A stretch of 64,000 nt of DNA from an uncultured Paracoccaceae bacterium (lineage in GTDB: Bacteria > Pseudomonadota > Alphaproteobacteria > Rhodobacterales > Rhodobacteraceae): the NCBI GenBank assembly GCA_913062865.1, contig CAJXWO010000003.1:1-64000 (forward strand), written 5' to 3'. Numbering within the stretch: position 1 is the stretch's first letter; the number at the start of each line of letters is the position of its first letter. Made by a program: the position numbers and the translations under genes. The notes beneath the pieces are model-generated. The model did not search any database. It saw nothing but the letters and a program-made list of their open reading frames with translations, and had not been told where the DNA came from. Shown one piece after another: positions 1 through 64,000 of the stretch.

Positions 1-1628
1 AGCATCAGCGCGGCGAACACATGCCGGTCGCGCGCGGCCATGCGGTGGATGTCCTGCCGATCATGCCCCTTGCGCTGAAGCCGCGCATAAAGGAAATCCT
101 TATAGGTCTCCAAATGCGGCGTGTTGGCGGCATTCACCACCTCGAGCTCGCGCACCGCGTCGCCCATTCCGGCGGCTTCCAGCTTGTCCTTCACATCGGC
201 CTGCCGTCCCACGACCAGCGCCTTGCCCAACCCGGTGCGCTGGTACATGACGGCGGCCCGCAGCACGCGGGGGTCGTCACCCTCGGCAAAGATCATGCGC
301 GCCTGGGCCGATCGGGCCCGCGCGTTGATGCCGCGCAGGATGCTGGCGGTCGGGTCCATGCGGACCTTCAGCCCCTCTTCATAGGCCTCCATGTCGATGA
401 TCGGCCGCCGCGCGGCGCCAGTGTCCATGCCCGCCTTGGCCACGGCGGGCGGGATGCGGTGGATAAGCCGAGGATCGAAGGGCGTTGGTATGATGTAATC
501 GCGGCCAAAGGCCAGGTTCTTGCCATAGGCCAGCGCGACCTCGTCGGGCACATCCTCGCGCGCCAATTCGGCCAGCGCCTCGGCACAGGCGATCTTCATC
601 TCGTCGTTGATGGCCCGGGCATGAATGTCGAGCGCGCCGCGAAACAGGTAGGGAAAGCCCAGGACATTGTTCACCTGGTTGGGGTAGTCCGACCGCCCGG
701 TGGCAACGATGGCATCGACCCGCACCTCATGAGCCTCTTCCGGCGTGATCTCGGGGTCGGGGTTGGCCATGGCGAAGATCACCGGGTTGTCGTTCATGCT
801 AGCGACCATCTCGGGCGTCACGGCACCTTTGACCGACACGCCCAGGAACACATCCGCACCCTTCATCGCCTCGTCGAGCGTGCGCAGCTCGGTCTTGACT
901 GCATGGGCCGATTTCCACTGGTTCATCCCCTCGGTCCGGCCCTGGTAGATGACGCCCTTTGTGTCGCAAACGATGCAGTTCTCGGGCCGCGCACCCATCC
1001 GCTTGATCAGCTCGATACAGGCGATGCCCGCTGCGCCCGCTCCGTTCAGGACGATCTTGCAGTCTTCGATCTTTTTGCCCGACAGGTGCAGCGCGTTGAT
1101 GAGCCCCGCGGCGCAGATCACCGCGGTGCCGTGCTGATCGTCGTGGAACACCGGGATATCCAGCTGCTCTTTCAGCGTCTGTTCGATGATGAAGCACTCG
1201 GGCGCTTTGATGTCTTCAAGGTTGATGCCGCCAAAGGTCGGTGCGATCAGCTTGACCGCGCGAATGACCTCTTCGGGGTCTTCGTTGTCCACCTCGATGT
1301 CGATACTGTTCACATCCGCGAAGCGTTTGAACAGGACCGATTTGCCCTCCATCACCGGCTTCGATCCGAGCGCGCCCAGGTTGCCCAGCCCCAGCACCGC
1401 TGTCCCGTTTGAGATCACGGCGACCAGGTTGCCCTTGTTGGTGTAGTCATAGGCCAGCTCGGGGTTTTCCGCGATTTCCTCGCAGGGCACCGCGACGCCG
1501 GGGGAATAGGCCAGGCTCAGATCCCGCTGGGTGGTCATGGGGACGGTCGCGTTGACCTCCCACTTGCCGGGGGTCGGCTCCAGATGGAACTGAAGCGCCT
1601 CTTCGCGGGTGATCTTGGTCTTGGACAT
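1..1628 (-). CDS. maeB: NADP-dependent malic enzyme with phosphotransacetylase-like domain (partial, C-terminus outside window)
   Basis: Oxidative decarboxylation of malate to pyruvate, linking the TCA cycle to pyruvate and NADPH supply in the cytoplasm. Reading from the ATG at 1628 gives MSKTKITREEAL, then the malic enzyme N-terminal domain with SLAYSPGVAVPC and the FHDDQHGTA motif near residue 150, followed by the NAD(P)-binding domain (VLNGAGAAGIACIELI). About 540 codons are present and the frame is still open at base 3, where the phosphotransacetylase-like domain has begun (ARMIFAEGDDPRV). MaeB proteins are usually about 750 residues, so roughly 200 are missing because of the window edge, not because the gene is broken. 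It diverges from mutS across 128 bp. The ORF track omits it because it runs off the edge. Confidence 0.95.
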   Translation of the reverse strand, partial: MSKTKITREEALQFHLEPTPGKWEVNATVPMTTQRDLSLAYSPGVAVPCEEIAENPELAYDYTNKGNLVAVISNGTAVLGLGNLGALGSKPVMEGKSVLFKRFADVNSIDIEVDNEDPEEVIRAVKLIAPTFGGINLEDIKAPECFIIEQTLKEQLDIPVFHDDQHGTAVICAAGLINALHLSGKKIEDCKIVLNGAGAAGIACIELIKRMGARPENCIVCDTKGVIYQGRTEGMNQWKSAHAVKTELRTLDEAMKGADVFLGVSVKGAVTPEMVASMNDNPVIFAMANPDPEITPEEAHEVRVDAIVATGRSDYPNQVNNVLGFPYLFRGALDIHARAINDEMKIACAEALAELAREDVPDEVALAYGKNLAFGRDYIIPTPFDPRLIHRIPPAVAKAGMDTGAARRPIIDMEAYEEGLKVRMDPTASILRGINARARSAQARMIFAEGDDPRVLRAAVMYQRTGLGKALVVGRQADVKDKLEAAGMGDAVRELEVVNAANTPHLETYKDFLYARLQRKGHDRQDIHRMAARDRHVFAALM

Positions 1629-1756
1629 TGGGGCCGGTCTCCTCCTCGGGCTGGCGCGTCATAGCGCAGGGTCGCTCATGCCTCAACGCCCGCTTTGGTC
1701 TTTCACCGCCCGGGCCGGTTTCGTAAGGTCCGGCGAACAGGCAAGCGGGGGATCGC

Positions 1757-4393
1757 GTGGGACCGGCCAGCACCGTCACGCCCATGATGGCGCAGTATCT
1801 TGAGATCAAGGCGGCGCATGCGGACGCGCTCCTGTTCTATCGCATGGGCGATTTCTACGAGATGTTCTTTGACGATGCCGTGGCGGCCGCCGCCGCGCTG
1901 GATATTGCGCTGACCAAACGCGGCAAGCACGAGGGCGCGGATATCCCCATGTGCGGCGTGCCGGTCCATGCCGCCGAAAGCTACCTGCTGACGCTCATCC
2001 GCAAGGGGTTCCGCGTGGCGGTCTGCGAGCAGATGGAGGATCCGGCCGAGGCCAAGAAGCGCGGCTCAAAGGCCGTGGTGCGGCGCGACGTGGTGCGGCT
2101 GGTCACGCCGGGCACCCTGACCGAGGACAGCCTGCTCGAGGCGCGGCGGCACAATTTTCTGGCCGCCTGGGCCGAGGTCCGGGGCGACGGCGCGCTGGCC
2201 TGGGTCGATATCTCGACCGGCGCGTTCCGGGTGATGGAATTGCCGCGCGTGCGTCTGAGGCCGGAACTGGCCCGGCTGCGGCCGTCCGAGATCATCACGT
2301 GCGTTGACGACAACCCGGATTTGGCAGAAACAGTGACGGAAAGTGGCGCGGCGCTGACCCCGCTGGGCCGCGCGGCCTTTGACAGCGAGGGCGGCAAAAA
2401 ACGCCTTTGTGCGCTCTTCAATGTGGGCTCTCTGGACGGGTTCGGAAGCTTTACCCGGGCCGAGATCGCCGCGATGGGCGGGATCGTCGAGTACCTGGAG
2501 ATCACGCAAAAGGGCAATCTGCCGCTCTTACGCCCGCCCGTGCGCGAGGCGACAGGACAGGTCGTTCAGATCGACGCCGCCACGCGCCGGAACCTCGAAC
2601 TGACGCAAAGCCTTTTGGGCGGACGCGCCGGGTCGCTTCTGGCGGTGATCGACCGGACGGTGACGGCCGGGGGCGCGCGGCTTCTTGAACGACGGCTCTC
2701 GTCGCCCTCACGGCAGCTAGAGACGGTGCGCGAACGGCTGGACGCGGTCGGTTTCATGGTGGAACAGTCTCGATTCCGCACCGATCTGCGGGATCACTTG
2801 CGCAAGGTGCCGGATGTGGACCGGGCGCTGTCGCGACTGGCGCTCGACCGTGGCGGGCCCCGAGATCTGGCCGCGATCCGCAATGCGCTGGGCGCTGCCG
2901 ACCAGGTGGCCGGGCTGTGCGACCCACAGGACCTGCCGCCGCTTCTGTCCGGCGCTGCACGGCACCTGACTGGGCACGACGCCCTTCTCGACCTGCTGGA
3001 TCAGGCACTGGTGGCAGAACCACCGCTTCTGGCGCGTGATGGCGGGTTCATCGCGCCGGGCTATGACCCCGACCTCGACGAGGCGCGTCACCTGCGCGAC
3101 GAAGGCCGCAGCGTGATCGCGGGCATGCAGAAAGACTATGCCGATCAAACCGGCATTGGATCGTTGAAGATCAAGCACAACAACGTGCTGGGCTATTTCA
3201 TCGAAACGACGGCGACCCATGCGGAAAAGATGTTGTCGGCCCCCCTGTCCGAGACCTTCATCCACCGACAGACCACCGCGAACGCCGTGCGCTTCACAAC
3301 CGTGGATCTGTCCGAGATCGAAACGCGCATCCTGAATGCAGGCAGCCGAGCGCTCGAGATCGAAAAGCGGCTTTATACCACCCTGAGACAGGCCATTCTG
3401 GATCACGCGAGCCCCTTGGGTCAGTTGGCGCAGGCGCTGGCCGAGCTGGACCTGGCCACCGCGCTGGCCGATCTGGCGCAGACCGAGAACTGGTGCCGGC
3501 CCCGGGTCGATGACAGCCGGGCCTTCGCCATAACCGGCGGGCGGCATCCGGTCGTGGAACAGGCCCTGCGCACCAGCGGCGACAGCTTCGTGGCCAATGA
3601 TTGCGATCTCTCGGGCGATCCGGCAGCGATCTGGCTGCTCACCGGACCCAACATGGCGGGTAAATCGACCTTTCTGCGCCAGAACGCCCTGATCTCGCTT
3701 CTGGCGCAGATGGGCAGCTATGTGCCCGCGACCGAGGCGCATATCGGGCTGGTCAGCCAGCTGTTCAGCCGGGTCGGTGCCTCGGACGATCTGGCGCGCG
3801 GGCGGTCGACCTTCATGGTCGAGATGGTCGAGACGGCCGCGATCCTGAACCAGGCCGATGACAGGGCGCTGGTGATCCTCGATGAGATCGGGCGCGGCAC
3901 GGCCACCTATGACGGGCTTTCCATCGCTTGGGCCACGCTTGAGCATCTGCACGATGTGAACCGGGCTCGGGCGCTGTTCGCCACCCACTACCACGAGATG
4001 ACCGCGCTGTCGGACAAGCTGCCGGGGGTCGAGAACGCCACCGTCGCGGTCAAGGAATGGGAAGGCGAGGTGATCTTTCTTCACGAGGTGCGAAAAGGGG
4101 CCGCCGACCGGTCCTACGGCGTGCAGGTCGCACAACTGGCCGGACTGCCGCCCGCCGTTGTCGCACGGGCACGGGTTGTGCTTGAGGCGCTGGAGAAAGG
4201 CGAGCGCGAGGGGTCTGCCCAAAAGGCACTGATCGACGACCTGCCGCTGTTTTCGGCAACGCCGCCGCCCCCGCCGATCAAGGTAGAGACGTCAGAGATC
4301 GAGGCGCGTTTGGAACAGGTGCTGCCCGATGAGCTGAGCCCGCGCGAGGCGCTCGATCTGATTTACGAACTGAAAGGGTTGGTAAAGGGATAG
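1757..4393 (+). CDS. mutS: DNA mismatch repair ATPase MutS
   Basis: Recognises mismatches and small loops and starts methyl-independent or strand-nick-directed repair with MutL, which is also in this window. The protein has 878 residues, normal for MutS. The mismatch-binding motif F-Y-E lies at residues 33-35 (GDFYEMF). The Walker A motif [10 protein letters not shown] is at about 629-638, followed by the [12 protein letters not shown] Walker B region and THYHEM. The start is a GTG at 1757, preceded by a purine-rich GCGGGGGA; the conserved VTPMMAQY segment lies just inside, so starting at the later ATGs would cut into family-conserved residues. It is the only gene of its transcript visible here; a short inverted repeat follows the stop. 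Confidence 0.97.
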
Positions 4394-4414
4394 GTGGGTG
4401 CAAAACCCACCCTA
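4391..4414. repeat. Short inverted repeat after mutS (REP-like or terminator)
   Basis: TAGGTGGGT and ACCCACC(C)TA form a nearly perfect stem around a 5-nt loop, overlapping the mutS stop codon and lying between convergent mutS and grpE. There is no run of T on either side, so it is not a classic intrinsic terminator. Its form resembles small dispersed palindromes of alphaproteobacterial genomes, but only one copy is present in this window. Confidence 0.55.
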
Positions 4415-4423
4415 CACCCTTGT

Positions 4424-4990
4424 TCAGCCCGCGGGGGTCGAGGAAACGCCCACCTGCGCCGGGCGCAGCAGTCTATCGTACAGCATGAAACCCTCGGCCG
4501 AGACCTGGATGATGTCACCCGCCACCGTATCCGGTACGGGCGCTTCGAACATGGCTTGGTGCAGCTGCGGGTCGAACCGGTCGCCCACCTTTGGCGAGAT
4601 CACCTCGATCCCATGTTTATGGAACACGTTGAGAAGCTCGCGCAGGGTCAGCTCGACCCCTTCGACCAGCGCAGCGTTGTCAGCGGATTCGGTGGCTTCC
4701 GCCGCTGCCACTGCGCGGTTCAGGTTGTCATAGACCGGCAGCAGATCCCGGGCCAGGCGCGATCCGCCGTATTGCTCTGCCTCACGACGGTCTTTTTCGG
4801 ACCGTTTGCGCGCATTCTCGGCATCGGCCAGTGCGCGCATGAACTTGTCGCGCAACTCGTCCCGCTCGGCGCGCAGGGCGTCGACCTCGGCCATATCCGG
4901 GTCGATCTCGGCATCCATGTGGGCGTAGGTGTCGGCCTCGGCCTCTTCCACGCTGTCCAGGAACTCGTCGTCTTTCTTCGGTTCAGCCAT
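4424..4990 (-). CDS. grpE: Nucleotide exchange factor GrpE
   Basis: Co-chaperone that releases ADP from DnaK in the heat-shock folding cycle. The start is taken at the ATG at 4990 (MAEPKKDD), not the track's ATG two codons earlier, because most family members begin with a short acidic tail of this type. The protein is 188 residues: an acidic N-terminus, a long helix of coiled-coil character (residues about 35-70, RDKFMRALADAENARKR), and the C-terminal beta domain with VGDRFDPQLHQAMFE. It lies 9 bp downstream of hrcA on the same strand, the usual hrcA-grpE heat-shock operon. Confidence 0.96.
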   Translation of the reverse strand: MAEPKKDDEFLDSVEEAEADTYAHMDAEIDPDMAEVDALRAERDELRDKFMRALADAENARKRSEKDRREAEQYGGSRLARDLLPVYDNLNRAVAAAEATESADNAALVEGVELTLRELLNVFHKHGIEVISPKVGDRFDPQLHQAMFEAPVPDTVAGDIIQVSAEGFMLYDRLLRPAQVGVSSTPAG

Positions 4991-4999
4991 TTTCAACCT

Positions 5000-6070
5000 C
5001 TAGCTCCGGTCGGAAATCATCCGCCCGACCAGCTGTGCCGTGTAATCCACGATCGGCACGATCCGTCCATAATTCAGGCGGGTCGGGCCAATCACACCGA
5101 CCGCGCCCACGATCTTTCGGTCAGCGTTCATATATGGAGAGACAACCAAAGAGGAACCCGAAAGTGAGAAAAGTTTGTTTTCGGAGCCGATAAAGATTCG
5201 CACGCCTTCACCCTCTTCGGCCAACTCGAGAAACTCTGCAATATCGCGCTTGCGTTCCAAGTCGTCAAAGAGGCGACGAATACGTTCCAGTTCATCGGCT
5301 TCGGTTTCTTCGGCGAGAAGATGAGAGCGGCCACGAACAATCAACCTTTCGTCCTGATCGCCACTGGTATCCCAGACCGCAAATCCCTGTTTGACCAAAT
5401 CCTGCGCAAGCGTGTCGATTTCCTGCCGGCGCGAGGCGATCTCCTGCCCGATAACGGCACGCAGGTCGCTGAGCGTCTTGCCCTCGGCCAAGGCGTTGAG
5501 GAAATTCGCAGCCTCACGCATTGCGCTGGGGGTATGCCCCACGGGCGGATGGAACACGCGATTCTCGACATGGCCATCCCCGAAAACGAGCACGGCCAAG
5601 GCCCGGTCGGAACCAAGGCTGACGAACTCGATATGCTTGATCGGTGCCTCGTGCTTGGGTGCGAGCACAAGAGACGCGCCTTGCGTCACACCTGACAGTG
5701 CCTGGCCCACCCGGTCCAGCAGCCCGCTGACATCGTCGCTGTTCGATCCCATCGAATCATCGAGCTTGCGGCGGTCCTCATGGGTGAGGTCGCCCATTTC
5801 CAGGAATCCGTCCACGAACATCCGCAGCCCCAACTGCGTCGGCACCCGCCCCGCGCTGACATGGGGGCTGTCCAACAGGCCGAGAAACTCCAGGTCCTGC
5901 ATCACGTTGCGAATCGTGGCAGCGCTGACCTTTTCACTGAAATCGCGCGTCAGGCTGCGCGACCCCACCGGTTCGCCGCTTGCCAGGTACCCCTCGACCA
6001 CACGGCGAAATACCTCGCGCGAGCGGTCGTTCATTTCCTCGATCACACCGTTGCCATCCATGTCAGACAC
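5000..6070 (-). CDS. hrcA: Heat-inducible transcription repressor HrcA
   Basis: Repressor of class I heat-shock genes that binds CIRCE operators. The winged helix lies at the N-terminus ([16 protein letters not shown], then [13 protein letters not shown] and [11 protein letters not shown]). A GAF-like domain follows, then the C-terminal [23 protein letters not shown] signature. I choose the GTG at 6070 (MSDMDGNG): the sequence AAGGAG sits about 9 nt upstream of it, whereas the ATG at 6061 has no well-spaced ribosome site and the track's start at 6160 overruns the divergent promoter region. The result is 356 residues, the usual size. It is followed by grpE. No CIRCE element was seen in the 102 bp between hrcA and rph, so any autoregulation here is not evident. 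Confidence 0.95.
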
Positions 6071-6172
6071 CGTGTCAGGCTCCTTGTCCACGGGCCGCCC
6101 GGGACCGTCCTTCGGGGTTGCGTTCGGGCTTGGGCCATGGGTAACTCGCGCCACATCCAAGAAGGGGGCCCC

Positions 6173-6886
6173 ATGCGACCGTCCGGACGAAATTTAAGCG
6201 AAATGCGCAAGGTTTCAATCGAAACCGATGTGACCAAGCATGCGGAAGGCAGCTGCATGATCCGCGTGGGCGACACCCATGTGCTGTGTACCGCAACGAT
6301 CGAGGAAAAGGTGCCGCCCTTCATCAAGGGATCTGGCCTGGGTTGGGTGACGGCCGAATACGGCATGCTGCCGCGCGCCACGAACACGCGGATGCGGCGC
6401 GAGGCGACGGCGGGCAAACAGGGCGGCCGGACCGTGGAAATCCAGCGCCTGATCGGCCGGTCCCTACGGGCCGGTGTCGACCGTGTTGCGCTGGGGGAGA
6501 GACAGATTACTGTGGATTGCGACGTGATCCAGGCCGATGGCGGCACACGGTGTGCGTCCATCACCGGGGGCTGGGTGGCGCTGTGCCTGGCTGTGAACAA
6601 GCTGATGAAAGCGGGCGACGTGATCAGCGACCCGCTGGCCGAACCGGTCGCCGCCGTGTCCTGCGGGATCTACGCGGGCCAGCCCGTGCTTGACCTCGAC
6701 TACCCCGAGGACAGCGAGGCGGGTGTCGACGGCAATTTCATCATGACCGGCGATCACAGGCTGATCGAGGTGCAGATGTCGGCCGAGGGCGCGACCTTTT
6801 CCCGCGCGCAGATGGACCAGCTGATGGACCTGGCCGAGGCCGGCGTGACCGAACTGGCCGCCCTGCAAAAGGCCGCCTGCGCATGA
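6173..6886 (+). CDS. rph: Ribonuclease PH
   Basis: Phosphorolytic 3'-5' exoribonuclease that trims tRNA 3' ends. The ATG at 6173 has a strong upstream AGAAGGGGG and gives [17 protein letters not shown], the family N-terminus; 237 residues is the standard length. Conserved segments include [14 protein letters not shown], the RSLRAGVD phosphate-site region, and the [12 protein letters not shown] motif. The start lies about 100 bp from divergent hrcA. The last four bases overlap the rdgB start (ATGA), so the two are probably translationally coupled. Confidence 0.97.
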
Positions 6887-7494
6887 CCCGCAAATTCTCG
6901 AGCGACCGGCTTCTGATCGCGACCCACAACCAGGGCAAACTGGAAGAGATGGCGCATCTGCTTGAACCCCATGGCGTAACCGTCCTGGGCGCGAAAGAGA
7001 TGAACCTGCCGGAACCCGAGGAAACCGGGACGACCTTTGTCGAAAATGCCCGGCTCAAGGCCCATGCCGCGGCGCAGGCGACAGGCCTGCCCGCCCTGTC
7101 GGACGACTCAGGCATTGAAGTCGACGCCTTGGGCGGTGCACCCGGCGTCTATACCGCCGATTGGGCAGAAACAGAGACAGGTCGCGACTTTGTCATGGCC
7201 ATGACCCGCGCCCATGATGAGCTGGTGGCCAGCGGTGCCCCGCAACCCTGGACCGCGCGGTTCTGCTGTACGCTGGTTCTGGCTTGGCCCGACGGCCATG
7301 ACGAGGTCTTTCCCGGCGTGATGGAGGGTCAGGTGGTTTGGCCGATGCGCGGAGATCAGGGGCACGGCTATGATCCCGTGTTCCAGCCCGAGGGTTATGA
7401 TATCACCTTTGGCGAGATGGACCGCTGGGAAAAGAACACCATCAGCCACCGCGCCGATGCGGTGCGAAAATTCGTCGCTGGGTGCTTTGACTGA
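6883..7494 (+). CDS. rdgB: XTP/dITP pyrophosphatase (non-canonical purine NTP hydrolase)
   Basis: Removes deaminated purine nucleotides (XTP, dITP) from the pool before they enter DNA or RNA. The 203-residue HAM1/RdgB fold is recognisable from [14 protein letters not shown] at the N-terminus, the [17 protein letters not shown] active-site loop near residue 75, [13 protein letters not shown] and the terminal [14 protein letters not shown]. It follows rph with an ATGA overlap, and hemW begins before its stop, so rph-rdgB-hemW looks like one transcript. Confidence 0.97.
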
Positions 7495-8644
7495 GGATTG
7501 GCAAAGCGGCGGCTTCGGCCTGTATATCCATTGGCCGTTCTGCCAGGCGAAATGCCCCTATTGCGACTTCAACAGCCACGTTCAGGCGCAGATCGAACAA
7601 TCGCGCTGGCAACGGGCCTATCTTGCCGAAATCGACCGCGTCGGCGCGCTGACCAGGGGTCGTGCGCTGAACACGGTGTTCTTCGGCGGCGGCACGCCCA
7701 GCCTGATGGATCCGGATGTCGTGGACGCGATCCTGACCCGCGCGCGCGAAACCTGGCCGCTGGCGAATGATGCCGAAATCACGCTCGAGGCCAATCCCGG
7801 CTCGGTCGAAGCCGGGCGGTTCCGCGGTTACGCCCAGGCCGGGGTCAACCGCGTGTCCATGGGCATTCAGGCTCTGAATAACGCCGATCTGCGCCGTTTG
7901 GGCCGCTTGCACACGGTGGAAGAAGCGCGCGCCGCCCTTGATATCGCGCGCAATGCTTTCGACCGGGTCAGTTTCGATCTGATCTATGCGCGGCAGGATC
8001 AGAGCCTGTCCGAATGGCAGACCGAGCTGCGCGAGGCACTGTCCATGGCCGTCGATCACCTGTCTCTATACCAGCTGACGATCGAACAGGGCACCGCCTT
8101 TGGGGACAGGTACAATCGCGGGGGGCTACAGGGCCTGCCCGATGACGACCTGTCGGCCAGCCTATACGAGGCCACGCAAGACATCTGCGAGGCCGCCGGG
8201 ATGCCCGCCTATGAAGTGTCGAACCATGCCCGGCCGGGCGCGGAATCGCGGCACAACCTGATCTATTGGCGCTATGGCGACTATGCCGGGATCGGCCCCG
8301 GTGCTCATGGACGGCTGACGCTGAACGGGCAGCGCATCGCCACCGCCGCGCACAAGATGCCCGCGCTGTGGCTGGAGGCGGTGGACCACGGCCGCCCGGA
8401 TATCGAGTCAGAGACGATTCAAGCCGAAGAACAGGCCACCGAGTTCCTCTTGATGAACCTGCGCCTCGCCGAGGGTCTAGACATGAACCGCTATGAGCGT
8501 ATTTCCAGAGAGCCCCTGCCCGCCCCTGCCCTGACCGAGTTGGTCGAGCTTGGGATGGTAGAGGTTGCGGGCGACCGCTTGACCGTCACAGCACAGGGAC
8601 GCCCCGTACTGAACGCTATCCTGCGAAAACTGTTGGGCGCGTGA
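7487..8644 (+). CDS. hemW: Radical SAM heme chaperone HemW
   Basis: Coproporphyrinogen-III-oxidase-like radical SAM protein; members of this subgroup deliver heme rather than make it. The cluster motif CQAKCPYC lies near residue 22, in HWPFCQAKCPYCDFN, followed by FFGGGTPSLM and the MGIQALN/LRRLGR segments. The track start at 7370 reads through rdgB codons. The TTG at 7487, giving [16 protein letters not shown], matches how homologues begin and yields 385 residues; this start is inferred, as no ATG is available there. It overlaps the rdgB stop by 8 bp. The 3' end is only 2 bp from convergent parB. Confidence 0.92.
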   Translation: MTEDWQSGGFGLYIHWPFCQAKCPYCDFNSHVQAQIEQSRWQRAYLAEIDRVGALTRGRALNTVFFGGGTPSLMDPDVVDAILTRARETWPLANDAEITLEANPGSVEAGRFRGYAQAGVNRVSMGIQALNNADLRRLGRLHTVEEARAALDIARNAFDRVSFDLIYARQDQSLSEWQTELREALSMAVDHLSLYQLTIEQGTAFGDRYNRGGLQGLPDDDLSASLYEATQDICEAAGMPAYEVSNHARPGAESRHNLIYWRYGDYAGIGPGAHGRLTLNGQRIATAAHKMPALWLEAVDHGRPDIESETIQAEEQATEFLLMNLRLAEGLDMNRYERISREPLPAPALTELVELGMVEVAGDRLTVTAQGRPVLNAILRKLLGA

Positions 8645-8646
8645 AC

Positions 8647-9549
8647 TCAGGCAGAGCTGAGGATGCGGCAAATCTCGTCCAGCTCTTCAAAGCTCTTGTA
8701 TCGGATCACGACCTGGCCGTTCTCAGCGCCCGGCTTTGCCTCGACACTCACAGCCATGCCGACGGCCGCTGACAGATCACCTTCGAGTGCGCGGGTATCC
8801 GCATCCTTGTCACCCTTGGGCTTGTCCTTAGCCACCGGGCTAGACGCGGTGGCGGGCTTCGCCGCCAGTTTTTCGGTTTCGCGCACGGACAAACCGCCCT
8901 TGACCACCTGGGCGGCCAGCGTTTCGGGGTTCTCGGACGTGATCAGCGCACGCGCATGACCCGCCGACAGATCGCCCCGTGTTACCATGTCCTGCACTGA
9001 TTGGGGCAGTTGCAACAGGCGCATCAGGTTCGCGATATGACTGCGGCTTTTGCCAAGCGCATCCGACAGCTTCTGCTGCGTGTGTCCGAACCGCTCCATC
9101 AATTGCTGATACCCCATCGCCTCTTCGATGGGTGTCAGGTCGGCGCGCTGGATGTTCTCGATGATCGCGATCTCAAGCACTTCGGCATCGTCGAAATCGC
9201 GCACGATCACCGGCAACTCGTGCTGCTGCGCGATCTGTGACGCGCGCCAACGGCGTTCACCAGCGACGATCTCGTAGATCCCGGGCTTTTTGCCTGCACG
9301 GACGATCAGGGGTTGGATCACGCCCTTTTCCCGAATCGACTCGGCCAGCTCTTTCAGCGCGTCTTCGTTGAAGCGCCGGCGCGGCTGGTCCGGATTGGGC
9401 ACGATCTTTTCGATGGGCAGCGTCATGTCCGAGCGCTTTGGCGCAGGTTCGGACCCGTCCTCGGGCACAGAGGTCTGTACACTTTCCAAGTCCGCCATCA
9501 AGGCAGACAGACCACGGCCCAGGCCCCGTTTCGCCTTCTTGTCACTCAT
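8647..9549 (-). CDS. parB: Chromosome partitioning protein ParB
   Basis: CTP-dependent clamp that loads at parS and spreads, marking the origin region for segregation by ParA. Starting at MSDKKAKRGLGRGLSALM (9549; the track's longer start enters parA) gives 300 residues. The N-terminal region contains the ParA-activating basic segment. The CTP-binding fold includes PNPDQPRRRF and the GERRWRASQ motif, then the IIENIQRADLTPIEEAMGY box, a helix-turn-helix (LSDALGKSRSHIANLMRLLQLP) and the C-terminal dimer domain. It lies 10 bp after parA. Its two expected binding sites, perfect parS palindromes, are 1.4 and 3.3 kb upstream. Confidence 0.97.
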   Translation of the reverse strand: MSDKKAKRGLGRGLSALMADLESVQTSVPEDGSEPAPKRSDMTLPIEKIVPNPDQPRRRFNEDALKELAESIREKGVIQPLIVRAGKKPGIYEIVAGERRWRASQIAQQHELPVIVRDFDDAEVLEIAIIENIQRADLTPIEEAMGYQQLMERFGHTQQKLSDALGKSRSHIANLMRLLQLPQSVQDMVTRGDLSAGHARALITSENPETLAAQVVKGGLSVRETEKLAAKPATASSPVAKDKPKGDKDADTRALEGDLSAAVGMAVSVEAKPGAENGQVVIRYKSFEELDEICRILSSA

Positions 9550-9559
9550 TCTGCACCTC

Positions 9560-10369
9560 TTACGCCGCGGCGCGCGCGGTCTTGTTGAGCAGCTCTTTGG
9601 CCAGCTGCCGATAGGCGACGGCCCCCTTGGAGGCCGGATCATACTCCAGGACGGGCACGGCGTAGGAAGGCGCCTCGCTCACCCGGACGTTCCGGGGGAT
9701 GATCGTCTGGAAGACAAGATCGCCAAGATTGTCACGCGCGTCTTGCTCGACCTGTTGGGACAGGTTGTTGCGCGCATCATACATCGTAAGCACCACGCCT
9801 TCGATCCGCAGGTTCGGGTTCGCGGTCTGGCGCACCTCGCGAATGGTCAGCATCAGTTGCGACAGCCCTTCGAGCGCAAAAAATTCGCTTTGAAGCGGGA
9901 TCAGAACAGCGTGTGACGCGACCATTGCGTTGACGGTCAACAGGTTGAGCGACGGCGGGCAATCAATGAGAATGAAATCATACGCGAATTCTTCCATCGC
10001 CGGCGGCCGCAGCGCATCATGCAACAGGAAGCTGCGCTTTTCATTGGCGATCAGCTCAATATCTGCCGAACTAAGATCCGTCGTCGCCGGGATGATGCTG
10101 AGGCCATCGGTCTCGGTGGACTGAATGACCTGGTGCAATGCGATGTCTTCCAGCAAAAGCTCATAGGTGGTCAGATCTCTGTCCTCCGGCTCGATCCCAA
10201 GCCCAGTCGAGGCATTTCCCTGCGGGTCCAGATCGACGATAAGCACCCGGCACCCTTCACTTGCCAACGCGGCGCCAAGGTTGATCGTGGTCGTCGTCTT
10301 TCCCACGCCGCCTTTCTGGTTGGTCACCGCGATGATTTTGGGCCCGGGGGGGCGGGTCGGATCAGACAC
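9560..10369 (-). CDS. parA: Chromosome partitioning ATPase ParA (Soj)
   Basis: Walker-type ATPase that binds non-specific DNA and pulls ParB-parS complexes apart. The 269-residue protein starts [18 protein letters not shown] and has the deviant Walker A motif KGGVGKTTTT at residues 19-28, then VDLDPQGNASTG and the DFILIDCPPSL Walker B segment. It overlaps the 3' end of rsmG by 8 bp and is followed by parB, the standard chromosomal par arrangement near the origin. Confidence 0.97.
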   Translation of the reverse strand: MSDPTRPPGPKIIAVTNQKGGVGKTTTTINLGAALASEGCRVLIVDLDPQGNASTGLGIEPEDRDLTTYELLLEDIALHQVIQSTETDGLSIIPATTDLSSADIELIANEKRSFLLHDALRPPAMEEFAYDFILIDCPPSLNLLTVNAMVASHAVLIPLQSEFFALEGLSQLMLTIREVRQTANPNLRIEGVVLTMYDARNNLSQQVEQDARDNLGDLVFQTIIPRNVRVSEAPSYAVPVLEYDPASKGAVAYRQLAKELLNKTARAAA

Positions 10370-10976
10370 GGGTGATTCCTCCGATCTTTAGAATAACGGC
10401 GCTGGGTTCTGTCTTACTTGTACGCGCCTCGCAGTCGAAGCGCCACTGGACGCGTGCGTTATCCACTTCCTTTTTCCAGTTTGCTCCCTTGGGAAACAGA
10501 GCCGCCCCCCCTTCGCACAAATGGCGTTCGGCAAAGCCTAGCAGCGTGTCCAGATCTGCAAGCGCCCGGGCGCTCAGGATATCGGCCGACAGTGGCGCGG
10601 TTGCCTCGATCCGTCCAGCGACCACCGTGGCAGGTGCCCCCGTTTCGCGGATCACAGTGCGAAGAAACGCACATTTGCGCTGGTCGCTTTCGACCAGTGT
10701 GACCTGCGCTACTGGCGAAAACTCCGCAGCAAGAATGGCGATCACCAGGCCCGGGAACCCGCCGCCACTGCCTAGATCCGCCCAGTGTTTCCAGCCCTGT
10801 GGTGCAAGATCGAAGATCTGCATCGAATCCGCGATATGACGGGTTTCCAGGTCATCTAGTGTATTTCGAGACACCAGGTTGATGCGCGGGTTCCACTTGC
10901 GCAAAAGCTGAGCATAGATCTCGAGCCGTTCAGATGTTTCACGTGAAACATCCATCGGCGAATCAAATGTGCTCAT
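10362..10976 (-). CDS. rsmG: 16S rRNA m7G527 methyltransferase RsmG (GidB)
   Basis: S-adenosylmethionine-dependent methylation of 16S rRNA G527 (E. coli numbering). It is 204 residues, with the SAM loop [15 protein letters not shown] near residue 70 and SDQRKCAFL after it. The start ATG overlaps the mnmG stop in ATGA. Codons 8-13 (MDVSRET) are spelled by a perfect parS palindrome, so this part of the sequence is under double constraint. Confidence 0.96.
10935..10950. promoter_or_regulatory. parS site 1 (within rsmG)
   Basis: TGTTTCACGTGAAACA is a perfect 16-bp palindrome identical to the widely conserved chromosomal parS consensus. It lies inside the first codons of rsmG. Together with the nearby parAB genes it defines a ParB loading centre. 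Confidence 0.95.
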
Positions 10977-12850
10977 GCGGTCTGTGCCCGCTTGGCCTGA
11001 CGCAGCTTTGCCAGCAGCAAAGCCAGGGCAGCGGGTGTCATCCCCTCGATCCGGCCAGCTTGTGCCAGGGTCGCCGGTCTTGCTGTCGTCAGTTTTGCCT
11101 GCAGCTCGTTCGACAGCCCGTCGATCCCATCAAAAGAGAACTCGGGCGGGATCACCTGCGCCTCGTCGCGGCGCATGAGCTCTACGTCCCGCTGCTGCCG
11201 TTCAATGTAATTCGCATACAGTGCTTCGCGCGACAGCTGATCGGCCACCTCTTTGGGCAAGGCGGCAATCGCGTCATCAAGCGCGGTCAGATCGTCGAAA
11301 TCGACCTCGGGGAACGCCAGGACCTGAAACGCTGTCCGGCGTGTGCCATCCTGGTTTACCTGAATACCGGCAGCGCGCAGTTGCGATGGCGTGTAGTCCT
11401 CCGCCGTCAGAACGGCGCGGCCGGCCTCGAGGGCCTCCATCTTCTGCGCGAACGTCCTCCGCCGGGTTTCAGTCAGACAGCCGACCTTTTCTGCCAATGG
11501 CGTCAAACGCTGGTCGGCATTGTCCGCGCGCAGAGACAGGCGGAACTCGGCGCGCGAGGTGAACATGCGATACGGCTCGCTCACCCCGCGTGTGGTGAGG
11601 TCATCAACCATGACGCCGATATAGCTATCGGTGCGGGAAAAGATGACCGGCTCTTCTTCACGCACAGATCGCACAGCATTCAGCGCCGCGACCATGCCTT
11701 GGGCCGCGGCTTCTTCATAACCGGTGGTGCCATTGATCTGACCGGCAAGGAACAGCCCCGGCACATCATGCACCGCCAGCCGCGCATCCAGCGCACGGGG
11801 GTCGACGTAGTCGTATTCGATGGCATATCCTGGCTGCAGGATCTTCGCCTGCTCCAACCCATGGATCGACTGCACATAGGCCTCTTGCACATCCTCCGGC
11901 AACGAGGTCGAGATTCCGTTGGGATAAACTGTGTGGTCGTCGACGCCCTCTGGCTCCAGGAAGATCTGGTGCGATGACTTATCGGCGAAACGTACGATCT
12001 TATCCTCGATCGAGGGGCAATAGCGCGGGCCGATCCCGTCGATATGCCCGCCATACATGGCAGACCGATCCAGATTGTCGCGAATGATCGCGTGGGTCGC
12101 CTCGTTCGTATGGGTGATACCGCAGGGGATCTGCCTCAGATAGGCGCCCATGGTGAGGAAGGAAAAGAACACCGGCTCGTCATCACCCGGCTGCGCCTCC
12201 AGCTTGTCCCAAGCAATGGTACGCCCATCTAGGCGCGGCGGCGTCCCGGTTTTCAACCGGCCCAGCGGAAGGCCGAAACTGTCGATCCGCTCGGCCAGTT
12301 TTACCGACGGGCGGTCGCCCATACGGCCACCGGGGCGAGAAACGTCGCCGATATGGATCACGCCCCGCAGAAAAGTCCCGGTGGTCAGAACGACGGCACC
12401 TGCGTTGACCTGGCTGCCGTCGCCCAATGCGACGCCGGTCACACGGTTTCCTTGCATCAGGAAATCGGTGACCTCGCCCTCGAGAATGGTCAGATGTTCC
12501 AACGCGGACAGCTCTGCCTGCATCTCACGCCGGTACACCTTGCGGTCCGACTGCGCGCGGGGGCCTTGCACAGCAGGGCCCTTGCGGCGGTTCAGTAGGC
12601 GGAACTGGATCCCCGCCTTATCCGCAACGCGTCCCATCACGCCGTCCATCGCGTCGATCTCGCGCACCAGGTGGCCCTTGCCCAGGCCACCAATTGCCGG
12701 ATTACAGGACATGACGCCGATGCTGTCAAAGGTCAGCGTGATTAGCGCGGTGCGTGCGCCCATACGCGCAGCAGCAGCCGCGGCTTCGGACCCAGCGTGC
12801 CCGCCACCCACGACGATGACATCGAAATCCAGATGTTTCACGTGAAACAC
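10973..12850 (-). CDS. mnmG: tRNA uridine-5-carboxymethylaminomethyl modification enzyme MnmG (GidA)
   Basis: FAD- and NADH-dependent partner of MnmE for the cmnm5U34 modification of tRNA wobble uridines. The protein is 625 residues. It begins [30 protein letters not shown], where GGGHAG binds FAD. Other signatures are [22 protein letters not shown] and [13 protein letters not shown]. The start is a GTG (12850), because the parS palindrome occupies codons 1-6; the upstream GGAGT supports it. It starts 3 bp after mnmE ends and overlaps rsmG by 4 bp. Confidence 0.97.
12834..12849. promoter_or_regulatory. parS site 2 (at the start of mnmG)
   Basis: A second perfect TGTTTCACGTGAAACA palindrome, 1,899 bp from the first, covering nearly the whole start region of mnmG and reaching into its GTG start codon. 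Embedding of parS in the mnmG start is a known alphaproteobacterial arrangement. Confidence 0.95.
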
Positions 12851-12853
12851 TCC

Positions 12854-14134
12854 TTACTTTCCCAAGCAGAAGCTGGCGAAGATCTCGTCCAAAACCGATT
12901 CCACATCGACTCGACCGATCACGCTGTCCAAAGCGCGAATCCCGCTGCGCAATTCCTCTGCCGCCAGATCATATAAGTCCGGCCCCTGCCCGACCAAGCC
13001 CGTTGCCGCCTCAAGCGAAGACGACGCTAGGCGCAGCGCCGTGGCGTGCCGTTCCCGAATAGCCAGGCCAGCACCGGCGCTGCGCTGTTCCAGAATATCG
13101 GTGATCTGCGCAATCAGCGCGTCGACCCCTTGCCCGGTTTTGCCCGATATACCTTGACCGCCCGACAAGTCAGCCTTGGCCTGCAGAACGATATCCCCGT
13201 CCTGTGGCACAAGAACCGGCGCCTCATCCACAAACAGAAGGAACACCCTCAGATCCGCAGCGGCTGCGCGTTCTAGCGCACGGGCGATGCCCATCCCTTC
13301 CACCGCATCCTCGGCATCGCGCAAACCGGCGGTATCAAGCAGGGTGACAGGCAAGCCGTTCAGATCCATCCGAACCTCGATGATATCCCGCGTGGTGCCT
13401 GCAAACTCCGAGGTGATCGCTGCCTCACGCCCGGCAAGCCGATTGAGCAGCGTAGATTTACCGACATTCGGGCGACCAATGATGGCCACCTCATACCCGT
13501 CGCGGATGCGTTCAGCGGCTGTCACCCCAGCAATCTGCGGGGCCAGCTCGCCGCGAACCGACGCCAGCAACTCGGTCACCTCAGGCGACATATCGACCGG
13601 GACCTCCTCATCAGCGAAATCTATCGTCGCTTCCAAAAGGGCTGCTGCCCGTATCAGCTTTTGGCGCCATGCTTCCGTCACCTCGGACAATTCCCCCGAG
13701 AATACGGCCACCGCCTGACGCCGTTGCGCCTCGGTCTCGGCCTCGATCAGATCGGCCAGCCCCTCGATCTGGGCCAAGTCCATTCGTCCATTTTCGAGCG
13801 CGCGGCGGGTGAACTCCCCGGGGTCCGCCAAACGCAACCCTTCCAGAGCAGAAAGCGTGCGCAACACCGCGCGGTAAACCGCTGGACTGCCATGGGTCTG
13901 AAACTCGACCACGTCCTCACCGGTAAAGCTCTGACCGGCAGGGAAATACAGCACCAAAGCTTCGTCCAATACCGCGCCACCCGCATCGCGCAGCATGCGC
14001 AGCCCGGCCTGACGCGGTGGCGGGACTGACCCAGCCACACGCTCGGCCACCAACACGGCACCGGGCCCCGACAGGCGAATGATGGCAACGCCAGATTTCC
14101 CCGGCGCGGTCGCCAGGGCAAAGATCGTGTCCAT
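12854..14134 (-). CDS. mnmE: tRNA modification GTPase MnmE (TrmE)
   Basis: GTPase partner of MnmG. Its 426 residues show the N-terminal tetrahydrofolate-binding domain ([23 protein letters not shown]), the helical domain, and an inserted G domain with G1 [14 protein letters not shown] at 220-233, the [14 protein letters not shown]3/switch II region, and the C-terminal CLGK box with the catalytic cysteine. It lies between rho and mnmG on the same strand. Confidence 0.97.
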
Positions 14135-14162
14135 GCCTATGCCTCCGTCCCGCGCGCCGGGA

Positions 14163-15434
14163 TCAGGTGTTCATGGAATCGAAGAATTCACTGTTGGTCT
14201 TGGTCTGCTTGAGCTTGGACAAAAGGAACTCGATCGCGTCGGTCGTGCCCATCGGGTTCAGAATGCGGCGCAGAACAAAGGTCTTTTGCAGGTCCACCTT
14301 ATCGACCAGCAGATCCTCTTTCCGCGTGCCGGATTTGAGGATGTCGATGGCCGGGAACACACGCTTGTCCGCGATCTTGCGGTCCAGCACGATTTCCGAA
14401 TTGCCGGTGCCCTTGAACTCTTCAAAAATCACCTCGTCCATCCGGCTGCCCGTGTCGATCAGCGCGGTGGCGATGATGGTCAGGCTGCCGCCCTCTTCGA
14501 TATTCCGGGCCGCACCAAAGAACCGCTTGGGCCGTTGCAGCGCGTTGGCGTCCACACCGCCTGTCAGCACCTTGCCCGAGGACGGGACCACGGTGTTGAA
14601 GGCCCGACCCAGACGCGTGATAGAATCCAGCAGGATCACCACGTCGCGCTTGTGTTCGACCAGGCGCTTGGCCTTTTCGATCACCATTTCCGACACGGCA
14701 ACGTGGCGGGTCGCCGGTTCGTCGAAGGTGGAGCTGATGACCTCGCCCTTCACGGACCGCTGCATGTCGGTCACTTCCTCGGGGCGTTCGTCGATCAGAA
14801 GGACGATCAGGTAGCACTCCGGGTGGTTCTTTTCGATGCTCGAAGCGATGTTCTGCAGGATCACAGTTTTACCGGTCCGCGGCGGCGCCACAATCAGCGA
14901 CCGCTGCCCCTTGCCGATGGGCGCGACCAGGTCGATCACGCGGGCGGACTTGTCCTTGATCGTCGGATCTTCGATTTCCATCTTCAGCCGCTCATCAGGA
15001 TAAAGCGGCGTCAGGTTGTCGAACGCGATCTTATGGCGGGCACGCTCGGGCTCTTGGAAATTGATGCTGTTGACGTTGGTCAGAGCAAAATAGCGTTCGG
15101 TATCCTCGGGAGCCCGGATCGCACCTTCGATCGTGTCGCCTGTGCGCAGGGAATACTGACGGATCATGTCGGGCGAGACATAGATATCGTCGGGGCCGGG
15201 CAGGTAGTTCGCCTCGGGCGAGCGCAGGAAGCCGAACCCGTCTTGCAGCACTTCAAGCACACCGTCGCCGGCGATCTCCCACCCCTCTTCGGCGCGTTCC
15301 TTGAGGATTTGGAACATCATGTCGCCCTTGCGCATGGTCGAGGCGTTCTCGATTTCGAGCTCCTCTGCCATGGACAAAAGGTCTTTTGGGCTTTTTGCCT
15401 TCAGATCGGCAAGGTTCAAGCGTTCTTGGGTCAT
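14163..15434 (-). CDS. rho: Transcription termination factor Rho
   Basis: Hexameric RNA helicase that terminates untranslated transcripts. Starting at [20 protein letters not shown] (15434; the track's start is 23 codons upstream, inside the AT-rich region) gives 423 residues. The RNA-binding cold-shock-like domain includes [10 protein letters not shown]. The P-loop [10 protein letters not shown] lies in the middle, followed by the [14 protein letters not shown] segment and the catalytic [12 protein letters not shown]. It is the first gene of the minus-strand rho-mnmE-mnmG-rsmG-parAB run leading away from the putative origin. Confidence 0.97.
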
Positions 15435-15958
15435 GGCATATCTTCGGAAAGCAGGGATCGTCCGTTCAAACGGTGCGCGATCTATGTGTCGGGGAAAGTC
15501 CACGTCGGACGACGTTGCGCAGGCTGATAATCCTATCCGGTCTCCGAGTCAATCTGACGCGTGCCGGTCCTGTCTGGTTACCTCTCATAAATATAAGAAA
15601 GAAAAGAAAAAGGATGATGATGTAAGGGCCGACCATCTTTGTGGATTATCGGGTTTTCCCGGTTTCTCCTCTTGTGGGGAAAACCCCTGATCTCCGTCCC
15701 CAAAACATTAACTTCGTAAATTAACATGATTTGTCAGACACTTGATAGGTATGAGCCATGCCAGGCCTGTGTATGGTTCCGGTATAAGCCCCGTGTCACT
15801 CACCGTGTCCACAACCCGGACTTATCCTATCCCGAACGGGACAGGTGGGGCACGAACCACCGTGTTGTCCCCGGGGCGCGTGACGCTTGCATCCAAAGCC
15901 CTGTTTCCCCAGAAAGACCCCACCGCTTGTCGCACCTGTTGTCCACGGAAAGATCCAC
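15435..15958. other. Candidate chromosomal replication origin (oriC), non-coding
   Basis: This 524-bp gap between divergent rho and maf is the longest gene-free stretch here. It contains an unusually AT-rich tract (ATAAATATAAGAAAG onward, about 15588-15622). It has a near-match to the DnaA box at 15640-15648 (TGTGGATTA, one mismatch to TGTGGATAA). Weaker boxes are at 15673, 15805, 15939 and 15951 (each two mismatches). A 10-bp inverted repeat GGGTTTTCCC/GGGAAAACCC spans 15651-15686. The flanks (rho-mnmE-mnmG-rsmG-parAB on one side, maf-aroE-coaE-dnaQ on the other) are those that surround the origin in several Rhodobacteraceae. The assignment is inference from context and motifs. Confidence 0.7.
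15640..15648 (-). promoter_or_regulatory. Candidate DnaA box in putative oriC
   Basis: TGTGGATTA is the best match in the region to the DnaA box (TTATCCACA on the minus strand), with one mismatch. It lies directly beside the AT-rich tract, as expected for an unwinding element. Confidence 0.5.
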
Positions 15959-16555
15959 ATGCCGCGTCTTGTTCTGGCCTCCGGTTCCGAGATCCGCGCC
16001 CAGCTCTTGCGCCAGGCGCAGGTCGCTTTCGATGTCGAAAAACCCCGGGTCGACGAAGACGCCGTGCGTGCCGCGCTCGACGCCGAGGGTGCCAGTCCCC
16101 GCGACCAGGCCGATGCCCTGGCCGAAATGAAGGCACGGCGCATCGCGGACAAGCATCCCGATGCGTTGGTCCTTGGTTGTGATCAGGTACTTGACTGCGC
16201 GGGCAAGGTGTTTGCCAAACCCGAAACACCGGAAGATGCCGAGCGGCAGTTGAAACAGTTGCGCGGCAAGACCCATCGCCTGCTTTCTGCGGCCGTGTTG
16301 TACGAGAATGCTGAACCGACCTGGCGCCATGTCGGTGTGGTCCGCTTGCACATGCATGACCTGTCGGACGCCTATATCGCCGAATATCTTGACCGGAACT
16401 GGGAAAGCGTGCGCCATAGCGTCGGGGCCTACAAGCTTGAGGAAGAGGGCGCGCGATTGTTTGCGCGGATCGACGGGGATTACTTCACCGTGCTCGGCCT
16501 GCCCCTGCTCGAGCTGCTGTCACACCTGGTCCTGCGCGGAGAACTGAACCGATGA
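15959..16555 (+). CDS. maf: Maf family nucleotide pyrophosphatase
   Basis: Septum-formation-inhibitor family; characterised members hydrolyse dTTP/UTP or modified NTPs as a house-cleaning function. The start MPRLVLASGSEIRAQLL is at 15959, so the track's 24 upstream codons belong to the putative origin region. The 198 residues contain the family's LASGSE opening, VLGCDQVL near residue 78 and the GDYFTVLGLPLLELL end. It leads the maf-aroE-coaE-dnaQ run, overlapping aroE by 4 bp. Confidence 0.95.
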   Translation: MPRLVLASGSEIRAQLLRQAQVAFDVEKPRVDEDAVRAALDAEGASPRDQADALAEMKARRIADKHPDALVLGCDQVLDCAGKVFAKPETPEDAERQLKQLRGKTHRLLSAAVLYENAEPTWRHVGVVRLHMHDLSDAYIAEYLDRNWESVRHSVGAYKLEEEGARLFARIDGDYFTVLGLPLLELLSHLVLRGELNR

Positions 16556-17385
16556 GCCATGCGCCCGTTCCCCTTGCCGGAGTGATCGGTCATCCGATCG
16601 CCCACTCCAAATCCCCGCGGCTGCACGCCCACTGGCTGCGCCGCTACAATGCACCTGGCCACTATATCCCGATGGATGTTGCGCCGGATCACCTGGCCGA
16701 GGTGATCCGCACCTTGCCAAAGGCTGGATTCGTGGGTGTGAACGTGACCATCCCGCACAAGGAAAAGATTCTGGAGATCGCGGATCTCATTACCGACCGT
16801 GCGACGCTGATCGGGGCGGCCAATACCTTGATCTTCCGGAAGGATGGCAAGATCCACGCAGACAATACGGATGGCTACGGTTTCGTCGAGAACATCCGCC
16901 AGAAAGCGCCCGACTGGACGCCCAAGGCGGGGCCGGCGGCAGTGTTCGGGGCCGGTGGAGCTGCGCGCGCGGTGGTGGCCGCGCTTCTCGACGTCGGCGT
17001 GCCCGAGATCATGATCTCGAACCGAACCCGTATCCGGGCAGAGCAATTGCAGCGTGATTTCGGCAAGCGGATCACCGTGGTCGACTGGGTTCAGGCCGGT
17101 AACATGCTGGATGAGGCGCGTACCGTCGTGAACACCTCGTCGCTGGGCATGGTCGGTCAGCCGGAATTGCGGGTGCCGCTCGATGGGCTGCGACAGGATG
17201 CTTTGGTGACCGACCTGGTCTACACTCCGCTTCAGACGCGGCTTTTGCGCACCGCAACGGAAATGGGATGCACCACGGTCGATGGGCTGGGCATGCTGCT
17301 GCACCAGGCGGTGCCCGGGTTCGAACGCTGGTTCGGCACCCGGCCCGAGGTTGACGACGATCTGCGCGCCGCCGTTCTGAGATGA
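16552..17385 (+). CDS. aroE: Shikimate dehydrogenase
   Basis: NADPH-dependent reduction of 3-dehydroshikimate in the aromatic amino acid pathway. It is 277 residues, with the substrate site GHPIAHSKSPRLHAHW at the N-terminus, NVTIPHKE carrying the catalytic lysine near residue 70, the nucleotide-binding FGAGGAARAV, and the C-terminal GLGMLLHQAVPGFERWFG. It overlaps maf and coaE by 4 bp on each side, indicating one transcript. Confidence 0.97.
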   Translation: MSHAPVPLAGVIGHPIAHSKSPRLHAHWLRRYNAPGHYIPMDVAPDHLAEVIRTLPKAGFVGVNVTIPHKEKILEIADLITDRATLIGAANTLIFRKDGKIHADNTDGYGFVENIRQKAPDWTPKAGPAAVFGAGGAARAVVAALLDVGVPEIMISNRTRIRAEQLQRDFGKRITVVDWVQAGNMLDEARTVVNTSSLGMVGQPELRVPLDGLRQDALVTDLVYTPLQTRLLRTATEMGCTTVDGLGMLLHQAVPGFERWFGTRPEVDDDLRAAVLR

Positions 17386-17975
17386 GTTTCCGCCTTGGTC
17401 TGACCGGGTCGATCGGGATGGGCAAGTCCACCACGGCACGCATGTTCGGCGACGCAGGGTGTGCCGTGTGGGATGCGGATGCCGCCGTTCATCGCATGTA
17501 TGCGCCGGGTGGTGCCGCGGTCGATCCCATGCGGGCCGCCTTTCCCCAGGCGATTGTGGACGGGGCCGTGTCACGCGACCGCCTTAAAGAGATCATCGCC
17601 TGCGACCCCGATGCCCTAAAACGGATCGAGACCATCGTGCATCCGTTGGTCGCGGCGGACCGCGCCGCCTTTGCTGAAAAGACCAGCGCGGATATCGTGG
17701 TGTTCGACATACCGTTGTTGTTCGAAACGGGCGGCGACGCCTTGATGGACGCCACTGTATGCGTCACGATTCCAGCCGAAGAACAACGCGCCCGTGTGTT
17801 GGCCAGGCCGGGGATGACCGCGGCACAATTCGATGCCATCCTTTCGAAACAGATGCCGAACGCGGAAAAGGTGCGGTGCGCCGACTATGTGGTTGTCACG
17901 GATACGCTGGATCACGCCCGTGAACAGGTGGCGCGGATCGTGGCCCAAATCAGGGAGCAGTTGAAAGATGCGTGA
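17382..17975 (+). CDS. coaE: Dephospho-CoA kinase
   Basis: Last step of coenzyme A synthesis, phosphorylating dephospho-CoA. The 197-residue protein has the P-loop [17 protein letters not shown] at the N-terminus, the [10 protein letters not shown] segment and the [11 protein letters not shown] motif in the middle. It overlaps aroE by 4 bp and dnaQ by 8 bp. Confidence 0.97.
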
Positions 17976-18705
17976 GATCGTCCTCGATACCGAAACCACC
18001 GGCTTCGATCCGGAGCAGGGCGACCGGATCGTCGAAATCGGCGCGATCGAGCTTTACAACCACGTGCCGACCGGCCGTACCTATCACCAATATATCAACC
18101 CGCAACGCGGCATGCCGGACGAAGCCTTTGGCGTGCACGGAATCGGCCCCGATCTGCTGAGCAACCCGCGCCCCGCCAATCCGGGCGAGATAACACTCAA
18201 GGACAAGCCGGTCTTTGCCGAGATCGGCCACGCCTTCTTCGAGTTCGCGGGCGACGCGAAACTGGTTATTCACAATGCCACGTTCGACATGAAATTCCTG
18301 AATGCGGAATTGCGGTGGATGAACCTGCCCGCCCTGCCCTGGGAACGGGCGGTCGATACGCTCGCCATCGCGCGGCAGAAATTTCCGGGCTCGCCTGCGT
18401 CGCTCGACGCGTTGTGCCGCCGCTTTGCCATCGACAACACCGCGCGCACGCTGCACGGGGCGCTGCTCGACTCAGAAATTCTGGCCGAAGTCTATCTTGA
18501 GCTGATCGGCGGACGGCAGCCGGATTTCATGCTTCAAGCCCGGCACGGTTCCGGCGGAGGCGCAGGACCAGACAGCGCAGACTGGCGGCCGACACCACGA
18601 CCGACCCCGCTCCCCTCTCGGATGTCCGCAGAAGAAAAAGCGGCCCATGACGCCTTTGTGGATGCCATGGGCGATGACGCTTTGTGGAAAAAACTGACCG
18701 GCTGA
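17968..18705 (+). CDS. dnaQ: DNA polymerase III epsilon subunit (3'-5' proofreading exonuclease)
   Basis: Proofreading subunit of the replicative polymerase. The 245-residue protein carries the three exonuclease motifs: [22 protein letters not shown] at the N-terminus (Exo I), [14 protein letters not shown] (Exo II) and the [17 protein letters not shown] segment (Exo III). The proline- and glycine-rich linker after residue 190 and the final helix probably hold the polymerase clamp/alpha contacts. It ends 3 bp from convergent secB. Confidence 0.96.
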
Positions 18706-18708
18706 GGG

Positions 18709-19212
18709 TCAGTTGGGCGTGGCAGCGGCCTCTTGCTCGGCCTTGCGACGCTGGATTTCGTTCCGGTAGAGTTGAAGAAAGTCGATATTCTCAAGGTTCA
18801 GCGGCGGGAAACCGCCATCGCGGGTCACATCGCTGACAATGCGGCGAACGAACGGGAACAGCATCCGCGGGCACTCGATCATCAGGAACGGGTGCATCTG
18901 CTCGTCGGGCAGGCCTTCGATCTGAAACAGACCCGCATAATCCAGCTCGAGCAGGAACAGCGGCGTACCGGAGTCCTTGGATTTCGATTCGACCTTGAGC
19001 TTCAGGATGATCTCGTACTGGTTCTCGGTCTGGCGCTTGCGGGGCTCCAGATTGACTTGCACGGACACGTCGGGCTTTGCCTCGCCCGTCATGCCCTTCT
19101 GGACGAGAATATTCTCGAACGACATGTCGCGCACATACTGAGCGAGTGCACTGAACTTGAAATTCGGCTGCCGCGCGTCGGCAGCGGGGGCGGCGGTATC
19201 GGTTTCGGCCAT
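18709..19212 (-). CDS. secB: Protein-export chaperone SecB
   Basis: Tetrameric chaperone that keeps preproteins unfolded and passes them to SecA. The start is set at MAETDTAAPAA (19212) rather than the track's start five codons upstream; this gives 167 residues. The conserved core contains QYVRDMSFENI, the ECPRMLFPFVRRIVSDVTRDGGFPPL segment, and a C-terminal tail without the zinc-type motif, as is common in alphaproteobacteria. It is convergent with dnaQ. Confidence 0.96.
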   Translation of the reverse strand: MAETDTAAPAADARQPNFKFSALAQYVRDMSFENILVQKGMTGEAKPDVSVQVNLEPRKRQTENQYEIILKLKVESKSKDSGTPLFLLELDYAGLFQIEGLPDEQMHPFLMIECPRMLFPFVRRIVSDVTRDGGFPPLNLENIDFLQLYRNEIQRRKAEQEAAATPN

Positions 19213-19295
19213 CGTTTTGCTCCACAAAATCCGGGTCGGCGCAGGCTGTAGCAGGTTGCGACCGCTGCCTCAATGCTGGGTGGCGATGTGCGCGG

Positions 19296-19811
19296 TCAAT
19301 GCTCGGTCCAGCCCGACGGCTTGCTGGCAGGCCGACCCCTCGGCGACGGATCGTTGGGGTCCTCGGACGGGTCGACCTCGGCATATTGGCCGTCGATCAC
19401 GTCGTCGCGCGCCGGCGGTGGCCTGCGGCGGTGGTGGGGCGGTTCGCCCATGGCGAAGCTTTGTACCGTGACGCGCTTGCGCAGGTAATTCAGCACGGCT
19501 ACGCGCACCGGTGGCATCAGCAGCGCGAAGCCCACAGCGTCGGTGAAGAAGCCCGGCGTCAACAAAAGCGCCCCCGACACGAGGATCATCGCGCCATGGG
19601 CAAGTGGCTCGGTCGGGTCATCAAGCGTGGAAAAGGACCGGCGCAGGTCGTTCATGGCCATCCGCCCCTGGCTGCGCACCAGCCAGGTCCCGGCGATCGC
19701 CGTCAAAACGACAATTCCCAGGGTTGGCCAGAGCCCGATCCAGCCGCCCACCTGGATGAAAAGGGCGATTTCGATCAACGGCACAGTGAGAAATGCCAGA
19801 AAAATCCACAT
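19296..19811 (-). CDS. fxsA: FxsA family membrane protein
   Basis: Small inner-membrane protein of the FxsA family, named for suppression of F-plasmid phage exclusion in E. coli; its physiological role is unknown. Starting at MWIFLAFLTVPLIEIALF (19811) gives 171 residues, with about four hydrophobic segments in the first 120 (including GWIGLWPTLGIVVLTAIAG and PGFFTDAVGFALLMPPVR, the family hallmark). A basic, proline-rich cytoplasmic tail follows (GEPPHHRRRPPPARD). It is upstream of secB on the same strand and diverges from the tim44-like gene. Confidence 0.9.
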   Translation of the reverse strand: MWIFLAFLTVPLIEIALFIQVGGWIGLWPTLGIVVLTAIAGTWLVRSQGRMAMNDLRRSFSTLDDPTEPLAHGAMILVSGALLLTPGFFTDAVGFALLMPPVRVAVLNYLRKRVTVQSFAMGEPPHHRRRPPPARDDVIDGQYAEVDPSEDPNDPSPRGRPASKPSGWTEH

Positions 19812-19918
19812 GAGAGGCCTTTCGCGGTTTCGTGTGTGCGGTGGACTCGATCCCACCCCTCACCTACATAAGGTCCAAGCACAGCGGATACCACGTTCCG
19901 CCCCAAACCGAGGTCGAC

Positions 19919-20578
19919 ATGAACTCTCCTATCTTGCAGCTTCTGGTGCTCGCCGGCATCGCTGTTTTCCTGATCCTTCGCCTGAAAAGCGTTCTGGGCA
20001 CACGCGAGGGGTTCGAAAAGCCACCTGCGCCCCGGACACCGGTTCAGAATTCGCGCCGGTCCGAGTTCGAGGTGATCGAAGGCGGGCCCGATCCCGATAT
20101 CGTCGACAATGTCGAAGAGGACAGCCCCGCGGCCGAGGCCCTGGCCAAGATGAAACGGGTCGAACCGTCCTTTGGCGTGACGGACTTTCTGGGCGGAGCC
20201 CGACAGGCTTACGAAATGATCCTGATGGGCTTTGAACGGTCCGAGCTGGGCGGGATCAAGCCGTTCCTGTCCGACGACGTCTATGACAGCTTTGCCGAGG
20301 TGGTCGAGGCGCGCGAGGCCCAAGGTCTGACGATCGAAGCCGAGTTCGTCGGCGTGCGCGAAATGCGCCTGCTGGACGCGACATTCGACGAAGAAGAGCA
20401 ATTGGCCGAGATCACCGTACGGTTCATCGGCGAGCTGACGCAGGTTGTTCGTGACCGGGCCGGCGACATCGTCGAAGGCAGCCTGACGCAGATCAAGCGT
20501 CAGAAAGACGTGTGGACTTTCGCACGCAAGATGGGGATGGACGACCCAAACTGGCAGCTGGTCGCCACGGGCGAATGA
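19919..20578 (+). CDS. Tim44-like/TimA domain protein, membrane-anchored
   Basis: Bacterial relative of the mitochondrial import protein Tim44, common in alphaproteobacteria next to secB/fxsA. The chosen start, MNSPILQLLVLAGIAVFLILRL, gives a single N-terminal membrane helix and 219 residues; the track's start is 29 codons upstream. The Tim44-like domain occupies roughly residues 90-215 (GARQAYEMILMGFERSE, EAEFVGVREMRLLDATF, VTVRFIGELTQ-type strands). Its stop overlaps the mltA start (ATGA). The biochemical role in bacteria is not established; a place in envelope protein biogenesis is inferred from homology and neighbours. Confidence 0.9.
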   Translation: MNSPILQLLVLAGIAVFLILRLKSVLGTREGFEKPPAPRTPVQNSRRSEFEVIEGGPDPDIVDNVEEDSPAAEALAKMKRVEPSFGVTDFLGGARQAYEMILMGFERSELGGIKPFLSDDVYDSFAEVVEAREAQGLTIEAEFVGVREMRLLDATFDEEEQLAEITVRFIGELTQVVRDRAGDIVEGSLTQIKRQKDVWTFARKMGMDDPNWQLVATGE

Positions 20579-21615
20579 TCCGGGCGCTCCGGGCGGCATT
20601 GCTGGCAGGAGGGCTGGCGGTGATGGCCGGACACGCGCAGGCGGACACCACCTACACCATCCTCGATTTTGAGGATCTGGACGGGTGGTCCGCGGATGAT
20701 CACGGCGCGGCCATTGACGTGTTCCTCAACACATGCGCCGACATGGACCGCCCCGACTGGGAAACGCTCTGCGCCCTGGCCAAGGACCAGAAGGATAACG
20801 CCCGCGCCTTTTTCGAACTCTTTTTTCGCCCCGTCCTGATCGAAGACGGGGCGGATGCGCTTTTCACCGGCTATTTTGAACCCGAGCTTGACGGGTCCCG
20901 TTCACCCAGTGCGCGCTATCGCTATCCGCTTTACCGCATGCCGCCCGAGGCCGGTAACGGCATGTGGTTGTCGCGCCGTGCACTTTTGACCAGCGGTGTG
21001 ATAGAGGGGCGCGGGCTAGAGATTGCCTGGGTGGATGATCCGGTGGAGTTGTTCTTTCTCCAGATCCAGGGCTCTGGCCGCGTCCGATTGCCAGATGGCA
21101 GCTACCTGCGCGTCGGATACGGCGGGGCCAATGGGCACCCCTATCGCTCGATTGGTCAGGAACTGGTACGCCGCGGCACCTACGCGCTGCACCAGGTCAG
21201 CGCCGAGGTGATCAAAAACTGGGTGCGCCGCAACCCGGTCGAAGGCCAGGAGCTGCTGTTTCATAACCCGTCCTACGTTTTTTTCCGCGAGGTCAGCGAA
21301 GTCCCCGCCGATCGTGGACCGCTGGGTGCGATGAATCGGTCCGTCACGGCCATGCGCTCCATCGCGGTCGATCCCGCCTTCGTGCCACTTGGGGCGCCGG
21401 TCTGGGTGGAAAAGGACGGCGCCGATCCGATGCGCCGCCTGATGATCGCGCAGGATACGGGCTCGGCCATCAAGGGGGCACAACGGGCCGATATCTTTGT
21501 CGGAACCGGTGATCGGGCAGGTCGCGCCGCAGGTCGGCTTAAGGATCCGGGGCGCATGGTCGTTCTGATGCCGATCCAGCGGGCCTATGCCTTTTTGCCT
21601 GAGAGCGTGCAGTGA
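20575..21615 (+). CDS. mltA: Membrane-bound lytic murein transglycosylase A
   Basis: Cleaves peptidoglycan glycan strands to leave 1,6-anhydromuramic ends. The start MIRALRAALLAGGLAVMAGHAQADTT supplies a Sec signal peptide (cleavage probably after HAQA) without a lipobox, so it may be periplasmic rather than a lipoprotein. The MltA barrel is seen in FTGYFEPELDGSRSP, LQIQGSGRVRLPDG and VGYGGANGHPYRSIG. The C-terminal 3D domain carries DTGSAIKGAQRADIFVG with the catalytic aspartate. It is 346 residues. It overlaps both neighbours by 4 bp, in a tim44-like/mltA/smr transcript. Confidence 0.96.
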   Translation: MIRALRAALLAGGLAVMAGHAQADTTYTILDFEDLDGWSADDHGAAIDVFLNTCADMDRPDWETLCALAKDQKDNARAFFELFFRPVLIEDGADALFTGYFEPELDGSRSPSARYRYPLYRMPPEAGNGMWLSRRALLTSGVIEGRGLEIAWVDDPVELFFLQIQGSGRVRLPDGSYLRVGYGGANGHPYRSIGQELVRRGTYALHQVSAEVIKNWVRRNPVEGQELLFHNPSYVFFREVSEVPADRGPLGAMNRSVTAMRSIAVDPAFVPLGAPVWVEKDGADPMRRLMIAQDTGSAIKGAQRADIFVGTGDRAGRAAGRLKDPGRMVVLMPIQRAYAFLPESVQ

Positions 21616-22196
21616 CCCGGCGCCGCCTGCGCCCGGATGAAATCGAGCTGTGGCGCCGCGTCGCCGACAGTACGGAAAAGCTGCACCCGGAAAAACGGGA
21701 CAGTGCCCCGGTCGCCCGGCCGAAACCCACACCCGTCAAACACCCCAAGCCCCATCTCCAGCCGTTTCGCGTGGGCGAAAAGGCCCCGCAGACCCGCGAC
21801 GGACACGACGTTCTGCCAGGCATTTCAGAACGCCTGGCCAAAAGCCCGCTGCATATGGACAAGAAGGCGTTCACCCGGATGAAGCGGGGCAAGCTCCTGC
21901 CCGAGGACAAGATCGACCTGCACGGCATGACGCTGGATCAGGCCCATCCGGCTTTGGTGTCCTTCATCCTCTCCGCCCATGCGGCGCAGATGCGGCTGGT
22001 GCTGGTCATCACAGGCAAGGGCAAATCGAGCCACGATCATGGCCCCATTCCCCAGCGCAAGGGGGTGTTGAAGCATCAGGTGCCGCAATGGCTGTCCATG
22101 CCGCCGCTCAGCCAGGCGGTGCTGCAAGTGTCAGAGGCGCACCTGAAACACGGCGGCACGGGTGCATATTACGTCTATCTACGCCGCCGCCGGTAG
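21612..22196 (+). CDS. Smr domain protein
   Basis: 194-residue protein with a charged, low-complexity N-terminal half (proline- and lysine-rich up to about residue 75) and a C-terminal Smr domain: KIDLHGMTLDQAH, then LVLVITGKGKS and the end YYVYLRRRR. Smr domains nick or cut nucleic acids; stand-alone small ones like this are often linked to RNA cleavage or repair, but no specific role is assigned. The start is a GTG overlapping the mltA stop (GTGA). Its last 18 bp overlap the 3' end of the convergent MFS gene. Confidence 0.93.
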   Translation: MTRRRLRPDEIELWRRVADSTEKLHPEKRDSAPVARPKPTPVKHPKPHLQPFRVGEKAPQTRDGHDVLPGISERLAKSPLHMDKKAFTRMKRGKLLPEDKIDLHGMTLDQAHPALVSFILSAHAAQMRLVLVITGKGKSSHDHGPIPQRKGVLKHQVPQWLSMPPLSQAVLQVSEAHLKHGGTGAYYVYLRRRR

Positions 22197-23402
22197 CGCG
22201 GGCCGTGCGCGAGTGACACCGATCCACATCATCACGCTGGCAAAGACGAAATAGGCCGCGATGCCCAGGAATTGCATTTCGATCCCAACGCCCAGATCAA
22301 TCAGTACCCCGGTCACCCCCGGCCCGATGGCCGAGCCGAAGACCATGACCGCCGCCGCCATCGCCTTGATCGCGCCCAGATGCCCCGTCCCGTAAAACTC
22401 GGCCCAGAACGCATTGGGCAAGGTCGAATTTGCCCCCGTGGTCAGGCCCAGCAGGACGAAACCCGGTAGCGCGGCCCAAGGGGTCGACGCGGTGGCGAAG
22501 ACGACAAAGGCACCCACCATGGGCAATTGGAAAAACGGGATCAGCCGCGCGGTGCCTACCCGGTCGAGCAGCCAGCCGGACAGCACCATCGACCCGATCC
22601 CGACCGCGGTATAGATCGGGAACATCGCAACCAGTTCCACATGCGCCCAGCCTTTGACCTCGGCCATGTGAACCTGTTGGAAAAAGAACGCGGTGTTGAA
22701 AGCAGCGGGGCCAAGTAGCGCGGGCACCATGAACCAGAACAGCCAATGCCGGAACGCCTCGGTCCGCCGCCAATGGCGCGCGTTCATCCCGACAGACTGG
22801 TTTTCCGCAGCCATGGATTGCGGCGTGCGTTCTGTCCTGAGAAGCATCAGAAGGGCCGGGATACCCGCCAGGGCGATCAGCGCCGCCGCTCCCCACAAGA
22901 GCCGCCAATCATAAAGCGCCAGAAGCGCCACGAAGATCACCGGCAACAGCGCCTCGCCCAGGGCAAAACCCAGCGTGGCGACTGACAGCGCCTTGCCCCG
23001 CGTGGCGACGAACCAGCGCGCCATGGCCACCATCGCGATATGGCTGGTCATCCCTTGCCCTGCAAAGCGCAACAGGAAGATCACCCCCGGCAGCATCCAC
23101 GCGGCGGGCACGCTTGCCATCGACAGGCAAGCCAGCGCCAATAGGCACAGCACCACTGCCCCCAGCGCCCGGGCGCGGAACCGGTCGGTCAGCGACCCAG
23201 CCCAGATCATCACGACGGCAGAGACCGTCGTGCCCAGCGTGTAAATCCCACCCCAGGCACCGTGCGACAGGGTGAAAGTCTCGCGGATCTCGCCCGCAAA
23301 GACCGAGATAAAAAAGGTCTGGCCAAAGCTCGACAAGAATGTCAGCAGCATCCCTGCCGTAAGCCACGGCGCATTCTCGCGCAGAAATCGCAACGTTCCC
23401 AT
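22179..23402 (-). CDS. Major facilitator superfamily permease
   Basis: 407-residue integral membrane protein with about 12 hydrophobic segments in two halves separated by a hydrophilic loop near residue 205 (TERTPQSMAAENQSVG). The loop between helices 2 and 3 has the MFS signature (GSLTDRFRARALG). The nearest resemblance is to the monocarboxylate/oxalate-formate-type MFS group, judged by overall pattern only; the substrate cannot be told. No regulator or enzyme nearby gives a hint. It is followed by the Smr gene on the opposite strand with an overlap. Confidence 0.85.
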   Translation of the reverse strand: MGTLRFLRENAPWLTAGMLLTFLSSFGQTFFISVFAGEIRETFTLSHGAWGGIYTLGTTVSAVVMIWAGSLTDRFRARALGAVVLCLLALACLSMASVPAAWMLPGVIFLLRFAGQGMTSHIAMVAMARWFVATRGKALSVATLGFALGEALLPVIFVALLALYDWRLLWGAAALIALAGIPALLMLLRTERTPQSMAAENQSVGMNARHWRRTEAFRHWLFWFMVPALLGPAAFNTAFFFQQVHMAEVKGWAHVELVAMFPIYTAVGIGSMVLSGWLLDRVGTARLIPFFQLPMVGAFVVFATASTPWAALPGFVLLGLTTGANSTLPNAFWAEFYGTGHLGAIKAMAAAVMVFGSAIGPGVTGVLIDLGVGIEMQFLGIAAYFVFASVMMWIGVTRARPALPAAA

Positions 23403-23441
23403 GGGCGCAGCTTTCGGTCAGCGCCCCGCGCCCCGCAAGCG

Positions 23442-24545
23442 CTAATTCTGCAGGACCAGCCCGGGCGACAGGATCAGCTGCGTGGCGTTCCGCACGGTCA
23501 GCACCGTCCCGGGCAAGAGGCCCGATTGCCCCGCGCGGTCTTGCTGGAACGCGGCGTCCAGATCGCGCGCCCGGCTCAGAAGCTGGATCAGCGCGGGCGA
23601 GGTGCCGGCCGTGAAATGGTTGAGCGGCCCGCCGTCAAAGGCGCTGATATCCACCAGCGTCACCGGCAGGTTAGCCACCTCTTCCGCCTTGTTGAGTGAC
23701 CCGAGGCGGTTCGTCACCCCTGTGAGCCGCGCCGAAAGCCGCAGCGCCCGGTCCCGTTCGGAGACGAAGATGGCAAAGGGGCGCGGCAGCGCCGCGAACC
23801 GGTCCGCCTGCGTCTTGAACAGATCGACGGCGATATCGGGCGAAATCAGGATCACCCCGCTCAGGTTGCGCCGCGCCCAGCCGGGATCGGCGATCTCGAT
23901 CTGGCGCAGGGTTTCCATGATCAGAAGCGTGCCCATGGAATGCCCGACAAGCAGAGTACGCTCGGGCCCCGCGGCGGCAACCTCGCGCAGGGTCCTCTCG
24001 AACCCGTCGCGTGCCATCAGCACCGAGTCGCGGTCATGGACATAGCCTAGCGGGTTGGTGGCGCTGGGCCACGAGAAATGCATCGCCGCCCCCGGCAATT
24101 CGAAATCACGCATGATCTGGGCCATGCGGAACGCGCCATCGGCGAAACTGTTGTTGTAGCCATGGACGAAAATCGTGGTCTCCCGCTCGGTCGGCGGAAG
24201 CCCTGTCAGCGCATCGCGCAGGGCAGCGCGAAAAGCGGTCTCGCCGGGCAGGCGCTCCTGCCCGGCCATCACGAAATGTCGTTCCGGATCTGGGTTCGCG
24301 TGGCCCACGCGCATCCGTCCGGGGCGGTGTTCAGGTGGAACAGTGACGGTCAGGTCAAGGAAACTGACCTCGGCCTGGCGGTCACGCCCGAAAATACCGG
24401 CCTGGGTTTCGACTCGGGTCGTCGCGGTCAGAATGCGGTAGGGCGTGCCGATCTGGGTGGCAAAGGGCACCAAAGGCGCCGCGGTGCGGTCGGTGCAGGC
24501 GGCACCGAACATCACCAGAAGAACCAGACCGATACGGATCACCAG
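23442..24545 (-). CDS. Alpha/beta hydrolase of the DUF900 type, probable lipoprotein
   Basis: Starting at the GTG at 24545 (M-IRIGLVLLVMFGAACTDR) gives a compact signal peptide with a lipobox-like GAAC, and a purine run CGGGGGTG lies just upstream; the track's ATG 15 codons earlier would bury this signal. The 367-residue protein shows DUF900 features: TIFVHGYNNSFADGAFR, the nucleophile elbow LLVGHSMGTLL, then VILISPDIAVDLF and a late histidine region (GPLNHFTAGTSP). Likely an esterase or lipase-like enzyme in the periplasm; substrate unknown. It follows hslU by about 50 bp. Confidence 0.85.
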   Translation of the reverse strand: MVIRIGLVLLVMFGAACTDRTAAPLVPFATQIGTPYRILTATTRVETQAGIFGRDRQAEVSFLDLTVTVPPEHRPGRMRVGHANPDPERHFVMAGQERLPGETAFRAALRDALTGLPPTERETTIFVHGYNNSFADGAFRMAQIMRDFELPGAAMHFSWPSATNPLGYVHDRDSVLMARDGFERTLREVAAAGPERTLLVGHSMGTLLIMETLRQIEIADPGWARRNLSGVILISPDIAVDLFKTQADRFAALPRPFAIFVSERDRALRLSARLTGVTNRLGSLNKAEEVANLPVTLVDISAFDGGPLNHFTAGTSPALIQLLSRARDLDAAFQQDRAGQSGLLPGTVLTVRNATQLILSPGLVLQN

Positions 24546-24597
24546 CGCACCCCCGAAACACGTCAGGGCCTGCCATAGCGGGAATGGCAACGGGTTG

Positions 24598-25908
24598 CTA
24601 CAGGACGTAACGGCTCATGTCGGCGGATTTCGCCAGCGCGCCGATATTGCGGTCGACGAACTCGGCATCGACCGTGATCTCGGTTCCGGACTGGTCGGGC
24701 GCTGTAAAGGACAGCTCTTCGAACACCCGCTCCATCACGGTGTAAAGCCGCCGCGCGCCGATATTCTCGACCGACTGGTTCACCTCCGCCGCGATGCGGG
24801 CCAGCGCCGCGATGCCGTCTTCGGTGAAGGTCACGGTCACCTCTTCGGTGGCCATAAGCGCGGTGTATTGGCGGGTCAGCGCATTATCTGTTTCGGTCAG
24901 GATGCGCACAAAGTCCTCTTCGGTGAGCGCGCGCAGCTCCACGCGGATCGGCAGACGGCCCTGCAACTCGGGCAAAAGATCCGAGGGTTTGGCGATATGA
25001 AACGCGCCCGAGGCGATGAAGAGGATATGATCGGTCTTGACCGGTCCGTGCTTGGTGCTGACGGTCGTACCCTCGATCAGCGGCAGCAGGTCGCGCTGCA
25101 CGCCTTCGCGGCTCACATCGCCGCCCTTCACGTCGGACCGCGCGCAGACCTTGTCGATCTCGTCAAGGAACACGATGCCGTTCTGTTCCACGGCCTCAAG
25201 TGCTGCGGCGCGCACGGCCTCGTCATCCAGAAGCTTATCGGCCTCTTCCCCGATCAGGATCTCGTAGCTTTCCGCCACACTCAGCCGCTTGCGCGTGGTG
25301 CGCTGGCCGAAGGCTTTGCCGAAGATATCGCCCAGGTTCATCATGCCGCCCATATTCGCACCAGGCTGACCCGGCATTTCGAACATGGGCATCTGCGGCC
25401 CGGTATCGGCCAGGTCGAGCTCGATCATGGTGTCGTCCAGCTCGCCCGCGCGCAGTTTCTTGCGGAACATCTCGCGCGTGCCCTCGCGCGCGTCTTCGCC
25501 AGCAATCGCGGCAATTACCCGGTCTTCGGCCGCCTGGTGCGCGCGGGCCTTCACATCCTCGCGCATGTGCTCGCGCGTCATGGCGATAGAGGTATCCATC
25601 AGATCGCGGATGATCTGTTCCACGTCCCGGCCGACATAACCCACTTCGGTGAACTTGGTGGCCTCGACCTTGATGAAGGGCGCGCGGGCCAGCTTGGCAA
25701 GGCGGCGGCTGATCTCGGTCTTGCCGACGCCGGTCGGGCCGATCATCAGGATGTTCTTGGGATAGACCTCGTCTCGCAGATTGTCCGCCAGCTGCTTGCG
25801 CCGCCACCGGTTGCGCAGGGCGACGGCGACCGCCCGCTTGGCATCTTTCTGCCCGATGATGAAGCGGTCCAGCTCATGGACGATTTCGCGGGGGGTGAGG
25901 TCGGTCAT
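24598..25908 (-). CDS. hslU: ATP-dependent protease ATPase subunit HslU (ClpY)
   Basis: AAA+ unfoldase that feeds substrates to HslV. The 436 residues have the Walker A motif [15 protein letters not shown] at 57-71, the I-domain insertion in the middle ([22 protein letters not shown]), Walker [11 protein letters not shown] and the C-terminal [17 protein letters not shown] with the final SRYVL that inserts into HslV. It lies 59 bp after hslV, with two palindromes between them. Confidence 0.97.
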
Positions 25909-25923
25909 ATGATTTCCTTGGTG

Positions 25924-25947
25924 CCAAAATTCTTGCGAGAATTTTGG
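25924..25947. repeat. Palindrome 1 between hslV and hslU
   Basis: CCAAAATTCT-TGCG-AGAATTTTGG is a perfect 10-bp inverted repeat. It is AT-rich compared with its surroundings and lies inside the hslV-hslU transcript. Confidence 0.8.
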
Positions 25948-25971
25948 TAAGAGTTTCCGGAAAACTCTTAC
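25947..25971. repeat. Palindrome 2 overlapping the hslV stop
   Basis: GTAAGAGTTT-CCGGA-AAACTCTTAC forms a 10-bp inverted repeat that directly abuts palindrome 1 and extends over the hslV stop codon (25968-25970). Neither palindrome is followed by a T-run. Confidence 0.8.
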
Positions 25972-26537
25972 CCGCCCAGACGTTCGACGGTCAGGTTTCC
26001 GTTCGTATACACACAGATATCCGACGCGATCGCCATGGCACGGCGGGCGATCTCTTCGGCGCCCAGGTCCGTGTCCATCATCGCCCGGCCAGCGGCGAGG
26101 GCATAGTTGCCGCCCGATCCGATGGCGGTCACGTCGTGTTCGGGCTCCAGCACGTCGCCCGCGCCGGTGATGACATACATCTGCGCCCCGTCCGACACGA
26201 TCAGCATCGCCTCGAGCTTTTGCAGGTACTTGTCAGTGCGCCAGTCCTTGGCCAGTTCCACGCAGGCGCGCTGCAACTGGCCCGGCGTCGCCTCGAGCTT
26301 GGCCTCGAGCCGTTCGAGCAGGGTGAACGCATCCGCGGTCGATCCGGCAAATCCCGCGATCACATCATAGCCGCCCGGCGACAGGCGGCGCACCTTGCGT
26401 GCGGTGCCCTTGATCACGGTCTGGCCCAAGCTCACCTGCCCGTCGCCCGCAATGACCACCTCGCCACCTTTCTTGACGCCGATGATGGTCGTGCCGTGCC
26501 AGCCGGGAAAATCGCTGTCTGCTATGCACTGCGTCAT
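25968..26537 (-). CDS. hslV: ATP-dependent protease peptidase subunit HslV (ClpQ)
   Basis: Threonine peptidase forming the proteolytic core of HslUV. The 189 residues start [15 protein letters not shown], a short propeptide expected to be removed before the catalytic Thr16 ([23 protein letters not shown]). The rest ([31 protein letters not shown]) is the standard HslV fold. It precedes hslU on the minus strand and follows the trxA terminator. Confidence 0.96.
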
Positions 26538-26590
26538 GGGGGCCTCCTCTGGTTGACACCCGATATGGGACGCGGATGCGCAAACGACAA

Positions 26591-26612
26591 GGGCGCCCGC
26601 ATGGGGCGCCCC
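26591..26612 (-). terminator. Probable terminator of trxA
   Basis: On the minus strand a GC-rich hairpin (GGGCGCC paired with GGCGCCC around a short loop) is followed by TTGTCGTTTG. It is the first hairpin after the trxA stop and before hslV. Confidence 0.6.
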
Positions 26613-26635
26613 TGGCAGTCACGGATCACATGCGA

Positions 26636-26956
26636 TCAGATCGACTCTTCGATCCAGCTTTGCAGCGCGGCCTTGGGCGCAGCGCCGGCGCGGTTCGAAA
26701 TCACCTGGCCGTCCTTGAAGATGAACAGCGCGGGGATGCCGCGCACACCCATGGCGGCGGCGGTGTTGGGGTTCTGGTCCACGTCCACCTTGGCGATCTT
26801 GACCTTGCCGTCCATCTCGGACGACAGCTCTTCCAGTGCCGGGCCGATCTGCTTGCACGGGCCGCACCATTCGGCCCAGAAATCCACCACGACGGGGATA
26901 TCGGAGTTCTTCACCTCGGTATCGAAGGTGTCATCGGTCACTGCAACGGTCGCCAT
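26636..26956 (-). CDS. trxA: Thioredoxin
   Basis: General thiol-disulfide reductant. Starting at [11 protein letters not shown] (26956) gives 106 residues with the WCGPC active site at 30-34, the buried [10 protein letters not shown] strand and the cis-proline GIPALFIF. It is upstream of hslV and downstream of addA on the same strand, with its own candidate terminator. Confidence 0.98.
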
Positions 26957-27017
26957 CGGGCTTCTCCTGTTTGCCAAATATCTTGAGGGCGGAAGGTATG
27001 GACCCCGCCAGACAAGG

Positions 27018-30000
27018 TCAAGACAGCCCGGCGCGCTGCAAGCTCTCGTGAACGATGCGTTCGGGAAGCCACATGAGGCTGTTCGTCCGGGTCCAGAGGA
27101 TCGCGGTGTCGATCTGTCGGTCGGGATAGATCCCGGCCAGCGCGTGGGCATAGGCGCCCATCTGGCGCAAGAGACCCTCGGGGCAGGTTTCGGGCGTGTC
27201 GGGCACCACGGCATTCGTCTTGAAATCGACCGCGCGTACCCGATCGTCCGCGATCATCAGCCTGTCGATCGTACCCACGAGTCGGCGCCCACCCAGCTCT
27301 GCGCTGACCGGGACCTCGGCCAGCGCGTCATCGGCAAAGATCCAAGCCAGCTGCGGATGTGTCAGAACTGCGCGCGCCTCCGACAGGATGTCGTCCCGTT
27401 CGGCGGGATCCGTGTCGAACGCCGCTAGGATCACGCGCGTGGCCTCTGGCCAGTCGGACGGGGGCATGGCCGGCAGCCGCTCAAGCAGCAGGTGTACCAT
27501 GGTGCCGCGCAGCTTGGCACGCGCGTCGTCAAGTCCCTCGGCCCCGGGCAAGGCCTTGGCGCCGCCCAGATCCGACGGGCTGAGAAGATCCGGCGCCGGT
27601 TCGACCGGCGGGGCGGGTGACCGGAACCGGGCGGGTAGCGTGACGTCCGGACCGGTCTTGGATTGTTGCTCGGTCATGGGCAGGTCGACCCACTGCCCTT
27701 CCTCCAGCCGCAGACCATTGTCGAAGGGAAACGCGAAGGGCAGTCCGCCCGCATGGCCCAGCGCTGCGGCGACCCGGCTGTGCCAATCTTCGCCCTCCTT
27801 GTCGACCTCGCCCGCGCCGCAGACGATCAGCCAGCTTTCCGCGCGGGTCATGGCGACGTAAAGCAACCGGTCCCGTTCATCGCGATCCGCCGCCACCCGA
27901 TCATCCCTGGCCCGGACCATCGGGGCCGGCAGATCATCCTTGCCCATGCGCCAGACCGGTGTGCCGTCGATGCCGAGGATCCGGTCGCGCATTTGGTCCT
28001 GCCGCTTTGCGCTGTCGGGCAGGATGACGATCGGCGCCTCGAGCCCCTTGGCCCCGTGCACGGTCATCACGCGCAGCTTGTCGCCCGCGCCCTCCATCTG
28101 CCGCTTGATCTCCAGCTCGTCGGCGACCGCCCATTCCAGGAATCCGGTCAGGCTGGGCACGTTGCTGCGTTCATAGGAGAGCGCCTGGGCCAGAAGCGCA
28201 TCGATCCCGTCCTCGGCCTCGTCGCCCAACCGGGCGATCAGATGCTTGCGCCCTTCATGCCGGGTCAGGATCCGTTCGATCAAATCGAAGGGCCGCAGGA
28301 AGTCGGCCTGTCCACGCAGATCGTCGAGCACAGCCATCACGCCGGGATATTCGTCTCTGTTCCGGCGCAACTCGGGCCACAGGTGATCGCTTTTGCGCGG
28401 TTGGGCCAGGCGATACAGGTCATCCTCGGACCAGCCGAAAAGCGGTGATTTCAGTACGGTGGCCAGCGACAGGCTGTCCTCGGGCGTGGCGAGAAAGGAC
28501 AAGAGCGCAATCAGGTCGCGCACCGCGATCTCGGCCCCGACCTTGAGCCGGTCGGCACCGGCCACGGGCAGGTCGGCCTGTTTGCAGGCTCGGATGATCT
28601 CGTGAAACAAAAGGCTGCGCTTCTGGACCAGGATCATCACGTCGCCCGCGGTGATCGGCCGGGCCGATTGCCCGTCATCGGCTGGCAGGGGTGTCCCGAT
28701 CATGGCCTTGAGCTGTGCGGCGATCCGTTCGGCCAGTTGCACGGCATGGTGGTGCGCGCCGGGTCGGTCGACGGGGTCGAACCAGGGGCTGTCCTCGGGC
28801 TCTTCGGTCTTGTCGATCATGGGCCAAAGGTCGACCCGGCCAGGCTTGTCGGATTTGAAGGCCCGGTGCGCCGCATCCGAGAACCCGGCCCGTTTGCGCC
28901 CCCGGAAACAGGCATCGACGGTGCGCAGGATCGCCCCGGCCGAGCGGAACGAGTACGCCAGCTGCCTGTCCCAGAGTCTGTCACCCACGGCCGCAAGCCC
29001 TGTGCCGAACTCATCCTGCATCCGGTCGAAACCACCGGGATCCGCCCCGTGAAACGAGTAGATCGACTGTTTCTTGTCCCCCACGACGAAGATCGTGCGC
29101 TCGACATCGGACCGGGCCCCCTCGCCCGCAGTGAACTCTTGCGCCAGCTTTCGGATCACGTCCCATTGCGCGGGGCTGGTGTCCTGCGCCTCGTCGACCA
29201 GGATGTGGTCGATTCCGCCATCGAGCCGGAACAGAACCCAGGCCGCGACCGCCGGATCGGACAGGAGCCGTCGCGCGCGCAGGATCAGATCATCGAAATC
29301 GAGCCAGCCACGCGCCTCTTTCCGTGCTTCGTACAACGGCAGGAACGCCGCGGCAAAGCGGTGTAGACCAGCGGTTTTCCGGGCCGCCGCCAAGGCGATG
29401 CGCGTGTCGCGCGCGGCTTCGATCCGCAGCATGAACTGCTCCAGTCGGTCCAGCAGCGCGGGTGCCATCCTGCCCCGAGTGCCCTTGGTCGGAACAGAGC
29501 CTATCTTAGACGAAAACGGATCTGCTGCTTTAGAACCAGTCAGAAATGCAGATTCCAGGACAGGCAAGACCGATAGATCGCAGGCCAACGCCTCTCGCAG
29601 CTTGGCGGCCAGCTTCACATCGTTTGAACTGCCATTGGCCGAGACCTCGGCCACATCCTGCAATAGCGATGGCTCGTCGCCCAGGAACACTTGCGCCTCG
29701 AGAGTGGACTCGTCCATGCCGACAGGAACCCCCAAAAGACGGCGAGCGCCGTCAAGATCCAGGATCGGATCAAAGGCTTCGCGCTGGGCGGCAATGGCCG
29801 CCGCCAGCCCGTCAAAATCGCCATCGCCCATCGTGTCGGCCATCGCGGCGACCACGTCACGATGCGGACCCTTGGCCATCTCTTCCAGGATATCCTCGCG
29901 CAACAGCGCCGTCGTGCGCTCTTCCATCTCGGTGAATTGCGGGCTGACCCCGGCTTCGAGCGGGAAGCGCCGAAGCAGCGCGGCGCAGAATGAATGGATT

Positions 30001-30365
30001 GTCTGGATCTTGAGCCCGCCGGGCGTCTCGATTGCGCGGGCAAAAAGCGTGCGCGCCATCGCGATCCGCTCGGCGCTCAGGTCGCCCTCTTCCCCAAGCT
30101 GAGACAGCTCTGCGCGCAGGTCCGCCTTGGGCAGCATCGCCCATGCCCCGAGCCTGCGGAACAGGCGGTTCTGCATCTCGCTTGCCGCAGCCTTGGTGTA
30201 GGTCAGGCACAGGATATGCTGGGGCGACACGCCGTTCAGCAAAAGCCGCGCCACCCGGTCCGTCAGCACGCGGGTCTTGCCCGACCCGGCATTTGCCGAC
30301 AGCCAGGTTGAGGCATCCGGACGGGCAGCCTGAACCTGCGCCTCGGTCGCGTCGTCCCGTCTCAT
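27018..30365 (-). CDS. addA: Double-strand break repair helicase-nuclease AddA (alphaproteobacterial type)
   Basis: UvrD-like helicase subunit that with AddB processes double-strand breaks for RecA loading, replacing RecBCD. The start [19 protein letters not shown] (30365) gives 1,115 residues. Motif [12 protein letters not shown], lies near residue 25. [15 protein letters not shown] is the DExx motif, and [17 protein letters not shown] lies in the C-terminal helicase half. A RecB-type nuclease domain sits at the end ([12 protein letters not shown]). It overlaps addB by 4 bp (ATGA). Confidence 0.96.
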
Positions 30366-33298
30366 GATCCGACCTCCGTTCCGACAGGGTCGTCGGTGGT
30401 ATCCCATTCGCCGAACCGTGCAAGGTGGTCGTAATCGCTGCCAAAGCGATCCTTCTGCATTGCCCGCCGGGCGGTATAGCCGCGGTCGCGGTCGCGGTAG
30501 GCGCCGATCAGCTTCGTGAACTCGGCCAGCACCTGCGCGGTCGGCACCTCGTCCAGCGGGGCCGGCACCAGCTTGCCACCGGAGCCGAGCCCAATGAAAA
30601 CGGCTTCGGCCACCGGGGCAGGGTCGACGTTTTCGAACTGCCCGTGTTCGGCGATCATCGCCTCGAGCAGAAGCTGCTTGTCAAAGGCCTTTTGTTCTTT
30701 CTTCGTGGGCGGGCTGCCGGTCTTGTAGTCGTAAAGAAGGATCTCGCCGGTATCGGACAGGTCGATGCGGTCGGCCTTTGCGGTCAGGCAGAAATCGAAT
30801 TCCGGCAAAATCAGGTGACCTTTCCGCTCGAATGCCGTGGGCCGCGCACGGCTCTGCCGCTCGTGTTCTTCGGCGACGAATCGATCCGCCACGCGGCGCA
30901 GGCCAGCGGCCCATGTTTCGCGCGCAAGATGCCAGGGCACCTTCGCATCAAGCCTGTCCCGGGCCATGCGCAGCAACGTCTCGGGGCGCAGATCGCCGGA
31001 CCGGATGAACGCCTCCAACACGTCATGCACAACGATCCCGCGCATCAGCGCATCGGGTGCGCGCATCAGCGGGTCAAGTGGCAACAGCCGCAGCACGCGC
31101 CGGGCGTAGATCGCATAGGGATCGCGGATCAGCGTCTTGATCTCGGTCACCGAAAGCCGTTTCGGCCGCGCGGTTTCAGGCGGTTGTGGCGAAGGGCGCG
31201 GTGCGCGGCAGACGGGCGGCGACGCATCGAGGACAGAGGCAAAGCCCAGCCATTCCGCGCCGCGTGCGCGCATGGCATCCAGCATCTCGGGACCACCTTC
31301 GTCGGGCAGACCGGACAACAGATTGATCAGACGATTGATCCAGCGCGACGGTACGGTTTCCGCGTCATCCGACCGTTTGGATCGGGTCAGCCAGACCTCG
31401 GTTGCGCCGATGGCCTGCTGGAAGTCTTGGGCCGACAATCCGATCCGACGTTCCGGCAACAACAGCCCGGCCCGGTCCCGCAGCTTGCGGTTCAGCCACG
31501 GGTCGGGCGCGGGGGCCTCGGGCCAGCTGCCCTCGTTCAGACCGCCCAGGATCATCAGGTCGGCCCCCTGCACCCGCGCTTCGAGCGTGCCCCAGATCAG
31601 GATGCGGGGATGGGGCGCGTCCCTGTCGCGCAGCTCACCCCGTGATAGGACGGCACCGAACAGGTCGGCATAGTCCGCCGCGCTCAGATCGCCACCCGCA
31701 TCCGCCGTCGCCAGAAGCCTGTCCACCGCCGCGCGCGTTTCGATCCCGGCGCGTTCGTCCCAAAGGGTTCCGCTGCCCGTGCCCTCGGGTCCGTGTGCCA
31801 GCCGTTCCGAAAGCGCGACATGCATCCCCAGCAGTGTGCCCAGTGGCTGCACCCCGCCTTGGCGCTGCCCGCAGAAACAGTCGATAACCCATTCGATCCA
31901 GGTTTCGGCCTCGGGCCGTTTCAGGGCCTTGGCCCAGGCCCACAGGGCGGCCTTGTCGGGGTAGGGCACACCTTTCTTGCGGAGCCAAAGTTCCAGTTCG
32001 CGGGTCAGCAGAAGATGCGGACCACGGTCCGCCCCGCTGTGGCACAGCGGGTGCTTGAGCACGGTCAGAAGCAGCTCTGACGTCAAATCCTGCAGGAACA
32101 GTGACGCAACATGGCGCAGGAACCGCCCTGGTGCCGTCAGTTGAAGTGGCGTCCCCGCGCTGTCGTCGGGCAGGATGCCCCACCGGTCCAAAGCGGCAGT
32201 GACCTGCCGTGTCAGCATCCGGTCCGGCGTGATCAGCGCGGCGGTCTGCCCGTCCTCGGCCGCTTGGCGCAGCCGCAGCGCAATGGCAAGCGCCTCGGCG
32301 CGGGCGCTGGGCGCTTCGACAAGGGTCAGATGCCCGGTGGCGGCCTCGAGTTCCGGGCCCAGCTTGGGGCCGTCCTGCAACCAGGCGTCTGTCACCGGCG
32401 CAGGCCTGAGTGCCAGAGAGATGAGCCGATTGGTGGCCGGGTGCGGCGCCGTGTGGTCCGACCATCGGGAAATATCGTCACTGTTCAGGCCAAGATCCTG
32501 CATGAGCCGGTAAAACCGGAACTGTGGATGGTCCTCGGCCGACAGCCCGCTTCCATCCCGCTCGAGCGCATTCCAGACCGCGCGCGGCATGTGGAAGTCG
32601 AACCCCGGCAGGATCACCGCGCCCTGCGGGAGCCGAGAGACGGCCCCCATCAACAAGTGGGTCGTGCCCCGCGATCCCGTCGATCCGGCTAGGATGACCG
32701 GGTGATCCGGCGGATCGCCCTGCCAGGAGTGGGCCAACCGCTCGGCGGCCTGACGTTGCTGAGCGGCGGCATCAGGCTCTGTCTCGGCCCGATCGAGGTA
32801 ATCCTGAACGATGCTCAGAAAGGTCTTGGCCCGGTCCCAGTGACCCGAGGTGTCGCTCACGTCGAGCCCACGGATCGCATCGGCAGAGACGCCTTCGCCC
32901 TGCATCTCGTCGAACAGCGCCGCCAGGCTGTCGGCCAGGTCGAAGAGCGACGCACGCGGCGCAAGGTCTGGCGCGTTTGCCAGCAATTGGTCGACAAGCG
33001 TTGTCAGTTCGATCCTGCGCCGCAGCGGATCGGCTGGCGGCGGAACCGGGTGGCGCGGATCGAGCGCGGGCAGATCCGTGACCAGCCGGATACGGGGCAG
33101 GAACCCGGCGGGCCCTTCGACAAAGACCGTTTCGATCCGCCGGCGCATGCGGGCGGTGTTCACGATCAGCTCGACCCGGGCCATGGCGTCAGGTGGCTGG
33201 CCGTCAAGACGGGCGCGTAGACCGTCCACCAACGCGCGCGGAAAATCGACGCCGGGCTCCATGGCAAAGACACGGGGCTGCATTTGCGCATCAAACAT
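30362..33298 (-). CDS. addB: Double-strand break repair protein AddB
   Basis: Partner of AddA; in characterised complexes AddB has an inactivated helicase domain that scans for recombination hotspots, plus a RecB-like nuclease. The start MFDAQMQPRVFAMEPGVDFP (33298) gives 978 residues. The N-terminal region lacks a clear Walker A motif. ILIWGTLEARVQGADLMILGGLNEGSWP is typical of alphaproteobacterial AddB, and the nuclease motif ILLYDYKTGSPP with upstream LSVTEIKTLIRDPYAIYA is at the C-terminus. It overlaps murU by 8 bp and addA by 4 bp. Confidence 0.95.
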   Translation of the reverse strand: MFDAQMQPRVFAMEPGVDFPRALVDGLRARLDGQPPDAMARVELIVNTARMRRRIETVFVEGPAGFLPRIRLVTDLPALDPRHPVPPPADPLRRRIELTTLVDQLLANAPDLAPRASLFDLADSLAALFDEMQGEGVSADAIRGLDVSDTSGHWDRAKTFLSIVQDYLDRAETEPDAAAQQRQAAERLAHSWQGDPPDHPVILAGSTGSRGTTHLLMGAVSRLPQGAVILPGFDFHMPRAVWNALERDGSGLSAEDHPQFRFYRLMQDLGLNSDDISRWSDHTAPHPATNRLISLALRPAPVTDAWLQDGPKLGPELEAATGHLTLVEAPSARAEALAIALRLRQAAEDGQTAALITPDRMLTRQVTAALDRWGILPDDSAGTPLQLTAPGRFLRHVASLFLQDLTSELLLTVLKHPLCHSGADRGPHLLLTRELELWLRKKGVPYPDKAALWAWAKALKRPEAETWIEWVIDCFCGQRQGGVQPLGTLLGMHVALSERLAHGPEGTGSGTLWDERAGIETRAAVDRLLATADAGGDLSAADYADLFGAVLSRGELRDRDAPHPRILIWGTLEARVQGADLMILGGLNEGSWPEAPAPDPWLNRKLRDRAGLLLPERRIGLSAQDFQQAIGATEVWLTRSKRSDDAETVPSRWINRLINLLSGLPDEGGPEMLDAMRARGAEWLGFASVLDASPPVCRAPRPSPQPPETARPKRLSVTEIKTLIRDPYAIYARRVLRLLPLDPLMRAPDALMRGIVVHDVLEAFIRSGDLRPETLLRMARDRLDAKVPWHLARETWAAGLRRVADRFVAEEHERQSRARPTAFERKGHLILPEFDFCLTAKADRIDLSDTGEILLYDYKTGSPPTKKEQKAFDKQLLLEAMIAEHGQFENVDPAPVAEAVFIGLGSGGKLVPAPLDEVPTAQVLAEFTKLIGAYRDRDRGYTARRAMQKDRFGSDYDHLARFGEWDTTDDPVGTEVGS

Positions 33299-33968
33299 CG
33301 CTGCGCTCCAGCAAGGTTTCGGCCAGGGCGATGCCCTCGGGTCTGCCGACATCGCACCATGCGCCGGGATAGGTCACGGTGAACAGGCGTCTTGCGGCGA
33401 TCATCTCTTTCCAGACCTCGCGCAAGGAAAACACCGTCGCATCAATATCCTGCAGCCGCCCGGTGCGCAGGATCTGTGCGCCCGTATAGATATCGCCCGG
33501 ACCGCGGCTGGCGCGGCCGTCGCGATCGGTCAGGAAATCGCCCGGGCCCCCATGTCCGTATGCCCGGGTCTTCGGCACGCACAGCAAAAGCGCCTCCATC
33601 CTCGTGCCGTCCCAGGCCGCGCGCAGAATGTCGAGCGGATTGGGCCCGGCCCAGACAGCATCGCTGTTCAGCGTCATGACCGGGTCGGCCTTCAGAAGCG
33701 GCAGGGCTTGTTTCAAGCCGCCACCGGTCTCAAGCACCTCTGGCGTTTCGTGCGACAGCAGGACATTCCGTCCCTGCAGATGCCGCGCGATCTGTTCGGC
33801 GCGGTAATGGGTGTTCACGACCACCCGCGGCACATCCTGCGTCAGGTCAAGCGCATGATCGAGCAGCGCCTTGCCCCCCACTTCGATCAGCGGTTTCGGG
33901 CGCGTTGCGGTGAGCGCGCCCATGCGGGTGCCGAAGCCGGCGGCAAAGATCAGGATGGCATCCGGCAT
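33291..33968 (-). CDS. murU: N-acetylmuramate alpha-1-phosphate uridylyltransferase MurU
   Basis: Nucleotidyltransferase that makes UDP-MurNAc from MurNAc-1-phosphate in the peptidoglycan recycling bypass known from Pseudomonas. The start MPDAILIFAAGFGTRMGALT (33968) gives 225 residues. It has the signature AAGFGTRMGAL-RPKPLIEVGGKALLDHAL, and LNSDAVWAG as the metal-binding segment. It overlaps amgK by 19 bp; the pairing with amgK supports the assignment over a generic sugar nucleotidyltransferase. Confidence 0.92.
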   Translation of the reverse strand: MPDAILIFAAGFGTRMGALTATRPKPLIEVGGKALLDHALDLTQDVPRVVVNTHYRAEQIARHLQGRNVLLSHETPEVLETGGGLKQALPLLKADPVMTLNSDAVWAGPNPLDILRAAWDGTRMEALLLCVPKTRAYGHGGPGDFLTDRDGRASRGPGDIYTGAQILRTGRLQDIDATVFSLREVWKEMIAARRLFTVTYPGAWCDVGRPEGIALAETLLERSDV

Positions 33969-34942
33969 GGCGACCTCAGCTTGGACAGGTAGGCGGGATG
34001 CGGCGGGGGCAGGGCCTGTTTCAACACGGGTTCGATATCCGCCAGAGCCGGGTGCGCCAGGCAGGTCATCAAGTGGCCCCATACGCGGGGGATCATGTCG
34101 ATATAGCGCGACTTGCCGTCCCGCTGCGACAGCGCCGCGAAGATCCCCAGGATACGCAGGTTGCGCTGCGCGCCAAGCACATGGACGGCTGTCACCAGTG
34201 CCCCATGGGCCAGCCCGGTTGCATCGGAAAAGCGCCTTATCAGGCTCTGATCCAGCCCGGGCGACAGATCACGACGCGCATCCTGGATCAGGGAGGCAAG
34301 ATCATAAGCGGGGTGGCCGGCCATCGCGTCTTGAAAATCCAGAAGCCCCATCCGTGCGACGCCCCGGCGATCCGGCAGCCAGATCAGGTTCTCGGCATGG
34401 AAGTCGCGCAGGCCGAGGCTGTCCTGGCGGTCGGCGTGCCGGGTCAGCAGCTCTGCGAACCGGTCCCGGACCGGGCCGGCATCGGCCCCGGGCGCATACC
34501 AGTCAAAGGCCGGATCCACGGCCGCGGCCATGAAGGACGGGGTGTAGCGCGGCAGGTCCTCTGGGCAGGGCGTGCGGGCCAGTGCCGCAAGCGTGTCGAC
34601 GGCGGCGGCATAGAGCGCAGGCTCTCGGGTCGGGTCGTCGTCGCACAACCGCGCGACCAGCGCATCACCCAGATCTTCGAGCAGGATCATGCCATTGGCC
34701 GGGTCGCGGGCCAGGATGCGGGGCGCGCTGAAACCGTGGCTTTCCAGGTGCCCAGCGATTTTCAGGAAAGCGGTGTTGCTGGCCGCCGCGTCCGGTCCGG
34801 TCATCATGAGCACGGACGTTTCTATCCTGTCAGGCCGGAACAGTCTCACATATCGGCGAGACGAGGCGTCACCGGCAAGCGCTGCGCGCCGTGCCCCGTC
34901 CCATCCGGCACGTGCGAGAAAGCGGTCGACCGGATCAGCCAT
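33950..34942 (-). CDS. amgK: N-acetylmuramate/N-acetylglucosamine kinase AmgK
   Basis: Phosphotransferase of the aminoglycoside-kinase fold that phosphorylates recovered MurNAc at the anomeric position. It is 330 residues. The N-lobe contains GDASSRRYVRLFR and MILLEDLGDAL. The catalytic loop is LRDFHAENLIWL, and LLDFQDAMAGHPAYDLASLIQDARRD carries the metal-binding aspartate. It overlaps both tsaE (8 bp) and murU. Its protein links cell-wall recycling to this operon. Confidence 0.93.
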   Translation of the reverse strand: MADPVDRFLARAGWDGARRAALAGDASSRRYVRLFRPDRIETSVLMMTGPDAAASNTAFLKIAGHLESHGFSAPRILARDPANGMILLEDLGDALVARLCDDDPTREPALYAAAVDTLAALARTPCPEDLPRYTPSFMAAAVDPAFDWYAPGADAGPVRDRFAELLTRHADRQDSLGLRDFHAENLIWLPDRRGVARMGLLDFQDAMAGHPAYDLASLIQDARRDLSPGLDQSLIRRFSDATGLAHGALVTAVHVLGAQRNLRILGIFAALSQRDGKSRYIDMIPRVWGHLMTCLAHPALADIEPVLKQALPPPHPAYLSKLRSPCRMPS

Positions 34943-35420
34943 GTGCCCGCTCCGTCTTCAGCGATGCCAGTCTGTCGTCCCAATCGCCCTGCGCCCAGGA
35001 CAGGGTGATCCGACGCGCGCTGTCGGACAGGGTGTCGAACCGCAGGTGAAGCGCGGTGTCGGGCGTGTCTGGGCCCAGCCGATCGGGCCATTCGATCAGG
35101 CAGATCGCGCGCTCCATCGCCTCGTCCAGACCCAGTTCCATGACCTCGGACACGTCGGTGAGACGATAGAGATCGCTGTGCCAGATCTCACCCGTCCCTG
35201 TGTCGTAGGTCTGCACCAATGTGAAGGTGGGTGAAGGCACGTCCTCGGGGGTATCCATCTGCGACTGGATGAGCGATCGGGCGAAATGGGTTTTGCCCGC
35301 GCCGATCTCGCCCTCGAGCAACAGAACGTCGCCCGGCCGCAAAAGGCCGCCAATCATCGCGGCAAGCTCTGCCGTTTTCCGGGGCGAGGGCAGGTCGATC
35401 TGGAAACAGGGGCGCACCAT
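34935..35420 (-). CDS. tsaE: tRNA threonylcarbamoyladenosine synthesis ATPase TsaE
   Basis: Small P-loop ATPase needed for t6A37 formation in ANN-reading tRNAs. The real gene is the last 161 codons of a much longer track ORF; it begins MVRPCFQIDLPSPRKTAELA at 35420. Walker A EGEIGAGKTHFARSLI is at 36-51, followed by VPSPTFTLVQTY and HSDLYRL. It overlaps amgK by 8 bp. The longer frame upstream is a shadow of the PAS gene. Confidence 0.95.
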   Translation of the reverse strand: MVRPCFQIDLPSPRKTAELAAMIGGLLRPGDVLLLEGEIGAGKTHFARSLIQSQMDTPEDVPSPTFTLVQTYDTGTGEIWHSDLYRLTDVSEVMELGLDEAMERAICLIEWPDRLGPDTPDTALHLRFDTLSDSARRITLSWAQGDWDDRLASLKTERAHG

Positions 35421-35461
35421 GGTGCCGACACTACAATCTGCCGGGCCCACCGCAAGACCGG

Positions 35462-37039
35462 CTATAGCAAGACCGAGGGTTGTGCCCGTCGGGACGCGAC
35501 CGTCGGCGACATGCCCGAGACGGGCAGGAATCCGATCAGCGTTCCGCCGCCGGAAATCGGGCTGATCGAGCAGGTCATCGGCTGGCCGGATTTCAGGACC
35601 ACCTCTGTTTGCCAGGGCAGGCGTTCGCCCGACGCCCCGACGAAATCGCGCAAATCGCCCCAGACCGGGCTCGGCTCGCTGGCGTCCATCCAGTGACGTG
35701 TGGCGTCGAGGATCGTCACCGCGGCAAAGCTGCTGTCGGGATCGCAGTCCCACAGCGACCGGTACGCCGCGTTGGTCATCATCAGAACTCCCTCGGACGA
35801 AAACACCGCAAGGGCTTCGTGCAGCGTGTCGAGCACTAGCTGGTTCTGTTCCATCTCGGCGCGGAAGCGTCGGGTCAGCGACACCTCGGCGCTGATGTCT
35901 TCGAGCAGGAAGGCGATGGCGCCGTCCGGATGGGGACGACCCGACAGCCGGTAGGTCTGACCCGAGGCCAGTGTCCAGGTTTCGCTGTAAACCCCGTTGA
36001 TCGCGGCCATCACGAGATCGCTGATCTGGTCGCGCCAATCGGCGTAGTTCTTGGGCTCTGGCATGATCTGGTGATCGCGCAGCTGGTCGAAAAAGGATTG
36101 CAGTTTGGGACGCGCGCTCAGGAATTCGGGGGACAGGTGCGTCAGGTCGATCAGGGCCGGGTTGAACAGCGCAAGCCGACGTTCCCTGTCGAAGATCGCA
36201 AGCCCCGTCGACAGGTGGGCAAATGTCTTTGTCAGCGTCTGCACGAAGTTGCGCTGGGCGACTTCGGCCTGGACGACCCGGTCGATACTGGTCGCGTGCC
36301 CGTACCAGGCACCGTCCTCTGCCCGGCTTTGCGAGACGTCGAACCAAAGTTCCTTGCCCGTGTCCGGAGGAGTCAGTGCCCGGCGGCCGCACAGATCGGC
36401 CCCTGTGCTGCCGTCCTGGCCGTGAAACAGCGCCCGGGGCGGGGTGGTGCCGGTGTCATGCCGGTTGAAGCGCATCCGGTCCGACAGTCTCCAATAGGCC
36501 GGGTTCGCCCACAGAACATGGCCGTCGGCGTCAGCTTTCCACATGGGTTCCGGCGCGCTGTCGGCGATTTCAGCCAATGTGTTGCGGTCTTCGGTCAGAC
36601 TGTGGACCAGCTGCGTCGTCAGCGCGGCATCGGACTGTGTGCTGGGCTCGCGCAGGGTCAGCCGAAGAACAGATCCCCACCGTTCCACATCAAGGCGCGC
36701 GGCGTCGATCACCCCCTGTGCCGAGGCGGCATCGTACCCTGGACCCGCAGCCTGGTCGGGATGCCGGGGAAGCCCGGGAAAGCGTGGCTTCAGCGCCGCC
36801 CACAGCCCGATCCAGTGATCTTCCTGCCGGTCGAGCGCGGCAAGGAACTGGCGCCCCTCCGGACTGGCGTCCACCAGGGCCGTTCCGTCGAACAGGAAGG
36901 TCATGCCGCCGCCCCGCACGGAGCGCGGCGGCACCGCCGCGGAGCGCCGCATCCACATCCGTGCCAGCGCCAGAAGCACCAGCCCGGTTCCCAGGCTGAC
37001 GGCGGCGATCTCGATCAGCAGAATGGCATCGAAAGACAT
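35462..37039 (-). CDS. PAS-domain protein without a visible kinase domain
   Basis: An N-terminal membrane segment (MSFDAILLIEIAAVSLGTGLVLLALARMW) is followed by several PAS-like repeats. One contains EIADSAPEPMWKADADGHVLWANPAYWRL, another LSTGLAIFDRERRLALFNPALIDLTHLS, and a third LVLDTLHEALAVFSSEGVLMMTNAAYRSLWD. I see no H-box or ATPase motif, no diguanylate cyclase GGDEF and no output helix-turn-helix up to its stop, so the signal must pass through a partner. The start at 37039 has GCGGGA about 7 nt upstream; 37045 and the GTG at 37069 are alternatives. About 525 residues. It sits between divergently regulated regB and the tsaE-amgK-murU-addBA run. Same-strand histidine kinase regB immediately upstream could be a partner, but that is only positional. 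Confidence 0.85.
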   Translation of the reverse strand: MSFDAILLIEIAAVSLGTGLVLLALARMWMRRSAAVPPRSVRGGGMTFLFDGTALVDASPEGRQFLAALDRQEDHWIGLWAALKPRFPGLPRHPDQAAGPGYDAASAQGVIDAARLDVERWGSVLRLTLREPSTQSDAALTTQLVHSLTEDRNTLAEIADSAPEPMWKADADGHVLWANPAYWRLSDRMRFNRHDTGTTPPRALFHGQDGSTGADLCGRRALTPPDTGKELWFDVSQSRAEDGAWYGHATSIDRVVQAEVAQRNFVQTLTKTFAHLSTGLAIFDRERRLALFNPALIDLTHLSPEFLSARPKLQSFFDQLRDHQIMPEPKNYADWRDQISDLVMAAINGVYSETWTLASGQTYRLSGRPHPDGAIAFLLEDISAEVSLTRRFRAEMEQNQLVLDTLHEALAVFSSEGVLMMTNAAYRSLWDCDPDSSFAAVTILDATRHWMDASEPSPVWGDLRDFVGASGERLPWQTEVVLKSGQPMTCSISPISGGGTLIGFLPVSGMSPTVASRRAQPSVLL

Positions 37040-37114
37040 GGGCATGTCCCGCTCGGAACGGTTTGCCACAAGCTTCGGAAGCGGAGGGTTAACAAATGGT
37101 TAATCGTGCGCCGA

Positions 37115-38512
37115 TCAGACCTCGATGGGCCGGTTTTCCCCAAGGGGCACGGCATTTTCGCCACGCTGCCCGTCGATCTTCGTCCGGGGCCATACCAGTT
37201 CGACGATGGCCCCGCAGCGCTCGGGCTGGTCCTTGGCGGGAAGAAAGGGATCGGCACCGTTGGCAAAGCTGATCTCGGCCCCTGTGCGTTCGAGCAGCGT
37301 CTTGGCAATGAACAGGCCAAGCCCCATGCCGTCGTATTCCGGGCGCCGCCGGTCCGATCGCTCACCGCTGCGGCGCGCGACGAACGGATCGCCGATCCGG
37401 CCGATGAGGTTCTGCGGAAAGCCCTGCCCGTCATCCATGATCCGGATCGTCACCGTGTCGTCGGACCAGGCGGATTCGATCCAGACATTCTCGCGGGCGA
37501 AATCCACCGCGTTCTGGATCAGGTTGCGCAGCCCGTGGATAAGCTCGGGCCGCCGCAGGATCGACGGTTGGGTGAAACCTCCGCCCTGATCGGGCCGTTC
37601 GTTGAAATGGATCGCCTTGCCCCGCTCGGCATGGGGGCCCGCCGCCTCACGGATGACGGCGGCTAGCGGCGCCTGCCGCATTTGCAGGTCGTCCTTTCCA
37701 GTGCGCCCCATGGAGCGCAGGATATCGCGGCATCGGTCGGCCTGGTCACGGATCAGCTCGGCGTCCTCGCGCAGGTCCGGGCGGTCATCCAGTTCTTCCA
37801 TCAGTTCGGCACTGGTCAGCTTGATCGTCGCAAGGGGAGTGCCCAGCTCGTGCGCGGCAGCGGCCACGACGCCGCCCAGGTCGGTCAGCTTCTGTTCGCG
37901 CGACAGGGCCATTTGCGTGGCCGCAAGCGCCTCGGACATGACGTTCATCTCGGACGTCACGCGGCGGGAATAGAGACTGAGAAAGGTCAGTGCGATCACG
38001 ATGGCCGCCCAGTTTCCGAATAGGAATATGTCCGGGATCCGCAGGATGAACCCTTCCTGCGTGCGCAGGGGCAGGTGGAACTCGGCCAGAAGCGTGACCA
38101 GCACCACCGCGGTCACACCCAGAAAGATCGTGGCGCGCAGCTGCATCACCACAGCGGCCACGGTGACCGGGCCCAGCAGCATCAGCGCGAACGGATTGTG
38201 CAGGCCACCCGTGAGGTAGATCAGGAAGCTGAGCTGCAACAGGTCGAACAGCACCATCAGGAAATTCTCGGCCTCGGACAGGCGCTTGTTCTCGGGGAAC
38301 AGGAAGATGGCCAGGAGGTTGCCGATGACAGAGATGCCCACGGTCAGGTAGCACAGGCCCATTTCGATCTGCAGGTTGAACAGCCGCTCTGCCACCGTCA
38401 GCGCGGCGAGCTGCCCCGCGATGGCAACCCAGCGCAGGGTGATCAGCGTGCGCAGCCGGATGTAGCTGCCCCGCGAGGTCGTCCAAAGAAGGCCCGGACC
38501 CGTGTCGCTCAT
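37115..38512 (-). CDS. regB: Redox sensor histidine kinase RegB (PrrB)
   Basis: Membrane kinase that senses the redox state and phosphorylates RegA. Starting at MSDTGPGLLWTTSRG (38512; the track start is 33 codons earlier, in the divergent region) gives 465 residues. About six transmembrane segments precede residue 180. The ubiquinone-binding GGLHNPF heptapeptide is at 102-108, the phosphoacceptor H-box AAAAHELGTPLATIKL has His221, and the conserved redox-active cysteine lies in DQADRCRDIL (Cys261). The ATP-binding domain ends the protein. It diverges from senC across 85 bp. Confidence 0.96.
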   Translation of the reverse strand: MSDTGPGLLWTTSRGSYIRLRTLITLRWVAIAGQLAALTVAERLFNLQIEMGLCYLTVGISVIGNLLAIFLFPENKRLSEAENFLMVLFDLLQLSFLIYLTGGLHNPFALMLLGPVTVAAVVMQLRATIFLGVTAVVLVTLLAEFHLPLRTQEGFILRIPDIFLFGNWAAIVIALTFLSLYSRRVTSEMNVMSEALAATQMALSREQKLTDLGGVVAAAAHELGTPLATIKLTSAELMEELDDRPDLREDAELIRDQADRCRDILRSMGRTGKDDLQMRQAPLAAVIREAAGPHAERGKAIHFNERPDQGGGFTQPSILRRPELIHGLRNLIQNAVDFARENVWIESAWSDDTVTIRIMDDGQGFPQNLIGRIGDPFVARRSGERSDRRRPEYDGMGLGLFIAKTLLERTGAEISFANGADPFLPAKDQPERCGAIVELVWPRTKIDGQRGENAVPLGENRPIEV

Positions 38513-38597
38513 GTGCGCGCCTGTGTCTCTTGCATGTCTGTGGCCGATTGTTAGGTCTGACGAACAAATAGCGCAACTTAGCAGAGGGTCCGCCCCG

Positions 38598-39221
38598 ATG
38601 AAGACCAGCACCTATGCCATTGCCGCGGCCGCCGCGGTTGTCGCCGCGATCGGCGGTTTCTGGGTCGCCTCCATGGACAGGTCCGAAGACCAGTTTGCCC
38701 AGTGCAGGGTGGGGCAGGTAGCGGGTGGCTCGGACCAGATCGGCGGGCCCTTCACCCTCGTCTCGGAAACCGGCGAAACGGTGACGAACGAGGACGTGAT
38801 CACCGAACCGTCGCTCCTCTATTTCGGCTATACCTTCTGCCCCGATGTCTGCCCGCTCGACACCGCGCGGAATGCCGAGGCGGTTGCGATCCTCGATGAA
38901 CGCGGGGTTCAGGTGCAGCCGGTCTTCATCTCTGTGGATGCTGGCCGTGACACGCCCGAGACTCTGGCGGCCTTTACCGACAACCTGCACCCCCGCATGG
39001 TGGGGCTGACCGGGTCCGAGGAGCAGATCAAGGCGGCCAGCCAAGCCTACCGGACGTATTATAAAGTTCAGGAAAGTGACGACCCCGATTACTACCTGAT
39101 CGACCACTCGACCTTTTCCTACCTCGTCCTGCCCGAGCACGGGTTCGTCGAATTCTTCCGGCGTGATACACCGCCCGAGCAATTGGCCGATCAGATTCAA
39201 TGCTTTGTGGATGCGATGTGA
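38598..39221 (+). CDS. senC: SCO1/SenC (PrrC) copper chaperone
   Basis: Thioredoxin-fold protein that delivers copper to cytochrome oxidase and in this locus influences RegBA signalling. The ATG at 38598 gives 207 residues with an N-terminal membrane anchor (YAIAAAAAVVAAIGGFWVAS). The copper-binding CPDVC is at 81-85 and a conserved histidine lies in YYLIDHSTFSYLV. It is followed by regA after 75 bp and diverges from regB, the well-known regB-senC-regA layout. Confidence 0.95.
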   Translation: MKTSTYAIAAAAAVVAAIGGFWVASMDRSEDQFAQCRVGQVAGGSDQIGGPFTLVSETGETVTNEDVITEPSLLYFGYTFCPDVCPLDTARNAEAVAILDERGVQVQPVFISVDAGRDTPETLAAFTDNLHPRMVGLTGSEEQIKAASQAYRTYYKVQESDDPDYYLIDHSTFSYLVLPEHGFVEFFRRDTPPEQLADQIQCFVDAM

Positions 39222-39296
39222 CGCTGCGAAGGTTTGACGCATGGGGGGGTGCGGGCTAGAAGTTTCTACCAGCACTCACAACCCGGAGGGTCCCGC

Positions 39297-39851
39297 ATGC
39301 CCGCAGATGCCCAAATCGATCTGGGAGAAGACCGAAGCCTTCTCTTGGTCGACGATGACGAGCCGTTTCTGCGGCGCCTTGCCAAGGCGATGGAAAAGCG
39401 CGGTTTCGAGGTCGAGACGGCCGGGTCCGTTGCGGCAGGACAAGCGGTGGCCACTGCCCGTCCGCCCGCTTATGCCGTGGTCGATCTGCGGCTTGAGGAT
39501 GGCAACGGCCTCGACGTTGTCGAAGTGTTGCGCGAAAAGCGGCCCGACAGCCGTGTCGTGGTTCTGACGGGGTACGGCGCCATTGCCACGGCCGTGGCCG
39601 CGGTCAAGATCGGGGCGACGGACTACCTGTCCAAGCCCGCCGATGCGACCGACATCACCAATGCCTTGTTGGCCCGGAGCGACGCTCTGCCCCCGCCACC
39701 GGAAAACCCGATGAGCGCCGACCGCGTGCGGTGGGAGCATATTCAGCGGGTCTACGAGCTGTGCGACCGCAACGTGTCGGAAACCGCGCGGCGGCTGAAC
39801 ATGCACCGCCGGACCCTGCAGCGCATCCTGGCCAAGCGCAGCCCGCGCTGA
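39297..39851 (+). CDS. regA: Redox response regulator RegA (PrrA/ActR)
   Basis: Global regulator of photosynthesis, respiration and carbon/nitrogen fixation genes in this group. The start MPADAQIDLGEDRSLLLVDDDEPF at 39297 gives 184 residues, exactly the size of RegA. The phosphoacceptor is Asp63 (YAVVDLRLEDGNG), the receiver lysine lies in DYLSKPADATDI, and a Fis-type helix-turn-helix ends the protein (NVSETARRLNMHRRTLQRILAK). The proline linker PPPPEN separates the two domains. It ends 3 bp from the convergent acetyltransferase. Confidence 0.97.
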   Translation: MPADAQIDLGEDRSLLLVDDDEPFLRRLAKAMEKRGFEVETAGSVAAGQAVATARPPAYAVVDLRLEDGNGLDVVEVLREKRPDSRVVVLTGYGAIATAVAAVKIGATDYLSKPADATDITNALLARSDALPPPPENPMSADRVRWEHIQRVYELCDRNVSETARRLNMHRRTLQRILAKRSPR

Positions 39852-39854
39852 TCT

Positions 39855-40340
39855 TCACAGATCGTAGCGTTTCAGAACATTGTCGACCAACCGGCCATCC
39901 CCCAAGGGTTGGTCGGTCAGACGTGCGTAATCCTCGAACCCGCGACTTTGGTAATAGACTAGCCCGCCCGCGTTGTCCGCGCGGATCGCAGCGTTGATCC
40001 ACGCATAGCCCAAATCCCGGGCGGCCCGTTGCGATGCCTCGAACAGGCGCGACCCGATGCCAAGCCCGGTTTGCCCGATCCGCACAAAGGTCGCGACATC
40101 GCAGGCCTCGGGCGGCAAGAGCGGATGGGGCGCGATCCACTGAAAGCCCGCGATTTGCCCGCCGCTATCCTCGGCCAGGTGCCAGGCGCTGCGATCCGGG
40201 TCGGTGTTCATCCAGCCCGCCACCGTGTCGCGGGTGACGGGCTCGGTCAGGGCGGTTGTATCGCCCCGGGCGATGATCGCGTTCAACATTTCGGCCATGG
40301 GTCCGGCATCGAGCGTTCCGGCAGGGCGAATATGGATCAT
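39855..40340 (-). CDS. GNAT family N-acetyltransferase
   Basis: 161-residue GCN5-related acetyltransferase. The acetyl-CoA site is seen in VATFVRIGQTGLGIGSRLFEASQRAARDLGY, and the end YYQSRGFEDYARLTDQPL is typical of the fold. The substrate cannot be inferred. Its ATG overlaps the stop of the HD-domain gene (ATGA), so both are probably expressed together, downstream of the ahcY divergent region. Confidence 0.9.
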   Translation of the reverse strand: MIHIRPAGTLDAGPMAEMLNAIIARGDTTALTEPVTRDTVAGWMNTDPDRSAWHLAEDSGGQIAGFQWIAPHPLLPPEACDVATFVRIGQTGLGIGSRLFEASQRAARDLGYAWINAAIRADNAGGLVYYQSRGFEDYARLTDQPLGDGRLVDNVLKRYDL

Positions 40341-40933
40341 CCGATTTGCTCCAGCAGCGTATGGTGCAGATTCACATAGTCCTGCCGGGTCTCGACCGGC
40401 GGCCGCAGCACGATGGTCAGACCGTCGATGATCCCGGGGTCTGGGCGGCCAAAGAACCTGTCGGCCTCGGTCACGTCGAACCCGGCGATCTGCGTGGCCT
40501 CCATCCAGGCGCTGATGCGATCGGCCTTCTTGATCTGTCTCTTCAGCTTGGCAGGCGTCTGCGAGGGCAGGCCAAAGCGGATATGGATCGCCGCGGCCAA
40601 TCGCTTGTCGAGTGCGTCGTAATCAGGCCCAACGGCGGCCTTCACCGGCGAGATCATGTCGCCGATCACATATTCGGGCGCGTCATGCAGCAGCGCCGTC
40701 AATCGCTCGGCCGGGGTGGCCACCGGGCAGAGCCGGGCAAAGATCGTTTCGACCAGCAGCGAGTGTTCGGCCACGGAATAGGCAAAATCGCCCCGCGTCT
40801 GCCCGTTCCAGCGCGCGACAAAGGCCAGACCGTGGGCGATATCCTCGATCTCGATATCCACCGGCGTCGGGTCCAGCAGGTCGAGCCTGCGGCCCGACAG
40901 CATCCGTTGCCAGGCGCGGGGTTGTTTGGGCAT
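40337..40933 (-). CDS. HD-domain phosphohydrolase (YfbR-like)
   Basis: 198-residue protein with the metal-binding HD motifs: SVAEHSLLVETIF, LTALLHDAPEYVIGDMISPVK, and a later aspartate in KKADRISAWMEATQIAG. The best-known relatives are 5'-deoxynucleotidases such as YfbR, so a role in nucleotide homeostasis is plausible. It is the first gene of the minus-strand pair with the acetyltransferase and diverges from ahcY. Confidence 0.85.
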   Translation of the reverse strand: MPKQPRAWQRMLSGRRLDLLDPTPVDIEIEDIAHGLAFVARWNGQTRGDFAYSVAEHSLLVETIFARLCPVATPAERLTALLHDAPEYVIGDMISPVKAAVGPDYDALDKRLAAAIHIRFGLPSQTPAKLKRQIKKADRISAWMEATQIAGFDVTEADRFFGRPDPGIIDGLTIVLRPPVETRQDYVNLHHTLLEQIG

Positions 40934-41083
40934 GGGCGCGTATCCTTTCGCGGCGATGGCTAGACCATATGCCGCAACGCTTCCAGACTGGAACGCTGGC
41001 CGCGCCCTATCCCCGCGCTAGAAGATTGTGCCGAGGGCAGCGGGATGCTATCGCCCGCCCAACCCATGCAGGAGATTGTCGCC

Positions 41084-42478
<1,395 letters not shown>

Positions 42479-42493
42479 CGCGGTACCTTTCTG

Positions 42494-42515
42494 ACGGTGG
42501 CGTTCGCGCCACCGT
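42494..42515 (+). terminator. Terminator hairpin after ahcY
   Basis: ACGGTGGCG-TTCG-CGCCACCGT is a perfect 9-bp stem closed by a UUCG tetraloop, starting 15 bp after the ahcY stop and followed by TCCCCC. It should be very stable; the short T content means Rho or pausing may help. Confidence 0.75.
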
Positions 42516-42648
42516 TCCCCCACGAGGGGAGAGAACAGGCAGTTTTCCCTTTATTTTGCGCATTCTCCATGCGTAGGCTGTGTCAGTCCTGCGCGAAGCG
42601 GGCGGTGAGACTGGGGCCCTCAGTCCGAACGTGGGAGAACAGATAGAC

Positions 42649-42990
42649 ATGGGACGTCGTGACGACCTGATTGCGCAGTATGCGGACGATCTGCGCAACA
42701 AATGCGGTATGGAGCCGGACATGGACCTGCTGCGCAAGGTGACCATCGGCTGCGGGCCGGCGATCTACAACCCGGATGCCTCGACCGTGGCGGGCAGCCA
42801 GGAGCATGAGCTTGAGACCGTGAAGACGAACTTCCTGATGAAAAAGCTGGGCCTGCCGGACGGGCCGAACCTGATGGAGGCCATCGACTCGGTCATCGAA
42901 ACCTATGGCCGGTCCGAGCGGAACAAGTACCGCGCCGTGATCTACTACATGCTGACCAAGCATTTCGGCAAGGAATCGGTCTACGGCTGA
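42649..42990 (+). CDS. DUF2853 family protein
   Basis: 113-residue soluble protein starting MGRRDDLIAQYADDLRNKCG. It is fully conserved in pattern with the DUF2853 family (VTIGCGPAIYNPDASTVAGSQEHELETVK and YRAVIYYMLTKHFGKESVYG). No function is known for the family. The track's upstream extension of 23 codons lies after the ahcY terminator and is not needed; the ATG at 42649 has GGAG about 13 nt upstream, a slightly long spacing. It is transcribed alone, with a terminator hairpin after it. Confidence 0.88.
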   Translation: MGRRDDLIAQYADDLRNKCGMEPDMDLLRKVTIGCGPAIYNPDASTVAGSQEHELETVKTNFLMKKLGLPDGPNLMEAIDSVIETYGRSERNKYRAVIYYMLTKHFGKESVYG

Positions 42991-43016
42991 TCCCGACGCG
43001 ATAGTCGGACAAGGCG

Positions 43017-43039
43017 AGGGCGTCCCGTGCGGGCGCCCT
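43017..43039 (+). terminator. Hairpin after the DUF2853 gene
   Basis: AGGGCG(T)CCC-GTGC-GGG(C)GCCCT forms a 9-10 bp stem with one bulge about 27 bp after the stop codon, followed by AGTCATTT. Probable terminator. Confidence 0.65.
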
Positions 43040-43107
43040 AGTCATTTGAAGAAAAAGCCCGGCACTTGCCGCTTTGTCCTGGCCGCCGCTTGGGGTAGAA
43101 AAAACTC

Positions 43108-43209
43108 ACGCGGCCAGTACGGCCGAAACCAGAACCAGTCACACGGATGGTGCGTTGGGAGCACTTGGGGTGGCAGGGGGTTTCGGCAGGGGCCGGAACC
43201 CCCTGTTTT
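43108..43209 (+). ncRNA. Candidate small RNA ending in a strong terminator
   Basis: Between the DUF2853 gene and rmuC lies a stretch with no good ORF but several hairpins: CGGCC-AGTAC-GGCCG, GTGC...GCAC, and a final 14-bp stem (43174-43205) with one G-T wobble, followed by TTTT. A weak promoter match lies before it (TTGTCC at 43074, TAGAAA at 43096, 16-bp spacing). The DUF2853 transcript already has its own hairpin at 43017, so a second, stronger terminator implies a separate transcript. The 5' end is guessed from the promoter; it might instead be the 3' UTR of the upstream gene. Confidence 0.4.
43174..43209 (+). terminator. Strong intrinsic terminator before convergent rmuC
   Basis: CAGGGGGTTTCGGC pairs with GCCGGAACCCCCTG around AGGG (one T-G wobble), followed by TTTTCGTTT. 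The T-run lies on the plus-strand side, so it serves plus-strand transcription. Confidence 0.85.
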
Positions 43210-43223
43210 CGTTTCCGGATCGT

Positions 43224-44393
43224 TCAGCCCTGGGGTTTGGACAGTGTCACGACCGTCTCGGCGTCTGGCGACAATTCCTCGAAGTCGAAATTGTCCAGTC
43301 GCTTGGCCCGGCGACCGGCCTTGTCGGCGCTGATCTTGATATCGGCGATGTCCTTGGCCGCCTGACCGAAATGCCGGTCGAGGTTTTCGACACGGGTGCC
43401 CAGGCGTTCGACATCCTGAAACAGCAGCCCCAGCTCGCGCCGGATCGCGCCGGCCTGTTCGCGCATGCGGGCATCCTTGAGGATCGCGCGCATGGTGTTC
43501 AGCGTGGCCATGCAGGTGGTGGGCGACACGATCCAGACCCGCGCGGCAAAGCCTTCGCGGACAAGTTCCGGGAAGTTCGCGTGCAGTTCGGCATAGATCG
43601 CCTCGGACGGCAGGAACATCAGCGCGCCGTCGGCGGTTTCGCCGTCGAGGATATATTTGTCGGAAATCGCCTTGATATGGGTCCGCACCGATTGGCGCAT
43701 GAACCGCGCGGCCTCGGTCAGGTGCTGCTGCGTTTCCGCCCTGCGCAAGGCTTCATAGGCCTCGAGCGGGAACTTGCTGTCGATCACGATGGGCCCGGGC
43801 GGGTTCGGCAGGTGGATCAGGCAGTCGGCCCGCTTGCCGTTGGACAGTGTGGCCTGCAGCGTATAGCTGTCCGAGGGCAGCGCCTTGGTCACGATATCAT
43901 TGAGCTGGATCTCGCCAAAGGCTCCGCGCGTCTGCTTGTTCGACAGGATGTCCTGCAACGACAGCACGTCGCCCGAAAGCTTGGTGATATTGTCCTGCGC
44001 CTTGTCGATTGCGACCAGCCGCTGCTGCAATTCGCCCAGCGACTGTGCCGTGCAGCGGGCGGACCCTTGCAGGTTCTCGTTCATCTGGTTTTGCACTTCG
44101 GCCAGCCGCCGCTCCATCAGTTGCAGCATGCTGGTCTGGCTTTGCGCCTGCGCTTCGGAGACATGGTGCAGCCCGCCCGCCAGCCGTTCCTGCCCTTCTG
44201 AGAGCGATTGTACCCGCTGCCCCAGCCAGCCCATCTGCTGCGACAAGGGTTCCGCCAGCCGTGCGGACCGGCCCGCCGCGCGCACGGCAAGGATCAAGAG
44301 AATGAGGAAGACCAGCACAATGATCCCGCCCGCCAGCAGGGCCAGCACGATGGGATCATCAAAGGCGTAGGTCTGTTCGCCGATCTGGATCAT
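43224..44393 (-). CDS. rmuC: DNA recombination protein RmuC
   Basis: Predicted membrane-anchored nuclease-like protein that limits DNA inversions between short repeats in E. coli. Starting at [19 protein letters not shown] (44393) gives 389 residues: an N-terminal transmembrane helix ([23 protein letters not shown]), a coiled-coil from about 45 to 150 ([33 protein letters not shown]), and the RmuC domain ([44 protein letters not shown]). It overlaps mutL by 4 bp. Confidence 0.93.
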
Positions 44394-46219
44394 GTGCGTC
44401 CGAACAGCCGTTCGATATCGGCCAGCTTGAGTTCCACATAGGTCGGCCGTCCATGGTTGCACTGGCCGGAATGGGGCGTCGCCTCCATCTCGCGCAAAAG
44501 CGCGTTCATCTCGTCCGCGCGCATGCGGCGCCCGGAACGGATGGAGCCTTGGCAGGCGATGCGGGACAAAACCGCCTCGATCCGCTCTTTCACGGTGCTG
44601 CTGCCGCCGCCCTCGGCCAGTTCATCCAGGATGTCGCGGATCATGGCACCGGCATTGACCTCGCCCAGGATGGCGGGGGTTTCGCGCACGGCCACGGCCC
44701 CGCCGCCGAAGGGTTCGATTGTCAGGCCCAGGGCGCGCAGATCCTCAGCGGCGTCAAGAAGATGGGAACAGTCGCTGTCCGACAGTTCTACAATCTCGGG
44801 CACCAGAAGCGCCTGTGCCGCGACACCGTTTTCGGCCATCTGGCGTTTGAGCTTCTCATAGACCAGCCGTTCATGGGCGGCGTGCTGGTCGACGATCACC
44901 ATGCCATCGGCGGTTTGGGCGATGATGTAGTTCTCGTGCACCTGCCCGCGGGCCGCGCCCAGCGGCAGGGTTTCCGGGGCTGTTTCATCCAGACCCTGCG
45001 GGCTGTCTTCGACGCGACCGCTATAGGCCGACTGCAGTTCGGCAAAACCCGGGGCTTGTGCCTGGTAGGCGGCGCCGCGCGCAGCGGGCGAGGGGCGGTC
45101 CATCTGGTAGACGCGTGGCCCCGTAGGTTCCGGGCGAAAGGCCCCCAGCGTGGCCCCCGCGACGGTGGTCGACGCGCGGTGCCCGGCCTCTGCCAGGGCG
45201 TGGCGCAGGGCCGACACGATCAGCCCGCGCACAAGGCCCGGATCACGGAACCGCACCTCGGATTTCGCGGGATGCACGTTCACATCGACCTTTTCCGGGT
45301 CGCAGGTCAGATACAGTGCGGCCGCCGGGTGCCGGTCGCGCGACAGGAAATCCGCATAGGCCCCGCGCAAGGCGCCGATCAGCAGCTTGTCCCGCACGGG
45401 CCGCCCGTTGACGAAAAGATACTGATGCACCGCCGATCCGCGCGAATAGGTGGGCAGGGCAGCGTAGCCCGTCAGGTGAAACCCCTCGCGCTCGGCGTCG
45501 ATGGGCAGGGCGTTCTGGGCAAACTCCGCGCCCAGGATACGGCCCAGCCGACCGGAGAGGGCATCGAACAGATCGCCCTGTTCGGGATCGGCGCGGAAGG
45601 TCTCGCGCCCCTCGCCGCCGCCGGACACATCGCGCAGGGTGAAGCCGACAAAGGGCTCGGCCATCGCCAGCCGCTTGACCACATCCGTCAGCGCCTGCGC
45701 CTCGGCCCGGTCCGAGCGCAGGAACTTGAGCCGCGCGGGCGTGGCGTAGAAGAGATCGCGCAGCTCAACCGTGGTGCCGGCGCTGAGCGCGGCGGGTTTG
45801 ACGGGGCCGTGCTGCCCGCCCGCGACGGTGATCTGCGCCGCGTCGTGACCCGCGCTGCGCGACGTGATGGTCAGCCGTCCGACCGCGCCCAGCGACGGCA
45901 ACGCCTCGCCCCGAAAGCCGAAGCTGCGGATGTTCAACAGGTCGCTGCCGTCGATCTTCGACGTGGCGTGGCGGGCCAGCGCAAGCGGCAGCGCGTCCGG
46001 GGGGATGCCGCAGCCGTCGTCGCGCACGCGGATCAGCGTCTTGCCGCCATCGGAATAGGCCACGTCGATGCGGGTAGCGCCCGCGTCGATGGCGTTCTCG
46101 ACCAGCTCCTTGACCGCCGAGGCCGGGCGTTCCACGACCTCGCCCGCAGCGATACGGTTGATCGCCGCTTCGTCGAGTTGACGGATCACAGGGCTGATAT
46201 TGCGGCTGTGTGTGTTCAT
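44390..46219 (-). CDS. mutL: DNA mismatch repair protein MutL with endonuclease motif
   Basis: Links MutS mismatch recognition to strand removal. The 609 residues have the GHKL ATPase motifs [30 protein letters not shown] and GFRGEALPS, and in the C-terminal domain the endonuclease signature [12 protein letters not shown] (DQHAX2EX4E). This implies that MutL itself nicks DNA, as in bacteria without MutH. The final [11 protein letters not shown] lies at the rmuC start, where the genes overlap by 4 bp. Confidence 0.97.
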
Positions 46220-46288
46220 CCCACAAGACTTAGCATGGGTAGGACGATTCTGAAATGGGGATGCGGTCCCTTTGGGCCGACATGCGGC

Positions 46289-47509
46289 CTACCGCACCGC
46301 GTTCTCGTACCAGGCCACGATCTGCGCGCGCTCGTCATCCTCGAGCCAGGTGATATTCGCGGGTGGCATGGCGTGGCTGAGCCCCGATTGCAGGTAGATG
46401 GCCCGCGCGTGGTGGGCGATCTGGCCCTCGGTTTCGAGCATGACGCCCTTGGGTGGCCAGTGCAGCCCCTGCCAGACGGGTTCGGCCGCGTGACACATGG
46501 AACAGCGGCCCAGCACGATGTCATGCACGTCCTCGAACCCCTCGGCCTGAACAAAACGCACCGCCGCGCCCTGGGCCTGGTCCGACACCTCGGCCCGGAA
46601 CATCGGCGCGGTCGACAGCCACATGATGACCAGGAAGATCACGGCGGTTGCGGCCCAAGTCCACCAGGGCATCCCCTTGCGGGCATGCATCGTGTTGAAA
46701 AAATGCCTGATCGTCACGCCCATCAGGAAGATGAGCGAGGCGATCACCCAGTTCCACTCGGTCGCGAAGGCCAGGGGATAATGGTTCGACAGCATCAGGA
46801 AGATGACCGGCAGCGTCAGGTAGTTGTTATGGGTCGACCGCTGCTTGGCGATCTTGCCGTAGATCGGGTCGGGTTTGCGGCCCGCGACCAGATCGGCGAC
46901 CACGATCTTCTGGTTCGGAATGATGATGAAGAACACGTTGGCCGACATGATCGTCGCTGTGAAGGCCCCGAGGTGCAGAAGCGCCGCGCGGCCCGTGAAG
47001 ACCTGGGTATAGCCCCAGGACATCGCCACCAGCACCGCAAAAAGTGCCACCATCAGAACCGTCTGGTCCGCGTTCACGAAGACCTTGCACAGCGTGTTGT
47101 AGACGATCCAGCCCAGGGCCAGCGACGCGACCGAGATCGCCACCGCCTGCCAGACTGTCAGGTCCATCACGTTGGGGTCGATCAGGTAGAACTCGGCACC
47201 CAGGTAATAGACCAGCGCCAGCAGCGCGAAACCCGAGAGCCATGTGGAATAGCTTTCCCATTTGAACCACACCAGATCGCCGGGCATCCGCTCGGGCGCG
47301 ACCAGGTATTTCTGGATGTGGTAGAACCCGCCGCCATGAACCTGCCATTCCTCGCCATCGGCGCCCGAGGCCAGGTTGCGGTCACGGTGCAGGCCCAGGT
47401 CCAGCGCGATGAAGTAAAAGGACGACCCGATCCAGGCGATGGCGGTGATCACGTGCAGCCAACGCACCGCGAATTCGATCCATGCGCCCATCGCCGCCAG
47501 GTCGTACAT
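46289..47509 (-). CDS. puuD: Urate hydroxylase/oxidase PuuD-like membrane protein with cytochrome c domain
   Basis: Membrane-integral urate oxidase family (DUF989) joined to a C-terminal cytochrome c domain that probably passes electrons to the respiratory chain. The start MYDLAAMGAWIEFAVRWLHVI (47509) gives 406 residues. About eight to nine transmembrane segments fill residues 1-300, with conserved histidines (FYHIQKYL, STHNNYLTLP, IRHFFNTMHARKG). The heme motif CSMCH is in the last 90 residues, followed by a late methionine (SGLSHAMPPANITWL). Other purine degradation genes are absent nearby. Confidence 0.88.
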   Translation of the reverse strand: MYDLAAMGAWIEFAVRWLHVITAIAWIGSSFYFIALDLGLHRDRNLASGADGEEWQVHGGGFYHIQKYLVAPERMPGDLVWFKWESYSTWLSGFALLALVYYLGAEFYLIDPNVMDLTVWQAVAISVASLALGWIVYNTLCKVFVNADQTVLMVALFAVLVAMSWGYTQVFTGRAALLHLGAFTATIMSANVFFIIIPNQKIVVADLVAGRKPDPIYGKIAKQRSTHNNYLTLPVIFLMLSNHYPLAFATEWNWVIASLIFLMGVTIRHFFNTMHARKGMPWWTWAATAVIFLVIMWLSTAPMFRAEVSDQAQGAAVRFVQAEGFEDVHDIVLGRCSMCHAAEPVWQGLHWPPKGVMLETEGQIAHHARAIYLQSGLSHAMPPANITWLEDDERAQIVAWYENAVR

Positions 47510-47693
47510 CAATCTTGCTCCGTTCCGGTTCGTCCCGGCCAAGCTATACATGCCCGCCCGCGCTTGCCCATCCCGAAACGACCGTTCCGCGTCTCAGAAA
47601 CTTTTGGTGCAAAAAACCCGGGCAGCCCCCTTGGCACAGGATAATATTCCATTATCTGCATGCGTAAGAGAAATGAACAAACAGGAGAGATCC

Positions 47694-48590
47694 ATGTTTA
47701 CCCGAACGAGCCCGTCCACCGGCCCCAATTCGCCGCGCGTGACCGGGTTTTACGACCCCGACACCGGGTCGGTCCAGTATGTGGCCGTCGATGAAGCCAC
47801 GAAAAAGGCGGCGCTGATCGACGTGGTGCTTGATTTCGACCCGGCCCATGGCCGCACCCGCACCGATAGTGCGCAGGTGGTGCTGGACTATGTCCGCGAC
47901 GAGGGGCTGACAGTGGAATGGGTGCTCGACACCCACCCGCACGCCGATCACATGATGGCCTCGGCCTGGCTCAAGGAGCAGACCGGCGCACCGAATGCCA
48001 TCGGGGAAAAGGTGCGCGATATCGCGGAGCTGTGGACCGAGTTCTACAATGTGCCGGGCGCGTTCGACGTGGACCGCGACTTTGACCGGCTGTTCGCCGA
48101 TGGCGACAGTTTCAAGCTGGGTACTCTGGATGTGCAGGTCATGCTGTCGCCGGGCCATACGCTGGGCTCGATCACCTACGTGATGGGCGATGCGGCCTTT
48201 GTGCACGACACCTTCATGCATGTGGATGCTGGCACCACGCGTGCCGATTTCCCGGGCGGGTCGTCGGCGGATCTTTATGCCTCGCTGATGGCGATCCTGG
48301 CGCTGCCCGATGACACGCGGTTGTTCGTGGGGCATGACTATCCGCCCGTGGGCGACCGGACCGATCCCGCGTGGGAGGCGACGGTGGCCGAGCATCGCGC
48401 CAACAACAAGCACCTGGGCGGCGGCGTGTCCGAGGCCGATTTCCGCGAATTGCGCGACGCGCGCGACGCCACGCTGAAACTGCCTGACCGGATGCTGTAC
48501 GCGCTTCAGGTCAACTTGCGCGGCGGGCGGCTTGCCCCGGCCGAGGATGACGGGCATCACTATTTCAAGATTCCCGCAAACAAGTTCTGA
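47694..48590 (+). CDS. Persulfide-dioxygenase-like metallo-beta-lactamase (Blh/ETHE1 family)
   Basis: Metallo-beta-lactamase fold enzyme; relatives oxidise glutathione persulfide in sulfide detoxification. The start MFTRTSPSTGPNSPRVTG (47694) has AGGAGAG about 4 nt before it; the ATG at 47673 is a less likely choice. The 298 residues carry the metal-binding DTHPHADH near residue 83, LSPGHTLGSITYV, FVHDTFMHVDAGTTR and VGHDYPP. It is followed by a rhodanese 9 bp later, supporting a sulfur role. A BigR/SqrR-type operator candidate lies just upstream. Confidence 0.9.
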   Translation: MFTRTSPSTGPNSPRVTGFYDPDTGSVQYVAVDEATKKAALIDVVLDFDPAHGRTRTDSAQVVLDYVRDEGLTVEWVLDTHPHADHMMASAWLKEQTGAPNAIGEKVRDIAELWTEFYNVPGAFDVDRDFDRLFADGDSFKLGTLDVQVMLSPGHTLGSITYVMGDAAFVHDTFMHVDAGTTRADFPGGSSADLYASLMAILALPDDTRLFVGHDYPPVGDRTDPAWEATVAEHRANNKHLGGGVSEADFRELRDARDATLKLPDRMLYALQVNLRGGRLAPAEDDGHHYFKIPANKF

Positions 48591-48599
48591 GGACCGACC

Positions 48600-48974
48600 A
48601 TGGACAGCAAGGAAACCGACCAGGGCACGCTCGAGACCTGGACCCCGGAAGAGGTGTATCACGCGCTCGAGAACGGCGAGATCTGCCTGATCGACGTGCG
48701 CACGCCCCAAGAATACATGTTCGAACATGTCGAAGGCGCGATGCTGATGCCGATGAGCTTTTTCCGCGCAGCGACGCTGCCGGGCGGCGTGGGCAAGAAG
48801 GTCGTGCTGCACTGCGGCTCGGGCGTGCGGTCCGAGAAATGCGCGATGGAGGCTCTGGCCCACGGATATGACAAGATCGCTCATCTGGGCGGCGGTTTTG
48901 CGGCGTGGAAGCAGGCCAAGCTGCCCTATATCGGCACGGAGATGTCGACCGGCGCTCCGAAAAAGGTGGGCTGA
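48600..48974 (+). CDS. Rhodanese-like sulfurtransferase
   Basis: 124-residue single-domain rhodanese with CLIDVRTPQEYMFEHVEGAMLMP and the active-site loop VLHCGSGVRSEKC, whose cysteine carries the persulfide. It is 9 bp after the persulfide-dioxygenase-like gene and followed by a strong terminator, so the two form a closed operon for persulfide handling. Confidence 0.93.
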   Translation: MDSKETDQGTLETWTPEEVYHALENGEICLIDVRTPQEYMFEHVEGAMLMPMSFFRAATLPGGVGKKVVLHCGSGVRSEKCAMEALAHGYDKIAHLGGGFAAWKQAKLPYIGTEMSTGAPKKVG

Positions 48975-48998
48975 CATACAGACCCCTAGCGGTGCAGG

Positions 48999-49030
48999 AA
49001 CGGCCCTGGTTGTCAGGGCCGTTTCTTTTT
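48999..49030 (+). terminator. Terminator of the dioxygenase-rhodanese operon
   Basis: AACGGCCCTG-GTTGT-CAGGGCCGTT, a perfect 10-bp stem followed by TCTTTTT, 25 bp after the rhodanese stop codon. Confidence 0.93.
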
Positions 49031-49052
49031 GGCCGGACAAATCCCTCTGAAC

Positions 49053-49082
49053 AAAAAAACCCGGGCGCCATTGGCGCCCGGG
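49053..49082 (-). terminator. Terminator of glnK-amtB
   Basis: CCCGGGCGCC-ATT-GGCGCCCGGG is a perfect 10-bp stem; on the minus strand it is followed by seven T (plus-strand A-run 49053-49059). It lies 37 bp beyond the amtB stop. Confidence 0.93.
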
Positions 49083-49118
49083 ATACTCTTTCAGGCTGAA
49101 AAGGGAGGGAGAGAAAGA

Positions 49119-50429
49119 TCAGCCCTTGGAGAAGTCGGGATAGGCTTCCATGCCCATTTCCGAGGTGTCGAGACCATTGATCTCGGCCTCTTCGCTGACG
49201 CGGATGCCCAGGACGGCCTTGAGGATGAACCACAGGACCAGCGACGCCACGAAGGTGAAGACACCGTAGGCGATGATGCCGGTGATCTGGGCGCCGATGG
49301 TGGCCGAGCCCGAGAAGGCCACGGCGATGGTGCCCCAGATGCCTGCGAACAGGTGCACCGGGATCGCACCGACCACGTCGTCGATCTTGAGCTTGTCGAG
49401 CAGCGGCACGGTCAGGACTACGATCACGCCACCAACGCCACCGATCAGGAGCGAACCGAAGAGCGACGGCGCCAGCGGTTCGGCGGTGATCGACACGAGA
49501 CCCGCCAGAGCGCCGTTGAGCACCATGGTCAGGTCGGGCTTCTTGTACAGCACCTGGGTCAGGATCAGGGCCACGACGGCACCGGATGCGGCGGCCATGT
49601 TGGTGTTGGCAAAGATCCGGCCCACATCGGTGATGTCACCCACGGTACCAGCCGCCAGCTGCGAGCCGCCGTTGAAGCCGAACCAACCCAGCCACAGAAT
49701 GAACGTGCCCAGTGTGGCAAGAGCGAGGTTCGAGCCCGGCATCGGGTTGACCTTGCCATCCTTGTACTTGCCCAGACGCGGGCCCAGCACCAGCGCACCG
49801 GCCAGAGCGGCCCAGCCACCCACGGAGTGTACCACGGTCGAGCCGGCAAAGTCCGAGAAGCCCAGCTGCGACAGCCAGCCGCCGCCCCACTGCCACGACC
49901 CGGAGATCGGATAGAAGATGCCGGTCAGCACGACAACGAAGATCAGGAACGGCCACAGCTTGATGCGTTCGGCCAGCGCGCCGGAGACGATCGAGGCGGT
50001 CGCCGCGACGAACATCAGCTGAAAGAAGAAGTCCGAGGCCACTGACGCGTAATCGAGCGATGCGTCCGCCGCGGCAAGACCCACGGGTTCGAGCGATGTC
50101 GGCACGAAGTTGAACGCGAAATAGCCGTTGAAGTCGCCCGGGTACATCAGGTTGAAGCCGACGAGCCAGTACATGATCGCCGCGATCGAGAAGAGCGCGA
50201 TGTTCTTCGTCAACTGCATGGTGACGTTCTTGGACCGCACGAGGCCGGCTTCAAGCATCGCAAAGCCCGCTGCCATCCAGAACACCAGGAAACCGCCCAC
50301 CAGGAACAGCAGGGTGGTCATGATATACGGGCCGATCTCGTCGAAGCCCGGCGCAGCATCCTGCGCGAACGCGGCGACAGGAAGCACGCCGAGTGCCGCT
50401 GCAGCCGTCAGTGTCTTGAGATAATTCAT
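49119..50429 (-). CDS. amtB: Ammonium transporter AmtB
   Basis: Trimeric ammonium channel regulated by GlnK. Starting at MNYLKTLTAAAALGVLPVAAFAQ (50429) gives 436 residues with a cleavable signal peptide (cleavage near AFA-QD) and 11 predicted transmembrane helices. Family signatures are FWMAAGFAMLEAGLVRSKN, the WGGGWLSQLGFSDFAGSTVVHSVGG region with the pore histidine, and VHLFAGIWGTIAVAF. It lies 28 bp after glnK on the same strand. Confidence 0.97.
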   Translation of the reverse strand: MNYLKTLTAAAALGVLPVAAFAQDAAPGFDEIGPYIMTTLLFLVGGFLVFWMAAGFAMLEAGLVRSKNVTMQLTKNIALFSIAAIMYWLVGFNLMYPGDFNGYFAFNFVPTSLEPVGLAAADASLDYASVASDFFFQLMFVAATASIVSGALAERIKLWPFLIFVVVLTGIFYPISGSWQWGGGWLSQLGFSDFAGSTVVHSVGGWAALAGALVLGPRLGKYKDGKVNPMPGSNLALATLGTFILWLGWFGFNGGSQLAAGTVGDITDVGRIFANTNMAAASGAVVALILTQVLYKKPDLTMVLNGALAGLVSITAEPLAPSLFGSLLIGGVGGVIVVLTVPLLDKLKIDDVVGAIPVHLFAGIWGTIAVAFSGSATIGAQITGIIAYGVFTFVASLVLWFILKAVLGIRVSEEAEINGLDTSEMGMEAYPDFSKG

Positions 50430-50457
50430 ATCCGTTTTTTCCCCTATGATCGCCGCT

Positions 50458-50796
50458 TTAAAGGGCATCGTCGTTGGTTTCGCCGGTACGCACGCGCACG
50501 GCCTGCGCCAGATCCAGAACGAAGATCTTGCCGTCGCCGATCTTGCCGGTCTGGGCGGTCTTGGTGATGGTTTCGATCACCTGGTCGGCCATGGCCGCGT
50601 TGCAGGCGATCTCGAGCTTGATCTTGGGCACGAAGTTCACGGCGTATTCCGCGCCGCGGTAGATCTCGGTATGGCCGGACTGGGAGCCGAAACCCTTGAT
50701 TTCGGTCACCATCATTCCGCGCACACCGATTTCCGTCAGGGCTTCGCGGACCTCTTCAAGCTTGAATGGCTTGATTGTCGCTATGATGAATTTCAC
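50458..50796 (-). CDS. glnK: Nitrogen regulatory protein PII (GlnK)
   Basis: Signals nitrogen and energy state, blocking AmtB and controlling NtrB/GlnD partners. The GTG at 50796 (M-KFIIATIKPFKLEEVREAL) gives exactly 112 residues, and AAAGGGGA lies upstream. The uridylylation site is Tyr51 in YRGAEYAVNFVPK, and the C-terminal KIGDGKIFVLDL motif is present. Pairing with amtB identifies it as the GlnK paralogue. A candidate sigma-54 promoter lies 45 bp upstream. Confidence 0.97.
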   Translation of the reverse strand: MKFIIATIKPFKLEEVREALTEIGVRGMMVTEIKGFGSQSGHTEIYRGAEYAVNFVPKIKLEIACNAAMADQVIETITKTAQTGKIGDGKIFVLDLAQAVRVRTGETNDDAL

Positions 50797-50840
50797 CTTG
50801 GTCCCCTTTCGCTTGGGAGGGCAGTTGCTGCGTTGCACAG

Positions 50841-50854
50841 GCAGAAAACTGACC
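50841..50854 (-). promoter_or_regulatory. Candidate sigma-54 promoter for glnK-amtB
   Basis: On the minus strand AGGTCAGTTTTCTGCC has GG-N10-GC spacing (-24/-12 elements). The predicted start is about 35 nt before the glnK GTG. Three copies of TTGTGCAA or its complement lie upstream (50911-50958) as possible NtrC sites. Confidence 0.45.
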
Positions 50855-50910
50855 TGAACCCCGGAAATGAACAGAATGTGGGCGGTTTCGAAGGCTTAAA
50901 CGGGGCTACA

Positions 50911-50958
50911 TTGCACAAAATTTGCACAAATAACCTTCTGTGCTGAAAACTTGTGCAA
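50911..50958. repeat. Three TTGCACAA/TTGTGCAA elements upstream of glnK
   Basis: TTGCACAA at 50911 and 50922 in direct orientation and TTGTGCAA at 50951 in inverse orientation. They share the TGCAC half-site of NtrC-type operators, and lie between glnK and the penicillin-binding protein gene. Confidence 0.5.
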
Positions 50959-51051
50959 ATCAAAAATGAACCAGATGTCGCACTGGCCTCTACTTTCGGA
51001 GCTTCAAAGGATATTGTCAGGCAAAAGAGCAGGTCCCGGGCAGGACATGAC

Positions 51052-53184
51052 ATGAGTGATTCACGGAAAAAATCCTCCAGGCTGGTGGCTGACCGTCGCT
51101 ATCCGTCAAAGCGCAAATCCACGGCCAAGCCGAAGCGCAAGGCGCGCGCGGCCCGCGCGCCGGCCCGGCGCGGCATCCTTTCGCGCCTCTTCGGTTGGAT
51201 CTTCCGCCTGATCTGGCGCCTGGTCAGCCGAAGCGCGCTCGTGGTCGTGCTGCTGGTGGGACTGGCGGTGGCCTATACCTACACCACGCTTCCCGGCGCG
51301 ATGGACCTTCTGGACGGGCGGGCGCGGGGGTCCGTCACGCTTCTGGACCGCGACGGCGAGGTGTTCGCCTGGCGCGGCGATCAGTTCGGCGGTGCGATCA
51401 CGGCCGATACCGTCAGCCCGCATCTGAAGAACGCGATCGTCGCTACCGAGGACAAACGCTTTTACTGGCACCCCGGCATAGACCCGCGTGGTATTGCCAG
51501 CGCCATCCGCATCAACCTGCGCGAAGGGCGCGGCCCGCTGTCGGGCCATGGCGGGTCGACCATCACGCAACAGACGGCCAAGCTTTTGTGCCTGGGCGAA
51601 CCTTATGATCCCGACCAATGGGACTCCGAGGCCGCTTACGAGGCCGACTGCCGCCGCACCACGCTGTGGCGCAAGGTCAAGGAGGCGATCTTTGCCATGG
51701 CGATGGAGGCCAAGTACTCCAAGGACGAGATCCTGACGATCTACATGAACCGCGCCTTTCTGGGAGCCGGCGCGCGCGGGTTCGAAGCGGCAAGCCAGCG
51801 CTATTTCGGCAAATCCGCCGCCGAGGTGTCCCCGGCCGAGGCCGCGATGCTGGCAGGTCTGCTGGTCGCGCCCACGCGCTATGCGCCCACCAATGACCTG
51901 GGGCGTTCGCAGAACCGCGCCGCGGTCATTGTCCGGCTGATGGAAGAGCAGGGTTACCTCGACGCGGCGGCAGCGCAAAGCGCGCTGGCCAATCCCGCCG
52001 AGCTTTCCGAGGCCGCAGAGCAGAAGGCCGGTGGCTATTTCGCAGACTGGGTGATGTCGTCAGGGCCCGATTTCTTCACACGCAACACGACCGAGGACGT
52101 GATCATTCGCACCACCCTCGATCGCCGCATCCAGCGCGCGGCCGAAGAGGCGCTGACCCATGTCTTCGAAACCAGGGTGAGAGAGGGATCGAAGGCACAG
52201 GCGGCCATTGTCGTGATGTCGGCGGATGGCGCGGTGCGCGGCATGGTCGGCGGACGCAAGACCAAGGTGTCGGGTGCGTTCAACCGCGCCACCCAGGCCT
52301 TGCGGCAGACCGGGTCGGCCTTCAAGCCATTCGTCTACGCCGCCGCCATGGAATTGGGCCACGAGCCGAACTCCACCGTTGTGGACGAGCCTTTGACGCT
52401 CGACGTGCCGGGTTCGGGGCCGTGGTCGCCCAAGAACTACACCAACAATCACTACGGCCGGGTCACCCTGACCGAAGCCTTGCAGAATTCGCTCAACATT
52501 CCCGCGGTCAAGGTGTCCGAGGCCGTGGGCCGCGAAAACGTGCGCAAGATCGCCAGCGATTTCGGCATCGAAAGCGATCTGGATGCCGGGCCCGCGCTTG
52601 CGCTGGGCACGTCGGAATCCACCTTGATCGAGATGACAGGCGCCTATGCAGGCATCCTGAACGGGGGGTCGTCCGTGACACCCTACGGTCTGGTAGAGCT
52701 GCGCATCCAGGGCGAGAACGCGCCGATGATGGAGGCCGATGGCGGGATCGGAGAGCGGGTGATCCGTGAAGAGGCCGCGCAAAAGCTGATTTACATGATG
52801 CACCAGGTCGTGGCCGAGGGCACGGGCAAGCGCGCCCAGATCCCGGGATGGGAGGTCGCGGGCAAGACCGGCACGACACAGGCCGCGCGGGATGCCTGGT
52901 TCCTGGGCTTCACAGCGGAGTATGTGGCCGGGGTCTGGATGGGCTATGATGACAACACCCCCCTGACCGGCGTGACGGGCAGCGGATTGCCGGCCGAGAT
53001 CTGGCGCGAAACCATGCAGCGGGTCCATGAGGGGCTCGCGCCACGCCCGCTGCCGATGCTGCGCCCACAACCGGCGCGGCACCAGCCCCGGACCGACGGC
53101 CCGGACCGACAGCCCGGCGCGGGAGACGCCGAGACCGTGTTGCAGCAGGTTTTGCGCGACCTCTTGGGCGGCGGCAACCGCTAG
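51052..53184 (+). CDS. Class A penicillin-binding protein (bifunctional transglycosylase/transpeptidase, PBP1A-like)
   Basis: Builds and cross-links peptidoglycan in the periplasm. The start MSDSRKKSSRLVADRR (51052) gives 710 residues. A very basic cytoplasmic segment (residues 17-41) precedes one membrane helix (RSALVVVLLVGLAVAYTY). The glycosyltransferase domain has ATEDKRFYWHPGIDPRG with catalytic Glu133 and GGSTITQQTAKLL. The transpeptidase has TGSAFKPF (Ser422), NSLNIPA and KTGTT (Lys605). It lacks the long C-terminal domain of E. coli PBP1A. The track's start lies 33 codons earlier within the glnK promoter region. Confidence 0.94.
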   Translation: MSDSRKKSSRLVADRRYPSKRKSTAKPKRKARAARAPARRGILSRLFGWIFRLIWRLVSRSALVVVLLVGLAVAYTYTTLPGAMDLLDGRARGSVTLLDRDGEVFAWRGDQFGGAITADTVSPHLKNAIVATEDKRFYWHPGIDPRGIASAIRINLREGRGPLSGHGGSTITQQTAKLLCLGEPYDPDQWDSEAAYEADCRRTTLWRKVKEAIFAMAMEAKYSKDEILTIYMNRAFLGAGARGFEAASQRYFGKSAAEVSPAEAAMLAGLLVAPTRYAPTNDLGRSQNRAAVIVRLMEEQGYLDAAAAQSALANPAELSEAAEQKAGGYFADWVMSSGPDFFTRNTTEDVIIRTTLDRRIQRAAEEALTHVFETRVREGSKAQAAIVVMSADGAVRGMVGGRKTKVSGAFNRATQALRQTGSAFKPFVYAAAMELGHEPNSTVVDEPLTLDVPGSGPWSPKNYTNNHYGRVTLTEALQNSLNIPAVKVSEAVGRENVRKIASDFGIESDLDAGPALALGTSESTLIEMTGAYAGILNGGSSVTPYGLVELRIQGENAPMMEADGGIGERVIREEAAQKLIYMMHQVVAEGTGKRAQIPGWEVAGKTGTTQAARDAWFLGFTAEYVAGVWMGYDDNTPLTGVTGSGLPAEIWRETMQRVHEGLAPRPLPMLRPQPARHQPRTDGPDRQPGAGDAETVLQQVLRDLLGGGNR

Positions 53185-53226
53185 GCGGATCCCGTCCTGG
53201 TCTTGCACCGGGACCTCCTGTCACGG

Positions 53227-53835
53227 TCAGCTTGCGCTGCGCAGATCCTGGATCATCGCGTCAATATTGCCGCCGCGGCGGTCGATCATCGCGCCGATCT
53301 CGGTTCGTTCGGTCAGAAGCAGGTTCACCCCTTCGATGAACATGTTGAAGAACAGCTCGGTCCCTGTGCGGTCTGACACATGGAAGGTGACGGTGAACGG
53401 ATCCTCTCCACGCAGGTAGGCAGTGGTCTCGACCTCGTACCAGTTCTTGACCGCCTTCACACCCTCGACCTCGAGCCGGCCCCCGATGAACTCGCGGAAG
53501 CGCTTGCCGTACTTGCGCGCGATATAGGACTGAAACGCATCCGAAAACGCGCGCTTCTGGGCGGTCGACGCGCGGCGCCCATCGACACCCATCGCGTAGG
53601 CCGAGATATAGGACGTGTCCGAATAGCGCGCGAAGATGCGTTCGAAATCGCCATACATCGCTTGCTCGGACTTGCCCGAGGCGATCACCCTGTTGATTTC
53701 GGCCACCAGGCTGTTCACCAGCCGGGTCGCGCCGGTTTCGGTCAGCGCAACGGCGGCGCCGGGGGCCACAGCCAGACTGGCGCCCACGGCGGCAAAGCCG
53801 GTCAGAAAGGTGCGGCGGGTGCGGTCAACGACCAT
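53227..53835 (-). CDS. mlaC: Phospholipid-binding ABC transporter protein MlaC (Ttg2D-like)
   Basis: Periplasmic shuttle of the Mla system moving phospholipid between membranes. The 202 residues begin MVVDRTRRTFLTGFAAVGASLAVAPGAAVA, a signal peptide with a twin-arginine-like RRTFL, unusual for MlaC, so Tat export is possible. The MlaC fold is seen in RYSDTSYISAYAMGVDGRRAS, RKYGKRFREFIGGRLEVEGVK and the C-terminal IEGVNLLLTERTEIGAMIDRRGGNIDAMIQDL. It begins 1 bp after mlaA ends. Confidence 0.92.
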   Translation of the reverse strand: MVVDRTRRTFLTGFAAVGASLAVAPGAAVALTETGATRLVNSLVAEINRVIASGKSEQAMYGDFERIFARYSDTSYISAYAMGVDGRRASTAQKRAFSDAFQSYIARKYGKRFREFIGGRLEVEGVKAVKNWYEVETTAYLRGEDPFTVTFHVSDRTGTELFFNMFIEGVNLLLTERTEIGAMIDRRGGNIDAMIQDLRSAS

Positions 53836-53836
53836 G

Positions 53837-54598
53837 TCAGAACCCCTCGGTATCGAGTGCAAACGGATCGATCTCTTCTTCTGCCGGCGCGGCCATGCCC
53901 AGCTCGAAGCGACGGTTCTGCAGATACAGAAGCCGCGCCTGCGCATAGCTGTCCGCGCTGTCGTACAGGATGGAGTCCACCGTCTCGGAGAAGCGTCCGC
54001 GCGCGCCCACGCCATCGACGATCCGCACCCCCGTCGCGATGTTGCGATCGACCCGCGGCAGGATCGCGCGGGTCGGATCAAGCACGAAATCCACCACCAT
54101 CCCTGTGGTGTCGCGTTGAGTCGACGGCCCAACAAAGGGCAGCTCCTGGTAGTGGCCTTCGCCCACGCCCCAGACATGCAGTGTTTCGCCGAAATCCGTG
54201 TCATCCTTGGGCAGGCCCAGCTCTGACGACGGGTCGAACATGCCCGCGAACCCTGCGGTGGAGTTAATGAGGAACCGCAGTGTATTGCTGCTGGCCATAC
54301 GCAGATCGCCCTGCAACAGATTGTTCACGACTTGGCCAGGCAACGACAGGTTGTCGGACACGTTCGACACAACGATCTCCACGTCATCCGGCATCGTGTC
54401 GGAATACGCCACCGCCACCGGTCGCAGGATCTGGCGGTCCCGGTTTTTGTTGAAGGCGTGGATCTTGCGGTTCTGGGCTTCGTAGGGATCGTTGATCGCC
54501 TGCGAAACGTCGGGCCCCGGCGCACCGCACCCTGCAAGACCGACGGCCACCACCAAGGCTGCGATTGGGCGGGCAGGGCGAAGAAAACTGCGAAACAT
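53837..54598 (-). CDS. mlaA: Outer-membrane lipoprotein MlaA (VacJ)
   Basis: Extracts mislocated phospholipid from the outer membrane outer leaflet for transfer to MlaC. Starting at MFRSFLRPARPIAALVVAVGLAGCGAPG (54598, AGGA about 7 nt upstream; ATG 54604 is the alternative) gives 253 residues with the lipobox LAGC. The VacJ motifs NDPYEAQNRKIHAFNKN, LQGDLRMASSNTLRFLINSTAG and DFGETLHVWGVGEG are all present. It precedes mlaC; the ABC components (mlaFED) are not in this window. Confidence 0.95.
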   Translation of the reverse strand: MFRSFLRPARPIAALVVAVGLAGCGAPGPDVSQAINDPYEAQNRKIHAFNKNRDRQILRPVAVAYSDTMPDDVEIVVSNVSDNLSLPGQVVNNLLQGDLRMASSNTLRFLINSTAGFAGMFDPSSELGLPKDDTDFGETLHVWGVGEGHYQELPFVGPSTQRDTTGMVVDFVLDPTRAILPRVDRNIATGVRIVDGVGARGRFSETVDSILYDSADSYAQARLLYLQNRRFELGMAAPAEEEIDPFALDTEGF

Positions 54599-54841
54599 GG
54601 GCATGTCCTGTACATCGGCTTGACACGCTAGGTAATCCAATCGCGCGCCAAACCCAGCAGCCCGGAACAGAGATTGCCGGGATGTGACCATTTTGGAACA
54701 AACAGGCGCAGGGGCCAGCGTCTTGTGCCTTTGCCGGCAAAAGAGGGCGAAAGCCTGCCGAACACCGGCTGGGATTGTCGCTTTTCAAAGCAGGGTTGCC
54801 CGCGTAGCGTGCCCCGCGACACAGTCCCGGAGGTTTGTCCC

Positions 54842-55303
54842 ATGAGCACTATCGAAACCCGTCTTGCCGAACTGGGGGTGACCCTGCCCGACGCGCCGGC
54901 GCCCGCCGCCAACTATGTGCCCTTCGTGCAAGTGGGCGATCTGGTCCATATCTCGGGCCAGATCTCGAACGAGGACGGCACGCTCATCACTGGCAAGCTG
55001 GGCGACACGATGACGACCGAGGAGGGCGCGGCAGCGGCCAAGACCTGTGCGATCGCGCTTCTGGCCCAGGTCAAGGCAGCCTGCGGCGGCGATCTGGATC
55101 GTCTGGTGCGGGTGGTCAAGCTGGTGGGCTTCGTCAACTCTACCGTCGATTTCACCGAACAGCCCAAGGTCGTGAATGGCGCATCCGACTTTATGGTCGA
55201 GGCGCTGGGCGACAAGGGCCGCCATGCGCGCTCTGCCGTCTCCGCCGCAAGCCTGCCACTGGGCGTAGCGGTCGAGATCGAAGGCATCTTCCAGATCGCA
55301 TGA
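54842..55303 (+). CDS. RidA family protein (YjgF/YER057c/UK114)
   Basis: Members hydrolyse reactive 2-aminoacrylate-type enamines to protect PLP enzymes. The ATG at 54842 (MSTIETRLAELGVTLPDAPAP) gives 153 residues, placing it with the longer RidA-like subgroup. Typical features are HISGQISNEDGTLITGKLG, RLVRVVKLVGFVNST and the end GRHARSAVSAASLPLGVAVEIEGIF with the conserved arginine. Its stop overlaps the start of the next gene (ATGA). Confidence 0.9.
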   Translation: MSTIETRLAELGVTLPDAPAPAANYVPFVQVGDLVHISGQISNEDGTLITGKLGDTMTTEEGAAAAKTCAIALLAQVKAACGGDLDRLVRVVKLVGFVNSTVDFTEQPKVVNGASDFMVEALGDKGRHARSAVSAASLPLGVAVEIEGIFQIA

Positions 55304-56067
55304 TCCCGCTGCCGCGTGATTTCCTGACCCGGCCCATCGCCCATCGTGCATTGCATGATCGCGCGTCGGGCCGGCCCGAGAACAGCCGCGCCGCGGTGCG
55401 GGCTGCGGTCACGGCGGGCTATGGCATCGAGATCGACCTGCAGCTGTCCGCGGACGGGCGGGCGATGGTTTTTCACGACTACGATCTGGGGCGGCTGACA
55501 GTCGCACGCGGACCCGTGCGCCAGCGCAGCGCGGCCGAGTTGGGCGCGATCCGGCTCACCGATGCCAATGACGGCATTCCAACCCTCGAAGAAGTGCTGG
55601 AGATCGTCGGTGGCCGCGTGCCCCTGCTGGTCGAGATCAAGGACCAGGATGGTGCACTGGGTCCCGATGTGGGCCCGCTGGAAAAGGCCACCGCGCATGC
55701 GCTGACGGGCTACACCGGTCCCGTTGCGCTCATGTCCTTCAACCCGTATGCGGTGGCCGCCATGGCCGAGCTTTTGCCCGACATGCCGCGCGGCCTGACC
55801 ACCTGCGATTTCAACGCCACCGACTGGTCGCTCGTGCCCGAAGCCACGCGCGCCCGGCTGCGGGGTATTCCCGATGCCGGGCGTGTTGGCGCCAGCTTTA
55901 TCAGCCACCATTGGGCGGACCTCTCCGCAGATCCGGTGGCAGCGATGCAGGACAAGGGTCTTGCCGTGCTTTGCTGGACCATCCGCACGCCCGAGGAAGA
56001 GGCCACCGCACGCCGGATCGCGCAGAATGTGACCTTCGAAGGCTACCTGCCCTCGCTTCCCGCTTGA
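55300..56067 (+). CDS. Glycerophosphodiester phosphodiesterase family protein
   Basis: Hydrolyses glycerophosphodiesters from phospholipid turnover. The ATG at 55300, overlapping the ridA stop, gives 255 residues; the longer track ORF is an out-of-frame extension. The TIM-barrel catalytic residues are seen in PIAHRALHDRASGRPENS (His and Glu), GIEIDLQLSADGRAMVFHDYDLGRLT and LLVEIKDQ. No signal peptide, so it is probably cytoplasmic. It is followed by the FemAB-like gene 23 bp later. Confidence 0.93.
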   Translation: MIPLPRDFLTRPIAHRALHDRASGRPENSRAAVRAAVTAGYGIEIDLQLSADGRAMVFHDYDLGRLTVARGPVRQRSAAELGAIRLTDANDGIPTLEEVLEIVGGRVPLLVEIKDQDGALGPDVGPLEKATAHALTGYTGPVALMSFNPYAVAAMAELLPDMPRGLTTCDFNATDWSLVPEATRARLRGIPDAGRVGASFISHHWADLSADPVAAMQDKGLAVLCWTIRTPEEEATARRIAQNVTFEGYLPSLPA

Positions 56068-56090
56068 AGCGCGCCGCACCGGGGCCAGAT

Positions 56091-57296
56091 ATGGCGCAGG
56101 AGGCCCAAGTGCGCGACGCCATCATCGAAATTCAGGTGCTCGACAGCCTGTCGCAGATCGACGCGACGGACTGGGATGCCTGCGCCTGCCCAGAGACGGC
56201 CGATGGCGGCCCGCCCATGGACCCGTTCACCACGCACCGCTTTCTCAAGGCACTGGAAGACAGCGGATCGGTCGGCCCCGGTACAGGATGGGAGCCGCAT
56301 TACCTGGTCGCACGCAAGGATGGCGGAGTGATCGGGGTCGCGCCGCTTTATGCAAAGAGCCACAGCCAGGGCGAATACATCTTCGATCACAACTGGGCCC
56401 ATGCCTACGAACGTGCGGGCGGGCGCTATTACCCCAAGCTGCAGATCGCCGTGCCCTTCACCCCCGCCACCGGCCGCCGGTTCCTGACCCGCCCGGGCCA
56501 CGAGGCCGAGGGGCGCGCGGCGCTCACGCGCGGTGCGCTGCAACTGGCGGCCGAGAACAACGTGTCGTCGGTGCATATAACCTTTTGCACGGAGGACGAG
56601 GCCGAGGCAGGGCAGCGGCAAGGGATGCTTTATCGAAAGACCCAGCAATTCCACTGGGTGAATGACGGATACGCCAGCATTGACGATTTTCTGGCCACCC
56701 TGTCGTCGCGCAAGCGCAAGAACATCCGCAAGGAACGGGAAAAGGCCAATGCCTTTGGCGGCACCATTCGCACCCTGACCGGTGACGAGATCCAGCCGCG
56801 CCACTGGGACGCGTTCTGGGTCTTCTACCAGGACACCGGCGCCCGGAAATGGGGCACACCCTACCTGACGCGGGCGTTCTTCGACATCGCCCACGAGGTG
56901 CTGCGCGATGACGTGGCGTTGGTCCTGGCCGAGCGTGACGGGCACGAGGTGGCGGGCGCACTAAATTTCATCGGGCGTGACGTGCTCTTTGGCCGGTATT
57001 GGGGCTGTGTCGAGGATCACCCCTGTCTGCATTTCGAGGCGTGTTATTATCGCGCCATCGACTTTGCCATCGCGCGCGGACAGAAACGGGTCGAGGCGGG
57101 CGCGCAGGGCGCACACAAGCTGGCCCGCGGCTACCTACCGGCGCCGACCCATTCCCTGCACTGGGTGGCCGATCCGGGGTTCTCCGACGCGATCGCCCGC
57201 TACCTGGAAGAGGAAACCGCCGCCATAGACGAGGAAATCGAGGTTCTGACCGACTATGGTCCGTTCCGAAAAGCACATGTGGAGGAACAGGAATGA
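56091..57296 (+). CDS. FemAB/GNAT-like protein (DUF482 family)
   Basis: Starting at the ATG at 56091 ([20 protein letters not shown]) gives 401 residues. The tandem GNAT-like fold of this family shows [51 protein letters not shown] and [25 protein letters not shown] near the end. Its relatives are called peptidogalycan or GNAT proteins, but the acceptor is not known. It overlaps the next gene by 4 bp. The family identification is firm; the function is not. Confidence 0.88.
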
Positions 57297-57583
57297 CCGA
57301 ACTGCTGAGCGATACCGCCCGCAAGACCGTGCTGGAGCCGCTGTTTCAAAGCGGCTGGGCCATGGCCGAAGGGCGCGATGCCATCGAGAAGACCTTTGAA
57401 TTCGAGGATTTCACCGAGGCCTTCGCCTGGATGACCCGCGCCGCAATGTATGCGGAGAAATGGAACCACCACCCCGAATGGTTCAACGTCTACAAGACGG
57501 TCAAGGTCACGCTCACCACCCATGATGTGGGCGGCGTGTCGTCACTTGATGCCAAGCTGGCCCGAAAGATGGATCACCTTTAA
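57293..57583 (+). CDS. Pterin-4a-carbinolamine dehydratase
   Basis: 96-residue protein that dehydrates 4a-hydroxytetrahydrobiopterin. The start [17 protein letters not shown] overlaps the upstream stop in ATGA. Catalytic residues lie in [31 protein letters not shown], where HH-PEW is the family signature. The track's longer ORF includes out-of-frame FemAB-like sequence. No phenylalanine hydroxylase is near, so a general pterin or moonlighting role is possible. Confidence 0.95.
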
Positions 57584-57627
57584 GCCAGAGGCTGTGCGGC
57601 GGGGCCATGAAGCCCCGCCCAAGGCCG

Positions 57628-58116
57628 TCAGATCGCGGCCAGCATCGCCTCGCCGCCGGTCGCCTCGCAGGTGCCGGGGCTTTCTTCGATATGCAGCACC
57701 TTCACGACGCCGTCCTCGGCATAAAGGGCAAAGCGCTTGGACCGTTCGATCAGCCCGACGGGCGGCGCGGAAAAGGCCATGCCGATCGCATTGGTGAACG
57801 CGCTTTCGGGATCGCCCAGCATGGTGATCCCGGCCTCGCCCGCGCCGGTGGTGTCCGACCAGGCCTGCATCACGAAGGGGTCGTTGACCGAGATGCAGAT
57901 GATCTCGTCGACGCCCTTGGCGTCGAACTCGGCCTTGGTGCGCATGAAGCTGGGCACATGGGCCGTGGTACAGGTGCCGGTAAAGGCACCCGGCACGCCG
58001 AAGATGATCACCTTGCGGCCCTTGATCTTGTCGTTCAGCTGGACCGCTGCGGGCCCGTCGCCCCCCATGGTCATTAAAGTGGCACCGGGCAGTGTGTCCC
58101 CTGTCTGGATCGGCAT
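57628..58116 (-). CDS. Peroxiredoxin (Prx5/hybrid type)
   Basis: Thiol peroxidase reducing hydrogen and alkyl peroxides. Starting at MPIQTGDTLPGATLMTMG (58116) gives 162 residues. The peroxidatic cysteine lies in VPGAFTGTCTTAHVPSFM, and a candidate resolving cysteine in ESPGTCEATGGEAMLAAI near the end. This pattern is that of the 1-Cys/atypical 2-Cys Prx5 group. It diverges from the FAD reductase across 81 bp, which may include shared redox-responsive control. Confidence 0.95.
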   Translation of the reverse strand: MPIQTGDTLPGATLMTMGGDGPAAVQLNDKIKGRKVIIFGVPGAFTGTCTTAHVPSFMRTKAEFDAKGVDEIICISVNDPFVMQAWSDTTGAGEAGITMLGDPESAFTNAIGMAFSAPPVGLIERSKRFALYAEDGVVKVLHIEESPGTCEATGGEAMLAAI

Positions 58117-58197
58117 CGCGGCCTCCCTCCAATTGCGTTTCCGTGTGACCGGGATATAGGGTTGCGCCGGACAACACCAACAGCGCTGGAGAGTTTC

Positions 58198-59403
58198 ATG
58201 GGCGATGTCGTCGTGATCGGGGCCGGGCAGGCCGGGGCATCCACCGTCGCGCGGCTGCGCGCCAAAGGGCATACGGGCAGGATCACCCTGATCGGGGAAG
58301 AGCCGGTGCCCCCCTACCAGCGCCCGCCGTTATCCAAGGCCTATCTGCTGGGCGAAATGGCCGAAGAACGGCTCTATCTCCGCCCGGAAAGCTTCTATGC
58401 CGAGAATGGGATCGAGCTGCACACCGGCGAAACGGTGGTGGCCATCGACCGCACCGACAAGAAGGTGATCGCGGGCGGCACCTCGGTACCCTATGACGAT
58501 CTGGTGCTCTGTACCGGGTCGGTCCCCCGCCGTCTGCCAGGCGCCATCGGCGGAGAGCTGGCGGGCGTGCATGTCGTCCGGACCCTGCGTCATGTCGACC
58601 AGATGGCCCCCGCCTGCACCGAAGGCGCGCGTGTTCTGGTCGTGGGTGGGGGCTATATCGGGCTCGAAGCGGCGGCGGTCTGTGCCAAGCTGGGGATGCA
58701 GGTCACGCTGGTGGAGATGGCCGACCGCATCCTTCAGCGCGTCGCGGCGCCCGAGACCTCGGACTACTTCCGCGACTTGCACCGATCCCATGGCGTCGAT
58801 CTGCGCGAGGGCGTGGGCCTCGAGACGCTGTTGGGCGACACGCGCGTGACCGGCGCGCGTTTGACCGACGGCACCGAGCTTGATCTGGACATGGTGATCG
58901 TGGGCATCGGCATCTCGCCCGCCACCAGCCTGGCCGAGGCCGCGGGCATTGTCATCGACAACGGCATCGCGGTCGATGCGCAGGGCCGCACCTCGGACCC
59001 GTCGATCTGGGCTGCGGGCGATTGCGCATCGCTGCCCTACAAGGGTGTCCGCATCCGGCTGGAAAGCGTGCAGAACGCCATCGACCAGGCAGAATGCGTG
59101 GCCGACAACATCCTTGGCGCGGATCGCGATTATGATCCCAAGCCCTGGTTCTGGTCCGATCAGTATGACGTGAAACTGCAGATCGCCGGTCTGAACCTCG
59201 GTTATGACCGGATCGTTGTCCGCGACGGGGGCGAGGCGCGATCGCATTTCTACTATACCGGAGACAGGTTGCTTGCGGTGGACAGCATGAACGACCCGCG
59301 CGCCTACATGGTCGGCAAGCGCCTGATCGAGGCGGGCAAATCGGCTGATCCGGCCGTGCTGGCCGATGCGTCGGCCGACCTGAAACCGCTTCTCAAAGCG
59401 TGA
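58198..59403 (+). CDS. FAD-dependent NAD(P)H-ferredoxin/rubredoxin-type oxidoreductase
   Basis: The ATG at 58198 with CTGGAGAG upstream gives MGDVVVIGAGQAGASTVARLRAKG, 401 residues. FAD binding is shown by VVIGAGQAGAS and the later SIWAAGDCASLP; NAD(P) binding is at VLVVGGGYIGLEAAAVCAKLGMQ. The C-terminal reductase domain has RIRLESVQNAIDQAE. This is the architecture of ferredoxin or rhodocoxin reductases and AIF-like proteins. Its redox partner is not in the window. It overlaps rsmD by 4 bp. Confidence 0.93.
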   Translation: MGDVVVIGAGQAGASTVARLRAKGHTGRITLIGEEPVPPYQRPPLSKAYLLGEMAEERLYLRPESFYAENGIELHTGETVVAIDRTDKKVIAGGTSVPYDDLVLCTGSVPRRLPGAIGGELAGVHVVRTLRHVDQMAPACTEGARVLVVGGGYIGLEAAAVCAKLGMQVTLVEMADRILQRVAAPETSDYFRDLHRSHGVDLREGVGLETLLGDTRVTGARLTDGTELDLDMVIVGIGISPATSLAEAAGIVIDNGIAVDAQGRTSDPSIWAAGDCASLPYKGVRIRLESVQNAIDQAECVADNILGADRDYDPKPWFWSDQYDVKLQIAGLNLGYDRIVVRDGGEARSHFYYTGDRLLAVDSMNDPRAYMVGKRLIEAGKSADPAVLADASADLKPLLKA

Positions 59404-59966
59404 GGATCGTCGGCGGGCGCTTTCGGGGCCACGCCCTGGCCGCTGTGGGCAAGGGCGATGCCGGGGCCCATCTGCGCCCCACGACGGACCGTGTGCGCGA
59501 AAGCCTGTTCAACATCCTCATGGGTGGCCGCTTCGGAGACCCGATCACCGGCGCGCGGGTGCTCGACCTTTTCGCTGGCACCGGCGCCCTCGGGCTCGAG
59601 GCGATGTCGAGAGGTGCGGACCATGTGACCTTTGTCGATGACGGGCGCGCGGCACAGTCTCTGATCCAGCAGAACACGCGGATTTGCCGGGCACAGTCAG
59701 AGACGCGGTTGATCCGTCGCGATGCACGCAAACTGCCCGGGAATGATGCAGAACCTTGTGATCTGATCTTTCTCGATCCGCCCTATGGTAAGGCGTTGGG
59801 CGAGGCCGCACTTGCCACCGCCGAAACGGGTGGGTGGCTCGCGCCCGGCGCCCTGATCGTGTGGGAGGACAGCGCGCCAATCACGGTGCCCGATGGCTTT
59901 GCCGCTTTGGACAGCCGCCGTTACGGGGACACGACGATCACGCTGCTGGAATATGATCCGGACTAG
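59400..59966 (+). CDS. rsmD: 16S rRNA m2G966 methyltransferase RsmD
   Basis: Methylates G966 of 16S rRNA. It is 188 residues with MRIVGGRFRGHALAAV at the N-terminus, RPTTDRVRESLFNIL, the SAM-binding LDLFAGTGALGLEAMSRGA and the catalytic DLIFLDPPYGK. The GTG start overlaps the reductase stop (GTGA). Its stop overlaps the stop of the convergent small gene in a CTAG. Confidence 0.96.
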   Translation: MRIVGGRFRGHALAAVGKGDAGAHLRPTTDRVRESLFNILMGGRFGDPITGARVLDLFAGTGALGLEAMSRGADHVTFVDDGRAAQSLIQQNTRICRAQSETRLIRRDARKLPGNDAEPCDLIFLDPPYGKALGEAALATAETGGWLAPGALIVWEDSAPITVPDGFAALDSRRYGDTTITLLEYDPD

Positions 59967-60142
59967 CCCAGGAGCGGCGGTTTCGGCGGAAGGCAAACAC
60001 CCAGCTCGGCCCGCCATTCGGTGCCGTAGGGGCAGCCCAGCGGCCCCTGGTCGTCATAAGGACACATGCCGTTCCCCAGAACAGGCGCGGCAAGCCAGAA
60101 CAGGGCCAGAATGCCGGCCGCACAGCGTGACTTTATCGGCAT
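59963..60142 (-). CDS. Small exported cysteine-rich protein (59 residues)
   Basis: Starting at MPIKSRCAAGILALFWLAAPVLGNGM (60142) gives a Sec signal peptide, with cleavage likely after VLG, and a mature part of about 35 residues with three cysteines: MCPYDDQGPLGCPYGTEW then LGVCLPPKPPLLG. The C-x3-5-G-x-x-W...C pattern recalls tiny chitin-binding-like (CBM14-type) exported proteins of Rhodobacteraceae, but no function can be stated. It is real by its signal peptide and codon pattern, though not proven. Confidence 0.6.
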   Translation of the reverse strand: MPIKSRCAAGILALFWLAAPVLGNGMCPYDDQGPLGCPYGTEWRAELGVCLPPKPPLLG

Positions 60143-60218
60143 ACCGATCCCTCCTGCGCGCAATGTTGCCTGAAAGGCTAGCGAGCCATTGGCACAAGGC
60201 AAGATGGAAGGCTGTTTT

Positions 60219-60295
60219 TGGCGACCCCGGCAGGATTCGAACCTGCATCCTGCCCCTTAGGAGGGGGCTGCTCTATCCAGTTGAGCCACGGGGCC
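60219..60295 (-). tRNA. tRNA-Arg (anticodon CCT)
   Basis: On the minus strand the 77-nt gene starts GGCCCCG and ends CGGGGTC-G-CCA (encoded CCA). The acceptor stem pairs with one G-T. The D arm is GCTC...GAGC, the anticodon loop CTCCTAA gives CCT (reads AGG), and the T arm is GCAGG-TTCGAAT-CCTGC. Confidence 0.97.
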
Positions 60296-60428
60296 ACGCC
60301 TGTCTTTCATAGCGGTGTTTTCCCGCCATGTCAGCCGCTTGAGGCCGCAGCCGTCGCGGTTCTGGGCATTGCGCAGCGAAGCCGCTTCGCGCTAGGTTTT
60401 CCACAGCCTGAGCGAAAGGACCCTCCCC

Positions 60429-61454
60429 TTGGCCAACACCGACAAACGCCCCCTGACCCTGCGCGACGTGTCAGAGGCGTCCGGCGTGTCCGAGATGACC
60501 GTAAGCCGCGTGTTGCGCAACCGGGGCGACGTGTCCGCCGCGACCCGTGATCGGGTGCTCGAGGCCGCGAAGAAACTGGGCTACGTGCCCAACAAGATCG
60601 CGGGCGCGCTGGCCAGCCAGCGGGTGAACCTGGTCGCGGTCATCATCCCGTCCATGTCCAACATGGTGTTTCCCGAGGTCATGACCGGGATCAGTCACGT
60701 GCTCGAGGAAACCGACCTTCAACCGGTTGTGGGCGTCACCGACTATTCCCCGGAAAAGGAAGAGCGCGTTCTCTACGAGATGCTGTCGTGGCGGCCATCG
60801 GGCGTGATCATTGCGGGGCTTGAACACTCCGATGCCGCCCAGGCAATGTTGCAGGCGGCAGGTATTCCCGTGGTCGAGATCATGGATGTGGACGGCACGC
60901 CCGTCGATGCGATGATCGGCATCAGCCACCGGCGCGCAGGCCGGGTGATGGCGCAGGAGATCCTGAAACAAGGGTATCGCCGCATCGGCTTTTTGGGCAC
61001 CAAGATGCCGCTCGATCATCGCGCTCGCAAACGCTTCGAAGGCCTGACCGAGGCCCTGGCCAAGGCCGGGGTCGAGGTCGCGGACCAGGAGTTCTACTCG
61101 GGCGGCTCCGCGCTTGCCAAGGGTCGCGAGATGACCGAGGCAATGCTGGCGCGTACGCCAGATCTCGATTTTCTGTATTATTCGAACGACATGATCGGGG
61201 CGGGCGGGCTGCTTTACCTGCTGGAAAAAGGGTATGATATCCCCCGCCAGATCGGCCTTGCGGGCTTCAACGGGGTTGAGCTTTTGCAAGGCCTGCCGCG
61301 GCAACTTGCCACGATGGATGCCTGCCGTGCGGATATCGGGCGGATGGCCGCAGAGGTCATCGTGAAACTGACCGAAGATCCCGAGGCCGAGGTCGATCGC
61401 CGGATCGAACTGACCCCGCGGATCAGCCACGGGGACACGTTGCTGCGCCGCTAG
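60429..61454 (+). CDS. LacI family transcriptional regulator (GntR/gluconate-operon type)
   Basis: 341-residue repressor with an N-terminal LacI helix-turn-helix (LTLRDVSEASGVSEMTVSRVLRNRGDVS, then RDRVLEAAKKLGYVPNKIAGALAS) and a periplasmic-binding-protein-like effector domain (RIGFLGTKMPLDHRARKRFEGLTEAL; VYYSNDMIGAGGLLYLLE-type segment). The start is TTG at 60429, with AAGGA about 9 nt upstream. Sequence resembles the gluconate-repressor branch, but no sugar genes are adjacent, so its ligand and targets are unknown. It lies between two minus-strand tRNA genes. Confidence 0.9.
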   Translation: MANTDKRPLTLRDVSEASGVSEMTVSRVLRNRGDVSAATRDRVLEAAKKLGYVPNKIAGALASQRVNLVAVIIPSMSNMVFPEVMTGISHVLEETDLQPVVGVTDYSPEKEERVLYEMLSWRPSGVIIAGLEHSDAAQAMLQAAGIPVVEIMDVDGTPVDAMIGISHRRAGRVMAQEILKQGYRRIGFLGTKMPLDHRARKRFEGLTEALAKAGVEVADQEFYSGGSALAKGREMTEAMLARTPDLDFLYYSNDMIGAGGLLYLLEKGYDIPRQIGLAGFNGVELLQGLPRQLATMDACRADIGRMAAEVIVKLTEDPEAEVDRRIELTPRISHGDTLLRR

Positions 61455-61493
61455 GGCCTGGTACCGGGCCGCTCGCCATACTGTGGTGAAAAT

Positions 61494-61570
61494 GGTCGGA
61501 GTGAGAGGATTCGAACCTCCGGCCCCTGCCTCCCGAAGACAGTGCTCTACCAGGCTGAGCTACACTCCGA
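61494..61570 (-). tRNA. tRNA-Pro (anticodon CGG)
   Basis: 77-nt gene on the minus strand with acceptor CGGAGTG...CACTCCG-A-CCA (CCA encoded), D arm AGCTCAGCCTGGTAGAGC, anticodon stem CTGTC/GGCAG with loop TTCGGGA giving CGG, and T arm CGGAGG-TTCGAAT-CCTC. Confidence 0.97.
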
Positions 61571-61615
61571 CCGTGGCGCGCGGGATAGCCTGTGCGCTGC
61601 GCTTTGGCAAGTCCC

Positions 61616-62569
61616 TCATTGGTGGTCGGGCGCGACCTTGGGATCGTTGGGCAGACGCGCGTAGGTGCCTGTGTTGATACGGCCGCGGGCCCGCAGGACA
61701 GGGCGGGTCGTCGAGGCTCCGGGCTGCTGTTCGCGGAGCACGATGTAAAGACCCGAACCGATGATGATGGCCGCCCCGAGAGCTGTCCCGAGGTCGAGGC
61801 GTTCGTCGAAGAACAGTGCCCCGTACAGCGCAGCCCACAGGATCTGCGAATACTGCATAGGGGCCACGACCCCGGCCTCGCCGGCCTTGTAAGCCCAGAT
61901 CACCATCAGACCGGCCGAGAACGCCATGACGGCCAATGCGGCCAGACCCAGAAGATGGGTGATGGGCATGGGTTCGTAGACGAAGGGCAAAAGCGCGCCC
62001 ATGATCGCGAAATTGGCCAGTAACGGATAGAGCATCAGCACGACATTGCGTTCGTCCGGGCCGATCTTGCGCACGATGATCGAGGCAAAGGCGCTGCCCA
62101 CCGCCGCCCCCAGTGCCGCAAGGTGACCGAGCGAAAGATCTGCCGTGCCCGGACGCAGCACGACGATGACCCCGGCCAATCCCACGATCACCGCGATCCA
62201 GCGCCGAAGGCGCACCCGCTCCCCCAGGATCGGAATCGACAGCACTGTGATCAGAAGCGGTGTGGCGAACAGGATCGCGTAGACCTGCGCCAACGGAAGG
62301 GTCGAGAAGGCGTAGAAGGCTGCCGTTGCAGTCACGACGATGGACAACGTCCTGAGTGTCACCCACCAAGGATGGACCGGGCGCAGATGACCCGGCTCCG
62401 CATCGCCGATCAGCATCACCGAAACCAGCGGGAAGCCGAACAGCACGCTGAAGAATACGATCTGGAAGGGGCTGTAGGACGCGCCCAGGAACTTGACGAT
62501 CACGTCATGGGCCGCGAACACACCGAATGCCGCCAGGGCGAGAAGCGCGCCTTTCAGGTTTCCGCTCAT
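61616..62569 (-). CDS. EamA/DMT family transporter
   Basis: 317-residue permease starting MSGNLKGALLALAAFGVFAAHDVIVKFL (62569). It has ten hydrophobic segments in two EamA repeats (first to about 150, second from LGHLAALGAAVGSAFASIIV), ending in a charged tail. Segments such as AAFYAFSTLPLAQVYAILFATPLLITVLS and APMQYSQILWAALYGALFFDE are typical of the drug/metabolite transporter group. The substrate is unknown. Confidence 0.9.
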   Translation of the reverse strand: MSGNLKGALLALAAFGVFAAHDVIVKFLGASYSPFQIVFFSVLFGFPLVSVMLIGDAEPGHLRPVHPWWVTLRTLSIVVTATAAFYAFSTLPLAQVYAILFATPLLITVLSIPILGERVRLRRWIAVIVGLAGVIVVLRPGTADLSLGHLAALGAAVGSAFASIIVRKIGPDERNVVLMLYPLLANFAIMGALLPFVYEPMPITHLLGLAALAVMAFSAGLMVIWAYKAGEAGVVAPMQYSQILWAALYGALFFDERLDLGTALGAAIIIGSGLYIVLREQQPGASTTRPVLRARGRINTGTYARLPNDPKVAPDHQ

Positions 62570-62640
62570 GTGTGACTGTCCCGTTCCATTTGTTAGCGAT
62601 ACCACCAGCCGGTCGCGCCCATGGCAAGGGGGGCACAAGA

Positions 62641-62669
62641 AAAAAGGGTCCAGCCAGGCCGGACCCTTT
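62641..62669 (-). terminator. Terminator of leuB
   Basis: On the minus strand AAAGGGTCC...GGACCCTTT forms a stem of at least 9 bp, followed by TTTTCTTG. It lies 23 bp after the leuB stop codon and before the EamA gene. Confidence 0.88.
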
Positions 62670-62691
62670 GCACCGAACCGAGACGCGTGTG

Positions 62692-63795
62692 TCAGAGGCT
62701 CGCGTCAAGCGCCGCCAGAACCGCGTCGCCCATCTGCGAGGTGGTCGCGGGCGTCGCCCCTTCGACATTCAACAGGTCCGCGGTGCGCACGCCGTCGGCC
62801 AGCACCTGTTCCACGGCTTCTTCCAGCCGGGTCGCCTCGTCGCCCAGGTCGAAGGAATAGCGCAGCGCCATGGCAAGGCTCAGGATGCAGGCGCAGGGGT
62901 TGGCCTTGCCCTGACCGGCGATGTCGGGCGCCGAACCATGGACGGGCTCGTACAGCGCCTTGGGCCGGCCGTTCTCCATCGGCTTGCCCAGAGAGGCCGA
63001 AGGCAGCATGCCGAGCGACCCGGTCAGCATCGCGGCAAGGTCCGACAAGAGATCGCCAAAGAGGTTGTCGGTCACGATCACATCGAACTGCTTGGGCCAG
63101 CGGGTCAGCTGCATCGCGCCCGCGTCGGCATACATGTGGCTCAGTTCGACCTCGGGATAATCCTTGCCCACCTCGGTCACGACCTCGCGCCACAGGATGC
63201 CCGATTCCATGACATTGGCCTTTTCCATGGAACAGAGCTTCTTGTTGCGCTTCATCGCCAGGTCGAAGGCTGAACGGGCGACGCGGTCGATCTCGCTTTC
63301 GGTATAGCGCTGGGTGTTGATGCCCACGCGTTCGTTGCCCTCTTCGATGATCCCGCGCGGTTCGCCGAAATAGACGCCGCTTGTCAGTTCGCGCACGATC
63401 ATGATGTCGAGCCCCGACACCACGTCCTTTTTGAGCGAGCTGAAATCGGAGAGTGCGTCAAAGCACTGTGCCGGGCGCAGGTTGGCGAACAGGTCCATTT
63501 CCTTGCGCAGGCGCAGAAGACCACGTTCGGGCTTCACGCTGAAATCGAGTGCGTCGTATTTCGGCCCGCCCACGGCGCCCAGCAGCACCGCGTCGACCTC
63601 TTGGGCCTTTGCCATCGTGTCGTCATGCAGCGGCGTGCCATGGGCATCGTAGGCCGCGCCGCCCACCAGATCCTCGCTCACGTCGAAACGGATGCCGCGC
63701 TTGGTTCCGAACCAGTCGATGATGCGCGACACCTCGGTCATGACCTCGGGGCCGATGCCGTCACCGGGGAGGATGAGAAGCGATGGGTTTGCCAT
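62692..63795 (-). CDS. leuB: 3-isopropylmalate dehydrogenase
   Basis: Oxidative decarboxylation of 3-isopropylmalate in leucine synthesis. The 367 residues begin [22 protein letters not shown] and contain [20 protein letters not shown], the [15 protein letters not shown] catalytic loop, the [30 protein letters not shown] metal site and [20 protein letters not shown]. Other leu genes are not nearby on this side; a LysR-type gene lies upstream on the same strand. Confidence 0.98.
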
Positions 63796-63856
63796 GATGC
63801 ACTGTCCTTTGGGCGATCTGTGATTGCAGGACGCCTACCCATTGCCGCGGGGGTGG

Positions 63857-64000
63857 TCAAGAAACCAGCGGGTCAAGGCCCTCGGCCAGGATGCGCCAGA
63901 CACGCTTGATCCTGGGCGTGTGGTAAAGCTCCTCATGGGCCGCCAGCCAGACGGGCAGGCTGGGGATGTCCATGTCGGGCAGCACCTCTTCGATCTCGGG
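63857..64000 (-). CDS. C-terminal end of a LysR-type regulator (partial)
   Basis: The last 47 codons of a gene that continues beyond the window: EIEEVLPDMDIPSLPVWLAAHEELYHTPRIKRVWRILAEGLDPL and a stop at 63857. The LPVWLAAHEEL..TPRIKRVWxxLAE pattern is the end of many LysR effector domains. The family call rests on this short piece only. Confidence 0.6.
   Translation of the reverse strand, partial: PEIEEVLPDMDIPSLPVWLAAHEELYHTPRIKRVWRILAEGLDPLVS

Follow-up and report, generated by a model that had tools for sequence, protein, structure and literature searches.

The gap between rho and maf in the DNA analysed here is predicted from its sequence to be a chromosomal replication origin (oriC), and we put the probability of this assignment at roughly 95%. 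The predicted origin core occupies about the last 400 bp before maf (~15555-15959). We favour this reading because a module of the region is conserved across the family, DnaA boxes are enriched at fixed offsets, the gene order is shared with relatives, and the GC skew switches away from dnaA; the oriC call of the original prediction thus draws support from a single-copy module next to rho, from the fixed-offset boxes, from gene order and from the skew of relatives relative to dnaA. We regard the rho-maf gap as an ordinary oriC of known alphaproteobacterial type, to which the conserved, putative unwinding module adds a modest new detail. For a draft genome, the assignment would narrow the origin down to ~400 bp.

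Gene neighbourhood of the rho-maf gap

The window, by which we mean the whole 64-kb stretch analysed, comprises bases 1-64000 of contig C3 (93,565 bp) from an assembly of 104 contigs and 2.79 Mb. The Rho protein encoded by this genome shares 94% identity with Pseudodonghicola Rho and is near other Rhodobacteraceae Rho proteins. Its gene, recognized by Pfam Rho domains, forms the left flank of the gap (14166-15434, minus strand), and maf (15959-16552/16555, plus strand; Pfam PF02545) the right flank. Pfam assignments further placed mnmE, gidA, gidB, parA and parB on the left of the gap, and aroE, coaE and an exonuclease-domain (dnaQ-like) gene on its right. The region at 15435-15958 had been described as the sole gap of more than 300 bp in the window, which holds as far as checked: the other candidates left by a crude ORF caller contain plausible genes on inspection, namely tsaE-like, mlaC-like and rph-like ORFs. 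Rfam searches returned no RNA within 15000-16500.

Two parS sites and parAB had been placed within 7 kb of the gap, and all were confirmed there. ParB is encoded at 8650-9642 and ParA at 9563-10369, both on the minus strand and both identified by Pfam. Exact matches to the parS sequence TGTTTCACGTGAAACA lie at 10935-10950, inside the start of gidB/rsmG, and at 12834-12849, inside the start of gidA/mnmG. These two perfect sites are the only copies in the genome, and both are located 3-5 kb from the gap. Each of them falls within the start of a coding gene, the one in gidA being translated as MFHVKH.

The relative orientation of rho (minus) and maf (plus) around the region was kept in all sampled alphaproteobacterial loci having both genes, and the gene order was conserved from Rhodobacteraceae to Caulobacterales, Rhizobiales, Sphingomonadales and Pelagibacteraceae. 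This shared order supports the oriC assignment of the gap, which had been noted to sit between gene sets that border oriC in Rhodobacteraceae. Gap sizes in Rhodobacteraceae were mostly ~460-590 bp, as in the window, or ~1 kb with hemJ beside rho; hemJ, absent from the window, separates rho from the predicted origin core in 30 of 46 sampled Rhodobacteraceae. We delimited the predicted core to ~15555-15959 on two grounds: the opening 120 bp of the gap are poorly conserved in the 46-sequence alignment, and the hemJ gene of relatives separates this part from the remainder. The segment at 15435-15554 looks like the rho 5' leader or promoter side of the gap and probably lies outside the core.

DnaA boxes and a conserved, putative unwinding module

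With TTATCCACA as the consensus, the rho-maf gap of the window contains no perfect DnaA box. One near-perfect and four weaker boxes had been predicted, and all five were recovered at their positions: the R1-like box TAATCCACA (15640-15648, minus strand), with one mismatch, and, with two mismatches each, TTCCCCACA (15673-15681, minus strand), GTGTCCACA (15805-15813, plus strand), TTGTCCACG (15939-15947, plus strand) and AGATCCACA (15951-15959, plus strand), the last of which is a direct reading and overlaps the first base (A) of the maf ATG. A single box at ≤1 mismatch is weak when taken singly: as many were reached in 52 of 500 dinucleotide-shuffled versions of the gap. The cluster of five boxes at ≤2 mismatches, in contrast to 1.5 expected, is beyond chance (8 of 500 dinucleotide shuffles), and it ranks first among 500-bp segments along the entire 93.6-kb contig.

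The same analysis of the gaps of 46 Rhodobacteraceae yielded 124 boxes at ≤1 mismatch (6.05 per kb) against 5.6 after dinucleotide shuffling, a 22-fold enrichment over shuffled sequence; rho itself harbored 0.11 per kb. Perfect boxes numbered 22 in the non-coding gap of these relatives, compared to 0.2 expected. Relative to the extrapolated start of maf, box positions recurred at offsets of ~-323, -295, -191, -155 and -10. The box at 15640 is present in many relatives as the same box on the same strand, at ~-323 from maf, and the most frequent offset (31 of 46) is that of the box at 15951, which overlaps the maf ATG. The boxes of the window genome have diverged from consensus; weak boxes are also a trait of the Caulobacter origin (PMC4468827). 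Through the box over the maf start, expression of maf may be tied to occupancy of the origin. In most relatives the maf start codon is overlapped by a DnaA box in the form TTATCCACATG.

No duplex in the 64-kb window is less stable than the AT-rich tract proposed near 15588-15622, the minimum being a 36-bp stretch at 15588; at lengths of 60 and 100 bp, the least stable segments are those at 15567 and 15573, respectively. We delineated the putative unwinding tract (DUE) as 15588-15621 on the plus strand. It carries a NAN triplet run with 12 successive central-A triplets, the last of which ends at 15621, and terminates in GATGATGAT; AAAGGATGATGAT is conserved in relatives.

The tract and the first DnaA box together form a conserved module (15582-15661, plus strand). 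To describe it, the corresponding AT tract plus first box was aligned from 40 relatives, excluding the window, to give a sequence-only model of 91 positions, model R1. A search of the window genome with this model returned one match, at 15582-15661 (E 1.6e-13), and none other at E≤10. Across the family, 116 of 151 genomes had a match, exactly one each, and 35 had none. Matches were located 110-2313 bp upstream of rho and in matching orientation in 111 of the 116 genomes, the remaining five being weak, on a contig other than that of rho, or in a genome with no listed rho. Among genomes outside the genome-search part of the training set, 82 of 86 matches were at rho, a figure to be read with an incomplete separation of training and test sets, in that some of the named training loci could come from genomes treated here as held out. 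Use of nhmmer with the same segments identified the same sites in the window and in relatives G112 and G050. The open-licence literature searched yielded no description of the conserved module, which may be new, as may its application as a single-copy marker. The model marks the predicted origin in most Rhodobacteraceae genomes, including drafts in which GC skew is unusable, and could aid coverage-based growth-rate estimates, correct genome numbering and the design of origin-based vectors.

Between the module and the right-hand boxes lies an IHF-like sequence, TGTCAGACACTTG (15732-15744, plus strand), with one mismatch to WATCARNNNNTTR. Over 46 relatives, 23 matches to the IHF-like motif, some of them counted on both strands, fell in the 10-bp bin of the 15732 offset, and 27 of the 46 sequences had a match at -250 to -190. 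The element at 15732 is thus a predicted, IHF-like site at an offset common to relatives. Within the right-hand array, ACTTATCC (15821-15828, plus strand) is among the best conserved alignment columns; this block, ACTTATCC/AGTTATCC, is one of the most conserved on the right-hand side of the predicted origin and contains no full DnaA box match.

GC skew and alternative readings

GC skew was sampled in stretches of the genomes of relatives, those of G040, G112, G050 and G093 being complete, and is continuous only over short stretches. In G040 the skew minimum (3,220 kb) coincided with rho (3,222 kb), and dnaA was 66 kb off in uniformly positive skew. G112 displayed a broad minimum at 2.455-2.49 Mb, with rho at 2.455 Mb and dnaA at 2.548 Mb, and G050 a minimum at 104 kb, with rho at 124 kb and dnaA at 0; in both genomes the switch was ~20-35 kb from the gap. 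The signal in G093 was weak and weakly consistent with the gap, the sign of GC3 changing at ~2.72 Mb, near rho (2.735 Mb), and not changing at dnaA (2.233 Mb). G008 was an exception, in that a sharp switch at ~2.75 Mb (its contig C3, about 2.74-2.76 Mb) was ~150 kb from rho (2.911 Mb), yet farther still from dnaA (3.224 Mb); an inversion or an assembly error is a possible cause of this discrepancy. On the window's own contig, from a fragmented assembly, the cumulative minimum was weak and flat and fell at 32 kb, not 15.5 kb. Over these genomes, the skew supports the neighbourhood and not the exact base.

These profiles bear on where else an origin might be sought. A switch at dnaA or hemE had been named as the observation that would speak against the rho-maf gap. 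The dnaA contig of the window genome (94 kb) is uniformly negative, in every 10-kb block, no sampled relative showed a switch at dnaA, and hemE of the window genome is on another contig than rho-maf. An origin adjoining dnaA, with the rho-maf cluster acting as a DnaA-titrating site, accordingly strikes us as extremely improbable. Numbering genomes from dnaA is a common convention, and five near-complete assemblies are numbered in this way, as this reading would have it, but in ten genomes the 2.3-3.5 kb around dnaA contain no more than one box at ≤1 mismatch, and no skew switch is seen at dnaA in the contig of the window genome, G040, G093, G112 or G008. The breadth of the skew minima in G112, G050 and the window contig (20-35 kb) would accommodate an origin elsewhere in the parAB-gid-rho neighbourhood, of which the gap would only be a neighbour. 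We consider this, too, to have hardly any chance of being correct, as the contig has no comparable box cluster elsewhere, the window no less stable duplex elsewhere and the genome no second copy of the module.

A different objection is that the gap might be a mere divergent rho/maf promoter region in which DnaA regulates the transcription of maf and rho. In most relatives the last box runs into the maf start codon, and the first 120 bp resemble a rho leader; both are in keeping with such a role. A promoter and terminator consensus scan of the gap returned none; as it covered promoters of the sigma-70 type, it weighs weakly against this reading. A promoter region leaves unexplained the clustering of boxes, the low stability of the duplex, the switch in skew and the linkage to parS, as well as the fact that the module stays in place when hemJ parts it from rho. 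We therefore hold the promoter reading to be very unlikely, and retain oriC as the preferred assignment of the gap.

Comparison with known origins

By analogy with characterised origins, opening of the predicted oriC and helicase loading would involve DnaA and IHF at 15640 and the array, and may proceed as follows. DnaA would bind the first box (15640), and bending by IHF at ~15738 would help DnaA fill the weak right-hand array (15805-15959). Assembly of DnaA would then melt the AT tract at 15588-15621, upon which the helicase would be loaded and two forks would leave; separation of the new origins would then fall to ParB at the pair of parS sites 3-5 kb away. With a conserved tract beside the first box, DnaA-dependent origin opening in alphaproteobacteria becomes amenable to a simple assay. 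In Escherichia coli, oriC is laid out as an AT tract, a TGTGGATTA-type box, an IHF site and a box array. The same order of AT tract, TGTGGATTA-type box, IHF-like site and box array is found in the window, although the boxes of the window are weaker, the gene context is other, and, judging from the sequence, the tract has its T-rich strand on the opposite side relative to the first box.

The run of central-A triplets 5' of a DnaA box is reminiscent of the DnaA-trio system of Bacillus subtilis, defined by a DnaA box, a spacer of 0-16 bp and three or more NAN triplets (PMC8287927), with repeats of the form 5'-TAG-3' (PMC10316083). The NAN triplet run averages 6.15 in the family versus 3.78 in shuffled sequences, and reaches 12 triplets in the window. 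The spacer of the window, however, is 18 nt, above the limit of 16, and its repeat is 5'-GAT-3' rather than 5'-TAG-3'. That the Rhodobacteraceae lineage-specific module (purine-rich central-A tract, GATGATGAT, fixed spacer and TGTGGATTA box) is a diverged DnaA-trio system with 5'-GAT-3' repeats is a tentative idea that we consider rather doubtful.

Ori-Finder has been used to predict Rhodobacteraceae origins one genome at a time from the skew minimum, DnaA boxes and proximity to parAB (PMC6699656), and our assignment is alike in family and criteria. The main text of that study leaves rho/maf flanks unnamed and describes no conserved module; the module and its linkage to rho were measured here. 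The Caulobacter oriC lies between hemE and COG1806 and carries DnaA and IHF sites (PMC1914354). The window resembles Cori of Caulobacter crescentus in its neighbourhood, with rho on one side and maf on the other, and in its weak DnaA boxes, predicted IHF site, AT-rich tract and nearby parS (PMC1914354, PMC4468827, PMC6399470). It differs from Cori in being flanked directly by rho and maf, not by hemE and COG1806, and in that a search of the gap for CtrA-type TTAA-N7-TTAA sites gave none at ≤1 mismatch. The CcrM methylation motif GANTC occurs at 3.9 per kb in the gaps of relatives (n=46) versus 0.97 per kb in the window, where the gap contains one site.
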